Assembly (NCBI GenBank): GCA_018650465.1
Contig: JABIFY010000021.1
Span: 1-51,029 of the forward strand
Length of the DNA stretch: 51,029 bases
Reading direction: 5' to 3'
From: Alphaproteobacteria bacterium
GTDB lineage: Bacteria > Pseudomonadota > Alphaproteobacteria > UBA2966
The notes under the pieces are model-generated. The model worked only from the letters and a program-made list of their open reading frames with translations. It did no database searches and had not been told where the DNA came from. Below are positions 1-51,029 of the stretch, one piece after another; the stretch's first letter is position 1, and each line of letters opens with the position of its first letter. The translations under genes and the position numbers were made by a program.

Positions 1-245
1 CAAAGGGGGATGTGCTCTCCTAACGGTGTGGATAAGGCCTTGCCAAGTAATTGCTGCATATTTTGAGACTTTCTTTGGTCGGAGAATCTCAAAGTATGAA
101 TCACTTCAGGGCTTTATCCTATTAAGTCGGGTACTGTGGTCGCCAGCAGATACGTTGCCTCAAGGCCCCATGCCGGTCAATGCCCCCGGCGAACCAGAAT
201 CCCGGCCAAACCGGGATATTCCAGCTTCGCCTTATTATGCATTCT
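1..245. other. Left-edge intergenic DNA downstream of the ETF-QO gene
   Basis: No convincing gene is visible here. A short perfect hairpin (7-bp arms ATCCCGG/CCGGGAT, 5-nt loop, positions 199-217) lies about 30 bases beyond the stop codon of the minus-strand ETF-QO gene. It lacks a following U-tract on that strand, so it is at best a weak terminator or an RNA 3'-end stabiliser. A 90-codon open frame on the plus strand has no recognisable protein features and I do not call it. Confidence 0.5.
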
Positions 246-1904
246 TTACATATTCGGGTAGCTGGGACCACCGCCACCTTCAGGCACTGTCCAGTTAATA
301 TTCTGGGTCGGATCCTTGATGTCACAGGTTTTACAATGCACGCAATTTTGTGAATTAATTTGCATGCGCGGGTTGCCGCCATCGTCATCCGTCATGATTT
401 CGTAAACCCCTGCCGGGCAATAGCGCTGCTCAGGCGCATCATACAAAGCCAGGTTTGTCTCGATGGGGATGCTGGCATCCTTCAATTTGAGATGAACTGG
501 CTGATCTTCTGCGTGATTGGTATTGGAGATAAAGACCGACGACAATTTGTCAAAGGTGAGCACGCCATCCGGCTTGGGGTAATCGATCTTTTTGCACTCG
601 GATGCCTTTTTCAATTTGTCGTGATCTGAATGGCTCTTCAGAGTCCAGGGCACGTTACCGCGGAAGACCTTAAGCTCAACACCGCCCAGAATTGTTCCGG
701 CCAGCAAACCATGGCGGAAATAGTGGCGGAAGTTGCGGGCCTGATACAATTCCTTGGCGATCCAGGAATCTTCATATTTTTCAACATATGAACTGAGCAC
801 ACCCTGGCCTTCATCACCATTCGTCAGTGCTTCATGCACAGCTTCTGCCGCCAGCATGCCTGACTTCATAGCCGTGTGGCTGCCTTTGATCTTGGGCACG
901 TTCAGAAAACCAGCTTCACAGCCAATAAAGATGCCGCCCGGGAACACCAACTCAGGCAGGGATTGCATGCCGCCTTCGTTAATGGCGCGAGCACCATAGG
1001 CGATGCGACGACCACCTTCAAAAGTATCGCGCACAACCGGGTGAGTTTTCAGGCGTTGCAGTTCGTCAAAAGGCGACAGATGTGGATTTTCATAATCCAG
1101 GCCGATGACAAATCCGACGGCAACCTGATTGTCTTCCAGGTGATAAATGAAACTGCCGCCATAGGTCTTGCTGTCCAGGGGCCATCCAGCGGTATGTTCG
1201 ATCAGACCGGGATGATGGTTTTCCGGTTTGACTTCCCACAATTCCTTGATGCCGATACCATAGCTTTGCGGATCAGAACTCTTGCGCAGGTCATATTTAA
1301 CCATCAGGTCTTTGCCCAGCGATCCACGACAACCTTCGCCAAACAAAGTGTATTTGGCATGCAGTTCCACACCTGGCTCATATTCACCTTTGTGGGAGCC
1401 ATCTTCAGCGATGCCCATGTCACCGGTGGCGATGCCTTTGACCCGGCCCTGGTCATCATAAAGAACCTCGGCAGCTGCAAAGCCCGGAAAGATTTCCACG
1501 CCCAGGGCTTCGGCCTGCTCACCCAGCCAGCGACAAACATTGCCCAGGCTGACGATATAGTTACCGTGATTGTCAAATTGTTTCGGGAAACTGAAGTTGG
1601 GCACGCGAATGCCGTTGGCTTCGGTCAGGATCAACATCTTTTCCTGAATGACAGGCGTATTGAGCGGCGCACCGCGTTCCTTCCAGTCCGGGAACAACTC
1701 GTTCATGGCACGTGGTTCCATGATCGCGCCAGACATGATGTGGGCGCCGACTTCCGAGCCCTTTTCCACCACACAGACGGATATGTCTGTACCGGTTTCT
1801 CCACAAATTTGGCGCAAGCGGATCGCAGCAGCCAGGCCAGAAGGGCCAGCGCCAACAATCACTACATCAAATTCCATGCTTTCGCGTTCAACTTGCTCAG
1901 TCAT
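246..1904 (-). CDS. Electron transfer flavoprotein-ubiquinone oxidoreductase (ETF-QO)
   Basis: This 552-residue protein passes electrons from reduced electron transfer flavoprotein, loaded by acyl-CoA and other dehydrogenases, to ubiquinone at the inner membrane. An N-terminal FAD-binding dinucleotide fold is visible ([11 protein letters not shown], about residues 17-27). The C-terminus has a ferredoxin-like 4Fe-4S segment with C496, C521, C524 and C527 in the order expected for the family. Length and the closing PSYPNM-type tail are typical of bacterial ETF-QO. The gene stands alone, divergent from the uracil-DNA glycosylase gene. It fits the several acyl-CoA-handling enzymes in this window, whose dehydrogenase partners would feed it. 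No truncation is seen. Confidence 0.95.
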
Positions 1905-2149
1905 CTTGTTCTCCAGACTTGTTCAGGAAGGGCGGCGGCCAATCCTGACAATAATTTATTTCCTGCTGTGGGCCTGAGCCCTTGTACCTGAATTTTATGC
2001 CTTGCTGCCTGCTGTTGGTCAATGGAATCAAGGGGAATCACAGGGAATCGCGGGGGAATACAATGGATTCTGTCAAATCTGAAGGATGATCTGCCAATTT
2101 ATCGCACCGACGATGGCGTTCAGCCCGACAGGCATGATATTCTTCTCTG

Positions 2150-2968
2150 ATGATCTCAATCGCAGAAGACATAGCTGCCCTGAAGTGGCAGGTGGAAGCA
2201 GGCGCTGATGAAGCCGTCGGCGACACACCCGTCAATGCTTTTGAACTGGTGGCGAAGCAGGCAGCCCCCACCCCTGTCACAGCGCCCACACAATCGACAC
2301 CGCAAGCCAGCGGCTCAGCATCTGCCACAGTCCCGCTCAGTCTTGAATCTACCAAGGCCGCCCAAGCCAGCGCCAGCGCCCTGGCCAGCGCCGCAACAAA
2401 TCTGGATGAATTAAGGGCCGCCATGGCGGAGTTTGATGGCTGCGCCCTGAAGCACACGGCCAGTAATCTTGTGTTCAGCGACGGCAATCCGAAAGCCGAC
2501 ATCATGTTTGTAGGTGAAGCGCCTGGTGCTGACGAGGACCGTCAGGGCAAACCCTTTGTCGGTGTCTCCGGCCAGTTGCTGGACCGCATGCTGGCCGCCA
2601 TAGGCCTTAACCGCGACAGTATCTATATCTCCAACATCCTGCCCTGGCGCCCACCCGGCAACCGCAAACCCAGCCCTGCTGAAGTCATGAGCTGCCTGCC
2701 CTTCATCGCCCGTCATATTGAACTGATCAAACCCAAAGTCCTGATCCTCGTCGGCGGCACCAGCGCCAGCAACTTGCTCGACACCAAAGAAGGCATCACC
2801 CGCCTGCGCGGCCGCTGGGTCAGCTACAAAGTGGGCGCCGGAGATGATATCCGGGAAATCCCCACCATGCCCATCTTCCACCCGGCCTACCTGCTGCGCC
2901 AGCCCGCCTTAAAACGCGAGGCCTGGAAGGATATCCGGGCGATCCGGGATCAGTTGGCGGAGGAGTGA
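2150..2968 (+). CDS. Uracil-DNA glycosylase, family 4-like, with reduced cysteine set
   Basis: The protein (272 residues) should excise uracil from DNA in base-excision repair. The first 90 or so residues are an Ala/Thr/Ser-rich, probably disordered extension. The catalytic domain follows, with GEAPGADED (about 122-130), a WRPPGNR segment (166-172) and HPAYLLR (244-250), which are family-4 signatures. Classical family-4 enzymes bind a 4Fe-4S cluster with four cysteines. Here the first pair reads C-A-L-K (C98, K101), the third position is W166, and only C182 matches the fourth, so the cluster is probably absent. The ATG at 2150 has only a weak ribosome-binding site. It is divergent from the ETF-QO gene. 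Confidence 0.85.
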
Positions 2969-3008
2969 TATCTGATGACATCCGGGTTGAGATTGGCATC
3001 TCCCAGTT

Positions 3009-3857
3009 CTAAGGCCGACCTATTTTTAAAATCGTTACTCCTACCAGCGTTGTAAATACCGCTGCCAATCGAGCCAGATTGAGCCGTTCCTTTAAAAAGA
3101 AGACGCCAAGAATAAGGGCAAAGATGATACCTGTTTCTCTCAGTGCAGCTACCAGTGCAATAGGTGCAATTGTCATTGCCCAGATAATTGTCCAATAGGC
3201 AGCAAGGCTCATTAAACCTAAAAACAAGGCCGACTTCCAAATCCGGGTAGCTTGGGGCACAAATTTTGTTTTCCGTCGCCAGAGAACAAAAATTAGAACC
3301 GGAATAACCTCCAAGCCAAGTGTCCAGGCTGCATAGCTGTGGGCGTTGCCCGCGAGCCGTGCTCCCACGCCATCAGTGAGGGTATAGCCAGCAAGGAAGA
3401 AACCTGTCCCAAGGGCAAAAAAAACTGCCATCGGGTTTCTTAAATTTTGTGCCCCTCGGGTAATGCAAAGGCTGATTATTCCGCCCGTCATTACAAAAAT
3501 GGCAAGCAGACCATGATTGGTTAGTTTTTCCCCAATCAATGTCACCGAAACAAGAGCAACGATCAGCGGTGCAGAGCCACGTGCCAATGGATAAACATGG
3601 CTTAAATCTCCGTAGCGATAAGCCATTAGCAAGAAAAAAACATACCCGTCGTGAAAAAACAAGGAGAGAGCCAGATAGGGCCAACTCGCAGTTGCTGGTA
3701 TTGGCAGGAACAGTGTTGCGCCAAGAGCGACTACCCCACTGCCCATCATCATAACTGCCATGAACACCAGTCGGTCACCGTCAACTTTTACAAACGTATT
3801 CCACGTCGCATGGAAAAGTGCTGCTAGCACGACAGCGAAAAACACGTAGGTTTCCAT
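3009..3857 (-). CDS. EamA/DMT-family transporter
   Basis: This is a very hydrophobic 282-residue protein with about ten predicted membrane segments arranged as two similar halves, the usual build and length of EamA (drug/metabolite transporter) family permeases. The first half carries PLARGSAPLIVAL and the second AALRETGIIFALILGVFFLKERL, positions where the family has its conserved Pro/Gly and E-R/K-L motifs before the last helices. Such proteins export or exchange small metabolites. The substrate cannot be read from the sequence. It is a single gene on the minus strand with no operon partner, and the following 300 bases are non-coding. Base composition is a little more AT-rich than its neighbours. 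Confidence 0.85.
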   Translation of the reverse strand: METYVFFAVVLAALFHATWNTFVKVDGDRLVFMAVMMMGSGVVALGATLFLPIPATASWPYLALSLFFHDGYVFFLLMAYRYGDLSHVYPLARGSAPLIVALVSVTLIGEKLTNHGLLAIFVMTGGIISLCITRGAQNLRNPMAVFFALGTGFFLAGYTLTDGVGARLAGNAHSYAAWTLGLEVIPVLIFVLWRRKTKFVPQATRIWKSALFLGLMSLAAYWTIIWAMTIAPIALVAALRETGIIFALILGVFFLKERLNLARLAAVFTTLVGVTILKIGRP

Positions 3858-4170
3858 TGATAGCCCTATAGTGAACAGATTGATCCATCACGAGATTAAC
3901 ACCGACGATAGAAATTCTCGTTATAATATACACCAAACTTCAAATACCACATTGCTATACAAAGTACACCGCTGACATGGGCATGCTAACGAGCTCACTA
4001 ACGTTATGCCGGTGTTCCTTCAGTACGTTGAGATCGTCGGCAACCACGTTATATCGCGTGGTCGACCCCTTTCCCTTGCCGGGATTCGTGCAATCAGGTA
4101 GAAATGCGGGCAATCAATTGCGGTGGCATGCGGTGCTGCCTGCGTAGGGCGAGTAATTCGAGGGGCCAGT
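3858..4170. other. Intergenic region between divergent transporter and transglycosylase genes
   Basis: This 313-base stretch separates two divergent genes and must hold both promoters. It is AT-rich near the transporter and contains a TATAAT hexamer at 3922-3927 on the plus strand, but no well-spaced TTGACA-like box goes with it. I see no RNA gene or repeat. Confidence 0.4.
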
Positions 4171-6009
4171 TTGATAAATAGTGGGCTGTTGACGCGCCGT
4201 GGTTCGAGGGGACTGCGGGCTGGATTGATGGGTGCAATCGGCCTTGCTGCCGTTGCTATTGCGGCACCGGCATCTGCCGCAACTTCACCAACACCTGGCG
4301 CTGCTGAGCAGCAATCCTATGTACCCGGCATTCTCAGCCCCGATGATGTGGTGCTGTATCGCAAGATTTTTGCCCTGCAGGAAAAGCGTCAGTGGCGCAA
4401 AGCCGACCGGCTGATCAAAAAGTTGGGTGATAAACGCCTGATGGGCCGGGTGCTGTATCAGCGTTATATGCATCCCACTGGCTGGCGGTCGAACTATAAA
4501 CAGCTGCGCGACTGGATGATCAAATATAAAGCGGAGCCTGGGGCCGCGACAATCTACAAGCTGGCCAAACGGCGGCGGCCCAAGAATCATAAATATCCGC
4601 CTGCACCGGTGCGGTCCGGCAAAACCGTCTATGCGGCAGCGAAATATCTCAAGCCCTATCGCCCAACCAAGGGCAACAGTCGCAACCGGCGCAATTTTTT
4701 GCGCCATTTCGACCGTGACATAAGGGTGCACCTGCGCAAAGGCCAGATCAAACGCGCCTTGAAACACATGGCGGAAAAGAAATTCATACGCTATACCGAC
4801 CAGACCCAGCGCGACATCATTATGAGCAAGATCACGGCCACCATGGTGCGTTATGGCCAACTTGAAAAAGCCCTGAAGCTGGCTGCCCCGGCGGCAGAAC
4901 GGTCCCGCAAATGGACCACGCAACCCGATTGGTCAGCAGCCCTAGCCGCCTGGCAGTTGGGCAAGCCGGTTATCGCCCGCCGCCATTTCGAAGCTTTGAT
5001 GCGTTCCCACCGAGCCAATGATGTGCAGGTTGCCTCCAGTGCCGTTTGGGCAGCACGGGCGGCCCTGGCCAGTCGCCAGCCGGAGGACGTCAACAAATTA
5101 CTGGCCGTCGCGGCGACCTACCCACGTAACTTCTACGGCCAGATCGCCCTGCGCCAGTTAGGTGCACAATCGCCTTTCAGCTGGACACACCCGCCGCTTG
5201 ATCAGGAGGCAGTCACTCGTCTGCGAAACAATCCAGCCGTCAGCCGCACCGTCGCCCTGAAACAGGTTGGCCAAGTCGGTTGGGCTTCAAAAGAAATTCG
5301 TCGCCTGTTCCCCACGGTACATGCGGAAGACCGCGTCGCAGTTCTTAGTTTGGCGGCAAACATTGGCATCCCGTCAGCTGAACTCAGTCTTGCCCGCGCC
5401 GTGTTGGGCCGCGAAGGCCATGCTTTTGATACCGCCTTGTATCCCTTGCCGCCCTGGGAGCCGCTTAAAGGTTTCACCCTGGACCGTGCTTTGGTCTACG
5501 CCTTCATGCGCCAGGAATCAGCCTTTAAGCCCAATGCCAAAAGTGTTGATGGTGCCCGCGGCCTGATGCAATTAATGCCGCGCACCGCCAGCTTCATTGG
5601 CCGTGATCGTGGCTTGCGCGGCCACAAACGTAACCAGTTGTTTTCACCGGAATTCAATGTGGCACTGGGGCAGAAATATCTGCGTCATCTGATGGAAACT
5701 GACGGCGTGGATCGCAATTTGGTCAAGATCGCAGCAGCTTACAATGGTGGCCCGGGAAATCTTCGCAAGTGGATGAGGAAGATCAAGGACAAGAACGATC
5801 CTTTGCTTTTTATTGAGTCCCTGCCCTCCCTGGAAACCCGGACCTTTATCCGCCGCGTGTTGGGAAATTTCTGGATTTATCGGGACCGGTTGGGGCAGCC
5901 AACGCCGTCTTTGGATGCCATCGCCGCAGGGCAATGGCCCGCCTATACGGGACTTGATGCCAACATTAAAAAAGCAGAGATTCTGATCAAAAATGTCGAA
6001 AATCGGTAA
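4171..6009 (+). CDS. Soluble lytic murein transglycosylase (SLT family)
   Basis: The enzyme cleaves peptidoglycan glycan strands in the periplasm, forming 1,6-anhydro-muropeptides. An Arg-rich start is followed by a hydrophobic stretch ending in APASAA, a clear signal peptide. A long alpha-helical, superhelix-like region fills the middle. The C-terminal SLT domain has the catalytic Glu in MRQESAF (E449 with this start), then GLMQLMPRTA and AAYNGGPGN. I chose the TTG at 4171 because GAGGGG lies 5 bases upstream and it leaves a normal signal peptide. The frame is open back to a GTG at 4123, and an ATG at 4228 would cut into the signal peptide. Its last codons overlap the start of moaB. Confidence 0.9.
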   Translation: MINSGLLTRRGSRGLRAGLMGAIGLAAVAIAAPASAATSPTPGAAEQQSYVPGILSPDDVVLYRKIFALQEKRQWRKADRLIKKLGDKRLMGRVLYQRYMHPTGWRSNYKQLRDWMIKYKAEPGAATIYKLAKRRRPKNHKYPPAPVRSGKTVYAAAKYLKPYRPTKGNSRNRRNFLRHFDRDIRVHLRKGQIKRALKHMAEKKFIRYTDQTQRDIIMSKITATMVRYGQLEKALKLAAPAAERSRKWTTQPDWSAALAAWQLGKPVIARRHFEALMRSHRANDVQVASSAVWAARAALASRQPEDVNKLLAVAATYPRNFYGQIALRQLGAQSPFSWTHPPLDQEAVTRLRNNPAVSRTVALKQVGQVGWASKEIRRLFPTVHAEDRVAVLSLAANIGIPSAELSLARAVLGREGHAFDTALYPLPPWEPLKGFTLDRALVYAFMRQESAFKPNAKSVDGARGLMQLMPRTASFIGRDRGLRGHKRNQLFSPEFNVALGQKYLRHLMETDGVDRNLVKIAAAYNGGPGNLRKWMRKIKDKNDPLLFIESLPSLETRTFIRRVLGNFWIYRDRLGQPTPSLDAIAAGQWPAYTGLDANIKKAEILIKNVENR

Positions 6010-6541
6010 CGCCCCACGCGACTTTGTCCCTGTTAATATCGCTGTCATGACCGTCTCTGACAGCCGCACCCTGGAAGACGACAAATCAGGTCAGATACTG
6101 GTGGACCGCCTGATCGCTGCCGGCCATAACCTGGCTGACAGGGCCATTGTCACTGACGACATCGACCGCATTGTCGATAAACTGAACGGCTGGATTGCTG
6201 ATGCCGCTATTAACGTGGTGATCTCAACCGGTGGTACAGGCGTCACGGGCCGTGATGTGACCCCGGAGGCGTTCGAGAGTATCTACGACAAGTTCATTCC
6301 AGGCTTTGGCGAGATGTTCCGCTTTTTGTCCTATGAAAAAATTGGTGTTTCCACCATCCAGTCTCGCGCCACAGCAGGCGTCACGAATGGCACATATCTG
6401 TTTGCGGTGCCGGGCTCACCGGGGGCCTGCAAAGATGCCTGGGATGGCATTCTGCAGTCACAACTGGATTATCGCCACAAACCCTGCAATTTTGTCGAAT
6501 TGATGGATCGTTTGCTGGAGGGCCAAGCTGGACGAAGCTAG
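5993..6541 (+). CDS. moaB: Molybdenum cofactor biosynthesis protein MoaB
   Basis: This 182-residue MogA/MoaB-fold protein probably adenylylates molybdopterin before metal insertion. Visible family motifs are NIAVMTVSDSRTLEDDKSG near the N-terminus, VVISTGGTGVTGRDVTPEA in the middle, and FAVPGSPGACKDAWDGIL. The ATG at 5993 overlaps the end of the transglycosylase gene by 17 bases, so translation may be coupled, though the two functions are unrelated. A molybdenum hydroxylase large subunit occurs 24 kb away and would need this cofactor. Length and motifs are normal for MoaB. Confidence 0.93.
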   Translation: MSKIGNAPRDFVPVNIAVMTVSDSRTLEDDKSGQILVDRLIAAGHNLADRAIVTDDIDRIVDKLNGWIADAAINVVISTGGTGVTGRDVTPEAFESIYDKFIPGFGEMFRFLSYEKIGVSTIQSRATAGVTNGTYLFAVPGSPGACKDAWDGILQSQLDYRHKPCNFVELMDRLLEGQAGRS

Positions 6542-6552
6542 ACATGCAGAAG

Positions 6553-7173
6553 TCAGCTCTTGCGCCAGCGTTCAAAGTCTTCCGCCGTATCAACATCAGA
6601 TAAAACATCGATTCTGGCAACGCGATAGCGGTTGTCCAGCTGGGCGATGGTATCCGCAAGCGCATGTTCTGTGGACCAGCGAACCGACGCAAACAATCGA
6701 GGCCGTAGACGCCCCGGAAAAACCGGACGACGCTTCAACCCCACCAGCCAATAACCACCATCGTCCGCCGGACCAAAAACCACGTCATTTCCCTCAAGGG
6801 CAGCAAAGGCCTGATCGATATGGCGCGGCTGAATATTCGGCACATCACTGCCAATGACGACAACGGGGCCAGGTGGCAAGTCCAGCATGGGCTTCGCCAT
6901 GCGACGTCCCAGGTCACCTCGCCCCTGCTCAATCAGGACATGTTCAGCAGGCCAGAACCTGGTTCCCGCCGCCAGTCGCTCCGGCGTTACCGCCAACCAG
7001 ATTTTCCATTTTGCGGACAGACCCTGGCCACTTAACCTGCGGATCACAGAGGTCGTTGTATTGCGGTAAAAGCGCCACGCTGCCAGTGGCCCAATCCCGG
7101 CTGCCAAGCGGGTTTTGGTGGCCCCGATCTGTGGGACTTTTACCATAATGACAAGATGTTTTTGCAGGGCCAT
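6553..7173 (-). CDS. TIGR04282-type glycosyltransferase (DUF2064)
   Basis: The protein has 206 residues and the nucleotide-sugar-transferase-like fold of the TIGR04282/DUF2064 family. Features are the N-terminal KVPQIGATKTRLAAGIG loop, VVVIGSDVPNI where the family keeps a Ser-Asp metal/nucleotide site, and FGPADDGGYWLVGLKR. The donor and acceptor are unknown. It starts 3 bases after the stop of the TIGR04283-type gene, so the two form an operon. The pair commonly occurs together, which suggests one pathway, possibly the making of a small sugar-containing metabolite or membrane glycoconjugate. Confidence 0.85.
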   Translation of the reverse strand: MALQKHLVIMVKVPQIGATKTRLAAGIGPLAAWRFYRNTTTSVIRRLSGQGLSAKWKIWLAVTPERLAAGTRFWPAEHVLIEQGRGDLGRRMAKPMLDLPPGPVVVIGSDVPNIQPRHIDQAFAALEGNDVVFGPADDGGYWLVGLKRRPVFPGRLRPRLFASVRWSTEHALADTIAQLDNRYRVARIDVLSDVDTAEDFERWRKS

Positions 7174-7176
7174 GAT

Positions 7177-7860
7177 TCAGCCGTAGATCCGTTTGATCCA
7201 ACGAACCGGAACGCCCGAAAAGAAGAGCCCCAGGCAGGTCAGATTTCGTATCGAGCGGCGCAGATAACCGGCTTTTTGGAATTTGTCGGCGCTCGTCGTC
7301 GCAGTGGCGCTCAACACCCGCAAGCGTTTACCGCCAATGCGGCGCACCAGATCGACGTCTTCCATCAGCTCGAGAGCTTTGTACCCGCCCAGGCTCAAAT
7401 AAAAATCTTTTGAAATCAACAATCCCTGATCGCCATAAGGCAAGGCCAGCACTTTTGTTCGCCAGTCGACCAGCCGCTCCAGACGCTGTGCAGCCCGGCC
7501 CTGATCATTAACCCTGAAGGTGAAAACAGCCGTCATATTCCTGTTGTCGGGATCATCCTTAAAAGCCTGTGCTTCCGCCATCCAGTCAGCAGACAGGACA
7601 GTATCCGCATGCAGAAAAAGCAGCCAGCCGGCGCCTTGAGCAACGGCAGCCTCAGCACCAGCCGAGAGTTGCTGGCCCCGTCCCCTGGCAGTTTTCAAAA
7701 ACTTTGCACCGAATTGATCAGCAACAATCGCTGTTTCATCTGTTGATCCGCCATCTGTAATAATGACCTCAACGCCCACTAGCGACGTGAGGGTCGCAGA
7801 TAATTTCGTTGCGCCATTGAGCACAGGAATTACGCAGATCAGTTTATTGGCAGTCGACAT
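7177..7860 (-). CDS. TIGR04283-type family 2 glycosyltransferase
   Basis: This is a 227-residue GT-A-fold protein. ICVIPVLNGATKLSATLTSL begins the nucleotide-binding half, VIITDGGSTDET holds the expected GGSTD, and LLFLHADTVL gives the metal-binding HAD in place of DxD. The C-terminal half has DQGLLISKDFYLSLGGYK and ELMEDVDLVRRI, with the ED pair typical of the family. A hydrophobic stretch near the C-terminus could touch the membrane. It is the first gene of a two-gene operon with the TIGR04282-type gene. Acceptor and product are unknown. Confidence 0.87.
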   Translation of the reverse strand: MSTANKLICVIPVLNGATKLSATLTSLVGVEVIITDGGSTDETAIVADQFGAKFLKTARGRGQQLSAGAEAAVAQGAGWLLFLHADTVLSADWMAEAQAFKDDPDNRNMTAVFTFRVNDQGRAAQRLERLVDWRTKVLALPYGDQGLLISKDFYLSLGGYKALELMEDVDLVRRIGGKRLRVLSATATTSADKFQKAGYLRRSIRNLTCLGLFFSGVPVRWIKRIYG

Positions 7861-7946
7861 ACGGAGGCATCATAAACATGCACAAGCTACCGTCGACCCA
7901 CCATAATGTTCTTGTTATGTTCTTGATACTGGTTTAGGCTGTCTGG

Positions 7947-9110
7947 ATGGTCAAAGTCAACCACAACGTGGTCCCGTTTGCCGGGTTGCAGCCCAATCCC
8001 GACGCTGAAGACAGGCGGCTGCGCCGTGGACGCGGTGCGGTCAGCAACCCGACCGGACGCTTTGAAAACCAGCAGCGTGTGGGCCGGGACGCACAATGGG
8101 ATTACCGGTCAGATAACGACTGGCAGGCGGCTTCTGAGGATGATCTGCAATTGCCGCCCTTGCGCACGACTGTCACGGAAGAAGTTTGCCGCACAGCCAT
8201 TTCACGCAACACCTCCCCCGACATCCCTTTTGACCAGTCGATCAATCCCTATCGAGGGTGCGAACATGGCTGCATCTATTGTTATGCCCGGCCCAGCCAT
8301 GCTTATGCCGGATTGTCACCCGGTCTGGATTTTGAAACACAATTGTTCAGCAAGCCTGATGTTGTTGAAACCCTGAAACAGGAACTGGCCAAGCCAAAAT
8401 ATGAATGCCGGATGATAGCCCTTGGGACCAATACGGATTGTTATCAACCCATTGAACGCGAACAGGGCTTGATGCGTGGCATCCTGGAAACCCTGCGCGA
8501 TGCTCGCCATCCCGTAGGTATCGTCACCAAATCGCACCTCGTGACCCGGGATATCGATATCCTGTCGGAGATGGCAAAAGACAATCTGGCCCATGTCTTC
8601 ATTTCGGTGACAACCCTGGACCGCAAACTCGCCCGCGCCATGGAGCCACGCGCCGCAACACCACCCCGCAGGCTGGATGCCATCCGCCAGTTGGCTGATG
8701 CCGGTGTTCCCGTCGGTGTGATGGTAGCACCCGTTGTCCCAGCCCTCACCGATCACGAGATGGAAAATATTCTTGACGCCGCATATCAGGCCGGGGCCAA
8801 ACGGGCGGGATATCTTGTGTTGCGTCTGCCCTTTGAAATCAAGGAATTGTTTCGCGAATGGTTACTGGAAAACTGCCCCGACCGGGCCACACGGGTGCTA
8901 CGACAAATCCACGAAATCCGCGATGGTCGTGACAACGATCCGCGCTTTCACAGCCGCATGACAGGGGTTGGGGATAACGCCGAATTGCTGGCCTCGCGCT
9001 TTGACATCGCCTGCCGGAAACTGGGACTAAGCAACAGGGATTATGACGAACTGGACACTTCTTTGTTCACCCCGCCAGTCCTGCCCGGACGTCAGTTTTC
9101 CCTTTTCTAA
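7947..9110 (+). CDS. PA0069-family radical SAM protein
   Basis: This 387-residue protein binds a 4Fe-4S cluster through C105, C109 and C112 (CEHGCIYC), the CxxxCxxC signature of radical SAM enzymes. An Arg-rich N-terminal region of about 70 residues precedes the barrel, as in the PA0069 family. Its reaction is not known to me. Some relatives are annotated as spore-photoproduct-lyase-like or Rv2578c-like, and a DNA or nucleotide substrate is only a guess. A strong start-site signal is lacking, but the ATG at 7947 gives the normal family length. It is divergent from the glycosyltransferase pair, with 86 bases between them. Confidence 0.88.
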   Translation: MVKVNHNVVPFAGLQPNPDAEDRRLRRGRGAVSNPTGRFENQQRVGRDAQWDYRSDNDWQAASEDDLQLPPLRTTVTEEVCRTAISRNTSPDIPFDQSINPYRGCEHGCIYCYARPSHAYAGLSPGLDFETQLFSKPDVVETLKQELAKPKYECRMIALGTNTDCYQPIEREQGLMRGILETLRDARHPVGIVTKSHLVTRDIDILSEMAKDNLAHVFISVTTLDRKLARAMEPRAATPPRRLDAIRQLADAGVPVGVMVAPVVPALTDHEMENILDAAYQAGAKRAGYLVLRLPFEIKELFREWLLENCPDRATRVLRQIHEIRDGRDNDPRFHSRMTGVGDNAELLASRFDIACRKLGLSNRDYDELDTSLFTPPVLPGRQFSLF

Positions 9111-9196
9111 AGTTGCCCGACAACCAACGGATGCCTTTCGTTGCACAATAATCCAGAATATAGATAGCTTTTGGATGTCAGCACTGGAGATTGGAA

Positions 9197-10342
9197 ATGA
9201 AAGCCTTGTGCTTTCTGTTTGGTGCCGCCCTGGCACTTGTGTTCGTAACCGCCTTTTCCGCACCGGCAAAGGCAGAGCCCTATGACGACTACCTGAAAGG
9301 TTTCATCAGCGTTCTGCTGAAATACGAGCAGCACCAAGCCAATATCTCTGTAGATGTGAAGTCCGGGCACGTTTCGCTGGCGGGTCTGGCTGAAAATACC
9401 AGCCAAGCTGACGTTCGCAAGCGACTGTTTGCTATAAATGGTGTACGCGGTGTCACTTTCGGCAAAGCAAACGCCCCGAACATCACGCACAACGCGCAGC
9501 CAAAACCCGCGAACCTGAAGGCAGCCACGGCAGGCAAGTACAAATGGCCAAAACGTCTGTTGTTTGCCCCCGCCATCGCTGATCCCCGTTCGCCCAGGTT
9601 TTCCGCTGGTTTTCATAACTATTTTGGTAACAACAAACTAAGCAGCGTTGGCACCGTGAGTTTTGGCGAGACCCTGTCGCTGGTCGACATGATGTATGAC
9701 GGTACGGGTGATCGTTGGGAAATTCGTAATCACGAATTTGACCTCAACTTTCAAGGCGCCGTATTTTCTATTTTCGACCTCGATGGTGTTTCCAAAGACC
9801 TTGTCAATTCTGATTTTTGGGCTGCCTTGGCGCTGAGCTGGCGACGGCGAACCGATTGGGGTGATTTTTCCGCTATGTCGCGGGTCTTTCATCAAAGCTC
9901 CCACCTGGGTGACGAATATATCCTGTTCAACAAAATCGGTGAACAGGACCGGGTTAACCTGAGTTATGAAGGTCTGGACCTGACCATGGCCTGGCAACCG
10001 GGCATGGGATACGGCATGAAATATTATGCTGGCGGCGGTTATCTCTTTGGCCGTGACCCATCCTCTCTTGATCCCTGGTCGGCCAAGGTCGGTATGGAGG
10101 TGGAATGGCCGAAAGAGAAATGGGGGATTTACCCTGTTGCCGCTGTTCATATCCAGACTTTTGAGGATACAGGCTTTGAGCCAGATTTGTCCGTCGTCGG
10201 CGGCTTGCAATTCAACGACCCTGCCCTGGAAGACCGCCAGATCCGAATACTGCTTTCCTACTTCAACGGTTACTCACCCAACGGCCAGTTCTACGACGAA
10301 CAACTGGAATATGTGGGACTTGGGTTTCAGTATCAATTCTGA
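9197..10342 (+). CDS. BON domain-DUF1207 outer-membrane protein
   Basis: A signal peptide (MKALCFLFGAALALVF, cleavage near APAKA) starts the protein. Residues of about 30-90 resemble a BON domain: ISVDVKSGHVSLAGLAENTSQADVRKRL is the typical strand-strand-helix with a VxLxG core. From about residue 125 the sequence fits DUF1207, a beta-rich family: ADPRSPRFSAGF, FSIFDLDGVSKDLVNSDF, HQSSHLGDE, YFNGYSPNGQFY and a terminal aromatic YQF. Ending in Phe is usual for outer-membrane barrels. I prefer the ATG at 9197, with GGAG upstream, to the in-frame TTG at 9191. It may tether the envelope or bind phospholipid, but this is inference. It converges on phaB. Confidence 0.75.
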   Translation: MKALCFLFGAALALVFVTAFSAPAKAEPYDDYLKGFISVLLKYEQHQANISVDVKSGHVSLAGLAENTSQADVRKRLFAINGVRGVTFGKANAPNITHNAQPKPANLKAATAGKYKWPKRLLFAPAIADPRSPRFSAGFHNYFGNNKLSSVGTVSFGETLSLVDMMYDGTGDRWEIRNHEFDLNFQGAVFSIFDLDGVSKDLVNSDFWAALALSWRRRTDWGDFSAMSRVFHQSSHLGDEYILFNKIGEQDRVNLSYEGLDLTMAWQPGMGYGMKYYAGGGYLFGRDPSSLDPWSAKVGMEVEWPKEKWGIYPVAAVHIQTFEDTGFEPDLSVVGGLQFNDPALEDRQIRILLSYFNGYSPNGQFYDEQLEYVGLGFQYQF

Positions 10343-10343
10343 C

Positions 10344-10378
10344 AAAAAAAGCCCCCTCCGATTCGGCGGAGAGGGCTT
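10344..10378 (-). terminator. Rho-independent terminator of phaB, possibly bidirectional
   Basis: A GC-rich stem (AGCCC-CTCCG pairing with CGGAG-GGGCT) lies between two convergent genes. On the minus strand, reading out of phaB, it is followed by seven T residues (10344-10350 are A on the plus strand), a classical terminator. On the plus strand the T-run is poor, so it would end the BON-DUF1207 transcript less efficiently. Confidence 0.85.
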
Positions 10379-10409
10379 GATTCTGAATGGTCAGACAGGC
10401 GGTATCGCC

Positions 10410-11132
10410 TTAATACATGTGCTGGCCACCATTGATGGACATGGTTGAGCCAGTAACAAAACCAGCATCATCAGCCGCCAGAAACATCACACCGCGCGCA
10501 ATATCCGAGGCCTGCCCCAAGCGCTTGACCGGAATACCCGCAATAATTTTTTCCAGTACTTCTGCCGGTACGGCGCGGACCATATCCGTGTCCACGTAAC
10601 CCGGTGCGATAGCGTTAACGGTGACGTTTTTGGCAGCGCCTTCCTGGGCCAGAGCCTTGGTGAAGCCGTGGATACCAGACTTGGCAGCCGCATAGTTCAC
10701 CTGGCCGTACTGACCAGCCTGACCATTGATCGAGCCAATGTTGATGATGCGGCCAAAACTGCGGGCGCGCATGCCATCGATCACCAGACGACACATGTTG
10801 AAGCATGAAGAAAGGTTGGTCTGAATAACTGCGTTCCAGGCTTCGAAATCCATGCGATGCAAAGTGCCATCGCGCGTGATACCGGCATTGTTGACCAGCA
10901 CATCGACGGGGCCAAGGTCAGCTTCAACTTGCTCAAGACCTGCCTTGCACTGTTCAAAATCGGCGACGTCCCATTTGTAAACGCTGATACCGGTTTCCTT
11001 GGCAAAGGCTTCGGCGGCTTCGACATTGCCGTGATAAGTAGCGGCGACGGTGTAACCGGCATTTTTTAATTGACGGGCGATCTCCGCGCCAATTCCGCGT
11101 GACCCGCCTGTAACGACTGCAACTCGTGACAT
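10410..11132 (-). CDS. phaB: Acetoacetyl-CoA reductase
   Basis: This NADPH-linked short-chain dehydrogenase should reduce acetoacetyl-CoA to (R)-3-hydroxybutyryl-CoA, the monomer for polyhydroxybutyrate. It has 240 residues, the usual PhaB length. The cofactor loop is TGGSRGIG, NNAG follows, then the catalytic Ser in INIGSINGQAGQ and Tyr-Lys in YAAAKSG. The frame extends 43 codons upstream, but the ATG at 11132 begins the family's normal N-terminus (MSRVAVVTGG) and has AGGGA nearby. phaA lies 55 bases upstream on the same strand, so the two form one operon, closed by a strong terminator at 10344-10378. Confidence 0.96.
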   Translation of the reverse strand: MSRVAVVTGGSRGIGAEIARQLKNAGYTVAATYHGNVEAAEAFAKETGISVYKWDVADFEQCKAGLEQVEADLGPVDVLVNNAGITRDGTLHRMDFEAWNAVIQTNLSSCFNMCRLVIDGMRARSFGRIINIGSINGQAGQYGQVNYAAAKSGIHGFTKALAQEGAAKNVTVNAIAPGYVDTDMVRAVPAEVLEKIIAGIPVKRLGQASDIARGVMFLAADDAGFVTGSTMSINGGQHMY

Positions 11133-11187
11133 TTTTAAAATTCCCTGTGAAGACCCTCGCAAGGGCCAATAATAGATTTCAGAACAG

Positions 11188-12363
11188 CTAGTCCCGTTCG
11201 ACACACATGGCGATACCCATGCCGCCACCGATACAAAGCGTTGCCAGACCTTTTTTGGCATCGCGATCTTTCATGGCATACAACAATGTTGTCAGAACCC
11301 GGGCACCCGAAGCACCAATGGGATGACCGATGGCAATAGCACCACCGTTGACGTTGACCTTGTCAGTATCCCAACCAAGGTCTTTATTGACGGCACAAGC
11401 TTGTGCGGCGAAGGCTTCGTTGGCTTCGACCAGATCAAGATCATCTGCGGTCCAGCCGGCTTTCTCCAAGGCCTTGCGGCTGGCCGGGATTGGACCGGAA
11501 CCCATGATCGACGGATCAACACCGGCCTGGGCCCAGGATTTAATTTTCGCCAACGGCTTGAGGCCCCGCTTTTCAGCTTCTTCTGCACTCATCAGAACCA
11601 GAGCGGCAGCGCCGTCATTAATGCCAGAAGCATTAGCGGCTGTAACCGTACCTTCCTTGTCAAAGGCCGGGCGCATACCGGAAACACTTTCCATAGTCGC
11701 ACCGTGACGAATGTATTCATCATCGGAGACAACTGTTTCACCCTTGCGAGTCTTGATGGTCACGGGCGTAATTTCGTCTGCGAACTTGCCAGCCTTTTGG
11801 GCGGCTTCCGCCTTGTTCTGGGAAGCTACAGCAAAGGTATCTTGTTGCTCGCGGGTGATCTGCCATTTGCTGGCAACGTTTTCCGCCGTATTGCCCATGT
11901 GATAACCATTGAAGGCATCCCACAAACCGTCGGTGATCATGGTGTCGATCATCTGGGCGTTGCCCATCTTGGTGCCGTTGCGCAAATGCATAACGTGTGG
12001 TGCCTGGCTCATGCTTTCCTGGCCACCGGCCACAACAACAGCCGAATCGCCTTCAGCAACCGCCTGAAAGCCGAGTGCCACCGAGCGCAGACCGGAGCCA
12101 CACAGCATGTTGACGCCCCAGGCAGGAACTTCAACGGGCAGACCGGCACCGATGGATGCCTGGCGAGCCGGGTTCTGACCTTCACCGGCAGAAAGAATTT
12201 GCCCCATGATGACTTCGGAAACATCAGCAGCGTCGACATTCGCGCGCTCCAACGCCGCCCGAATGGCGACGACGCCTAGCTCGTGGGCAGCAAGGGAGCT
12301 CAGGGCCCCGTTAAAAGAGCCGACAGGTGTGCGGGCAGCACTGACGATAACGACTTCGGTCAT
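11188..12363 (-). CDS. phaA: Acetyl-CoA acetyltransferase (beta-ketothiolase)
   Basis: This biosynthetic thiolase (391 residues) condenses two acetyl-CoA to acetoacetyl-CoA. The acyl-accepting Cys is in [11 protein letters not shown] near residue 89, the His in [10 protein letters not shown], and the second catalytic Cys in [14 protein letters not shown] start at the ATG at 12363, where TGGAG precedes by 8 bases, rather than ten codons further up. phaB follows 55 bases later. Upstream there is a -35-like TTGACT (minus strand, 12465-12460) beside a YTGC-N3-GCAR site at 12474-12484, so repression by PhaR is plausible. Confidence 0.96.
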
Positions 12364-12473
12364 AGTGGTCTCCAGATATGAAGCGCCCGACAACCGGGAA
12401 CTCCCTGTGGGTCAAAAACTGAAATTGAATTTGGCCTAAAATGACATGGAAGTTGTAGGAGTCAACAATAATG

Positions 12474-12484
12474 TTGCAGTGCAG
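12474..12484. promoter_or_regulatory. Putative PhaR operator upstream of phaA
   Basis: The site reads TTGCAGTGCAG, matching YTGC-N3-GCAR. It is the centre of a larger inverted repeat (AATAATGTTGCA, one base, TGCAGCATTATT, 12467-12491) with one G/T mismatch. It lies just upstream of a TTGACT box oriented toward phaA. PhaR of related bacteria is known to bind CTGC-N3-GCAG-like sequences. Assignment here is inference. Confidence 0.5.
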
Positions 12485-12503
12485 CATTATTTTTTACAGT
12501 TTG

Positions 12504-13799
12504 TCAGAAATCCGTCTTTAACCAGGCCAGCAAGTCTTTCCACAAACCATCTTTTGCACGACTGCTGACCACCATACCAATGTGACCGGACGGCGGTGAT
12601 ATGAGCATGGCACCAGGGATCAAGTCTGCCAATGGTGACGCGGCTTCCAAAGGCACAATGCGGTCATGGGCCGGGGCCGCAATCAGGGTTGGTATTTTCA
12701 GGTCTGCAGGGTCGACAACATCACCGGCAATAGTCCATTCGCCCTTGAACGGCGTATTATCGCGATACCAGCGGATCAAGCATTCGTGCGCAACCTTTTG
12801 CACCAGCGGGATCCCGTCGTTGAGCCAGTCCTCCAGCGCCACAAAGTCGGCGGCCTTGTCGCTGGCAGGATCAAGATTTGAAAACGTTCGGAATTTCCGC
12901 AAACCCAGGGCCGGGTCGAGACTGGCAAAAAAAGTTTGCAGAATATCCACCGGCAATTCACCGAAGCCATCAATCACAGAATCGATAGAGTCAGACACGG
13001 CGGCAAACAATTTGTTGTGCATGCCGGATCCGCCGTAAAAATCCCAGGGTGTCGCCATCAATACAAGGGTGCTGACATCCGATTGACGGCGCAACGCCAG
13101 CGCCAGCGCCAAATCGCCGCCCAGACAATAGCCCACAACGGGTGCCGGGCCGCCTGCCAACTTGACGACTTCATCAAGCGCATCTTCCAGGCGACCAGCG
13201 ATATAGTCATCCAGGCTATAACCCTTTTCGTCCTCACCAGGTGTGCCCCAGTCAACCAGTAAAGGCCGCACTCCCCGCGCCGCCAGCCAACGCAACATGC
13301 TTCGGCGGGCCGAGATATCCAGGACATACCCCTTGTTGACGAGCGAGGGCACAAACAGCACCGGCTTTCCGCCTGGTGAGGCATCTGGCACTGCACCGTA
13401 ATCCAGCAGACGGCTGGACCCTTGCTGCCAGATCGCTGGTGGATCATCCACATCGCGAACGTATGGATGCTGACGATAGGCTTCGATCCCGCCCAACATG
13501 ACTTGCAGTCGTTCCACCGCTTCCTTGCCAGCAGCTGGCAGTAATTCTTCCGCTGCAAGTTCTGAAAGGGCCTGGGCAAATTCATTGGCTTCGGCCCCCC
13601 ACCCTGTATCAGTTGGTATTTTTCCTGCCAACGAAGACGGCAGGGCCAGCATGGAACCGCCCAGGGCAGACAGGGCCGATGCCAGATGGAAGGCCAGCGG
13701 GCGCGGGCCCAACCGTTCTACATGACGCATCTGTCGTGCAGGAACTTCAGCTGGTTCTATGTGCGCGACAGCGCTTTTATCCGGGGCGGGTTTGCTCAT
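12504..13799 (-). CDS. phaC: Compact polyhydroxyalkanoate synthase (PhaC-like alpha/beta hydrolase)
   Basis: This protein polymerises (R)-3-hydroxyacyl-CoA to polyester at the granule surface, or is a close relative that does so. It is 431 residues long, shorter than class I synthases (near 600) and longer than class III PhaC (near 360). The lipase-like box is GYCLGG with nucleophile C225, D379 lies in AHDRIVP, and H406 in SGHIG, so the Cys-Asp-His triad is intact. FVPSLVNKGYVLDI and LVDWGTPGEDEKG are typical synthase blocks. No phaE partner is present. It is divergent from phaR and lies downstream of, but separate from, the phaAB unit. A depolymerase-like role is less likely because the nucleophile is Cys. 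Confidence 0.85.
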   Translation of the reverse strand: MSKPAPDKSAVAHIEPAEVPARQMRHVERLGPRPLAFHLASALSALGGSMLALPSSLAGKIPTDTGWGAEANEFAQALSELAAEELLPAAGKEAVERLQVMLGGIEAYRQHPYVRDVDDPPAIWQQGSSRLLDYGAVPDASPGGKPVLFVPSLVNKGYVLDISARRSMLRWLAARGVRPLLVDWGTPGEDEKGYSLDDYIAGRLEDALDEVVKLAGGPAPVVGYCLGGDLALALALRRQSDVSTLVLMATPWDFYGGSGMHNKLFAAVSDSIDSVIDGFGELPVDILQTFFASLDPALGLRKFRTFSNLDPASDKAADFVALEDWLNDGIPLVQKVAHECLIRWYRDNTPFKGEWTIAGDVVDPADLKIPTLIAAPAHDRIVPLEAASPLADLIPGAMLISPPSGHIGMVVSSRAKDGLWKDLLAWLKTDF

Positions 13800-13921
13800 C
13801 TGGCCATTTGATTTATAGGATGCTCAAACCTCAACGATCCTGTCCGGCAAATCAACAGTCAATTCCCCCGTCAATTCAGCGACAAACCGCAGATCAGCGC
13901 TCTCACCACGAATTCAGGCCA

Positions 13922-13957
13922 TTGCGCAATGCAACATGGTACTTGCGCATTGCAGCA
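13922..13957. promoter_or_regulatory. Direct-repeat element in the phaC-phaR divergent promoter region
   Basis: Two 15-base copies, TTGCGCAATGCAACA (13922-13936) and TTGCGCATTGCAGCA (13943-13957), differ at two positions and lie exactly 21 bases apart, two helical turns. Each is rich in TTGC/GCA half-sites. The place between divergent phaC and phaR suggests an operator for PhaR, though the half-site spacing differs from the N3 sites nearby. Confidence 0.45.
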
Positions 13958-13986
13958 AAAATTGCCAAGTATAGTGAAATCAAACG

Positions 13987-13997
13987 TTGCAGCGCAG
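13987..13997. promoter_or_regulatory. Putative PhaR operator at the phaR start
   Basis: TTGCAGCGCAG matches YTGC-N3-GCAR. It ends 4 bases before the preferred GTG start of phaR and overlaps an alternative TTG start. A site here would let PhaR repress its own gene, as is known for PhaR in other bacteria. Confidence 0.45.
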
Positions 13998-14001
13998 CAA
14001 A

Positions 14002-14655
14002 GTGGACAAACCATTGAGTGAAAAAACCAACGATTCCGCGGACGGAAGCAAGCCCATCCTGATCAAGAAATACGCAAATCGCCGTCTCTACAACACGGCG
14101 ACCAGCAGCTATGTGACGCTTGATCATCTTTGCGTCATGGTCAAGGAAGGCCACGAGTTTGTCGTCGAAGATGCCAAATCCGGCGAAGACATTACCCGTT
14201 CCGTTTTGACGCAAATTATTTTCGAAGAAGAGAGCAAAGGCCAAAACCTTTTGCCGATCAACTTCTTGCGCCAACTCATTGGTTTTTATGGTGATAATCT
14301 GCAGCCCGTCGTGCCGCAATATCTGGAAATGACCATGGAGTCTTTTTCCAAAAACCAGGAAGCCATGCGCGAAAACCTGACCAATGTCATGGGGGACGCG
14401 AACCCCTTTGCAAAACTTGAGGAAGTGACGCGCCAGAACGTCAACATGTTCCAGCAGGCCATGAGCGCCTTCAATCCATTCCAGATGCCTGGCGCACCTG
14501 GAATGCCTGGGACATCGAGCAACGAACAGCCTGGGACGGCCGAAGCGGCAGTGGAACCCGGCACGGCAGAAAAGGAAAATGCGGATGACTTGTCCGATCT
14601 GAAAAACAAGCTGGCCGATCTTGAAAAACAAATAGGAAAGTTGTCGGAAAAATAA
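14002..14655 (+). CDS. phaR: Polyhydroxyalkanoate synthesis repressor PhaR
   Basis: PhaR binds DNA and polyester granules and represses granule-protein and synthesis genes until polymer forms. The N-terminal PHB/PHA accumulation regulator DNA-binding domain is clear (IKKYANRRLYNTATSSYVTLD, then LTQIIFEEES and LPINFLRQLIGFYG). A linker rich in Pro/Gly/Ala and a final heptad-like, probably coiled-coil tail (LKNKLADLEKQIGKL) follow. There is no ATG start. GTG 14002, TTG 14014 and TTG 13987 are the candidates, and none has a good ribosome-binding site. I use GTG 14002 (217 residues). It is divergent from phaC. Confidence 0.92.
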   Translation: MDKPLSEKTNDSADGSKPILIKKYANRRLYNTATSSYVTLDHLCVMVKEGHEFVVEDAKSGEDITRSVLTQIIFEEESKGQNLLPINFLRQLIGFYGDNLQPVVPQYLEMTMESFSKNQEAMRENLTNVMGDANPFAKLEEVTRQNVNMFQQAMSAFNPFQMPGAPGMPGTSSNEQPGTAEAAVEPGTAEKENADDLSDLKNKLADLEKQIGKLSEK

Positions 14656-14858
14656 AATATTCCCAATTTTTCGACTCAAAACAACTTCCCGTTAACTATA
14701 TTTTATTTTGTATATCAATTACTTAGTTTATTTTAGGCTGTTTTTGATTAAAATTTTAGTTAATTTACAGGTAATCATTTCCAGCTATCTTCTGAACCAT
14801 AAATATGGATCGACGTGACATGAGACGGGGAAAACCCTGCCGGTCACCCTGGAGCGAC

Positions 14859-14886
14859 TTCGGATATATCCGAACCGTGTCGGTTC
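14859..14886. promoter_or_regulatory. Overlapping palindrome and hairpin upstream of the 14971 gene
   Basis: TTCGGATATATCCGAA is a perfect 16-base palindrome. Its last three bases are shared with a second dyad, GAACCG-TGT-CGGTTC (14872-14886). The two structures exclude each other in RNA, or could be adjacent protein sites in DNA. Function is not known. Confidence 0.35.
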
Positions 14887-14895
14887 ATACATCTC

Positions 14896-14906
14896 TTGCA
14901 GTGCAA
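14896..14906. promoter_or_regulatory. Putative PhaR operator upstream of an unknown small gene
   Basis: TTGCAGTGCAA is a fully symmetric YTGC-N3-GCAR site; with flanks it reads CTTGCA-G-TGCAAG. It shares its first ten bases with the site upstream of phaA. It lies 65 bases before the GTG start of the 14971 gene. Confidence 0.45.
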
Positions 14907-14970
14907 GGGGTTTTTGGCCTCAGTGTTTTAAATAACTTGAAACACCCTAGAAGATGCAATCAGACGGACA

Positions 14971-15483
14971 GTGACAAACGCAACGATATTAACATCAAGC
15001 TACCAAACCCAGTTGCCGGCAATCATCCGGCAACGTCCGCGCGGGAATCCGTCCGCCGAAGACTTCAAACAACAAACAGAAAACAGTGCCCAACAGCGCC
15101 AATCGCGACGCCAGAGTGATCCGTCGGAAGACGGTCGTGTAAGCGCCGCAGACGGCAAACCAAGCCGCCGACCTTCTGGTAATGTTACCTATCTCAGTGA
15201 GCACCGCGCCCCGCGTGACATTCATGCGCAAGAACGCCGCCAGACCACGGACCGCAGGGGATTTGGTGTTACGGCTTTCGCCCAGCGTGCAGCGGACCGG
15301 GCCCCGGCCCTGACAACGGTTGGCAGCGGTTTCATGGCACAACTGATCGCCCAGGAAATTGTGCCCGACCTTGCCCTTCAGCCAAACCTGATGACTGACA
15401 ACGGTGTGGAGGCTTATGAAAGCTCCATGAACCGGGCCGAACAACACATCGACCCCTTCAACGCCTACACTGAAGAGGCCTGA
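14971..15483 (+). CDS. Unrecognised small protein next to the PHB locus
   Basis: The frame starts with a GTG and encodes 170 residues. The first two thirds are rich in Gln, Arg, Ser and Asp (for example QQRQSRRQSDPSEDGR) and look disordered. The last 65 residues are more ordered, with the segment GSGFMAQLIAQEIVPD followed by a Tyr-Glu-rich tail. I recall GSGFxAQxIAQE-like segments in small alphaproteobacterial proteins of unknown function but cannot name a family. It has no signal peptide or membrane segment. The YTGC-N3-GCAR site upstream suggests co-regulation with polyester genes, so a granule-associated role is possible. It does not look like a classical phasin. Confidence 0.6.
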   Translation: MTNATILTSSYQTQLPAIIRQRPRGNPSAEDFKQQTENSAQQRQSRRQSDPSEDGRVSAADGKPSRRPSGNVTYLSEHRAPRDIHAQERRQTTDRRGFGVTAFAQRAADRAPALTTVGSGFMAQLIAQEIVPDLALQPNLMTDNGVEAYESSMNRAEQHIDPFNAYTEEA

Positions 15484-15502
15484 AACCCTTTTATCAGTGG
15501 GT

Positions 15503-17092
15503 TTAATACCCCAGTGCGATGCCGTCTTTGCGCGGGTCTGAGCCCCCCATAAGGGTGTTGTTTTCCCAGTCAATCCAGATCGCCTGGCCACCGCCGTGGG
15601 GGCTGTCGAAGCGGGTTGTCTTGTGGCCCATGGCTTTTAATCCGGCCTCGGTTTCCGCGGGTACACCGCTTTCCAGCTGGTATTCTTCGTCGAAATGAAA
15701 GGCCCGCGGCATATCCAGAGCTTCTTGTGGATCCATGCCAAAGTCGACCACGTTAGTGACAACCTGGGACTGGCCCACGGGCTGGTACTGGCCGCCCATC
15801 ACGCCGTAAGGCATCACGGTACGACCGTCCTTGCTGAGCATGCCTGGCGTAATGGTATGCAAGGGACGCTTGCCGGGAGCGATGCAGTTGGGATGATCGG
15901 GCTCCAGCCGGAAACCGCCACCCCGGTTCTGCAGGGCGATACCAGTGGTCGGACTGACAAGGCCGGACCCGAACGGAAAGAAGGTTGAATTGATAAAGGA
16001 GATCGCGTTGCGGTCCTTGTCGACAACGCTGAGATAGATGGTATCCGGGTGCGCTGGTGGACGGATGTATTCAAAGTCGGACGCCTGGTCCGGATTGATT
16101 TGCGCCCGCAGCTCTTCGGCGAATTCCTTGGATAATAACCTGTCCACCGGCACGTCTACCTGCCGGGGATCACCCACCCAGGTTTCCCGCGCATTATAAG
16201 CCAGACGCGTGGCCTCAGCCTGTAGATGCAGGCGTTGGGTGCCGTTGGGATCAAGGGATGCGAGATCAAAACCCTCCAGAATATTCAGCATTATCAAGGT
16301 GGTAATGCCTGGATTGTTCGGCGGCACAGTGGAAATATGATAGTCGCGATAGCTGGTCTGAATGGGCTCAAGGATTTCGGTTTCCTGAGCAGAAAAATCG
16401 TCCAGGGTATGCAGCCCGCCCAGGGAATTGAGATAATCAACAATATCTTTGGCGACGCGGCCTTCGTAAAATCCGTCACGGCCTTCAGCGGCAATCGTGC
16501 GGAATGTTTCAGCCAGTCCTTGATTGCGATGCACTTCACCGCATGCAGGCGCGCGACCATTGGCTAAGTAAACCCGGCTGGCGTTGGCGTCTTTCGAGAG
16601 CTTGTCGACCTGCCCGGCCCAGTCTTTTGAGACCCGCGGGGCGACAACAAATCCGTCCTCGGCATAATCAATGGCGGTTTTCAGCACCTGATCAAATTTC
16701 ATGGTGCCGTGCGCTTTGAGAAGCTTGTCCCAGGCATCCACGGCACCCGGTACAGTTACGGCGTGGGCTGTAAACAAGCCGATGCGATCCATGCCTTGCT
16801 CGATAAACCAGTCCACATTTGCCTTGGCCGGTGCACAGCCAGAACCGTTGACTGATATAGCTTTGGACATATCGCTGCCTGGTGCATAAACAGCAAAACA
16901 GTCGCCGCCGATGCCGGTTGACTGGGGCTCGACAACACACAAAGTGGCGCTGGCGGCGATAGCGGCATCCACCGCATTGCCGCCCGCCCGCAGGATATCG
17001 ATGGCGGCCAGTGTGGCTGCCGGATGAGAGGTCGCTGCTACGCCGTTCATACCATGAGCAGTGGAGCGACCGGGAAAATGAAAATCACGCAT
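15503..17092 (-). CDS. Gamma-glutamyltransferase family protein
   Basis: This Ntn-hydrolase precursor (529 residues) should self-cleave into two subunits and hydrolyse or transfer gamma-glutamyl groups, for example from glutathione. The likely nucleophile is T351 in DTIYLSVVDKDRNA, matching the TTHYSVVD site of E. coli Ggt. Supporting blocks are GGNAVDAAIAA, PQSTGIGGDCF and a GG-rich C-terminal end. No signal peptide is seen, unlike the periplasmic E. coli enzyme. Together with the ISFINSTF block this resembles the YwrD/acylase-like branch, so a gamma-glutamyl or related amide substrate other than glutathione is possible. It is a single minus-strand gene. Confidence 0.87.
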   Translation of the reverse strand: MRDFHFPGRSTAHGMNGVAATSHPAATLAAIDILRAGGNAVDAAIAASATLCVVEPQSTGIGGDCFAVYAPGSDMSKAISVNGSGCAPAKANVDWFIEQGMDRIGLFTAHAVTVPGAVDAWDKLLKAHGTMKFDQVLKTAIDYAEDGFVVAPRVSKDWAGQVDKLSKDANASRVYLANGRAPACGEVHRNQGLAETFRTIAAEGRDGFYEGRVAKDIVDYLNSLGGLHTLDDFSAQETEILEPIQTSYRDYHISTVPPNNPGITTLIMLNILEGFDLASLDPNGTQRLHLQAEATRLAYNARETWVGDPRQVDVPVDRLLSKEFAEELRAQINPDQASDFEYIRPPAHPDTIYLSVVDKDRNAISFINSTFFPFGSGLVSPTTGIALQNRGGGFRLEPDHPNCIAPGKRPLHTITPGMLSKDGRTVMPYGVMGGQYQPVGQSQVVTNVVDFGMDPQEALDMPRAFHFDEEYQLESGVPAETEAGLKAMGHKTTRFDSPHGGGQAIWIDWENNTLMGGSDPRKDGIALGY

Positions 17093-17246
17093 GCGTCGAA
17101 TACCCCTGAACCATTTTTGTCATATTTGTCGAGCAACATTATGGCGCAATATGTTTTCGCTGTCTTGGGTGTCCGAGATAAATTATGGGCCAAAATCATC
17201 ATGTATTTTGTCGCATTTGACGAGCATCATCAGGACAGACGGTGAG

Positions 17247-17303
17247 CAAAAAAAGACCCCTGCCTTACCATATCCGGACAAGGCCGGGTTGGGACAGGGG
17301 TCG
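17247..17303 (-). terminator. Terminator of the monooxygenase-reductase gene
   Basis: Arms GACCCCTG (17255-17262) and CAGGGGTC (17295-17302) enclose a loop with a further small CCTT/AAGG pairing. Read on the minus strand, just beyond the stop at 17335, the stem is followed by seven T residues. This is a good Rho-independent terminator. Confidence 0.75.
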
Positions 17304-17334
17304 TTTTCAGGTCAGCTCAACCTGGTCTGGAATT

Positions 17335-19674
17335 TTACTCCGCGGCTGTAAGTAAATCTTCCGGACGCGGTGGTTTGGCCGCATCACGCAATTCGGCTTG
17401 CTCAAGATTATCCTTGGCGGACAATCCGGCCAGCTGGCCTTTGCCGCCCATATATTGAACAGGCCAGGGCTGATCTGCAAAACCGTAATGGGCTGCATCA
17501 TGCAACGTCTGATAGGGTTGAGCCAGATGCGGTCGAGCCAGGGCGCAAAAATCGGAACGACCGGCGGCGACGATTGTATTGACCTGGTCGCCCGAGGTAA
17601 TGGCACCAACGGCGATGGTCGGGATTCCGGCTTCAATACGAATGCGTTCGGCATAGGGGGTCTGGAACATGCGCCCGAATTCAATATCTTCATCAGTCGT
17701 CGTCTGACCGGTCGAGACATCAACAACGTCGACCCCGTGATCCTTCAGCATGCGGGCAATCTCGACCGCATCATCTCCGTTCAGGCCGCCTTCGACCCAA
17801 TCCATAGCCGAGATGCGAACGGACAAAGGTTTGGCTTTTGGCCAGACGGCGCGCACGGCATCCAGAACTTCCAGCGGATATTTCATGCGGGCAACCAGAT
17901 CGCCGCCATATTCATCTGAGCGCACATTAGTGACGGGCGAAATAAACGTGCCGAGCAGATAGCCGTGGGCCATGTGCACTTCCACCATATCAAAGCCTGC
18001 CGTATCTGCATTTTTGGCCGCCTGGACAAAATCATCGCGGACCACATCCATTTCGGCCCGGTTAATTTCTTTTGGCACCTGGCTGTTGGCGAGGTATGGA
18101 ATTGCTGAAGCAGCAACGATGGGCCAGGCCTGATCTGCCGGCAGCGGCTGATCATACCCGCCTTCCCATGGAATACAGGTGGCGGATTTACGACCAGCGT
18201 GGGAAATCTGCATACCAAAGACGGTAGCACTGTTGGCATGGACAAAATCGACAATGCGTTTCCAGGCCGCGACATGTTCATCGTTATAAATACCGGTACA
18301 GCCGGGACTGATGCGACCAGGTGCCGAGACACCAGTTGATTCCGTCCACATCATACCCGCGCCGCCAATGGCGCGCGAGCCGAGATGCACCATGTGCCAA
18401 TCGTTGGGCGTGCCATCTGTTGCCGAATATTGACACATGGGCGAGACCACAACCCGGTTGGGAATAATCTTGTCGGCCAGCTTGAAGGGCGTGAACATGG
18501 GCGGCGTGCCGTCTGGCACATTAACACCGGATTGTTTGCGGGCTTCGGCCACCACAAATTCATCAACTTGCTTGATAAACTTCGGGTCGCGCCGTCCGAG
18601 ATTTTCGTACGTAATGCGTTTGGACCGCGACAGCATGCTGAAGGTAAACTGGATGGCATCCATATCCATGTAGCGTTCAGTATCTTCAAACCATTTCAGG
18701 CTGGTGGTGGCAGTCTTTTGCAGGCGGGCCACTTCTTCCTTGCGGTCCCCTTCATAGGCGGCAAGCGCTGCCTTGACGTCGGTGCCGTTTGCCTGGAAGG
18801 CTTCATACAGGGCGATGGCATCTTCCATGGCCAATTTTGTGCCGGACCCGATGGAGAAATGCGCCGTATGCAAGGCATCGCCCAGCAGAACAATATTCTC
18901 ATGCACCCAATGTTCATTGCTGACAGTGGGGAAGGTACGCCACAGGGAGCGGTTCAACAACAATTCGTGGCCGTGCAGATCGTCCTTGTAAAGTTCAGCT
19001 ACATAATCGCGGGTTTCTTCTTCGGTGGCTTTATCCAGACCGGCCTTAAGCCAGGTCTCTTCCGTACATTCAACGATGAAGGTGCTGGCGTCAGCTTCGA
19101 ACTGATAGGCATGCACCCGGAACAGGCCATGCTGGCTTTCGCGGAAAATGAAGGTAAAGGCATCCAGCGGCAGGGTTGAGCCCAGCCAGACAAACTTGTT
19201 TTTGCGCCAATCCAGGTTCGGCTTGAAATGTTCGGCATTTTGATCGCGGATAAAACTGTTTATACCGTCCGATGCCAGGATCACATCGGCATCGCTGAAT
19301 TGCGCCAGATCGGTAATATCGGTTTCAAATTCAATTTTGACACCGGCGGCCAGACAATGTTTCTGGAAAATGCTCAGCAGTTTTTTGCGCGACATGCCGC
19401 AAAATCCATGGCCTTCGGATGTGACTTTTTTGTCTTTGTAATAAGTGTCGATGTTATCCCAGTAGGCAAAGTTACCGACGATGTCAGCGTAAGAGCCCTG
19501 GTCATAATCCAGAAAGCCCGACAGGGTTTCATCAGAAAACACCACACCAAAGCCAAAAGTGTCTTCTGGCTTATTGCGCTCGTAGACAACGATATCCCAG
19601 GAGGGGTTGGCCTTCTTGGTCAGCAGGGAAAAATATAATCCGGCGGGACCACCACCGACGACTGCGATTTTCAT
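17335..19674 (-). CDS. Flavin monooxygenase-old yellow enzyme fusion (2-aminobenzoyl-CoA monooxygenase/reductase or salicylyl-CoA 5-hydroxylase type)
   Basis: The 779-residue protein has two parts. Residues 1 to about 390 are an FAD aromatic hydroxylase (VGGGPAGLYFSLL at the start, then LASDGINSFIR and LLGDALHTAHFSIGSG). From about 400 an old-yellow-enzyme-like FMN barrel follows (VVSPMCQYSATDG, QISHAGRKS, HMAHGYLLGTFISP, DEYGG, VGAITSG). This is the architecture of Azoarcus 2-aminobenzoyl-CoA monooxygenase/reductase, which hydroxylates and then reduces the ring of a CoA thioester. Databases often call it bifunctional salicylyl-CoA 5-hydroxylase. The ATG at 19674 has GGAG 8 bases upstream, and 36 further upstream codons are not needed. 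An 18-base palindrome lies in its upstream region. The CoA ligase partner may be one of the two in this window. Confidence 0.85.
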   Translation of the reverse strand: MKIAVVGGGPAGLYFSLLTKKANPSWDIVVYERNKPEDTFGFGVVFSDETLSGFLDYDQGSYADIVGNFAYWDNIDTYYKDKKVTSEGHGFCGMSRKKLLSIFQKHCLAAGVKIEFETDITDLAQFSDADVILASDGINSFIRDQNAEHFKPNLDWRKNKFVWLGSTLPLDAFTFIFRESQHGLFRVHAYQFEADASTFIVECTEETWLKAGLDKATEEETRDYVAELYKDDLHGHELLLNRSLWRTFPTVSNEHWVHENIVLLGDALHTAHFSIGSGTKLAMEDAIALYEAFQANGTDVKAALAAYEGDRKEEVARLQKTATTSLKWFEDTERYMDMDAIQFTFSMLSRSKRITYENLGRRDPKFIKQVDEFVVAEARKQSGVNVPDGTPPMFTPFKLADKIIPNRVVVSPMCQYSATDGTPNDWHMVHLGSRAIGGAGMMWTESTGVSAPGRISPGCTGIYNDEHVAAWKRIVDFVHANSATVFGMQISHAGRKSATCIPWEGGYDQPLPADQAWPIVAASAIPYLANSQVPKEINRAEMDVVRDDFVQAAKNADTAGFDMVEVHMAHGYLLGTFISPVTNVRSDEYGGDLVARMKYPLEVLDAVRAVWPKAKPLSVRISAMDWVEGGLNGDDAVEIARMLKDHGVDVVDVSTGQTTTDEDIEFGRMFQTPYAERIRIEAGIPTIAVGAITSGDQVNTIVAAGRSDFCALARPHLAQPYQTLHDAAHYGFADQPWPVQYMGGKGQLAGLSAKDNLEQAELRDAAKPPRPEDLLTAAE

Positions 19675-19808
19675 GTACGGCTCCTGTAATATTCCGATGT
19701 CACTTAATATTTTGATGACGCTCGACTGAACGGGTGACACGACCTGAGTTTCCATTAATCTGGCTGAAACAGGTCGCATCATTTGTGAGTGGATGTTTTG
19801 TTGAGATA

Positions 19809-19826
19809 TATTTTAAGCTTAAAATA
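19809..19826. promoter_or_regulatory. 18-base perfect palindrome, candidate operator
   Basis: TATTTTAAGCTTAAAATA reads the same on both strands. It lies in the 243-base divergent region, 135 bases upstream of the monooxygenase-reductase start and 92 before the DUF123 gene. Aromatic acyl-CoA genes are often controlled by MarR- or TetR-type dimers that bind such dyads, but no regulator gene is adjacent. Confidence 0.45.
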
Positions 19827-19917
19827 CTTTTGATCAAGCTAAATTCGCATTGGAATACCAAAAAAGAACGAAGTAAGCCTTTCATATCAGCCTGAAATTT
19901 AACTCCAGGACGTCTAA

Positions 19918-20355
19918 ATGATTGTAATTACAAATAAATATGATGATCTTCCTGCTGTTTCAGGGGCTTATGTGCTGCTGTTCAAGATGGCCGCCAAAAG
20001 CCGTTTGCTAATCCCCAGATTCAAGAGTGCGGTGATCAAGCCGGGGCAATATGCTTATGCAGGGTCGGCAAACGGCCCTGGTGGCATCCGGGCACGTTGT
20101 CGTCGGCACCTGAACAAAGCCGCGAAACTTCACTGGCATATCGACCACCTGACAAACACGGCACAAAGCATTCAGGTGGCGGCATTTCCCGGCGGAAATG
20201 AATGCGACCTTGTGGCGAATATTCTCGCAAGCGGGATCTGTGAAACACCCCTGCCAGGGTTTGGCAGTACCGATTGCCGGACTTGTCTGTCCCATCTGAT
20301 AAAGTTGCCGCACAACTGGAAGTCCCAAATATTGCCTTTAATTACGATGACATAG
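19918..20355 (+). CDS. GIY-YIG/DUF123 family protein
   Basis: This protein of 145 residues matches the DUF123 branch of GIY-YIG-related proteins. It has GAYVLLFKM in the place of the GIY half, GQYAYAGSANGPGGIRARCRRHL in the place of YIG, and the downstream HWHIDHL, ECDLVANIL, LPGFGSTDCRTCLSHL typical of the family. Cys and His residues in the last block could bind metal. A DNA-binding or nuclease role is suggested by the fold but is not proven for DUF123. It is divergent from the monooxygenase-reductase gene and followed 65 bases later by the pilin gene. Confidence 0.82.
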   Translation: MIVITNKYDDLPAVSGAYVLLFKMAAKSRLLIPRFKSAVIKPGQYAYAGSANGPGGIRARCRRHLNKAAKLHWHIDHLTNTAQSIQVAAFPGGNECDLVANILASGICETPLPGFGSTDCRTCLSHLIKLPHNWKSQILPLITMT

Positions 20356-20419
20356 CCACGAAGGCAGGTTAAGATTCCCTTCAAACCAGAGGCCAACACG
20401 TTTTGGGGGGCTGGCAATA

Positions 20420-20611
20420 ATGAGCAAAAAACATGAGATCGCTCAACTGACTATATTTGCGAGGAACGAAGACGGTGTCACGGCCGTTGAATATGGTCTG
20501 ATCGCCGGATTGATAAGCGTAACCATAATCGCTGTGTTGTTGACGCTGGGTGGAGACCTGACAAATGTTTTTAACGATATTTCCGGTGGTTTACAAAATG
20601 GCAGAAGCTGA
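20420..20611 (+). CDS. Flp-family type IVb pilin
   Basis: This is a 63-residue prepilin: a short charged leader, the processing site EDG|VTAVEYGLIAG, and a single hydrophobic helix. The Glu at +5 after the cleavage point and the adjacent Tyr are the family hallmarks. It would be processed by a TadV/CpaA-like peptidase and assembled by Tad machinery. None of those genes is in the window, so this is an orphan pilin gene. The following response-regulator gene begins 51 bases later on the same strand, so co-transcription is possible. Confidence 0.88.
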   Translation: MSKKHEIAQLTIFARNEDGVTAVEYGLIAGLISVTIIAVLLTLGGDLTNVFNDISGGLQNGRS

Positions 20612-20662
20612 CGGCCCAAACAGATATTGGCTCACGTCCGACGAGAATGGATCAAAGGCCCT

Positions 20663-21877
20663 ATGAAATTTTTTGTCGTCGATGACGAAGAAAGCATGGT
20701 CAAGGCCACCACAATTTTGCTGGAGGGTGCCGGGCATGAAGTCGTCGGGTTTACCTCAAGCAACCAGGCTTTGGAAAGCGTAAAATCCGGGCAACCGGAT
20801 TGCTTGATCGTCGACATCATGATGCCGGAAATGGACGGTCTTGAACTCTGCCGCAAGGTCAAATCTGATCCTGAAAATTCACATATCCGCGTTATAGTAC
20901 TCTCTGCCAAAACCTATGAATTTGATCGCAGCCGGGCTTGCGACATGGGGGCTAGCGGGTACCTGACCAAGCCGATCAAACTGGACAGCTTCATTTCTGA
21001 ACTGGAGCAGTTGCTGGGCGATACCTTTACCGCAACATTCTGGGGCGTACGCGGCACCCTGCCCGTGCCTGGTGAAAGTTCATTGCGCTATGGCGGCAAT
21101 ACCAGTTGCGTTGCAATCCAGTGTGGCAATGCGCCGTTGATGATTTTTGATGCCGGGTCGGGCATCAAGGCTTTGTCAGATCATATGATGGGCATGAACC
21201 AGCGTATCACCGCCAAGATTTTCATCTCGCATCCCCATTGGGATCACATCAATGCCCTGCCATTTTTTGTGCCGCTATATATTCCCGGCAATGAATTTGA
21301 AATTCTGGGGGCCCGCCACGGTGAAACCACCATGCGCGAATTGATGAGCGCGCAAATGGATGGCATCTATTTTCCGATTACCATTCGGGAGTTCGGGGCC
21401 CGCGTTTTCTTCCGCGATCTGGGGGAAGAAACCATCGAATTTGATAATATCACCGTCAAGACCATGCTGTTGAGTCACCCCGGCAACTGCCTTGGATATC
21501 GTATCGAATACCAGGGCAAATCGATTTGTTACATCACCGACAACGAAATGTTTAATCCAGGCGAGCCTAGCCATAATCCGGGTTATATTCAACATTTGGC
21601 GGATTTCTGCCACGGTGCCGATGCCTTGATCACCGACACCACCTACACGGACGCGGAATATCTTTCCAAGGCCGGTTGGGGCCATTCCAGCGTTGGCCAG
21701 GTTGCCGAACTGGCCGCCCGGGCCGAAGTCGAAAATCTGTACCTGTTTCATCATGATCCGGATCAGACTGACGACGATATTGATGCCAAACTGGAAGAAA
21801 TGAAAAACGCCCTGAAAATGTTGGGCTCAAATGTCACATGCCTGGCACCGCGTGAAGGCGACCAGATCAAGCATTAG
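20663..21877 (+). CDS. Response regulator fused to a metallo-beta-lactamase-fold hydrolase
   Basis: The protein has 404 residues. Residues 1 to about 118 form a receiver domain with acidic pair D7/D8, phosphoacceptor D51 in VDIMMPEMDG, S81 and K103 in TKP. A metallo-beta-lactamase-fold domain follows from about 122 (FWGVRGTLPVPG, YGGNTSC), with the metal motif H190-P-H192-W-D194-H195 and later His/Asp ligands (LLSHPGN, TDTTY, FHHDP). Phosphorylation would control a hydrolase, perhaps a phosphodiesterase or nuclease-like enzyme, but the substrate is unknown. The ATG at 20663 starts the receiver domain; the frame is open 12 codons further to a TTG. No histidine kinase is adjacent. Confidence 0.88.
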   Translation: MKFFVVDDEESMVKATTILLEGAGHEVVGFTSSNQALESVKSGQPDCLIVDIMMPEMDGLELCRKVKSDPENSHIRVIVLSAKTYEFDRSRACDMGASGYLTKPIKLDSFISELEQLLGDTFTATFWGVRGTLPVPGESSLRYGGNTSCVAIQCGNAPLMIFDAGSGIKALSDHMMGMNQRITAKIFISHPHWDHINALPFFVPLYIPGNEFEILGARHGETTMRELMSAQMDGIYFPITIREFGARVFFRDLGEETIEFDNITVKTMLLSHPGNCLGYRIEYQGKSICYITDNEMFNPGEPSHNPGYIQHLADFCHGADALITDTTYTDAEYLSKAGWGHSSVGQVAELAARAEVENLYLFHHDPDQTDDDIDAKLEEMKNALKMLGSNVTCLAPREGDQIKH

Positions 21878-21921
21878 AGTCGGATCAAGTTAATTCCGCG
21901 ATACGAACAAACAGCACGTCA

Positions 21922-21940
21922 CTCCGGGCTTGACCCGGAG
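21922..21940. repeat. REP-like palindrome, single unit
   Basis: CTCCGGG-CTTGA-CCCGGAG is a perfect 7-bp stem with a 5-base loop, preceded by GTCA. The same layout recurs at 24235-24253, 24298-24316, 44816-44834 and 44883-44902. It lies between two convergent genes. Confidence 0.65.
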
Positions 21941-21977
21941 AGAAGGCATATACCGTCCCCTTGCTTACACATCCCCC

Positions 21978-22262
21978 CTACTTGCGTTCCTTCACATAGG
22001 TCAACAATTTCAGCACCACCCAGATCGGTATTACGACGACGGCTCCCAACAAGATGTATGAGGCTACGCCGCCAAACTGGGAAACGACCCAGCGGAAAAG
22101 ATCTACAAAGACCTCGAAAATACTCTTGATCGTGCCGCCAAGATCCGCCAGTAGTTGCTGTGGCGTAATATCAAAAACAGTCAGGCCCCAGCCAACGAGC
22201 AATGAAACAACAACCAGTTTGATCGTTGTTGAAACGACCGTTTTCGCGTCAGGTATCGCCAT
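21978..22262 (-). CDS. DUF6460-like small membrane protein
   Basis: The 94-residue protein has a hydrophobic segment near residues 12-29 and another at about 68-87, ending in a basic cytoplasmic tail. The pattern LVVVSLLVGWGL, a central FVDLFRWV, then YILLGAVVVIPIWVVLKLL resembles what I remember of DUF6460 proteins, found widely in Alphaproteobacteria. Function is unknown. It follows the YqaE-like gene by 9 bases on the same strand, so the two probably form an operon, perhaps linked to envelope stress. Confidence 0.65.
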   Translation of the reverse strand: MAIPDAKTVVSTTIKLVVVSLLVGWGLTVFDITPQQLLADLGGTIKSIFEVFVDLFRWVVSQFGGVASYILLGAVVVIPIWVVLKLLTYVKERK

Positions 22263-22271
22263 GTTTCAGAC

Positions 22272-22463
22272 CTAATCTTTGCCTAGTGCATCATTGATTT
22301 TCTGATCAGTCTTGTATTGGCTGAGGGCATAGACGGACCAGATCGCGGCAACAGGCCAACCAATAAGCGTACATTGCAGGACCAGGCAAATGATTCCGGC
22401 GAAGGGCCGACCGATGGTAAAAAACTGCAGCCAGGGCAGGATAAGCGCAAGTAATAACCGCAT
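22272..22463 (-). CDS. YqaE/Pmp3-family membrane protein
   Basis: This 63-residue protein has two hydrophobic helices with the family pattern: ILPWLQFFTIGRPF, LVLQCTLIGWPVAAIWSVYAL and a polar tail. Pmp3-like proteins are linked to membrane potential and cation stress. I chose the ATG at 22463, preceded by AGGAG, over an in-frame codon 24 positions further up, which lies in the promoter region of the divergent CoA ligase gene. Confidence 0.75.
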   Translation of the reverse strand: MRLLLALILPWLQFFTIGRPFAGIICLVLQCTLIGWPVAAIWSVYALSQYKTDQKINDALGKD

Positions 22464-22510
22464 GAGAATACTCCTGAAACGAATTCCAACATAATTTGCC
22501 CTATCCCAGT

Positions 22511-22536
22511 CGCCAGGGCAATGTCGCCAGGGCAAT
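22511..22536. repeat. Short tandem repeat in a divergent promoter region
   Basis: CGCCAGGGCAAT occurs twice, at 22511-22522 and 22525-22536, with a 14-base period, between the YqaE-like gene and the CoA ligase. It may be a simple slippage duplication. No function is claimed. Confidence 0.45.
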
Positions 22537-22571
22537 TGGCGAATGACAGATGCCTCGCTACACTCCCAACC

Positions 22572-24173
22572 ATGACAAATATTCCAAATACATTAACAGA
22601 CCTGATCAGCCGTAGTGCCGCCGCTGGTCCCAATGCCATTGCCATCATCGACCGTGACCGCACCTGGACCTATGTTCAGTTGCTGGAAACCAGCCAACGC
22701 CTGGCCACGGGTCTTGCAGGACTTGGCATAACGACTGGCGACCGGGTCGCCTTCTGGCTGCCCAACATCGCCGCCTATATGGCCCTGCATCTGGCCTGCG
22801 GACGCCTGGGTGCAATTACCGTGTCGGTCAACACCAAATTTCGCTCCTCGGAAGTCGGCGACATTGTTGGCCGCTCTGGTGCCAAGGCCCTGATCCTGTG
22901 GCCGACGTTCAAGGACATTAACTTTCTCGATATCCTGGCGGACGTGCCCGCAAATGATCTGGCCGCCCTTGAACAGTTTATTATTTATGACGAAGGCGAA
23001 GGTATCCCGGCCTTGCCCGCCGCCCTGCAACATATAGATCAAGTGCGTTATGCCGACCTGGTGACCGCCGCCCCTGCTGAATTTGATCATGCCAGAGAAG
23101 ACATGGGCACGATTATTTTCACCACGTCCGGCACCACGGCAGCCCCAAAGTTTGTTTTGCACAGCCAGGCCAGCATCGTGCGCCACGCCCGCAATGTGGC
23201 CGAATTTTTTGGCTGGGATGACCCCGAAACCGTCCTGCTGCAAGCCTTGCCCCTGTGCGGCACTTTCGGTCACGTCCAGGCCATGGCCACCCTGGCGGTG
23301 GGACGCCCGATGATTTCCATGCCGGTCTTTTCGGCCAAAGCCGCCGCCCAAATCATTCATCAACACAAGGTGACAAACTTTAATGGCTCGGACGAAATGT
23401 TCGCCTTGTTGCTGCAAGAAGGCGAGGGTGAGCGCCCCTATCCGCGGTATCGGTTTGGCGGTTATGCGGCCTTTAATCCAGCCTTTGCCGATATTCCGGA
23501 ACGGGCAGATGCGCGCGGCATGACCTTGTGTGGTCTCTGGGGCATGAGCGAAATGCAGGCCCTGTACAGTTTGCAGGACCCGGCAGCCGAAACAAAAACC
23601 AGACGGCTGGCCGGGGGCCGAACCACATCACCCCAGGCAAAAGTTCGGGCCCGTGATCCAGAGTCCGGCAAGATTTTACCACATGGCGAAGCCGGAGAAC
23701 TCGAGGCCTCAGGCCCCAGTCAAATGAAAGAATATTTTGGCGACCCGGCAGCCACGGCCAAAGCCCTTACCGATGATGGTTATGTGCGCACTGGTGATCT
23801 GGGTTACACCACGTCGGACACCAGCTTTGTTTTTCTCTCTCGCATGGGTGACGTGCTCAGGCTGGGCGGCTTTCTGGTCAATCCCGTCGAAATTGAGGCC
23901 CACATCGAAGCCCATGCATCTGTCGGCGAAGCCCAGGTCGTCGGCGTCGACACCAAAGCCGGCACCCGGCCTTATGCATTTGTTATTCCAACTCCAGGCA
24001 ATGAATTTGATCGTGATAAAGTCATGGCTCACTGCCTCGACGGCATGGCCAAATTCAAGGTGCCGCTTGGCATATCGAAACTGGACGCCTTCCCCACCAC
24101 CGACAGCGCCAACGGCGTCAAAATCCAGCGCAAAAAACTACGGGAAATGGCAATGGCTGAGTTAGGGGAGTAG
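22572..24173 (+). CDS. AMP-forming acyl-CoA synthetase
   Basis: This 533-residue ANL-superfamily ligase activates a carboxylic acid to its CoA thioester through an acyl-adenylate. The phosphate-binding loop is FTTSGTTAAPK, then GLWGMSE where the family has YGxTE, VRTGDLGY for the hinge Asp, and a C-terminal NGVKIQRKKL with the catalytic Lys region. The acid is unknown. The start at 22572 agrees with family length, whereas the frame is open 17 codons further. It lies alone, 2.9 kb beyond the monooxygenase-reductase gene, and could supply an aromatic acyl-CoA to it, which is inference. An inverted REP pair follows the stop. Confidence 0.88.
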   Translation: MTNIPNTLTDLISRSAAAGPNAIAIIDRDRTWTYVQLLETSQRLATGLAGLGITTGDRVAFWLPNIAAYMALHLACGRLGAITVSVNTKFRSSEVGDIVGRSGAKALILWPTFKDINFLDILADVPANDLAALEQFIIYDEGEGIPALPAALQHIDQVRYADLVTAAPAEFDHAREDMGTIIFTTSGTTAAPKFVLHSQASIVRHARNVAEFFGWDDPETVLLQALPLCGTFGHVQAMATLAVGRPMISMPVFSAKAAAQIIHQHKVTNFNGSDEMFALLLQEGEGERPYPRYRFGGYAAFNPAFADIPERADARGMTLCGLWGMSEMQALYSLQDPAAETKTRRLAGGRTTSPQAKVRARDPESGKILPHGEAGELEASGPSQMKEYFGDPAATAKALTDDGYVRTGDLGYTTSDTSFVFLSRMGDVLRLGGFLVNPVEIEAHIEAHASVGEAQVVGVDTKAGTRPYAFVIPTPGNEFDRDKVMAHCLDGMAKFKVPLGISKLDAFPTTDSANGVKIQRKKLREMAMAELGE

Positions 24174-24234
24174 TTGGTTACGACTGGCAACGACTGCGAG
24201 TAACGACAAACTGATCCAACTACCCACTCCGTCA

Positions 24235-24316
24235 CCCCGCACTTGATGCGGGGTCTACGCTTTTGAATTAGGCGCTTGCCTATGAACCAGGCATAGATGC
24301 CGGATCAAGTCCGGCA
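24235..24316. repeat. Inverted pair of REP-like palindromes
   Basis: Unit one is CCCCGCA-CTTGA-TGCGGGG (24235-24253) and unit two is TGCCGGA-TCAAG-TCCGGCA (24298-24316). Each is flanked by GTCA or TGAC on its outer side, so the two are in opposite orientation, as in BIME-like pairs. They lie between convergent genes. The loop CTTGA is shared, in reverse complement. Confidence 0.7.
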
Positions 24317-24349
24317 TGACGTGGTGTTTTGGTGTCAGGGCCACCTAAA

Positions 24350-24790
24350 TTAACCAGGCAACGACTTAACCAGGCGCGTTTTGTGCAGGTCGATCTTTAA
24401 ATAGCGGTCATGTTTGATTTGCTGGTTATGGACGCGATAACCAAGGTGCATGTAGAGATCAAAGGCGCGCTGATTTTCTGTCATCACTTCAATCTCGACG
24501 GTATCAAATCCGCTCTTTTGAATTCGCGACTCAATTGCAGCTACCAATATCGTGCCGATACCCCGACCCTCAAAATCAGGTGAGATCCACAGGTCGGTGA
24601 TGTAATTGGCCTTCGATCCAGTTGCCACAAAACCACCCGGCGCTCCATCAATGTCAGCAACCAGAATGCCTGGCCAAGCCTCTTCAAACAAAGTGATGAA
24701 CGCTTGGGAATCAACGCGTCGCGCCGCACTTTCCGGAATCAGACGTCCTATTCCCTTTTGGCAGGCCCTGTAGCCCACTGGGCCGAGCAA
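24350..24790 (-). CDS. GNAT-family N-acetyltransferase with uncertain, possibly lost, start
   Basis: A GNAT acetyltransferase core is clear: GILVADIDGAPGGFV, DLWISPDFEGRGIGTILVAAIE (the acetyl-CoA pyrophosphate loop R-G-I-G), and ENQRAFDLYMHLGYRV. The substrate is unknown. The coordinates use TTG at 24790, but in-frame sequence continues upstream as IPEVRPANKADASLLG, which looks like a normal GNAT N-terminus (V-R-P-A-x-x-A-D-A). That extension begins with ATA at 24829-24827, overlapping the end of the acuI-like gene, just where an ATG would be expected. There is no other ATG/GTG/TTG upstream in frame. A single G-to-A change may have removed the start, so expression is doubtful. Confidence 0.7.
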   Translation of the reverse strand: MLGPVGYRACQKGIGRLIPESAARRVDSQAFITLFEEAWPGILVADIDGAPGGFVATGSKANYITDLWISPDFEGRGIGTILVAAIESRIQKSGFDTVEIEVMTENQRAFDLYMHLGYRVHNQQIKHDRYLKIDLHKTRLVKSLPG

Positions 24791-24821
24791 ACTGGCATCG
24801 GCCTTATTTGCAGGACGGACT

Positions 24822-25820
24822 TCAGGTATTCACATCCACAACCGTACGACCGCGCACCTGGCCTTTGAGGATTTCTTTTGACAGGGGGATCAACTCATCA
24901 AACGGCACGACGTTGGTCATGCTGTCCAACAAGGCCATATCAAGGTCGCTGGCCAGGCGTCGCCAGGCATCGGCCCGCCGTTTGGTAGGCACGTAAACTG
25001 AATTAATGCCGATGAGGCTGACGCCGCGCAGGATCAGGGGCAGGACGGTGGTGGAAAGATCAAAGCCTGCCGCATTGCCACATACGGATACCGCGCCATT
25101 GTTGTTAATTTTGGGGATGACATTGGCGAGGATATTACTGCCCACTGTATCGATGGCCCCGGCCCAGAGGGCACGGGCCATAGGCCGGGCCTCACCGGAA
25201 AGGTCTTCGCGATCCACAAACGACGTCGCGCCCAGGGATTTCAGATAATCATGGGTTTCCGCCCGGCCGGTTGAGGCCACAACATTATAGCCAAGCTTTG
25301 CCAGGATCGACACCGCGACCGAGCCCACACCACCGGCAGCCCCCGTCACCAGAATGTCGCCGCTGTCTGGCGTGATATCCATATTTTCCAGACCCATGAC
25401 GGCCAACATGGCGGTAAATCCCGCCGTGCCAATGGCCATGGATTGTTGCAGGCTCATGCCCTCGGGCAGCTTCACCAGCCATTCCGATTGCACGCGCGCC
25501 ATCTGGGTATAGCCACCCCACTCCCATTCACTAAGGCCCCAGCCTGTGATGATGACTTCATCGCCTGGTTGGTAATCTGAATTGTCGTTGCTGATGATAG
25601 TGCCGCACAAATCAATGCCTGGCGTCATGGGCAAGCTGTGCATAATCTTGCCGCGATTGCCGTTGATGGCGAGACCGTCTTTATAGTTCAGCGTCGAATA
25701 AGCAACCTGGACAACGGTGTCACCCTCAGGCAGATCATCAAGGGTCAGGTCCGTGAAATTGCAGACCGCTTTGCCTTCGTCATTCTCTGTGGCCAACAAG
25801 GCCTTAAAAGTATCAGTCAT
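24822..25820 (-). CDS. acuI: AcuI-like acrylyl-CoA reductase family oxidoreductase
   Basis: This 332-residue zinc-independent medium-chain dehydrogenase belongs to the YhdH/AcuI type, which reduces acrylyl-CoA to propionyl-CoA with NADPH. YSTLNYKDGLAI near residue 41, PGIDLCG and the Rossmann loop GAAGGVGSVAV are characteristic, as is the ending GRTVVDVN. It stands between the CoA ligase gene upstream (24 bases) and the GNAT gene downstream, with which it would share a start/stop overlap. In some bacteria it detoxifies acrylate. Here it may serve an acyl-CoA route with the thiolase and ligase of the same operon. Confidence 0.88.
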   Translation of the reverse strand: MTDTFKALLATENDEGKAVCNFTDLTLDDLPEGDTVVQVAYSTLNYKDGLAINGNRGKIMHSLPMTPGIDLCGTIISNDNSDYQPGDEVIITGWGLSEWEWGGYTQMARVQSEWLVKLPEGMSLQQSMAIGTAGFTAMLAVMGLENMDITPDSGDILVTGAAGGVGSVAVSILAKLGYNVVASTGRAETHDYLKSLGATSFVDREDLSGEARPMARALWAGAIDTVGSNILANVIPKINNNGAVSVCGNAAGFDLSTTVLPLILRGVSLIGINSVYVPTKRRADAWRRLASDLDMALLDSMTNVVPFDELIPLSKEILKGQVRGRTVVDVNT

Positions 25821-25844
25821 CGTGTTTCTCCGATTCGATTGATA

Positions 25845-27425
25845 TTACAGATCCTGCCCTTCGACCAGGTCGCCGCGCTCAAACAGGGTCTTGCGGATCA
25901 GATGCTTGGGCACCTTGCCATAACCGGACTTGGGCAAGTCATTCCAGAAGACATATTTTTTCGGGTGTTTGTAGCGCGACAGTTCGCCATTGATGAAGCC
26001 AGACAAGTCTTCAGCCGTGGCTCCTTGTTCCGTGGCCACGACAACCGCGACGCCAACCTCGCCCCATTTGGTATCCGGCACACCCAGCACGGCCACTTCG
26101 GACACACCGGGATGGGTCAATAACACTTCTTCGATTTCGCGCGGATAGACATTGGCACCGCCGGATATAAACATGTCCTTGGCCCGGCCTGTGATATATA
26201 CAAAGCCCGCTTCATCGACCCGTCCCAGGTCGCCGGTCAGGAACCAGCCATCCTGAAAAACCTCGGCGTTGGCCTTGTCGTTCTCCCAATAACCCGCCAT
26301 CACCGCCGGGCCCTTGCAGCAAATCTCGCCTTGCTCACCGGCAGGCAGCATATTGCCTTGCCCATCGCGAATACCGATCTCCAGACCAACCCGCGGCAAG
26401 CCACAGGTGCCGGGCCGGGCGTTCGGGTCATTCTCGTCGATAATGTAATGTTCCGGACGCAACACAGTAATGCAGCCGGTGACTTCGCCCTGGCCATAAT
26501 ATTCGATCAGCACCGGCCCCAGTTTTTCATAGGCCGTTTTCTGGTCCTCCAGGTACATGGGTGCCCCGGCGTGAATGACGTGGCGCAAGCTGGAATGATC
26601 GTACTGATCGACGGATGGGTGCTCGACCAACATTTTCACAATGGTCGGCACCGTGAAGGCATTGCTGACCTTGTATTTTTCCACCAGCTGCCAGACCGTT
26701 TCCGGGTCCATGCTTTCGCCGGGCAGCAGGATCGTCTTGGCCCCGCGCGCGACCTGCGGAAAGACATGACAGCCCGCGCCATGACTGAGCGGCGCCACGA
26801 CAATGGAAGCATCTTCCCTGCTCAGGTCCGGCATCAGGTCAGCCATGAAATTGTTGGTCACAAAGGACATCTGACCATGCGTCAGGATTGCGCCCTTGGG
26901 TCGCCCCGTGGTGCCCGAGGTATAAAACAGCCAGCAAGGGTCGTTATATTCTACGGGCAATTCCAGCGGTTTCGCCCCGGCGTTATCGGCCAACAGCTGA
27001 TCATAATCCAGTGCGCCGTCTGAGCCACCGATTGCGATCAGATGTTCGAGTGCGTCAGAACCTTCCTGGGCCGCCGCCGCATGATCAGCGAACATGCTCT
27101 CAAACAAAAAGGCCTTGGCCCCGGAATTTTTCGCTACATAAGCAATCTCCGGCGGGGTCTGGCGAAAATTTGACGGCACCCACACGGCACCCGCCTTGAA
27201 GATACCCCACAGGCTTTCGAACATGGCGCGATTGTTGCGCGACTGCACCATCACCCGGTCGCCCTTGTTCACACCCATCTTCATCAGGGTATCGCGAAAG
27301 GCGCTGGCGTTGGCATCCAGCTCAGCCCAGGTCGTTTCCTGATCACCATGGACCAGCCCAATCAGATCCGGATATAGCCGGGCTGTATCAGACAACAACC
27401 GACCCAAATTCATCGCACTAATCAT
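25845..27425 (-). CDS. Fatty-acid-type AMP-forming CoA ligase
   Basis: This ANL-superfamily ligase has 526 residues, the normal length. It shows the phosphate loop FYTSGTTGRPKGAI, the YGQGEVTG motif, LTGDLGRVDEAGF with the hinge region DMFISGGANVYPREIEEVL, and the C-terminal KSGYGKVPKHLI with its catalytic Lys. Substrate is unknown. Two ATGs lie close together; the first (27425) has GGGGA 7 bases upstream. The gene follows the thiolase gene, and a very stable hairpin (27454-27535) sits in the 119-base gap between them. Confidence 0.92.
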   Translation of the reverse strand: MISAMNLGRLLSDTARLYPDLIGLVHGDQETTWAELDANASAFRDTLMKMGVNKGDRVMVQSRNNRAMFESLWGIFKAGAVWVPSNFRQTPPEIAYVAKNSGAKAFLFESMFADHAAAAQEGSDALEHLIAIGGSDGALDYDQLLADNAGAKPLELPVEYNDPCWLFYTSGTTGRPKGAILTHGQMSFVTNNFMADLMPDLSREDASIVVAPLSHGAGCHVFPQVARGAKTILLPGESMDPETVWQLVEKYKVSNAFTVPTIVKMLVEHPSVDQYDHSSLRHVIHAGAPMYLEDQKTAYEKLGPVLIEYYGQGEVTGCITVLRPEHYIIDENDPNARPGTCGLPRVGLEIGIRDGQGNMLPAGEQGEICCKGPAVMAGYWENDKANAEVFQDGWFLTGDLGRVDEAGFVYITGRAKDMFISGGANVYPREIEEVLLTHPGVSEVAVLGVPDTKWGEVGVAVVVATEQGATAEDLSGFINGELSRYKHPKKYVFWNDLPKSGYGKVPKHLIRKTLFERGDLVEGQDL

Positions 27426-27453
27426 AGTATCCCCGTGAGATTATTATTTTGAC

Positions 27454-27535
27454 TGCCATGTCGCCCACGCCCCCTCCCGACCACCCAAGCAATTATACTG
27501 GTGGGTGGTCGGGAGGGGGCGTGGGCGGCATGGCA
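27454..27535 (-). promoter_or_regulatory. 34-bp near-perfect hairpin between thiolase and CoA ligase genes
   Basis: Arms 27454-27487 and 27502-27535 pair over 34 bases with one mismatch, which becomes a G-U pair in one transcript orientation. The loop is 14 bases and AT-rich. It begins 10 bases after the thiolase stop and ends 29 bases before the ligase start. No T-run follows on the minus strand, so it is not a simple terminator. It may stabilise the upstream message or set expression ratios, or mark a mobile-palindrome remnant. Confidence 0.75.
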
Positions 27536-27544
27536 TATCGAATC

Positions 27545-28738
27545 TTATTTCAACGGCTCCAGCACAGACACATAGTTGGCCACAGCCGCGCCGCCCATAT
27601 TAAAGACACCGCCCAGCTTGGCCCCGTCGATCTGACAGCCGCCCGCCGAATTGGTCAGCTGCATGGCCGCCATGACATGCATGGAAACACCAGTGGCACC
27701 CACGGGATGGCCCTTGGCTTTCAGGCCGCCAGAGGGGTTCACCGGCAGCTTGCCGTCTTTCTGGGTCCAACCTTCCTTGATGGCCCGCACGCCTTGACCC
27801 GGCTCGACCAGGCCCATGGCTTCGTATTCAATCAGCTCGGCAATAGTGAAACAGTCGTGGGTCTCGACAAAGGAAAGGTCATCCAGGGTGAGGTTGGCGG
27901 CTTCCAGGGTTTTGGCCCAGGCCAGCTTCGGACCTTCAAAGGCAACGATGTCACGCTTGCTCATAGGCAGGAAATCGTTGATGTGGGTCATGGCCCGGAA
28001 GGCAATGGCCTTGTCGGCATTTTGGCTGGCATCCATATCGGACAGCACCACCGCCGCCGCCCCATCCGAGACCATGGAACAATCGGTGCGTTTTAAAGGC
28101 CGTGCCACATAGGGGTTTTTTTCACTTTCCGTGCGACAGAAATCAAAGCCAAAATCTTTCTGCATATGAGCCAGCGGATTGACCGAACCGTTCTTGTGGT
28201 TCTTGGCCGCAATCATCGCCAGGGCATCGGACTGGTCGCCATATTTCTGGAAATAGTTTTGTGCGATCTGGCCAAACACACCAGGGAAAGTCATGCCGTC
28301 GACCGCTTCTTCCGCCACATAAGACGCCTTGATCAAGGTCGCCCCGACGGTGGCCGTATCGCAGGCTGTCATCTTTTCCATGCCGACGCACAACACATGG
28401 CGCGCCGCCCCTGCCCGGATGGCATTCACACCCTGATAAATCGCCGCCGAGCCCGTGGCACAGGCATTTTCCACTCGCGTCACCGGCTTGTAGCGCAAAT
28501 CATCCGAGGCCTGCAGCACCAGGGATGCCGGAAAATCCTGAGGCGACATGCCGCCATTAAAGGTGCCGATGTAAATCGCATCAATGTCCGCAGGCTCCAG
28601 CCCCGCATCAGCAATGGCATCCGTTGCCACCCGCACGATCAGCGATTCCGCATCTTCGTCCACAAGTTTACCGAAAGGTGTATGGGCCCAGCCCGTTATA
28701 CAAGCTGTGTTCATTTGCGAATTTAGGGGGGAAGTCAT
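27545..28738 (-). CDS. SCP2-like thiolase / acetyl-CoA acetyltransferase
   Basis: The protein (397 residues) belongs to the thiolase superfamily branch related to sterol carrier protein X thiolase. The nucleophile Cys lies in ENACATGSAAIYQG, and the catalytic His in KAKGHPVGATG. It probably cleaves a 3-ketoacyl-CoA in fatty or aromatic acyl-CoA breakdown. The frame has three nearby Met codons. I chose 28738, because AGGAG stands 8 bases upstream, rather than 28765 or 28714. It is first in an operon with the CoA ligase, AcuI-like reductase and GNAT genes. Confidence 0.88.
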   Translation of the reverse strand: MTSPLNSQMNTACITGWAHTPFGKLVDEDAESLIVRVATDAIADAGLEPADIDAIYIGTFNGGMSPQDFPASLVLQASDDLRYKPVTRVENACATGSAAIYQGVNAIRAGAARHVLCVGMEKMTACDTATVGATLIKASYVAEEAVDGMTFPGVFGQIAQNYFQKYGDQSDALAMIAAKNHKNGSVNPLAHMQKDFGFDFCRTESEKNPYVARPLKRTDCSMVSDGAAAVVLSDMDASQNADKAIAFRAMTHINDFLPMSKRDIVAFEGPKLAWAKTLEAANLTLDDLSFVETHDCFTIAELIEYEAMGLVEPGQGVRAIKEGWTQKDGKLPVNPSGGLKAKGHPVGATGVSMHVMAAMQLTNSAGGCQIDGAKLGGVFNMGGAAVANYVSVLEPLK

Positions 28739-28879
28739 TTGAGGGTCTCCTGAGTAATGTTTCATATGCGAAGTATTATTTGGCGATAGCTTAGCAGATT
28801 TTCAGGCGATGCAAGAGTCGGAATGGGATTGCCTCAATAGGCTGCTGCCTACCCACAAGCTCAGCGTCAAAACCTGACT

Positions 28880-29578
28880 TTAATCCGCCTGCCCGGCTTT
28901 CTTGCCCTGCTCGAACATGATTTTGCGGGCTTCGTCGGTCATGGGTTTGCCGAAGGTGCGTTCTTCTTTGCCAACTTCGACGCCTTTGCGGCAGGCCGGG
29001 CGGACTTTCATGGTGTCGTGCCAGCGGCGCACGTTAGGCAGGTGATCCAGGGGTTGTTCGAAGCGTTTATAGGGCAGCAGCCAGGGCCAGATGGCCATGT
29101 CGGCGATGGAATAATCCCCAGCCAGAAATTCCCTGCCTTCCAGCCAACCATCCATCACCGTCAGCAAACGATCATATTCGTTGGCATAGCGGTTCAAGGC
29201 GTAATCATGTTCGCCCTCGGCATAATTGACAAAATGACTAAGCTGCCCGGCCATGGGCCCAAAGCCGCCAATTTGCCAGAACAGCCATTGCAAGGCTTCC
29301 CAACGGGCTTTTGGCTCGGTCGATAAAAACTTGCCGGTTTTTTCTGCCAGATAAATCAGGATCGCCCCGGACTCAAAAATCGATTGCGGCTCTCCGGCCA
29401 CATCATGATCAACAATAGCGGGCATGCGGTTGTTGGGGGATATGGCGAGGAATTCCGGCTTGAATTGATCCCCTGCCCCCAGGCTGAGCGGAATAACCCT
29501 GTAGGGCAATTCGCATTCCTCCAGCATGATGGAAATTTTCCAGCCATTGGGTGTGGGCGCGTACCAAAGATCAATCAT
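28880..29578 (-). CDS. YfcG/YghU-type glutathione S-transferase
   Basis: The 232-residue protein has the thioredoxin-like N-terminal GST domain starting IDLWYAPTPNGWKISIMLEE, with NNRMPAIVD before the cis-Pro and SGAILIYLAEKTG for the gamma-glutamyl contact. The helical C-terminal domain has WLFWQIGGFGPMAGQLSHF, a signature of YfcG/YghU (nu-class) proteins, which act as disulfide-bond reductases with two bound glutathiones. It starts 6 bases after the aldolase stop, so the two genes are an operon. The physiological substrate is unknown. Confidence 0.9.
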   Translation of the reverse strand: MIDLWYAPTPNGWKISIMLEECELPYRVIPLSLGAGDQFKPEFLAISPNNRMPAIVDHDVAGEPQSIFESGAILIYLAEKTGKFLSTEPKARWEALQWLFWQIGGFGPMAGQLSHFVNYAEGEHDYALNRYANEYDRLLTVMDGWLEGREFLAGDYSIADMAIWPWLLPYKRFEQPLDHLPNVRRWHDTMKVRPACRKGVEVGKEERTFGKPMTDEARKIMFEQGKKAGQAD

Positions 29579-29584
29579 GGCTGG

Positions 29585-30352
29585 CTATTCCGGCCTAAAT
29601 CGTTTCAACAGGGCGTCGGAATGTTTGATCAACAGCCCGATATCCGCACCCACGGCTACGAACATAAAGCCCGCATCCAGATAACGTTTGGCGTCTTCTT
29701 CGACCGGAGCCAGAATGCCGGCAGGTTTGCCTGCGGCCTTGCAGCGTTCGTTAATATCCATGATGGCGGCCTGTACGTCCGGGTGGCCCGGATTGCCCAG
29801 GTGACCCAAACCGGCAGATAAATCCGACGGCCCAACAAAGACGCCATCGACACCATCTACGGCCAAAATCGCATCGACATTGTCGTAGCCTTTTTGTGTC
29901 TCCACCTGAACCAGCATGCAGATTTCTTCGTCGGCATGGTCAAAATAGTCCTTCACCCGGGCATACTTATTGGCCCGGGTCGATGTGGCCACACCGCGCA
30001 TGCCCCGAGGGGGATAACGCACGGCGGCGACGGCAGCCTCGGCTTCTTCAGCGGTTTCCACATAAGGCACCAAAAATGATTGCGCCCCGATGTCCAGAAA
30101 ACGTTTGATCATTACCGCGTCATTCCAGGCCGGGCGCACAACCGCTGAGGCTGTGCCCGTAGCCATTCCCTGCAATTGAGTGAGCATCATGGCAGGCTCG
30201 TTTGGCGCATGTTCAGAATCCAGTAGCAGCCAGTCATAGCCGGAATAGCCCACAAGTTCCGCCACGGTATTGCTGCACAGGCTGAGCCACAAACCGATTT
30301 GGGGTTGACCGTCTCGCATGCCTTGTTTGAATTTGTTAACCTGACGTTCCAT
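29585..30352 (-). CDS. HpcH/HpaI-family class II aldolase
   Basis: This 255-residue metal-dependent aldolase of the HpcH/HpaI/2-dehydro-3-deoxyglucarate aldolase type cleaves 2-keto-4-hydroxy acids to pyruvate and an aldehyde. GLWLSLCSNTVAEL, DWLLLDSEHAPNEP, MLVQVETQKGYDNVD and VFVGPSDLSAGLG hold the metal Glu and Asp and the substrate-binding Arg/Gly residues of the family. The open frame runs further upstream across the divergent gene, but the ATG at 30352 with AGGAA upstream starts the family's normal N-terminus. It is followed at once by the GST gene. The substrate could be a 2-keto-3-deoxy sugar acid or an aromatic meta-cleavage product. Confidence 0.9.
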   Translation of the reverse strand: MERQVNKFKQGMRDGQPQIGLWLSLCSNTVAELVGYSGYDWLLLDSEHAPNEPAMMLTQLQGMATGTASAVVRPAWNDAVMIKRFLDIGAQSFLVPYVETAEEAEAAVAAVRYPPRGMRGVATSTRANKYARVKDYFDHADEEICMLVQVETQKGYDNVDAILAVDGVDGVFVGPSDLSAGLGHLGNPGHPDVQAAIMDINERCKAAGKPAGILAPVEEDAKRYLDAGFMFVAVGADIGLLIKHSDALLKRFRPE

Positions 30353-30496
30353 GGGGGTTCCTGCTGAATTTTTGCTGATTTTGGGTCGGTGAATGCTGGA
30401 CACATGGTGCCGGAACAGGGATGATTTGACCAGAGCCACAAGACGATTCTGTCTTCTCCTCCTAATGGCAACCCCTTGTAAACTGCGGATATCACT

Positions 30497-32851
30497 ATGA
30501 CTGACGACGTAATCCTTGCCACAGTACCACTGAAGTTTGGCTCTGGCCCGGCCCGCAATCGCCAGGAAGACCACCGCCTGTTGTCCGGTGGTGGCCGCTA
30601 TACTGAAGATGTGCATTGGGAAGGTGAAGCCCACGGTTATGTCTTTCGCGCCCCGTATGGGCACGCAAAAGTTCTGGAACTGGACGTGTCGGCAGCACGT
30701 GAGGCTGAAAGTGTGTTGGCGGTCTATACTTATGATGATCTGAAAGCCGCGGGTTACGGCCCCTTCCCCTTTGGCCTGCCAGTCAAAAATGCCGATGGCA
30801 GTGATCCTTTTGTGCCAGACCGCCATGCTTTAGCATCGGATAAAATCCGCCATGTGGGCGAACCTCTGGCCTTTGTCGTGGCTGAAACCCGTGTTGCTGC
30901 CCAGGATGCCGCTGAACAGATTTATCTGGATGTAGAAATATTGGAGGCTGTGACCGATCCAACAAAGGCGTTGGATACGGGTGCCCCACAATTATTCGAC
31001 GGCCATGCCAACCAGTGCATTGAGTGGCAAAACAACGACGGCAGCGAAGTCTCGGCGGCCCTGGAAGCGGCGGCCCATGTGGCAACGGTTGAAGTCGACA
31101 TCAACCGACTGGTTGTGGCGACCATGGAACCGCGTGGTGCCATCGCAAAATATGATGCCGCCAACGAACATTTCACCCTGCACCTGGGCGGCCAGGGAAA
31201 CTGGGGTACGCGGCAAACCCTGGCCACAGCCGTGCTGAAGATCGAGCCGGAAAAGCTGCGCGTGGTCTGTGATGATATTGGTGGCTCCTTCGGCATGAAG
31301 GCGCAAATGCATGCCGAACCCGTGCTGGTCTTGCATGCCGCCCGCGATCTGGGACGTGCGGTGCACTGGATGGAAGACCGCAGCGGCAGTTTTGTTTCTG
31401 ACATGCAGGGACGCGGCTATTATGTCAAAGGCGAGTTGGGCCTGGATGAAGCCGGAAATTTTGTTGCCCTGCGTCTGGATGGTTTCAGTGATCTGGGCGG
31501 CTGGTGCACAGCACTGGCCCCCATGATGCACGGCATCAACATTATGAAAAATGCGCCCAGTTTATATAAAACACCCTTGATGCATGTGCACACACGTGCG
31601 GTCTTTACCAACAAGGTACCAATGGCCCCCTATCGCGGCGCCGGACGTCCGGAGGGCAATTATGTCATGGAACGCCTGGTGGAAGCCGCCGCAGAGATCA
31701 CCGGCCGCGATGCTCTGGAATTGCGCCGCCTGAACTTCATTCAGCCCGATGCCATCCCTTTCAAGGCGGCCTCAGGCCTTGTCTATGACAGCGGTGATTT
31801 CCCGGCGCTGATGGAAAAGGCCTTGAGCAAATCGAACTGGCAGGGCTTTGATGCCCGTCGCGAACAGTCGATAAAAAACGGATATCTGCGTGGGCGCGGC
31901 ATTGCCAGTTTCCTGGAAGTCACCGGCCCGCCCGGTGCCGAGACAGGTGGCATCCAGTTCAGTGATGACGGCCAGATTACGATCGTCACTGGCACATCAG
32001 ATCAGGGCCAGGGACACCTGACCGCCTTTGCCGAAATCCTTCACCAGTTATTGGGTGTGCCTCATGAAGCCGTGCTTCTGAACCAGGGTGACAGTGATCA
32101 ATTGCTGGGCAGTGGCGGCACCGGCGGATCAAAATCCCTAATGGCAACGGGCACAGCGCTGGATGCCGCCGCGACCGTTGTCATTGAGAAGGGCCGCAAG
32201 TGGGCCGGGCATATTCTGGAAGCGGCGGTTGAGGATATCGAGTTTTCCAGCGGCAATTTCCAGGTCGTGGGAACGGACAAGTCCGTACCCCTGATTGATC
32301 TGGCCCAACAGGTCATGGCCATCGAGAATATCCCCGATGATATGCCCGATAGTCTGGACACCAAACTAACGGCAGACTCGCCGCCTTCTGCTTTTCCCAA
32401 TGGCTGCCATGTCTGTGAAGTTGAAATTGACCCAGCCACCGGCCAGGTGCGGGTGGATCGATATACAGCCGTCGATGATTTTGGCACCGTTATTAATCAG
32501 GCCATTGTTGAGGGCCAGGTGCATGGTGGCATCGTTCAGGGCCTGGGCCAGGTCTTGATGGAAGATGCTTACTATGACGCGGATGGTCAGCTATTGGCTG
32601 GCAGTTTCATGGACTATGCCATGCCTCGGGCACAGGACATGCCTTGGTTTGATGTCTCGGAACATCCTGTACCTGCGACCACCAATATTCTTGGCGTCAA
32701 AGGCGTGGGCGAGGCTGGCACAAGTGGTTCTATCCCCAGCGCCATGATTGCCATTCTCGATGCCCTGAAGCCCTTGGGCGTCACCGATATCTCCATGCCC
32801 GCCACACCGGAACGTGTCTGGCAAGCCATTCAGGATGCGAAATCAGTGTAA
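30497..32851 (+). CDS. Xanthine dehydrogenase-family molybdopterin-binding subunit, orphan
   Basis: This 784-residue protein is the large catalytic subunit of a CoxL/xanthine-dehydrogenase-type molybdenum hydroxylase. It has GGSFGMK, APYRGAGRPE (type II CoxL-like, around 377-386), and the active-site Glu E739 in GVGEAGTSG, so the catalytic residues are kept. The true CO-dehydrogenase loop AYxCSFR is absent, so CO oxidation is unlikely. Normally FAD and 2Fe-2S subunit genes lie beside it; here the neighbours are an aldolase and a small membrane protein. The partners must be elsewhere, or the protein works with another set. It is divergent from the aldolase gene. Confidence 0.9.
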   Translation: MTDDVILATVPLKFGSGPARNRQEDHRLLSGGGRYTEDVHWEGEAHGYVFRAPYGHAKVLELDVSAAREAESVLAVYTYDDLKAAGYGPFPFGLPVKNADGSDPFVPDRHALASDKIRHVGEPLAFVVAETRVAAQDAAEQIYLDVEILEAVTDPTKALDTGAPQLFDGHANQCIEWQNNDGSEVSAALEAAAHVATVEVDINRLVVATMEPRGAIAKYDAANEHFTLHLGGQGNWGTRQTLATAVLKIEPEKLRVVCDDIGGSFGMKAQMHAEPVLVLHAARDLGRAVHWMEDRSGSFVSDMQGRGYYVKGELGLDEAGNFVALRLDGFSDLGGWCTALAPMMHGINIMKNAPSLYKTPLMHVHTRAVFTNKVPMAPYRGAGRPEGNYVMERLVEAAAEITGRDALELRRLNFIQPDAIPFKAASGLVYDSGDFPALMEKALSKSNWQGFDARREQSIKNGYLRGRGIASFLEVTGPPGAETGGIQFSDDGQITIVTGTSDQGQGHLTAFAEILHQLLGVPHEAVLLNQGDSDQLLGSGGTGGSKSLMATGTALDAAATVVIEKGRKWAGHILEAAVEDIEFSSGNFQVVGTDKSVPLIDLAQQVMAIENIPDDMPDSLDTKLTADSPPSAFPNGCHVCEVEIDPATGQVRVDRYTAVDDFGTVINQAIVEGQVHGGIVQGLGQVLMEDAYYDADGQLLAGSFMDYAMPRAQDMPWFDVSEHPVPATTNILGVKGVGEAGTSGSIPSAMIAILDALKPLGVTDISMPATPERVWQAIQDAKSV

Positions 32852-33159
32852 CGAAACCTATCTATTGATCAAATTCATGAGATACGCAGTGCCCTGGAAG
32901 GACTGATGTAAAGGAAATCCAGGCAGCATGTATTTGAATGAAACAGAAACACTGTAGATGACGTCCGATAAAACGCGTTAAACAGACGTCAAAACTCTCT
33001 CAGGGACATAGCTGCTTTTGACCCTGAACGGACAAAATTCTCATTCAAATCGTTCTACTTGGCAAAAAATGGCAGTCGCGATAGGCTTACGGTGCAGGCT
33101 TCGACCAGATACTTTCTGTGCAACAAATATGGCTGCTATTTTCAGATCGGAGGTACGAA
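32852..33159. other. Intergenic region between the molybdenum hydroxylase and a membrane protein gene
   Basis: No gene, RNA or strong repeat is visible in these 308 bases, only short low-quality frames. A good ribosome-binding site CGGAGG lies at its end (33148-33153) and decides the start of the next gene. Confidence 0.5.
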
Positions 33160-33576
33160 GTGTTCCTTTTTGACCCTTTTCGAATGATCGTTGATATTGG
33201 ACGAGCCAACCGCAATATCTACTTTTGGGGTGGCGCATTAAATATTCCGCAGGTTGTCGGAGGCGTGTTTTTTTTCGATCATGTAGAAGCGCAGGCAATC
33301 TTGGTCGTAGCGATCTTGGGTCTGATCGTAGCAGGTCAAATTCACAAAAAGGCCGCCTTTTCCCGCATGATCGGAATGTGTCATTTGCCGTGGCTTCTGC
33401 TATTACCCTGGCTGATATACAGGCAGGCAAACATAGAGTACCCATTTTGGTTAGAAGCCTGGCTCTACTATTCGTCTGCCACCATTGCGGCGAGTTTGAT
33501 ATTTGATGCGATGGACTTCTATCGATATTCCAAAGGACAAAAAACGTTCGCTTGGGCTGAGGACAAAAGTGAATAA
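33160..33576 (+). CDS. Small membrane protein of unknown function
   Basis: The protein has 138 residues with three or four hydrophobic segments (about 25-35, 41-55, 70-86 and 95-115) and a polar C-terminal tail. I recognise no family. I start at the GTG at 33160 because CGGAGG stands 6 bases upstream; the frame is open 14 codons further to another GTG but without such a site. WGGALNIPQVVGGVFFF and ILGLIVAGQIHKK suggest a small integral membrane protein. Neighbours give no clear hint of its function. Confidence 0.7.
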   Translation: MFLFDPFRMIVDIGRANRNIYFWGGALNIPQVVGGVFFFDHVEAQAILVVAILGLIVAGQIHKKAAFSRMIGMCHLPWLLLLPWLIYRQANIEYPFWLEAWLYYSSATIAASLIFDAMDFYRYSKGQKTFAWAEDKSE

Positions 33577-33669
33577 TGCCGCGAGGGCAGCTTTTGGCTA
33601 CAAGCGGTAGTCAGTCGGTGCGCCAGACAGGGTCCGTTCTTTGGCTTTATGCAGACATCAAATTCTGTA

Positions 33670-35190
33670 CTAAATATCGTCTTCGCTGATCCCGGCGAGG
33701 CGGCGAGCGTGGGTGCGTTTTGCGCCCACATCCATGCCACGGGCGATTTGCACACGCTGGGCCTGGGGTGATCCGGCACCGTGCATGCTTTCGGTCAAAT
33801 AACCAACGGCATTACGGCCCAGGGTCATGTTTTCGATCAAGCGCAAGATGCGCATGCGATCTTCCACCGGGGTGTTTTCGCGACCAATCAGGAACTTGCG
33901 GATCAGCGGACCGACGTCGTCATTTTCCAGATCCTGTTCTGAGGGCAAGGTGACCATCAGGCCCCCGGCCAGGTCCTGGGCAAGTCGGGCAATTTCATAA
34001 GGAAAGCGCGTCACATTTTGTTTGCAGACATTGGCGTGCATGTCATCATTTTGCCAGACGCCGGATTTCATGGGGCGGGCTTCATGGGCTGAAGCCAGGG
34101 CCGATCCGGCGATGGTCTCGTTCAGGTGCGCCATCTCGATCAGTTTGTCTTTGATATGGGAGGCTTTGGAGACACCGTTCATATCGGCGATTTCCGCCGC
34201 CGCCCCGATCAGAACATCGCCCACACCCGTTTTGCAGATATAGCTGCACCGGTGATAGGTCGTGAACCGTTCCACCAGATCGGCGGCAAAATCAAATTCC
34301 CCGTTCATGAACACACGGTCATAGGGAATAAAAACATCGTCAAACACGATCATGGCTTCCTGGCCTGCGAAACTTGCGTTTCCGGCATCAATATTGCCGT
34401 CCTCCATACTGCGGGTGTCGTTGGACTGGCGGCCATAGATGTAGGTAATACCTTCAGCGTGGGCCGGAACCGCACCAACGATGGCAAAGTCCTTGTCTTC
34501 TTCTGTCAGGCGAATGGTCGGCATGACAATCAGCCAGTGAGAATTAATGCAACCGGTTTGATGACATTTCACGCCACGCACCACGACACCGTCTTCCCGT
34601 CGCTCGGAAATATGCAAGTAAACATCCTGGTCAATTTGCTGGTGCGGGGCTTTGCTGCGGTCACCCTTGGCATCTGTCATGGCCCCACCGATGACCTGGT
34701 TCTTTTTCTGTACCTTGGCAAGAAAGGACAGGAAGCGCGCATGATAATCCGTGCCATGGACTTCATCGATATCGTAGGTCACGCTGTGCAGGGAATTTAT
34801 AGCGTCCAGTCCGACACAACGCTGAAAGCAAGTGCCTGTGCGACTGCCGAGATCACGCTGCATGCGGGCTTTGGCCACCAGATCACCGGCACTTTCATGA
34901 ATGTGTAAAAACCGGTTCACGCGATCACCGGTATAGGGTGACAAAGCGGTCACCGCCTCGGGGTTTTCTTCCGCCAGACGATAGGTTTCCGCCATGGAAT
35001 TAATCGACGTACGAACCATCGGGTGATCGATAGGTTCGTCCAGACATTTGCCAAAGAGGTACACCTTCATGGGCCGCCCCCGCAGGCTGTCGATATAATC
35101 ATCCCCGCCTGTGATGGTGTCGTAATCGCCCCAGTCGGCTGACCTGAGATCTTCGGAATCAGCGGCGGTCATCTGCTCAGCACTACTCAT
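33670..35190 (-). CDS. 4-hydroxybutyryl-CoA dehydratase-like protein (HpaB superfamily)
   Basis: This 506-residue protein has the HpaB/acyl-CoA-dehydrogenase-like fold but carries the features of 4-hydroxybutyryl-CoA dehydratase, which turns 4-hydroxybutyryl-CoA into crotonyl-CoA. GTCFQRCVGLDA supplies C121 and C125, and YHRCSYICKTGVGD supplies H313 and C319, matching the three Cys and one His that bind the 4Fe-4S cluster. Further blocks AMTDAKGDRSKAP, HLNETIAGSALAS, NVCKQNVTRFPYEIARL and YLTESMHGAGSPQAQR agree with this branch and not with flavin-only 4-hydroxyphenylacetate 3-hydroxylases. The spacing between H313 and C319 seems one residue shorter than I recall for the clostridial enzyme. 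Downstream of the 35231-37225 aminopeptidase gene, it may share its transcript. Confidence 0.78.
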   Translation of the reverse strand: MSSAEQMTAADSEDLRSADWGDYDTITGGDDYIDSLRGRPMKVYLFGKCLDEPIDHPMVRTSINSMAETYRLAEENPEAVTALSPYTGDRVNRFLHIHESAGDLVAKARMQRDLGSRTGTCFQRCVGLDAINSLHSVTYDIDEVHGTDYHARFLSFLAKVQKKNQVIGGAMTDAKGDRSKAPHQQIDQDVYLHISERREDGVVVRGVKCHQTGCINSHWLIVMPTIRLTEEDKDFAIVGAVPAHAEGITYIYGRQSNDTRSMEDGNIDAGNASFAGQEAMIVFDDVFIPYDRVFMNGEFDFAADLVERFTTYHRCSYICKTGVGDVLIGAAAEIADMNGVSKASHIKDKLIEMAHLNETIAGSALASAHEARPMKSGVWQNDDMHANVCKQNVTRFPYEIARLAQDLAGGLMVTLPSEQDLENDDVGPLIRKFLIGRENTPVEDRMRILRLIENMTLGRNAVGYLTESMHGAGSPQAQRVQIARGMDVGAKRTHARRLAGISEDDI

Positions 35191-35230
35191 GTCTCTCGTC
35201 CTTCATTCTGCCGCTAGATCAATCACTTGT

Positions 35231-37225
35231 TCAATCGAGGGGCGCAGTCATTTTTTCCAGCCAGATCCTGTCGGCTGCGTCCAGTTCGGGGCCGACGGTA
35301 TTGAAGACCCGATCATGATAGGCATCCACCCAGGCCCGCTCCGGCCTGGTCAGCATTTCCACATCAATCAGGTGGCGGTCCAGGGGCACGACGGTCAGGG
35401 TTTCAAATTCCAGAAACTTGCGCTCGTCCGTGCTTCGCTCACTGGCATGCACTGTCAACAAATTTTCAATCCGGATACCGTATTTGCCCGTGATATACAG
35501 ACCAGGTTCGTTCGAGACAATCATGCCAGGCTTGAAGGTGCCCGGAAAGTTTGGCGCAATCCTGTGCGGGCCTTCATGCACGCCAAGGTATGACCCCACA
35601 CCGTGGCCGGTACCGTGATCATAATCCAGGCCTTCGCGCCAAAGAAATTGGCGGGCCATGGCATCCAGTTGACCGCCCGTCGCCTTGTCGGGAAAGACCG
35701 CGCAGGCAATGGCGATATGTCCCTGCAGCACCAGGGTGAAGTGTCGTTTCATCTCAGGCGTCGGGGTACCGATGGCAACCGTGCGGGTGATGTCGGTGGT
35801 GCCATCCAGATACTGCCCGCCACTGTCGACCAGATACATCGAACCCTGGGCCAGGAAACGTTCACTCTCGTAGCTGGCCCGGTAGTGCACAATGGCACCA
35901 TTGTCGTCAGCCCCGGATATGGTATCAAAACTGATGCCCCGGTTCAGGCCGATTTCGCAACGATATCCGTTCAGAACATCAATGGCTTCCATTTCGCCGA
36001 CGTCGCGTGTGGCCGTTGTCTCATCTAACCAGCGCAGAAACCGGCACATGGCGATGGCGTCACGTTCGTGGGCCCGGCGTGTGCCATCCAGCTCAACCTT
36101 GTTCTTGCAGGCCCTGGGCATCACGGTCGGGTCCGCGCCGGCAACGATATTCGCGCCACCTGCTTCCAGGGTACGGCGGATGTGATCCGTTGAGGTCGAG
36201 CGGTCAAGCAGGACTTTGCGGTTGGTAACACCCAGCGCCTTTAAACCTTCATCAAGCTTGTCAACATTGTGCACCGTAACCCGGTTGCCCAGGTGACGTT
36301 CCAGATCAGGCGTAAACTTTTGCCGATCAACATAAAAATCGGCCTGGCCGTCTTTGTGCAGGACAGCAAAACTTTGGATCAGGGGTGTGTTGGAAACGTC
36401 ACCGCCGCGCACATTCAGGGCCCAGGCCACAGCTTCCATCTGGTTCAAGACGGCAGCATCCGCACCCGCCTCGGCGATTAAATCACCAAGCGATGCCAGT
36501 TTGTCGTCGACACTTTGGCCGCTATATTCCAGGGGATGCGGCACGACAGGCGCGAAAGGCGGCAAGGGCTGATCGGTCCAGACCCCATCCAGTGGATTAT
36601 CACTTAACGCCACCAGTTCAATACCACTGCCGTCCAGGATTTTGCACATGCTGTCGATCTGGGCCACATTATGCAGATCAGGATCATAGCCGATACGGTC
36701 GCCCTTTTCCCCTGCATCCAGCAGCCAGTTCACAAGGGGGGGTTCCATAAAATGGCGCACCTCCACTTCGCTGTCTTCAAATTGAAGTCCCGCCTGCAAG
36801 GTATAGCGCCCATCCACGAACAGTATTGTTCTGCCCTTGAACATCAAGGCAGTCCCGGCAGAACCGGCAAATCCGGTCAGCCAATGCAGGCGTTGCGCGC
36901 GACTGGCAATATATTCCCCTTGATGGGCGTCTGCTTGTGGCACCAGAAAACCCTGCACATTTTTTTCGGTCAAAGCATTTGCCAGAGCCGTCAGACGTGC
37001 CGGCGCGTAGTCCGCAACATCCACTTGGGCAGCCTGCCGGGCAGCAACAAGCCTTTGACGCAAATCGTCACTGGCACCCGGTGCGGTAAGCGCGACCCAG
37101 GCATCCGGGTCAGGTCCTTCAGGTGTCGCGCCAAGCCGTTGAAAAACAATTTTTAAAGCGGTTGCCCCGCCTTCAATGCCTGCTTCTTCAGCGATCTTTG
37201 ATAGCTGTTGTTCCGTTGTCGTCAT
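35231..37225 (-). CDS. Aminopeptidase P family protein (M24B)
   Basis: A 664-residue cytoplasmic metallopeptidase of the three-domain Xaa-Pro aminopeptidase type. Two creatinase-like N-terminal domains precede the pita-bread domain. The dimetal ligands are visible: two Asp in YLVDSGGQYLDGTTDITR, His in YDHGTGHGVGSYLGVHEGPHRI, and Glu in VSNEPGLYI and YGIRIENL. It removes N-terminal residues before proline. An N-terminal addition of about 50 residues precedes the usual start, and the ATG at 37225 could be the true one or could be long. It lies 40 bases upstream of the dehydratase gene on the same strand. Confidence 0.9.
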   Translation of the reverse strand: MTTTEQQLSKIAEEAGIEGGATALKIVFQRLGATPEGPDPDAWVALTAPGASDDLRQRLVAARQAAQVDVADYAPARLTALANALTEKNVQGFLVPQADAHQGEYIASRAQRLHWLTGFAGSAGTALMFKGRTILFVDGRYTLQAGLQFEDSEVEVRHFMEPPLVNWLLDAGEKGDRIGYDPDLHNVAQIDSMCKILDGSGIELVALSDNPLDGVWTDQPLPPFAPVVPHPLEYSGQSVDDKLASLGDLIAEAGADAAVLNQMEAVAWALNVRGGDVSNTPLIQSFAVLHKDGQADFYVDRQKFTPDLERHLGNRVTVHNVDKLDEGLKALGVTNRKVLLDRSTSTDHIRRTLEAGGANIVAGADPTVMPRACKNKVELDGTRRAHERDAIAMCRFLRWLDETTATRDVGEMEAIDVLNGYRCEIGLNRGISFDTISGADDNGAIVHYRASYESERFLAQGSMYLVDSGGQYLDGTTDITRTVAIGTPTPEMKRHFTLVLQGHIAIACAVFPDKATGGQLDAMARQFLWREGLDYDHGTGHGVGSYLGVHEGPHRIAPNFPGTFKPGMIVSNEPGLYITGKYGIRIENLLTVHASERSTDERKFLEFETLTVVPLDRHLIDVEMLTRPERAWVDAYHDRVFNTVGPELDAADRIWLEKMTAPLD

Positions 37226-37298
37226 AAATGCGGGTTCCTGCCTTTTTCAGATCAGGATTACAGAACAATTCAACGCTGCGGTCCAGCATGATAAATAT

Positions 37299-37682
37299 TT
37301 ATTTGATATTGAGGATTCGCCCAACATAGGTCATGTCATCTTCAAGGATGTGACTAATCAACCACTGGCTGAGATAGGCATGGGTTTCGGCAGTCAAGTC
37401 TTCAATATTGTGGACGGACCCGGCAAACTTTTCTTGCATTGCGCTCAACCAGTCGACAAATTTCTGGTGACCTAGTTTATGGGCCGGAAGGCCACTGAAA
37501 TGGGCAGCAGACAATAATCGCTCCTCATCAAAGAAATGTTCTTCGACATAGGTTTTCAAAAATTCAATTGCTTCGTCAAAATCCTCACAGCTTGGCAAGG
37601 CATTAATCATATTGATCAAATCCTTGTGTTGCTTGTCCAGCGAGGCAACACCAACGCTATAGCTGTCTTTCCATTCCAACAT
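37299..37682 (-). CDS. Bacteriohemerythrin
   Basis: This 127-residue single-domain hemerythrin has all seven di-iron ligands: H19, H49, E53, H68, H72, H111 and D116, with the sequence contexts DKQHKDL, EEHFFDEE, HKLGHQ and HILEDD. It should bind oxygen reversibly and act as an oxygen store, sensor or donor to oxygenases. It is a single gene. Oxygen delivery to the monooxygenase-reductase would be a pleasing link but is speculation. Confidence 0.93.
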   Translation of the reverse strand: MLEWKDSYSVGVASLDKQHKDLINMINALPSCEDFDEAIEFLKTYVEEHFFDEERLLSAAHFSGLPAHKLGHQKFVDWLSAMQEKFAGSVHNIEDLTAETHAYLSQWLISHILEDDMTYVGRILNIK

Positions 37683-37852
37683 CTTTACTTAAGTCCTACC
37701 ATGGAGCCCCCGGCGCCAAATTCCGGCGGACATTACCCATGCCAATGAATTAACACAATTTATTATAGCATAATCTGAGGTCCTGTGACGACATGTCACA
37801 GAACAACCTTGATCACAGACGGCCAGGAATGACCAGGCCGGGAAGATCAAAG

Positions 37853-38590
37853 TCAGCGACGACGCCGACCGCTGCGTCCCATACGGTCATCAAGATTGGT
37901 TTTGCCTTGACCAATCGTTGCCCGCATGGCTTTTTCAGCACCCCGTTTATCGCCTGCGCGAATGCGATCCAGAACTTCTTTGTGGGCTGGCAATCCCATG
38001 CCCAAAGGCACATCAACTTCACTTTGCAACTGGAATGTCAGCGCCAGAATGGTGACGACAATTGAACTCATTCGGTCGATGAACTGGTTGTGGCAGGACG
38101 CTAACACGGCCAGGTGAAAATCCCTGTCAGCTTCGTAAAAGCCCTGAACGTTTTTCTGGTTTTCTTCCATCCGGACGTAAGCATCATCTATTTTATCGAT
38201 GTCTTCGCTGCTGGCGCGATCCGCCGCAAAGCGCGCTGCCACAGGCTCTATAACCTCTCGCATCTCCATCAAATCGTCGATCAGTGGCTCACCGATGCTT
38301 TCCGGTGATAACCATGACAGGACATCCGGGTCCAGCAGATCCCATTCTTCACGCGGACGAACAAATGTGCCCGCCCGCTGGCGAGCCTCAATCAATCCCT
38401 TGGAGGCCAGTACCTTCAGCGCCTCACGTGTTGCCGTGCGGCTGGCTTCAAACCTGGCTGTCAGTTCGGCATCTGCTGGCAAGCGATCAGCAGGCTTCAG
38501 ACGACCGGAACCGATCTCTTCGCCAAGTTCATGAACGATACGGCCATGGATGCCGGTACGGGGATAACTTCTGATTGATGAATTTGCCAT
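37853..38590 (-). CDS. FadR/GntR-family transcriptional regulator 1
   Basis: The 245-residue protein has an N-terminal winged helix-turn-helix (GRLKPADRLPADAELTARFEASRTATREALKVLASKGLIEARQRAGTFV) and a C-terminal FCD ligand-binding domain (REVIEPVAARFAADRA, FHLAVLASCHNQF, HKEVLDRIRAGD). It probably senses a sugar acid or its 2-keto-3-deoxy product and represses the surrounding catabolic genes. It is a close paralogue of the regulator at 46760-47554 by whole-length sequence. It is downstream of kdgK and eda but 108 bases apart from eda, so it may have its own promoter. Confidence 0.92.
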   Translation of the reverse strand: MANSSIRSYPRTGIHGRIVHELGEEIGSGRLKPADRLPADAELTARFEASRTATREALKVLASKGLIEARQRAGTFVRPREEWDLLDPDVLSWLSPESIGEPLIDDLMEMREVIEPVAARFAADRASSEDIDKIDDAYVRMEENQKNVQGFYEADRDFHLAVLASCHNQFIDRMSSIVVTILALTFQLQSEVDVPLGMGLPAHKEVLDRIRAGDKRGAEKAMRATIGQGKTNLDDRMGRSGRRRR

Positions 38591-38698
38591 AACCCGATTG
38601 CATAACTGGAAATTGAAAAAATTACGACTTAAAAGTCCTATTTTTTATATCAAATGTCCAGCGGCCTATTCAGGAGATCGCTTGGTCCGGATATATTT

Positions 38699-39328
38699 TC
38701 ACGCTGCTTTTTGCACTGCAGCGGTGGCCAGTTCGGTAATATGCTGCCAGTTTTTTGCCAAAATATCCTGCTTTGGTGCAACCCAGGAACCACCGATTGT
38801 CATAACATTATCCAGGCCCAGATAGTCCAGCATGTTGTCAGGCCCAATGCCCCCGGTCGGGCAAAAGCGCACTTGTGGGAAGGGACCGGCCAGGGCTTTC
38901 AACATGGCCGTACCACCAACGGCTTCTGCCGGGAACAGTTTCAGGATGGACAGGTCGTGTTCCAGCGCCCGCATGACATCACTGGGACTAGCGACACCAG
39001 GCAAGTATGGCAGCTCAAACCCTGCGGCTTTGGTCGCCAGTTCCGACGTACAGCCAGGACTGACAGCAAAAGTCGCCCCGGCATTGATGGATTGTTCCAT
39101 TTCAAGGGTCGACGTCACCGTACCGACACCGACCATGGCTTGTGGCACCTGGCTTGCGATGGCTTCAATCGCCGCCAGGGCGACCGGCGTGCGCAAGGTA
39201 ATCTCCAGCACAGGCAATCCCCCTTCCACCAAAGCCGTGGCCAGGGGAACCGCATCAGCCAGTTCGTCGATCACCAAAACCGGAATGACAGGGGCCAGGT
39301 TCAGCAGTTCTTCAATGGTGTGTATCAT
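38699..39328 (-). CDS. eda: 2-dehydro-3-deoxy-phosphogluconate aldolase (KDPG aldolase)
   Basis: This class I aldolase (209 residues) cleaves KDPG, or the galactose epimer, to pyruvate and glyceraldehyde 3-phosphate. E42 in LEITLRT and Schiff-base Lys K130 in LKLFPAE are the catalytic pair, with VGVGTV, SPGCT, CPTGGI and IGGSW for phosphate binding. It starts 21 bases after kdgK, so the two form an operon. It supplies the last step of the sugar acid pathway in this cluster. Confidence 0.95.
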
Positions 39329-39349
39329 GATAATTCCAATATTCTCAGA

Positions 39350-40327
39350 TTACGCCGGAGTTTTGCCAGCAGTAGCAAACCTGACAGGCATGGCACTCTT
39401 TATCGGCATGGCACTCTGGGGAATTATGGCTCCTCGTACGCCAATGACCGCCGCCGCCAACCGATGGCCCTGTGACGCAGCGGCTACCGGGTCTCTACCG
39501 TCCAGGCGGGCTTTGATATAACCGGCATTAAACGAATCGCCCGCAGCCGTTGTATCAACAGGCTTGATTTCTTGAGCTACCGGCACCAGGCCGCGTGTTT
39601 CACTTGTCGCACCTGTCCCACGCGTAGCAAACAATGCGCCTTTGGGCCCCTGTTTGACAACAACTTCATCGACCCCTGCGGTCAAATAAAGATCGGCCAC
39701 CAAATGTGCATCAAGGGCAGGGTCCTGGCGTAAATCCTGTTCGTCATCCAGGGTTGGCAGGGCAAGAGAAAGCGTCGGCAGGAAGCTTTCAAAAATCTCG
39801 CGCGCGCATTGTCGATCCGGCCAACCGCGGGGCCGAAAATTTCCATCGAATATGACATGTCCGCCAGCCGCCCGAACAGCCAGCGCTGCCCTGCGCAAAT
39901 TTGAGCGTCCCTGATCAGACAAGATCGACAGGGTGATACCAGAAAAATACAGGCCATCAAAACCAGCCAGGGTATCCGCCAGTTTGGCTCCTTCGTCACC
40001 ATCGAATACTTCTCGCGCCGGAGCCTGATCACGCCAATAGTGAAAACTTCGCTCGCCGGCATCGTCTGTATTGATCATGTAAAGGCCGGGTACGCGGTCG
40101 GCACGACGAGAAACCAGTTCAATTCCGACAGCTTCCGATTTCCAGGCATCCAGCATTTCAGTGCTGTAGGGGTCTTGACCCAGGGCCGTGACATATTCAA
40201 CAGGCAAACCCAGACGGGAAAGATAAACCGCCGTATTCAAGGTGTCGCCGCCAAAGGACTTCAGTGCAGATCCGTCGGGCAGAACGGAAATCTCGATCAT
40301 GCACTCTCCGATCGATGCAAACTTCAT
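39350..40327 (-). CDS. kdgK: 2-keto-3-deoxygluconate kinase (PfkB family)
   Basis: The protein has 325 residues and is a ribokinase/PfkB-type sugar kinase. The N-terminus IGECMIEIS and [16 protein letters not shown] holds the substrate loop, and the C-terminal signature [14 protein letters not shown] gives the catalytic Asp with the anion hole G-A-G-D. It would phosphorylate 2-keto-3-deoxygluconate (or galactonate) for the adjacent KDPG aldolase. The last residues after about 300 are a little long and Ala/Met-rich. It is the first gene of the unit, beyond a strong terminator at 40361-40425. Confidence 0.9.
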
Positions 40328-40360
40328 GACTTGTCCGCCTTGTCTGGATCCCTGCTACAC

Positions 40361-40425
40361 AAAAAAGTGCGGCGGCATGTTGAACGTGGTGGACCCCCCC
40401 AACCACATTCAACACCGCCGCCGCC
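40361..40425 (-). terminator. Rho-independent terminator of the Gfo/Idh operon
   Basis: A long imperfect stem (left arm 40370-40393, right arm 40403-40425, a two-base bulge) begins with GCGGCGG and closes on a loop of C residues. On the minus strand it is followed by six T residues (A at 40362-40367 on the plus strand). It separates the Gfo/Idh-isomerase unit from kdgK. Confidence 0.85.
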
Positions 40426-40508
40426 CGGTCGCAGCCGCCGCAGCGACCGTATGGTTAGTCTTGCCTTATCCTTGAGAAATTATCCAAAGGAATGAAAATC
40501 TTGCAAGA

Positions 40509-41684
40509 CTATAACGTGACTTTCGTTGGAACCCAAGAACCTCCTTTGGCACTGGATTCAACAGCTGCTTCGATAAACTTCACGCCGCGCACGCCATCCA
40601 TTACAGTTGGAAAGTCCATGGCTTGCGGGTCTGGATCGCGCCCTTCGAGGCGGGCAGTGATGGCTTCGGCCACATCGGAATAGACGTTTGCAAAACCTTC
40701 GAGGTACCCTTCCGGATGCCCCCCCGGCGTACGGGTCACCCGCCCGGCAATTTCACTGGAACCATGACCACCACGGGTAATGGTTCGCGGCGCCTCGCCA
40801 AAGGGTGACCAGTGCAAATGGTTCGGATGTTCCTGCTTCCATTCCAGGCCACCCTTTTCACCGTAGATGCGCAAGGCCAGACCATTTTCATTGCCGGGTG
40901 CAACCTGGCTGCACCACAACATGCCTTTGGCACCACCTTCAAAACGCAGCATCATGTGCGCATTATCGTCCAGTGCCCGTCCTGGCACAAAGGCATCGAG
41001 ATCGGCACAGAGTTCACTAAGTTCGAGGCCGGAAACAAAACTTGCCAGGTTGTAGGCATGGGTGCCGATGTCGCCGACACTGCCTGCCGGACCGGATTGT
41101 TTTGGGTCCGTGCGCCAGTTGGCTTGTTTGTTGTCGCCGCCTTCTTCCTTGATAGTCAGCCAGTCCTGTACATATTCTGCCTGAACAACCCGGATTTTAC
41201 CCAGATCACCGTTCGCTACCATCTCACGGGCCTGGCGCACCATGGGATAGCCTGTGTAGTTGTGGGTCAAACCAAAAATGACACCGGTTTTTTCCGCAAT
41301 GCGGGCAAGTTCCAGGGCATCATCCAGCGTCGTTGTCAGCGGCTTGTCACAGATAACGTGAATACCGGCTTCCATGAAAGCCTTGGCCGGGCCGAAATGC
41401 ACATGGTTAGGTGTAACAATGGAAACGGCGTCAATACCATCTTCACGGGCGGCTTCCGCCGTCGCCATTTCTTCATAGGTCGCGTAGGAGCGATCCGCCG
41501 CGATGTGCAGTTCTGCGGCCGAGGCGGCAGCCCGTTCGGGGTTCGAGGACAAGGCCCCGGCCACCAGTTCATAACGATCGTCAATGCGCGCCGCAATGCG
41601 ATGAACGCCACCAATGAAGGCACCCTGGCCCCCACCAACCATGCCCAGTCGCAAGCGGCGAGATGTCGTTGTTTCGTTTGCCAT
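40509..41684 (-). CDS. Gfo/Idh/MocA-family oxidoreductase
   Basis: This NAD(P)-dependent sugar dehydrogenase (391 residues) has an N-terminal Rossmann loop GMVGGGQGAFIGGVHR, VSIVTPNHVHFGPA, CDKPLTTT with the catalytic Lys and the expected GDIGTHAYNL His. It may oxidise an aldose, an inositol-like or a keto-sugar substrate. It follows the isomerase/epimerase gene by 14 bases, so the two form a pair. Such pairs are known in the handling of 3-keto-sugars and inositols. Here it may instead be the first oxidation of the lactone route. Confidence 0.88.
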   Translation of the reverse strand: MANETTTSRRLRLGMVGGGQGAFIGGVHRIAARIDDRYELVAGALSSNPERAAASAAELHIAADRSYATYEEMATAEAAREDGIDAVSIVTPNHVHFGPAKAFMEAGIHVICDKPLTTTLDDALELARIAEKTGVIFGLTHNYTGYPMVRQAREMVANGDLGKIRVVQAEYVQDWLTIKEEGGDNKQANWRTDPKQSGPAGSVGDIGTHAYNLASFVSGLELSELCADLDAFVPGRALDDNAHMMLRFEGGAKGMLWCSQVAPGNENGLALRIYGEKGGLEWKQEHPNHLHWSPFGEAPRTITRGGHGSSEIAGRVTRTPGGHPEGYLEGFANVYSDVAEAITARLEGRDPDPQAMDFPTVMDGVRGVKFIEAAVESSAKGGSWVPTKVTL

Positions 41685-41698
41685 CGTTCCGCTCCGCC

Positions 41699-42757
41699 TT
41701 AATCCGTGATACCGAGCATGCGCTTGTTGGCCGCTTCATCCGCGCCACCATCCGCAAAGTCATCAAAGGCTCGCTCAGTCACACGAATGATGTTGTTCTT
41801 GACGAACTCAGCGCCTTCACGGGCACCATCTTCCGGATGCTTGAGGCAGCATTCCCATTCCACAACTGCCCAGCCATCAAAGTCATTGGCGGCCATCTTC
41901 GAGAAAATACCGACAAAATCGACCTGGCCATCACCCAGCGAGCGAAAACGGGCGGCCCGATCTGTCCACGACTGATAACCGCTGTAAACGCCCTGACGAC
42001 CGGTCGGGTTGAACTCGGCGTCTTTGACGTGGAACATCTTGATGCGGTCTTCATAGATGTCGATGAAGTCGAGGTAATCCAGCTGCTGCAAAAGAAAGTG
42101 GCTGGGATCATAGAGAATGTTGGCACGTGGGTGATTGTTAACCCGTTCGAGGAACATCTCGAACGTCACACCATCATGCAGGTCCTCGCCCGGATGAATT
42201 TCATAACAGACGTTAACACCGGCCTCGTCGAAAGCGTTTAGAATTGGTGTCCAGCGCTTGGCCAGTTCATCAAAGGCTGTTTCCACCAAACCTTCAGGCC
42301 GCTGAGGCCAGGGATAGATGAACGGCCAGGCAAGCGCACCGGAAAAAGTAGCGTGATCTGTCAAACCCAAATTTTGGGAGGCTTTGGCCGCCAACATCAT
42401 CTGGTTGACCGCCCATTCCTGGCGGGCCTTTGGATTGCCCTGAACTTCAGGCGCAGCAAAGCCGTCAAAGGCTTCGTCATAAGCCGGGTGAACGGCGACC
42501 AGTTGACCCTGCAAGTGGGTCGATAACTCGGTCAATTCCAGGCCGTGGCTGGCCAGTGTGCCTTTGACTTCATCGCAGTAGGTCTTGCTTGTCGCAGCCT
42601 TGGCGAGATCAAACAGGCGTCCATCCCAGGACGGCATCTGAATGCCTTTATAACCGATGGACGATGCCCATTCGGCAATTGCATCAAGACTGTTAAATGG
42701 CGCGTCATCACCGGCGAATTGCGCCAGAAAAAGTGCTGGTCCCTTAATCGTTTTCAT
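41699..42757 (-). CDS. Sugar phosphate isomerase/epimerase family protein (xylose isomerase-like TIM barrel)
   Basis: This 352-residue AP endonuclease family 2-type barrel has metal-binding residues in YEIHPGEDLHDG, YDPSHFLLQQLDYLDF, FHVKDAEF and VEWECC. It interconverts or epimerises a sugar or keto-sugar with a divalent cation. Such proteins are commonly paired with Gfo/Idh dehydrogenases, and here the two are adjacent. It is divergent from the dehydratase gene, with a 292-base region in common. Confidence 0.87.
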   Translation of the reverse strand: MKTIKGPALFLAQFAGDDAPFNSLDAIAEWASSIGYKGIQMPSWDGRLFDLAKAATSKTYCDEVKGTLASHGLELTELSTHLQGQLVAVHPAYDEAFDGFAAPEVQGNPKARQEWAVNQMMLAAKASQNLGLTDHATFSGALAWPFIYPWPQRPEGLVETAFDELAKRWTPILNAFDEAGVNVCYEIHPGEDLHDGVTFEMFLERVNNHPRANILYDPSHFLLQQLDYLDFIDIYEDRIKMFHVKDAEFNPTGRQGVYSGYQSWTDRAARFRSLGDGQVDFVGIFSKMAANDFDGWAVVEWECCLKHPEDGAREGAEFVKNNIIRVTERAFDDFADGGADEAANKRMLGITD

Positions 42758-43049
42758 CTTGCCCGTCCCTCCCGGCGGTTTTCGTCAGAATTCAGCTCTG
42801 GAATTCAACTCTCCTGGCTTGCGGTCTGTTTGGCGGAACAGCGCAGGAGACTTTTCGACGAATGCTGTTTTCAATTAATATGTTTAAAAAATACTATTTA
42901 TTTCCTTGCCTGTCACTAAAAAAATCATATTATATAAAAAAATATTTCACATTCCCAAAGAATGGAAAATTTGCCCTGCAATCTTCCAGATCCTTTGGAA
43001 ACGTGAAAATGCCAAAATATCAACAAGTTAGACCTTAGAGGCGAATGAC
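42758..43049. other. Divergent promoter region of the sugar acid genes
   Basis: The AT-rich central part (42880-42950) should carry promoters for the isomerase and dehydratase genes. Two weak dyads TTCC-N8-GGAA (42952-42967) and TTCC-N9-GGAA (42984-43000) lie toward the dehydratase gene. They could be regulator sites, but the match is too short to claim. GAGG before the ATG at 43050 is a fair ribosome-binding site. Confidence 0.4.
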
Positions 43050-44774
43050 ATGACAGATGAAACAAAAAAGTGGCGCAGTGCAGCCTGGTTTGGTCCCGCA
43101 GACCGAGATGGTTTTATTCACCGCAGCTGGATGCGTAATCAGGGTCATCCGTCGCACCTGTTTGATGGTCGCCCGGTGATCGGCATCTGCAATACCTGGT
43201 CCGATCTAACGCCTTGTAACGGACACTTCCGTGACCTGGCGGATCATGTCAAACGTGGCATTTATGAAGCTGGTGGTTTCCCGGTTGAGTTTCCTGTTCT
43301 GTCTCTGGGCGAAACCCTGATGCGTCCCACCACCATGATGTACCGAAATCTTGCATCTATGGATGTAGAAGAATCCATACGGGCCAACCCGATGGATGGC
43401 GTCATTCTGCTGGTGGGCTGCGACAAGACAACCCCTGCCCTGTTGATGGGCGCGGCCAGTTGTGATCTGCCAACCCTGGCCGTATCCGGTGGCCCTATGT
43501 TGAACGGTAAATATCGTGGCGAAGATATCGGCTCTGGCACTTCGGTCTGGGAATTTTCCGAAGCTGTACGCGCCGGTGAAATGAGCCTGCAATCTTTCAT
43601 GGAAGCTGAAGCCGGCATGTCCCGTTCCATTGGTCACTGCATGACTATGGGCACAGCCTCAACCATGGCCTCCATGGTAGAAGCGCTGGGCATGGGCCTG
43701 CCACAAAATGCCGCCACCCCGGCAGCTGATTCGCGACGCAATGTGCTGGCCCATATGGCCGGTCGGCGGATCGTCGATATGGTCAAGGAAGACCTGCGCA
43801 TGTCGCAAATCCTGACCAAGGACGCTTTTGAAAATGCCATTATGGTCAACGGTGCCATTGGTGGTTCGACAAATGCCGTGGTGCATTTGTTGGCCCTGGC
43901 CGGTCGCATGGGCATTGACCTGACACTTGACGACTGGGATCGCCTGGGTCGTGACATTCCGACCTTGTTGAACCTGCGACCATCCGGCAAATATCTGATG
44001 GAAGACTTCTTCTATGCCGGTGGCTTGCCTGCCCTGATCAAATCCCTGGGCGACCGTCTGCATACCGATGCCATGACCGTGAACGGCAGGTCCATCGGTG
44101 AAAATGTTGCCGATGCCGAATGCTTTAACGATGACGTTATTCTGCCACTGGACAAACCTTTGGCCGAAAATGGCGGCATCGCTGTAGTGCGCGGCAACCT
44201 GGCCCCATTGGGTGCCGTGATTAAACCATCCGCCGCTACGGAGGCGCTGATGACGCACCGGGGTCGCGCTGTGGTGTTCGAAGACATTGATGATTACAAG
44301 GCCCGTATCGACACACCTGATCTGGATATCAATCCGGATGATGTCATGGTGCTGAAAAATTGTGGCCCGCGCGGCTATCCTGGCTTTCCGGAAGTCGGCA
44401 ACATGGCCCTGCCGCCTAAAATCCTTGAGCAAGGCATTACCGATATGGTGCGCATTTCTGATGCCCGCATGAGCGGTACAGCCTATGGCACTGTTGTATT
44501 ACACACAGCCCCTGAAGCCGCCGCCGGTGGCACTCTGGCCCTGGTGCAAAATGGTGACATGATCGAACTGGACGTACCCAATCGCCGTCTGCATCTGGAT
44601 GTCCCGGACGACGAACTTGAGGCCCGTAAAGCCAAATGGTCCCCACCCGAGCCGGAATATGACCGGGGTTATTACAGCCTTTATCGGGACCGGGTGAACC
44701 AGGCCGACCAGGGCGCTGACTTTGACTTCCTGATCGGTAGTAGTGGTGCCAAAGTTCCAAAGGATTCTCACTGA
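43050..44774 (+). CDS. IlvD/Edd-family sugar acid dehydratase (L-arabinonate dehydratase type)
   Basis: This 574-residue protein dehydrates an aldonic acid to a 2-keto-3-deoxy acid. It matches L-arabinonate/D-galactonate-type dehydratases: SWMRNQG, GICNTWSDLTPCNGHF (C56), LVGCDKTTPALL (C124, K126) and GHCMTMGTAST (C197). C56, C124 and C197 would hold the 2Fe-2S cluster. The offset of three against the Rhizobium arabinonate enzyme numbering I remember (59/127/200) supports this branch. It is divergent from the isomerase gene and starts the plus-strand unit with the lactonase gene. Confidence 0.9.
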   Translation: MTDETKKWRSAAWFGPADRDGFIHRSWMRNQGHPSHLFDGRPVIGICNTWSDLTPCNGHFRDLADHVKRGIYEAGGFPVEFPVLSLGETLMRPTTMMYRNLASMDVEESIRANPMDGVILLVGCDKTTPALLMGAASCDLPTLAVSGGPMLNGKYRGEDIGSGTSVWEFSEAVRAGEMSLQSFMEAEAGMSRSIGHCMTMGTASTMASMVEALGMGLPQNAATPAADSRRNVLAHMAGRRIVDMVKEDLRMSQILTKDAFENAIMVNGAIGGSTNAVVHLLALAGRMGIDLTLDDWDRLGRDIPTLLNLRPSGKYLMEDFFYAGGLPALIKSLGDRLHTDAMTVNGRSIGENVADAECFNDDVILPLDKPLAENGGIAVVRGNLAPLGAVIKPSAATEALMTHRGRAVVFEDIDDYKARIDTPDLDINPDDVMVLKNCGPRGYPGFPEVGNMALPPKILEQGITDMVRISDARMSGTAYGTVVLHTAPEAAAGGTLALVQNGDMIELDVPNRRLHLDVPDDELEARKAKWSPPEPEYDRGYYSLYRDRVNQADQGADFDFLIGSSGAKVPKDSH

Positions 44775-44815
44775 GGCTGAGTGCCAAGCGATGCATGTTT
44801 GAAACTCTCCAGAGA

Positions 44816-44902
44816 CTCCGGGTCAAGCCCGGAGTGACGCTGCAGGAAGATTTGAGCGCCCACACCAATAAACACTCCGTCACTCCGGGCTCCGACCCGG
44901 GG
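44816..44902. repeat. Inverted pair of REP-like palindromes
   Basis: CTCCGGG-TCAAG-CCCGGAG (44816-44834) and CTCCGGG-CTCCGA-CCCGGGG (44883-44902) are in opposite orientation, each with TGAC or GTCA and GTCTCTGG-type flanks. They fill most of the gap between the dehydratase and lactonase genes and resemble the units at 21922 and 24235. Confidence 0.7.
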
Positions 44903-44962
44903 TCTCTGGAGCATTCGATTTGGTCGTCTGAGCAGCGATATTGAAACTGGAAGGGTACAACC

Positions 44963-45832
44963 ATGACTACCGTTAAACAGGTTTGGGCTGAAGGGGCGTT
45001 GCTGGGCGAAGGCACGGTCTGGATAGCTGAAGAACAAGCCCTGTACTGGGTCGATATCAAGGGCAAGTTCGTGCACCGGTATCACCCGGAAAGTGGTGGT
45101 CAAAATTCCTGGCCCATGCCGGAAGAAATCGGCTGTCTGATCCCGCGCGAAAAAGGCGGCTTTGTCGCTGGTTTTCAAAATGGACTGGCATTCGTAAATC
45201 TTGAAACCGATGCAATTGAAAAACTGGGCTTTCCCGAAAGCGACGTGCCGGGTAATCGCATAAATGATGGTAAAGCCGATGCCCAGGGCCGGATCTGGCT
45301 CGGCACCATGGACAATAATGAGCGGGAACGAACCGGCGCTTTGTATCGTGTAGATGCGGACCAGAGCTGCCACAAGATGGATGATGGTTATGCCATCACC
45401 AATGGCCCGGCCTTCAGCCCCGATGGTAAAACCCTTTACCACACGGACACGCTTAAAAAGACGATCTATGCCTTTGATCTGGCCGCAGATGGCAGTATCA
45501 GCAACCGTCGTGATCATATCGTGATTGCTGATGATGCAGGATACCCGGACGGCATGAATACCGACGCCGAGGGTTATCTCTGGGTCGGCCACTATAATGG
45601 CTGGCGTGTGACCCGATTTGCACCCGATGGATCAGTTGATCGTGTTATTGAAATGCCGGTGGGTGCCAACACCAACATTGCCTTCGGCGGGCCTGATCTG
45701 GAAACCCTTTATGTCAGCACAGCCGCCAAACAACTGGACGCTGCTGCACTTGCAGAACAACCCCTTGCGGGCGCCCTGTTTGAAGTTCATGTCGGTGTAA
45801 AAGGATTGCCGCCTGGCCGTTACGTTGGTTAA
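44963..45832 (+). CDS. SMP-30/gluconolactonase family protein
   Basis: This 289-residue six-bladed beta-propeller lactonase should hydrolyse the sugar lactone to the aldonic acid that the dehydratase uses. Its metal-site blocks are LGEGTVW (Glu), NDGKADAQGRIWLGTMD (Asn, Asp), NGPAFSPDGKTLYHTDT and GYPDGMNTDAEGYLWV (Asp). GGAAGGG-like sequence precedes the ATG at 44963. The REP pair lies upstream, so the gene may have lower expression than the dehydratase if the hairpins slow transcription. Confidence 0.92.
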   Translation: MTTVKQVWAEGALLGEGTVWIAEEQALYWVDIKGKFVHRYHPESGGQNSWPMPEEIGCLIPREKGGFVAGFQNGLAFVNLETDAIEKLGFPESDVPGNRINDGKADAQGRIWLGTMDNNERERTGALYRVDADQSCHKMDDGYAITNGPAFSPDGKTLYHTDTLKKTIYAFDLAADGSISNRRDHIVIADDAGYPDGMNTDAEGYLWVGHYNGWRVTRFAPDGSVDRVIEMPVGANTNIAFGGPDLETLYVSTAAKQLDAAALAEQPLAGALFEVHVGVKGLPPGRYVG

Positions 45833-45855
45833 GCCGCTACGCCGAATTAAAAACC

Positions 45856-46755
45856 TCAGGCAATTTCGAATTTGACGCTGGCCGTAACGGTTTCACCTGG
45901 TGGCAGACTAATCATACCAGCGCTTTGCTCCGCCGCGTTCACGGCATCAGTACTGTGTGACACCGGTTCGACACAGAAAAACTCTTCATTTTCGGGCGTA
46001 AATATCACCAGGTGATCCAGCGGTCCGGTCGCTGTCATAACCAGCCCTCGATTACGTTCAGGCCACCTCAATACAGCGCATTTATGCCAACCCGTGAAGC
46101 CATTATCCAATATTGTTGTCGTGACGTTCAGCCCACTGTTGGGATCGGCCGAAGACAATGGCTCAACCAGTTTGACCGGCATAACTTCATCATCCACCTG
46201 CCACATGGCCGCAACGGTTGCAGTGATCGTGACACCAGCTGAGTGTGGAAAATAGGGATGCAGGCCCAGGCCTGCTGGCATGTCGCTATCACTTTCATTC
46301 GTCAAAGACAGTTCGATTGTCAGCGATGTATCATCAAGCCTGAATACCTGCTGAGCCCGATAAGTCCAGGGCCAGGCATCCGCATCGTGGACATAACCCA
46401 GAACAAGACTGTCGGCTGTTTGCTGTTCAATCGACCAGGAATTCTCCCAGCCGTGCCCGTGAATAGCATGCGGGTGGTCACCAAAATTCAGGGGCAGTTG
46501 AACCGACTTGTCCTGAAATTGAAAACGCCCATTGCGAATGCGATTGGAAAAAGGCACCAGGGGAAAACAGCCCATGCCCAGTGGACCACCGGCGGCCAGG
46601 TCGGACAAGTCGGACAGGTCGGCAGCACTTGCAGGACGCAGCCAGTTGGTCTTGATACCTTCTTGTTCTGAACTAAAACGGGAAACGGAGCCACCTGATC
46701 CAGGTGCAATGCCTGCAACCAGGTCGCCACATTGCAAAAGAATTTCGCGGCTCAT
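45856..46755 (-). CDS. Aldose 1-epimerase family protein
   Basis: The 299-residue mutarotase has the GalM-type catalytic His and Glu: HGHGW, GLHPYF and EPVSH. PFSNRIRNGRFQF is a further family block. It would interconvert anomers of the imported sugar so that the dehydrogenase gets its preferred form. It starts 4 bases after regulator 2 and ends 23 bases from the convergent lactonase gene. A short tandem LSDLSDL is present near residue 46. Confidence 0.9.
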   Translation of the reverse strand: MSREILLQCGDLVAGIAPGSGGSVSRFSSEQEGIKTNWLRPASAADLSDLSDLAAGGPLGMGCFPLVPFSNRIRNGRFQFQDKSVQLPLNFGDHPHAIHGHGWENSWSIEQQTADSLVLGYVHDADAWPWTYRAQQVFRLDDTSLTIELSLTNESDSDMPAGLGLHPYFPHSAGVTITATVAAMWQVDDEVMPVKLVEPLSSADPNSGLNVTTTILDNGFTGWHKCAVLRWPERNRGLVMTATGPLDHLVIFTPENEEFFCVEPVSHSTDAVNAAEQSAGMISLPPGETVTASVKFEIA

Positions 46756-46759
46756 GCAG

Positions 46760-47554
46760 TTAGCCTGACGAAGGCCGTTGGCGCGGCCAGTCTTCGCGTC
46801 GTCCTATTTCATCCTTGGCCCGTCCGATGACAGCCCGCATAGCCCGTTCCGCCCCGCGACGATCACGGGCGCGAATGCGATCAATGATCAAATAGTGGGC
46901 ATCCAGGCCCTCGTGGGGACCCTCAAGAGTATCTTTTTGCAGCGCAAAACTAAGGCTTAAGACGGTGCCAATGATGCCGTCAAGACGCTGCATGATCTGG
47001 TTATGACACGCGGCCAGGACACTCAGGTGAAAAGCCACATCCCCGGCATAATATTGTTCCAGATCATCAACCCCGGATTCCATTTGCAGCCAGGCCTTTT
47101 CCATGCGCTCGATATCTTCTTCCGAGGCCCGGCTGGCAGCCAGTCGTGCAGCGATGGGTTCGATCAGCTCGCGCAGTTCAACCAGATCCCCGGCCAGTTT
47201 TTCACCGATGGTCTCCGGTGAGTGCCAGGAGAGCACATCTGCATCCAGTAAATCCCAGTCATTTCTGGCCCGGACACTGGTCCCGGCGCGCTGGCGGGCA
47301 TCGATCAGCCCCTTGGTCGCCAACACTTTCATGGCTTCGCGAATTGCCGTCCGGCTAGCCTGAAAACGCTCGATCAGTTCACTGTCACCTGGCAAACGCT
47401 CACCTGGGGCAAAAGCACCAGAGACAATTTCAAAACCGATGGCGTGGACAATACGTCCATGGATGCCGTTTGACGGGTAACTCTGCACACGTGCCGGCAA
47501 AATCGCTGTCTCATGCGATTTAAGCTTGCCTGTCGTTCGGTTTGCAGTTTCCAT
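46760..47554 (-). CDS. FadR/GntR-family transcriptional regulator 2
   Basis: This 264-residue regulator has a GntR winged helix (FAPGERLPGDSELIERFQASRTAIREAMKVLATKGLIDARQRAGTSV) and an FCD effector domain. It is very similar to regulator 1 at 37853-38590, including SYPxxGIHGRIVH and WDLLDxDVLSW, but has a different N-terminal leader. It is embedded between the small membrane protein and the epimerase in the ABC operon. AGGAAAG lies 8 bases upstream of the ATG. It may control the transporter while regulator 1 controls kdgK-eda, or the two may share operators. Confidence 0.92.
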   Translation of the reverse strand: METANRTTGKLKSHETAILPARVQSYPSNGIHGRIVHAIGFEIVSGAFAPGERLPGDSELIERFQASRTAIREAMKVLATKGLIDARQRAGTSVRARNDWDLLDADVLSWHSPETIGEKLAGDLVELRELIEPIAARLAASRASEEDIERMEKAWLQMESGVDDLEQYYAGDVAFHLSVLAACHNQIMQRLDGIIGTVLSLSFALQKDTLEGPHEGLDAHYLIIDRIRARDRRGAERAMRAVIGRAKDEIGRREDWPRQRPSSG

Positions 47555-47578
47555 TTACACAGCTTTCCTGATATCCGG

Positions 47579-47902
47579 CTATTGGCTAGCGAGATAGACG
47601 CCATAGAGTTGGGCCGATCCAAGTGCCAGCAAGACGGCAACAACGAAAACGATGAGCACGATCATGCCTGCCTTGAACACACCGCGCAGGGGTTTACCCG
47701 GTTCGCAAAAAGGCACCAGGTTAAAAGCAAGGCCACCCACCACAACCAGGACGCAGCCGATGGTGAAACCCATTTTGAAAAAGGGCTGAAAGATCAGTGC
47801 CATGGCGAGCAAACACAGGCCAATGATGCTGTATTCGATGCGGCGAGCCAGCTTGCGGCTCATGCCAGGCTTGACATCAATCTCTTGCGTTTGATCTGTC
47901 AT
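47579..47902 (-). CDS. Small membrane protein in a sugar ABC transporter operon
   Basis: The protein has 107 residues: a short charged N-terminus and three hydrophobic segments (about residues 26-44, 48-64 and 76-99). I recognise no family. Its ATG overlaps the stop of the ATPase gene by four bases (ATGA), so it is translationally coupled to the transporter and was probably selected to be made with it. A helper of the transporter or a partner of an envelope sugar step is possible. Confidence 0.75.
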   Translation of the reverse strand: MTDQTQEIDVKPGMSRKLARRIEYSIIGLCLLAMALIFQPFFKMGFTIGCVLVVVGGLAFNLVPFCEPGKPLRGVFKAGMIVLIVFVVAVLLALGSAQLYGVYLASQ

Positions 47903-48987
47903 GAGAACACCCGATTCCCTTCCGTGTTGAACACATGGGCTTGATCCGGACGACAGCGCATATGAACACGTTCCCCCTGGGTCAAGTGAACCGTCCGATC
48001 CACAACGACGCGCACATCCGTATCTGATTCCATCATATGAATCAGGGTCTCCGCGCCCATGGGCTCGATTAAATCTACCTCGGCACTAAATGTGTCATCG
48101 GCGGCTTCACTGATAATATCGTAAGCCCTTGGGCGAATACCCAGAGTCACCGATGCGCCACTAGCCAGATTTTGTACCGCCGGATTGACGGCGATAGCGA
48201 CTGTCTGGTTGGCAACCTGAAAGGTCCCCATGCCTGCTTCATATCCGGTTAACACGGCTTCCTGCAAATTCATTGCCGGTGTGCCGATGAAACCTGCGAC
48301 AAACAGATTTTTTGGTTTGGTGAAAATATCGTGTGGTGAGGCCACCTGTTCGATCTTGCCATCGCGCATAACGGCAATTCGGTCGGCCATGGTCAGGGCT
48401 TCAAGCTGATCGTGGGTCACGATTACTGTAGCCTTGGACAGACCATCAAGAATTTCCTTGATCTGACCACGCATGGTTTGGCGCAACTCAACATCAAGAC
48501 GGCTTAAAGGCTCGTCAAACAAAAAGCAGTTCGGGTCGCGGATGATCGCCCGGGCCACCGCCACACGCTGCTTCTCACCTTCCGCCAGATAGCCCGGCAG
48601 GCGATGCAAAACGTCAGTCAGTGCCAGTTTGCGGGCAACTTCAGAAACAAGGTGATCAATTTCCGACTGCGGCAGTTTGTCGTGATGCAGGGGAAAACCA
48701 AGATTCTCGGCAACTGTCAAACTTGGGTACAGGGCATAGAACTGAAACACCATGGCGATATCGCGTTCTGAAGGTGAAATCTCGTTCACACGTTTACCGG
48801 CGATACGAACCTCACCATCCGTCGTGGTTTCCAGTCCGGCGATCATACGCAGGGTTGTGGTTTTACCGCAGCCGGACGGACCCAACAAACACAGGACTTC
48901 GCCCGCCGCCACATCCAGATCGACGCCACTGACGGCGAGCATATCGCCAAAACGTTTGGTCAGGTTGGTTACTTGAATGGTTGACAT
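47899..48987 (-). CDS. ugpC: Sugar ABC transporter ATP-binding protein
   Basis: This 362-residue MalK/UgpC-type ATPase powers the two adjacent permeases. It shows Walker A GPSGCGKTT (36-44), Q82, Walker B CFLFDEP (154-160) and H192, followed by a C-terminal TOBE-like regulatory region. The ABC signature reads LAEGEKQRVAVARA (134-147), in place of LSGGQ, so the second and fifth signature residues differ. Some sugar-transporter ATPases have this variant, but it is worth a check. It begins 9 bases after the second permease gene. Confidence 0.92.
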   Translation of the reverse strand: MSTIQVTNLTKRFGDMLAVSGVDLDVAAGEVLCLLGPSGCGKTTTLRMIAGLETTTDGEVRIAGKRVNEISPSERDIAMVFQFYALYPSLTVAENLGFPLHHDKLPQSEIDHLVSEVARKLALTDVLHRLPGYLAEGEKQRVAVARAIIRDPNCFLFDEPLSRLDVELRQTMRGQIKEILDGLSKATVIVTHDQLEALTMADRIAVMRDGKIEQVASPHDIFTKPKNLFVAGFIGTPAMNLQEAVLTGYEAGMGTFQVANQTVAIAVNPAVQNLASGASVTLGIRPRAYDIISEAADDTFSAEVDLIEPMGAETLIHMMESDTDVRVVVDRTVHLTQGERVHMRCRPDQAHVFNTEGNRVFS

Positions 48988-48996
48988 GTCCGCCTC

Positions 48997-49890
48997 CTAT
49001 TTCTTGATGGTGCCGAAGGTGACACCGCGCAGCAGATGATTTTGCAACAGATAAGTCACGGCGAAGACAGGGACCAGGAACAGGGTAATAATGGCTGCAA
49101 GCAGCCCCCATTCCACGCCGATTTCACCGCCAATAGTGCGTGCCATAGCGACCGGCACGGTTCGGGTATCCGTGCTGGTTAACAACAGCGCAAAGAGAAA
49201 TTCGTTCCAGGTCAGGATGACGGCAAACACGGCTGTTGCCGCCAGACCGGCTTTCAACTGCGGGATACACATCTTGAAGAACACGCCAAATTCAGACGAT
49301 CCGTCCATGCGGGCTGAGTCCTCAACATCCGGCGAAAGTTCATCAAAGAAGCTTTTCATCATCCAGATGGAAAACGGCAGGTTAAAGGCGGCATAAAGCA
49401 GAATCACACCGATGTAGGAGCCACTGAGACCGACCATACGGAACATCAGAAAGATGGGAATAATCACAATAATCGGGGGCAACATACGTGTGGTCAGCAC
49501 GACAAACAAATACGTGTCATTGCCCTTCAGGGGATAACGCGAGAAACCGTAGGACGCCAGGGTGCCAATGATCAAAGCCAGAAACACACCTGCGGAGGCG
49601 ACAAAGATCGAGTTGAAGAAAAACCCGCCCATGCCGGTACTAATGGCTTCACCACCGCCGGTTTGGGCCACCCGATAAAACACGGCAACAAAGTTTTCCA
49701 ATGTGGGCGTGAAGAAAAAGACCGGCGGTGTTGCAAGAGCATCTGCCCGCGTCTTGAACGCCGTCATGATGATCCACAGGACCGGGAAGAAATAGATCAG
49801 GCTGATAATCCCGGCGAACAGGGTCCAGCCCCAACCGGCCTCACGCAGGCGACGTTCCTTCTTCGAAAACAGGCTTAATAAGACAGACAT
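48997..49890 (-). CDS. Carbohydrate ABC transporter permease (MalG type)
   Basis: This 297-residue inner-membrane permease has about six transmembrane segments. The MalG-type EAA loop lies near residues 190-210 (SARMDGSSEFGVFFKMCIPQLKAGLAATA), where the permease contacts the ATPase. It starts 2 bases beyond the stop of the first permease gene and forms the usual heterodimer with it. Substrate is an unknown sugar. Confidence 0.93.
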   Translation of the reverse strand: MSVLLSLFSKKERRLREAGWGWTLFAGIISLIYFFPVLWIIMTAFKTRADALATPPVFFFTPTLENFVAVFYRVAQTGGGEAISTGMGGFFFNSIFVASAGVFLALIIGTLASYGFSRYPLKGNDTYLFVVLTTRMLPPIIVIIPIFLMFRMVGLSGSYIGVILLYAAFNLPFSIWMMKSFFDELSPDVEDSARMDGSSEFGVFFKMCIPQLKAGLAATAVFAVILTWNEFLFALLLTSTDTRTVPVAMARTIGGEIGVEWGLLAAIITLFLVPVFAVTYLLQNHLLRGVTFGTIKK

Positions 49891-49892
49891 GA

Positions 49893-50786
49893 TCAGCCCT
49901 CCTCACCGCGTTTTTTGACAAAATAGAGATAGAGATTAGTCAGCACGATCACGATAAACAGCAAGATGTAGCTCAGCGCCGACGACTGACTGGTTTTGAA
50001 GAACTGGAAGGCAACCCGATAGACATAGACGGCAATCGTTTCCGTCGACGTGCCGGGACCACCGTTTGTAATCAGATAGACCACATCAAATATCTTGAAG
50101 GTCTCAATGGTGCGGAACAGCAAGGCCAGCAGCAACAACCCGCGCACATAGGGGAACGTCACCGTTATAAAACGCTTCCACTTTGACGCCCGGTCGACTT
50201 CGGCGGCTTCATAGAGATAATCCGGCACACTGACCAGACCGGCCAACACCAACAGCATGACAAAGGGTGACCACATCCAGGCATCGGCGATGACGATACC
50301 CCAGACAGCACCCCATTGGGTGGCCAGCAATGTCAGCGGCTCACCCGAGAAGTATGAATAAGCCTGGCTCAGCAGGCCAAAAGTCGGCTCGTAAAAGAGC
50401 TTGAAGAAGACGCCAACAGCGACAAACGACAACATCATCGGTGTCAGCACAAGCATCAAAATTTCACGGCGAAGCGGAAACTTCTTTTCGAACATCATGG
50501 CCAGGGCAAAGCCGATGATCAGTTGCAAAAGTACGCTCATGGCAACGATCAAGGCCGTTGTCTGCATGCGCTCCCAAACCACAGGATCGGTCAGGACTTT
50601 TTCATAATAATAGAGACCGGCAAACCGGGGTGGTTGAATGGACGAGGCTTTGTAATGAAAGAAGCTCAGTCCGAAAGACCACATTAGCGGAAAGATGTTC
50701 ATCACGAACAACATGATTAACGCGGGGGCAATAAGCATTGGCCCACGTCGGGATGGACTGAACATCCATTGCCAAAAATCACGCAT
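49893..50786 (-). CDS. Sugar ABC transporter permease (MalF/UgpA type)
   Basis: The permease has about six membrane helices and the EAA loop EAAEVDRASKWKRFITVTFPYVRG. I start at the ATG at 50786, since GGAGG stands 7 bases upstream and the protein then has the normal 297 residues. The frame is open to an ATG at 50888, which would add 34 polar residues (MNQPIASDAG...) with no ribosome-binding site. It is the first gene of the visible transporter operon. The binding-protein gene normally next to it is not in the window, as an IS256-like element begins at about 50890. Confidence 0.88.
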   Translation of the reverse strand: MRDFWQWMFSPSRRGPMLIAPALIMLFVMNIFPLMWSFGLSFFHYKASSIQPPRFAGLYYYEKVLTDPVVWERMQTTALIVAMSVLLQLIIGFALAMMFEKKFPLRREILMLVLTPMMLSFVAVGVFFKLFYEPTFGLLSQAYSYFSGEPLTLLATQWGAVWGIVIADAWMWSPFVMLLVLAGLVSVPDYLYEAAEVDRASKWKRFITVTFPYVRGLLLLALLFRTIETFKIFDVVYLITNGGPGTSTETIAVYVYRVAFQFFKTSQSSALSYILLFIVIVLTNLYLYFVKKRGEEG

Positions 50787-50889
50787 TGTCTTTCCTCCGG
50801 CGGGAGACGGGTTGGGATGATTGTTTTGAGTTTGAGATCGGGAGAGGTCGTTGAGCTGACCTGCATCAGATGCAATTGGCTGGTTCATT

Positions 50890-50945
50890 GAGGGAGCGTT
50901 AGAAATTCCGTGTCATTTCTTTAAACTGAAGAAAAGGAATGACAC
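50890..50945. mobile_element. Probable left end of an IS256-family element
   Basis: The bases from about 50890 to the transposase start include GTGTCATT (50910-50917) and AATGACAC (50938-50945), an inverted 8-base pair directly before the ATG. The terminal inverted repeat probably lies in 50890-50915. The exact end and any target duplication cannot be set from this window alone. Confidence 0.5.
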
Positions 50946-51029
50946 ATGCGAAATGATTTTGATTTTGATACAGCTCTTTCTGCCCTGCAAGATGGCCAGA
51001 AGCTGACAGGCAAGGACGGCATTTTGACG
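50946..51029 (+). CDS. IS256-family transposase, N-terminal fragment (cut by window edge)
   Basis: The visible 28 codons read MRNDFDFDTALSALQDGQKL followed by TGKDGILT. I recognise this as the N-terminus of many IS256-family transposases, which usually continue with PLIKQLTEAALEAE. The gene is cut by the window end, so integrity and the catalytic DDE residues cannot be judged. AAGGAA lies 5 to 10 bases upstream. The element stands immediately 5' of the ABC transporter operon. Confidence 0.75.
   Translation, partial: MRNDFDFDTALSALQDGQKLTGKDGILT

Follow-up and report, generated by a model that had tools for sequence, protein, structure and literature searches.

Enzymes of the AbfD family are homotetramers in which FAD and a [4Fe-4S] cluster, one of whose ligands is a histidine, bring about dehydration by way of a ketyl radical. 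The 4-hydroxybutyryl-CoA dehydratases (4HBD) perform a chemically hard dehydration and serve as a marker for CO2 fixation by archaea. Two solved structures serve as references here: 1U8V, which we take to be AbfD of Clostridium aminobutyricum, and 6VJR, presumably the 4-hydroxybutyryl-CoA dehydratase of Nitrosopumilus maritimus (gene Nmar_0207). In AbfD, C99, C103, H292 and C299 are assumed to be the cluster ligands, and T190, E257, Y296, K300, Y452 and E455 to be active-site residues; both assignments, of ligands and of residue functions, were reportedly worked out by Martins in 2004. Defluviicoccus belongs to the alphaproteobacteria. A listing within PMC9041414 gives abfD in most Defluviicoccus genomes and so, as far as that listing goes, the gene has already been annotated in print for this class. 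Oxygen tolerance is stated for the thaumarchaeal (N. maritimus) enzyme in a passage of PMC11494057 that cites a preprint on it. Our literature search, which covered titles and the openings of abstracts, found no characterised 4HBD of an aerobic bacterium, which is no proof of absence.

The dehydratase gene and its nearest solved relatives

Within the window (the whole 51,029-nucleotide stretch of alphaproteobacterial DNA that was analysed), an open reading frame on the reverse strand (33670-35190, ATG start, 506 aa) almost certainly encodes, judging from its sequence, a genuine 4-hydroxybutyryl-CoA dehydratase (EC 4.2.1.120) of the 6VJR-like H-x5-C type. When PDB chains were searched with the protein (phmmer), 6VJR ranked first under the name vinylacetyl-CoA delta-isomerase (E 5.5e-225) and 1U8V second, as a gamma-aminobutyrate metabolism dehydratase/isomerase (E 2.1e-167), with an HpaB-type enzyme third (E 4.7e-32). 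The alignment with 6VJR was gapless over 480 residues, of which 329 were identical, and identity to AbfD (1U8V) over aligned columns was 55.0%. The initial annotation, which had proposed a 4-hydroxybutyryl-CoA dehydratase within the HpaB superfamily, is borne out by this identity, by the gapless match, by the active-site residues and by the phylogeny. It had also pointed to C121, C125, H313 and C319, and all four residues stand at exactly these places and align on C99, C103, H292 and C299 of 1U8V, respectively; the codons of these predicted 4Fe-4S ligands, counted from the start of the reading frame, lie on the reverse strand at 34828..34830 (C121), 34816..34818 (C125), 34252..34254 (H313) and 34234..34236 (C319).

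Six further AbfD positions are identical in the alignment (AbfD/window protein: T190/T212, E257/E278, Y296/Y317, K300/K320, Y452/Y464 and E455/E467), K320 following directly after C319. Five residues separate H313 from C319 (H-x5-C), as in 6VJR, and six separate the corresponding ligands in AbfD (H-x6-C). An AlphaFold2 model of the protein, made from six sequences, had a mean pLDDT of 52 and was too poor for use; that the ligands would meet round one cluster is suggested by the gapless match to 6VJR. The gene and its counterpart in a congener (MAG SI054_bin61) share 82.2% nucleotide and 92.5% protein identity, with pN 0.041, pS 0.64 and dN/dS ~0.03 (NG86; dS of 1.47 is near saturation), and the dehydratase codons are under strong purifying selection. 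Its GC content is 55% against 54% for the whole window, and it shows no sign of recent arrival or of decay. Chance resemblance is excluded by the phmmer E-values for 6VJR and 1U8V together with the low dN/dS.

The protein matches the Pfam domains HpaB_N and HpaB, which is how such proteins come by hydroxylase names (standard annotation calls this kind of gene phenol hydroxylase), and its plasmid homologues are annotated as HpaB. An ordinary FADH2-dependent 4-hydroxyphenylacetate 3-hydroxylase (HpaB) would fit those names, but this identity is refuted on sequence grounds and has practically no probability left. Two HpaB chains (2YYK and 9LFT) are only 20.6 and 21.5% identical to the window protein and are both without the Cys/His ligands; the scores against the curated NCBIfam models HpaB-1 (156.5 bits, cut-off 480.2) and HpaB-2 (79.2 bits, cut-off 885.2) fall far short; and the genome has a different, HpaB-like gene of its own (L002). 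Grouping with the 4-hydroxyphenylacetate 3-hydroxylases had been named beforehand as the outcome that would speak against a dehydratase, and in the tree the window protein fell apart from HpaB.

Phylogeny, motif spacing and distribution of homologues

In a 55-row tree, the window protein, its congener counterpart, 6VJR and eleven further bacterial rows formed a clade (support 100/100); next to it stood AbfD, paired with an actinobacterial row (97/86), and the HpaB chains and the HpaB-like L002 were remote from the window protein. A 34-row tree with plasmid relatives recovered a 16-row clade that included the window protein and 6VJR (100/98), the inner base of this clade and its relation to the AbfD group being without resolution. 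Rows from duplicate or overlapping fetches (L001, L003, L018, L019, L042-L053 and L056), L009 (similar to L008) and the partial L026 were left out before the trees were built, and the 34-row tree further left out 15 of the 19 paralogue rows described below and all HpaB-like rows; one of four equal-scoring Bradyrhizobium elkanii plasmid matches was used, and a Fusobacterium sequence entered the motif count only.

The H-x5-C spacing was present in all 16 rows of the 6VJR clade, and in the partial L026, and in 0/15 other ligand-complete sequences (14 tree rows and Fusobacterium), every one of which had H-x6-C. Named hosts of the former are Candidatus Actinomarina, an Acidimicrobiia MAG, B. elkanii, Sphingomonas paeninsulae and the congener MAG; besides AbfD, those of the latter are Cetobacterium and Fusobacterium. 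In an AU test bearing on the direction of transfer, with a single archaeal sequence, an arrangement of the bacterial H-x5-C rows as one clade without 6VJR was not rejected (p 0.405).

Among 385 alphaproteobacterial genomes, 26 had a match at E 1e-70. The ligand-complete type occurred in ten (63-100% identical: the genome itself, the congener and eight from four other families) and a paralogue in 17 at the same threshold, one genome (G267) having both types; the ligand-complete homologues are patchy across the class. At that level, five further genomes of the host's family and eight of its order gave no match. A phylum sample of 299 genomes, overlapping the class sample, gave two matches (the genome itself and one paralogue), and 22 of 246 genomes from the phylum of the Actinomarina record matched, 15 loci of those listed being examined in detail. 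The genome searches start with a loose first look, and absences from them are no proof. Of 72,556 plasmid records, seven passed E 1e-60, and B. elkanii accounted for four of these; the same plasmid search with the paralogue L027 as query found nothing, and the viral contigs held no relative of the window protein. The initial annotation was fair in naming clostridia and carbon-fixing archaea as the best-known sources of such enzymes, but close homologues are also found in Bradyrhizobium and Sphingomonas.

The paralogue constitutes a second, proteobacterial 4HBD-like subfamily (L005-L007, L027-L041 and L069), 35-38% identical to the window protein in the class search and sister to the ligand-complete enzymes in the 55-row tree. 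It retains the residues equivalent to AbfD C99, T190, H292 and Y452, but two of the four ligands and several catalytic residues are replaced: in 19/19 sequences C103 is Tyr, C299 is Ala, E455 is Ile, Y296 is Cys and K300 is Arg, and the E257 position is never Glu. The motifs GCA-x-RY and HHRxxCxxARxG stand in place of CFQRC and HRxSYxCKxG. Some surveys may include the paralogue under abfD, and it should probably not be counted as a marker at all. Passages of PMC4195664 claim a 3-hydroxypropionate/4-hydroxybutyrate (HP/HB) cycle for SBR1093 and Bradyrhizobiaceae, and give the SBR1093 'HBCD' as 30-34% identical to archaeal and 80-82% identical to Bradyrhizobiaceae proteins. From those figures we infer that this 'HBCD' fits the identity level of the ligand-lacking paralogue, which calls some published bacterial HP/HB-cycle claims into question.

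A wider proposal can be offered only tentatively, with the odds somewhat against it as a whole: that the oxygen-type (H-x5-C) 4HBD, by repute a thaumarchaeal speciality, is really common by cross-domain transfer to scattered aerobic bacteria (this lineage, the Bradyrhizobium and Sphingomonas plasmids and Candidatus Actinomarina), where it would drive the aerobic conversion of 4-hydroxybutyrate to acetyl-CoA by a route not yet described, and that some published Rhizobiales 'HP/HB cycle' calls rest on a paralogue minus half of the cluster ligands.

Gene surroundings and metabolic role

The order GntR regulator, M24 peptidase, dehydratase, CoxL-like gene, aldolase, GST is common to the window and the congener, colinearity between the two extending only from ~28.9 to 50.9 kb of the window. 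The M24 peptidase gene (aminopeptidase P-like; 35231..37225, reverse strand) lies 40 nt upstream of the dehydratase, an adjacency kept in the congener (L015); the pair may be co-transcribed, and a metabolic link is not evident. Further upstream, a GntR/FCD regulator (37853..38590, reverse strand) is a possible local regulator. Between the regulator and the pair lies a bacteriohemerythrin gene (37299-37682) with no match in the congener stretches compared.

On the other side, a CoxL-like molybdopterin hydroxylase large subunit of 784 aa (30497..32851, forward strand) is convergent with the dehydratase, again an adjacency kept in L015; it scores below the cut-off of all 13 NCBIfam models that it matched. 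The genes adjoining it are annotated here as neither medium nor small subunits. As a partner of the dehydratase it was rejected: its counterpart on the B. elkanii plasmid is 35% identical and in the other orientation, and the congener has further CoxL-like genes nearby, so that the co-location is likely to be due to chance. The 0.8 kb that separates the two genes, which the congener is without, holds a 152-aa reading frame (33118-33576) that is hydrophobic by eye and has no Pfam match and no match in the congener stretches compared. Elsewhere in the window, an 815-aa fusion of FAD_binding_3 and Oxidored_FMN (old yellow enzyme) domains is encoded at 17335-19782. No pathway gene adjoins the dehydratase in the window, where its company is the M24 peptidase, the hemerythrin, the GntR regulator and the convergent CoxL-like gene.

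Expected pathway genes do stand beside homologues elsewhere, and these count in favour of a dehydratase in 4-hydroxybutyrate catabolism. The Cetobacterium gene is beside an AbfT-type CoA-transferase and an annotated 4-hydroxybutyrate dehydrogenase, an AbfT-like transferase adjoins the dehydratase in G583, and a MaoC hydratase and a thiolase lie near it in Actinomarina and UBA1281; the MaoC gene of the alphaproteobacterial locus L042 is held in common with Actinomarina (50%). On the B. elkanii plasmid (L078, 4835-16960), the locus comprises an enoyl-CoA hydratase, a three-subunit molybdenum hydroxylase, a lactonase (nearest AttM, 135.6 bits, below the cut-off of 390), an SDR, an AMP-ligase, a binding protein, the 4HBD and CoxG, and our guess is a route for a lactone, a cyclic ether or a C4 diol. 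On the Sphingomonas plasmid the dehydratase is followed by genes for a wax-ester synthase-like protein and a CaiB-type transferase as its nearest company. In other alphaproteobacteria the neighbours are unrelated and different each time: no conserved operon emerged, there being no common neighbour at E 1e-15 among L024, L042, L043, L044, L047, L048, L073 and L074 except within one family (L044, L047 and L073). The reading frames of these neighbourhoods were picked mechanically, and the dehydratase itself was missed in L071 and L072, so genes may be missed.

By analogy with the AbfD family, the window protein would form a homotetramer that binds FAD and, through C121, C125, H313 and C319, a [4Fe-4S] cluster; its cofactors, activity and substrate are predicted from its relatives. 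FAD would take one electron while a base strips C2 and C3 of protons by way of a ketyl radical, and the hydroxyl would depart from C4 near the cluster to give crotonyl-CoA; as is usual in the family, the enzyme would also isomerise vinylacetyl-CoA. A ligase or CoA-transferase whose gene lies elsewhere would activate 4-hydroxybutyrate to its CoA ester, and crotonyl-CoA would yield acetyl-CoA by way of 3-hydroxybutyryl-CoA and acetoacetyl-CoA, probably in the presence of oxygen. Catabolism of 4-hydroxybutyrate via crotonyl-CoA to acetyl-CoA, its other steps being deduced, is probably the role of the gene and the likeliest one. The pathway role is the weakest step of the explanation, and to the explanation as a whole, an H-x5-C dehydratase feeding 4-hydroxybutyrate catabolism, we assign a probability of about 0.72.

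As to activation, the genome's only PF13336 transferase lies on contig C142; it is AbfT-like, and its best solved matches are called 4-hydroxybutyrate CoA-transferases. Directly after it comes an ADP-forming acyl-CoA synthetase whose best solved match is a 4-hydroxybutyrate-CoA ligase (374.5 bits, versus 371.1 bits for a 3-hydroxypropionate ligase); a second PF13607 match, on contig C86, is weak (42 bits). The cluster (L083, 1663-13254) comprises a CaiB transferase, the AbfT-like transferase, the synthetase, a 467-aa protein without a Pfam match, AtuA and biotin carboxylase/carboxyltransferase genes, whereas the congener's version (L084) has no synthetase. Another acid could be the substrate of these enzymes, given the AtuA and biotin carboxylase neighbours; because of the CaiB, AtuA and carboxylase company and the missing synthetase in the congener, neither the transferase nor the synthetase is firmly assigned. 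Co-occurrence also fails to mark the AbfT-like transferase as a dedicated partner, since in a search of 46 genomes (E 1e-30) it was found in 2/10 alphaproteobacterial genomes with the enzyme and in 9/36 without. A dedicated 4-hydroxybutyrate dehydrogenase was not evident, the sole match being partial and 28% identical, and a lactonase search, run with no positive control, found none.

The changing neighbourhoods between genera and the want of a fixed 4-hydroxybutyrate operon in alphaproteobacteria would also suit a true Fe-S/FAD dehydratase of this fold whose natural substrate is a different 4-substituted butyryl-CoA, or one confined to vinylacetyl-CoA isomerisation, for example in a catabolism where a larger compound is broken down to a 4-hydroxyacyl-CoA; the two Sphingomonas neighbours named above and a class II aldolase with MaoC in G305 point the same way. 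Set against this are the ten checked positions, identical to both 1U8V and 6VJR, and the extent of identity to 6VJR, and we consider such a role unlikely. A complete HP/HB carbon-fixation cycle in this bacterium might be read from the nearest solved homologue, 6VJR, presumably the thaumarchaeal cycle enzyme, and from the presence of an ADP-forming ligase related to both 4-hydroxybutyrate and 3-hydroxypropionate ligases. The ligase, however, sits among AtuA and carboxylase genes and is missing from the congener's cluster; the steps searched for beyond the dehydratase were the acid-activating enzymes and 4-hydroxybutyrate dehydrogenase only. Cycles have been proposed for bacteria such as Luminiphilus (PMC9802188, section 10), but the same section holds that a bacterial cycle cannot be diagnosed from this enzyme by itself, and a complete cycle here is most improbable. 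Since close ligand-complete homologues occur in bacteria, the marker alone shows neither archaeal nor autotrophic metabolism.

The initial annotation had connected the dehydratase with a polyhydroxybutyrate (PHB) locus, and the window does hold genes for an acetoacetyl-CoA reductase (phaB-like, 10410-11261), a thiolase (phaA-like, 11188-12393), a PHA synthase-like protein (phaC-like, 12504-13799; 163 bits, below the cut-off of 365) and phaR (13987-14655); hydration of crotonyl-CoA can, moreover, give 3-hydroxybutyryl-CoA, so that a part in PHB or P4HB polymer metabolism is conceivable. These genes (10.4-14.7 kb), however, lie 19 kb and about a dozen genes from the dehydratase, and gene order departs from that of the congener beyond window position 28.9 kb. 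Homologues of phaA, phaC and phaR were absent at E 1e-3 from the 100 kb round the congener's gene (L075, L076 and L087-L089), where phaB found two general SDR matches only (31-33%). The dehydratase would, besides, compete for 4-hydroxybutyryl-CoA, which it turns to crotonyl-CoA in place of polymer according to a passage of PMC8659255. On distance, the congener's 100 kb and the competing reaction, the link to the locus was rejected, and we leave a part in polymer metabolism only a very slim chance.

Comparison with known systems

Compared with HpaB (2YYK and 9LFT), the window protein has the superfamily in common (Pfam HpaB_N, HpaB) but differs in its 21-22% identity, in ligands that those chains are without and in its separate clade. 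With AbfD it shares 55% identity, the four ligands and the six further positions, but AbfD carries H-x6-C with Gly-Gly and groups with Cetobacterium and G583. Likeness is greatest to 6VJR: 329/480 residues identical without a gap, all ten checked positions and a common H-x5-C spacing. The differences from it are 24 residues ahead of the matched stretch, a cysteine at C315 (H-R-C) where 6VJR has R, and the host, an alphaproteobacterium. Bacterial H-x5-C enzymes of this sort are new material on the question of why the enzyme tolerates oxygen. What the window holds belongs to an established enzyme family, in the form that ammonia-oxidising archaea are known to have, and is not a new kind of system; the right enzyme from a known family is found in a less usual host and in less usual gene company.
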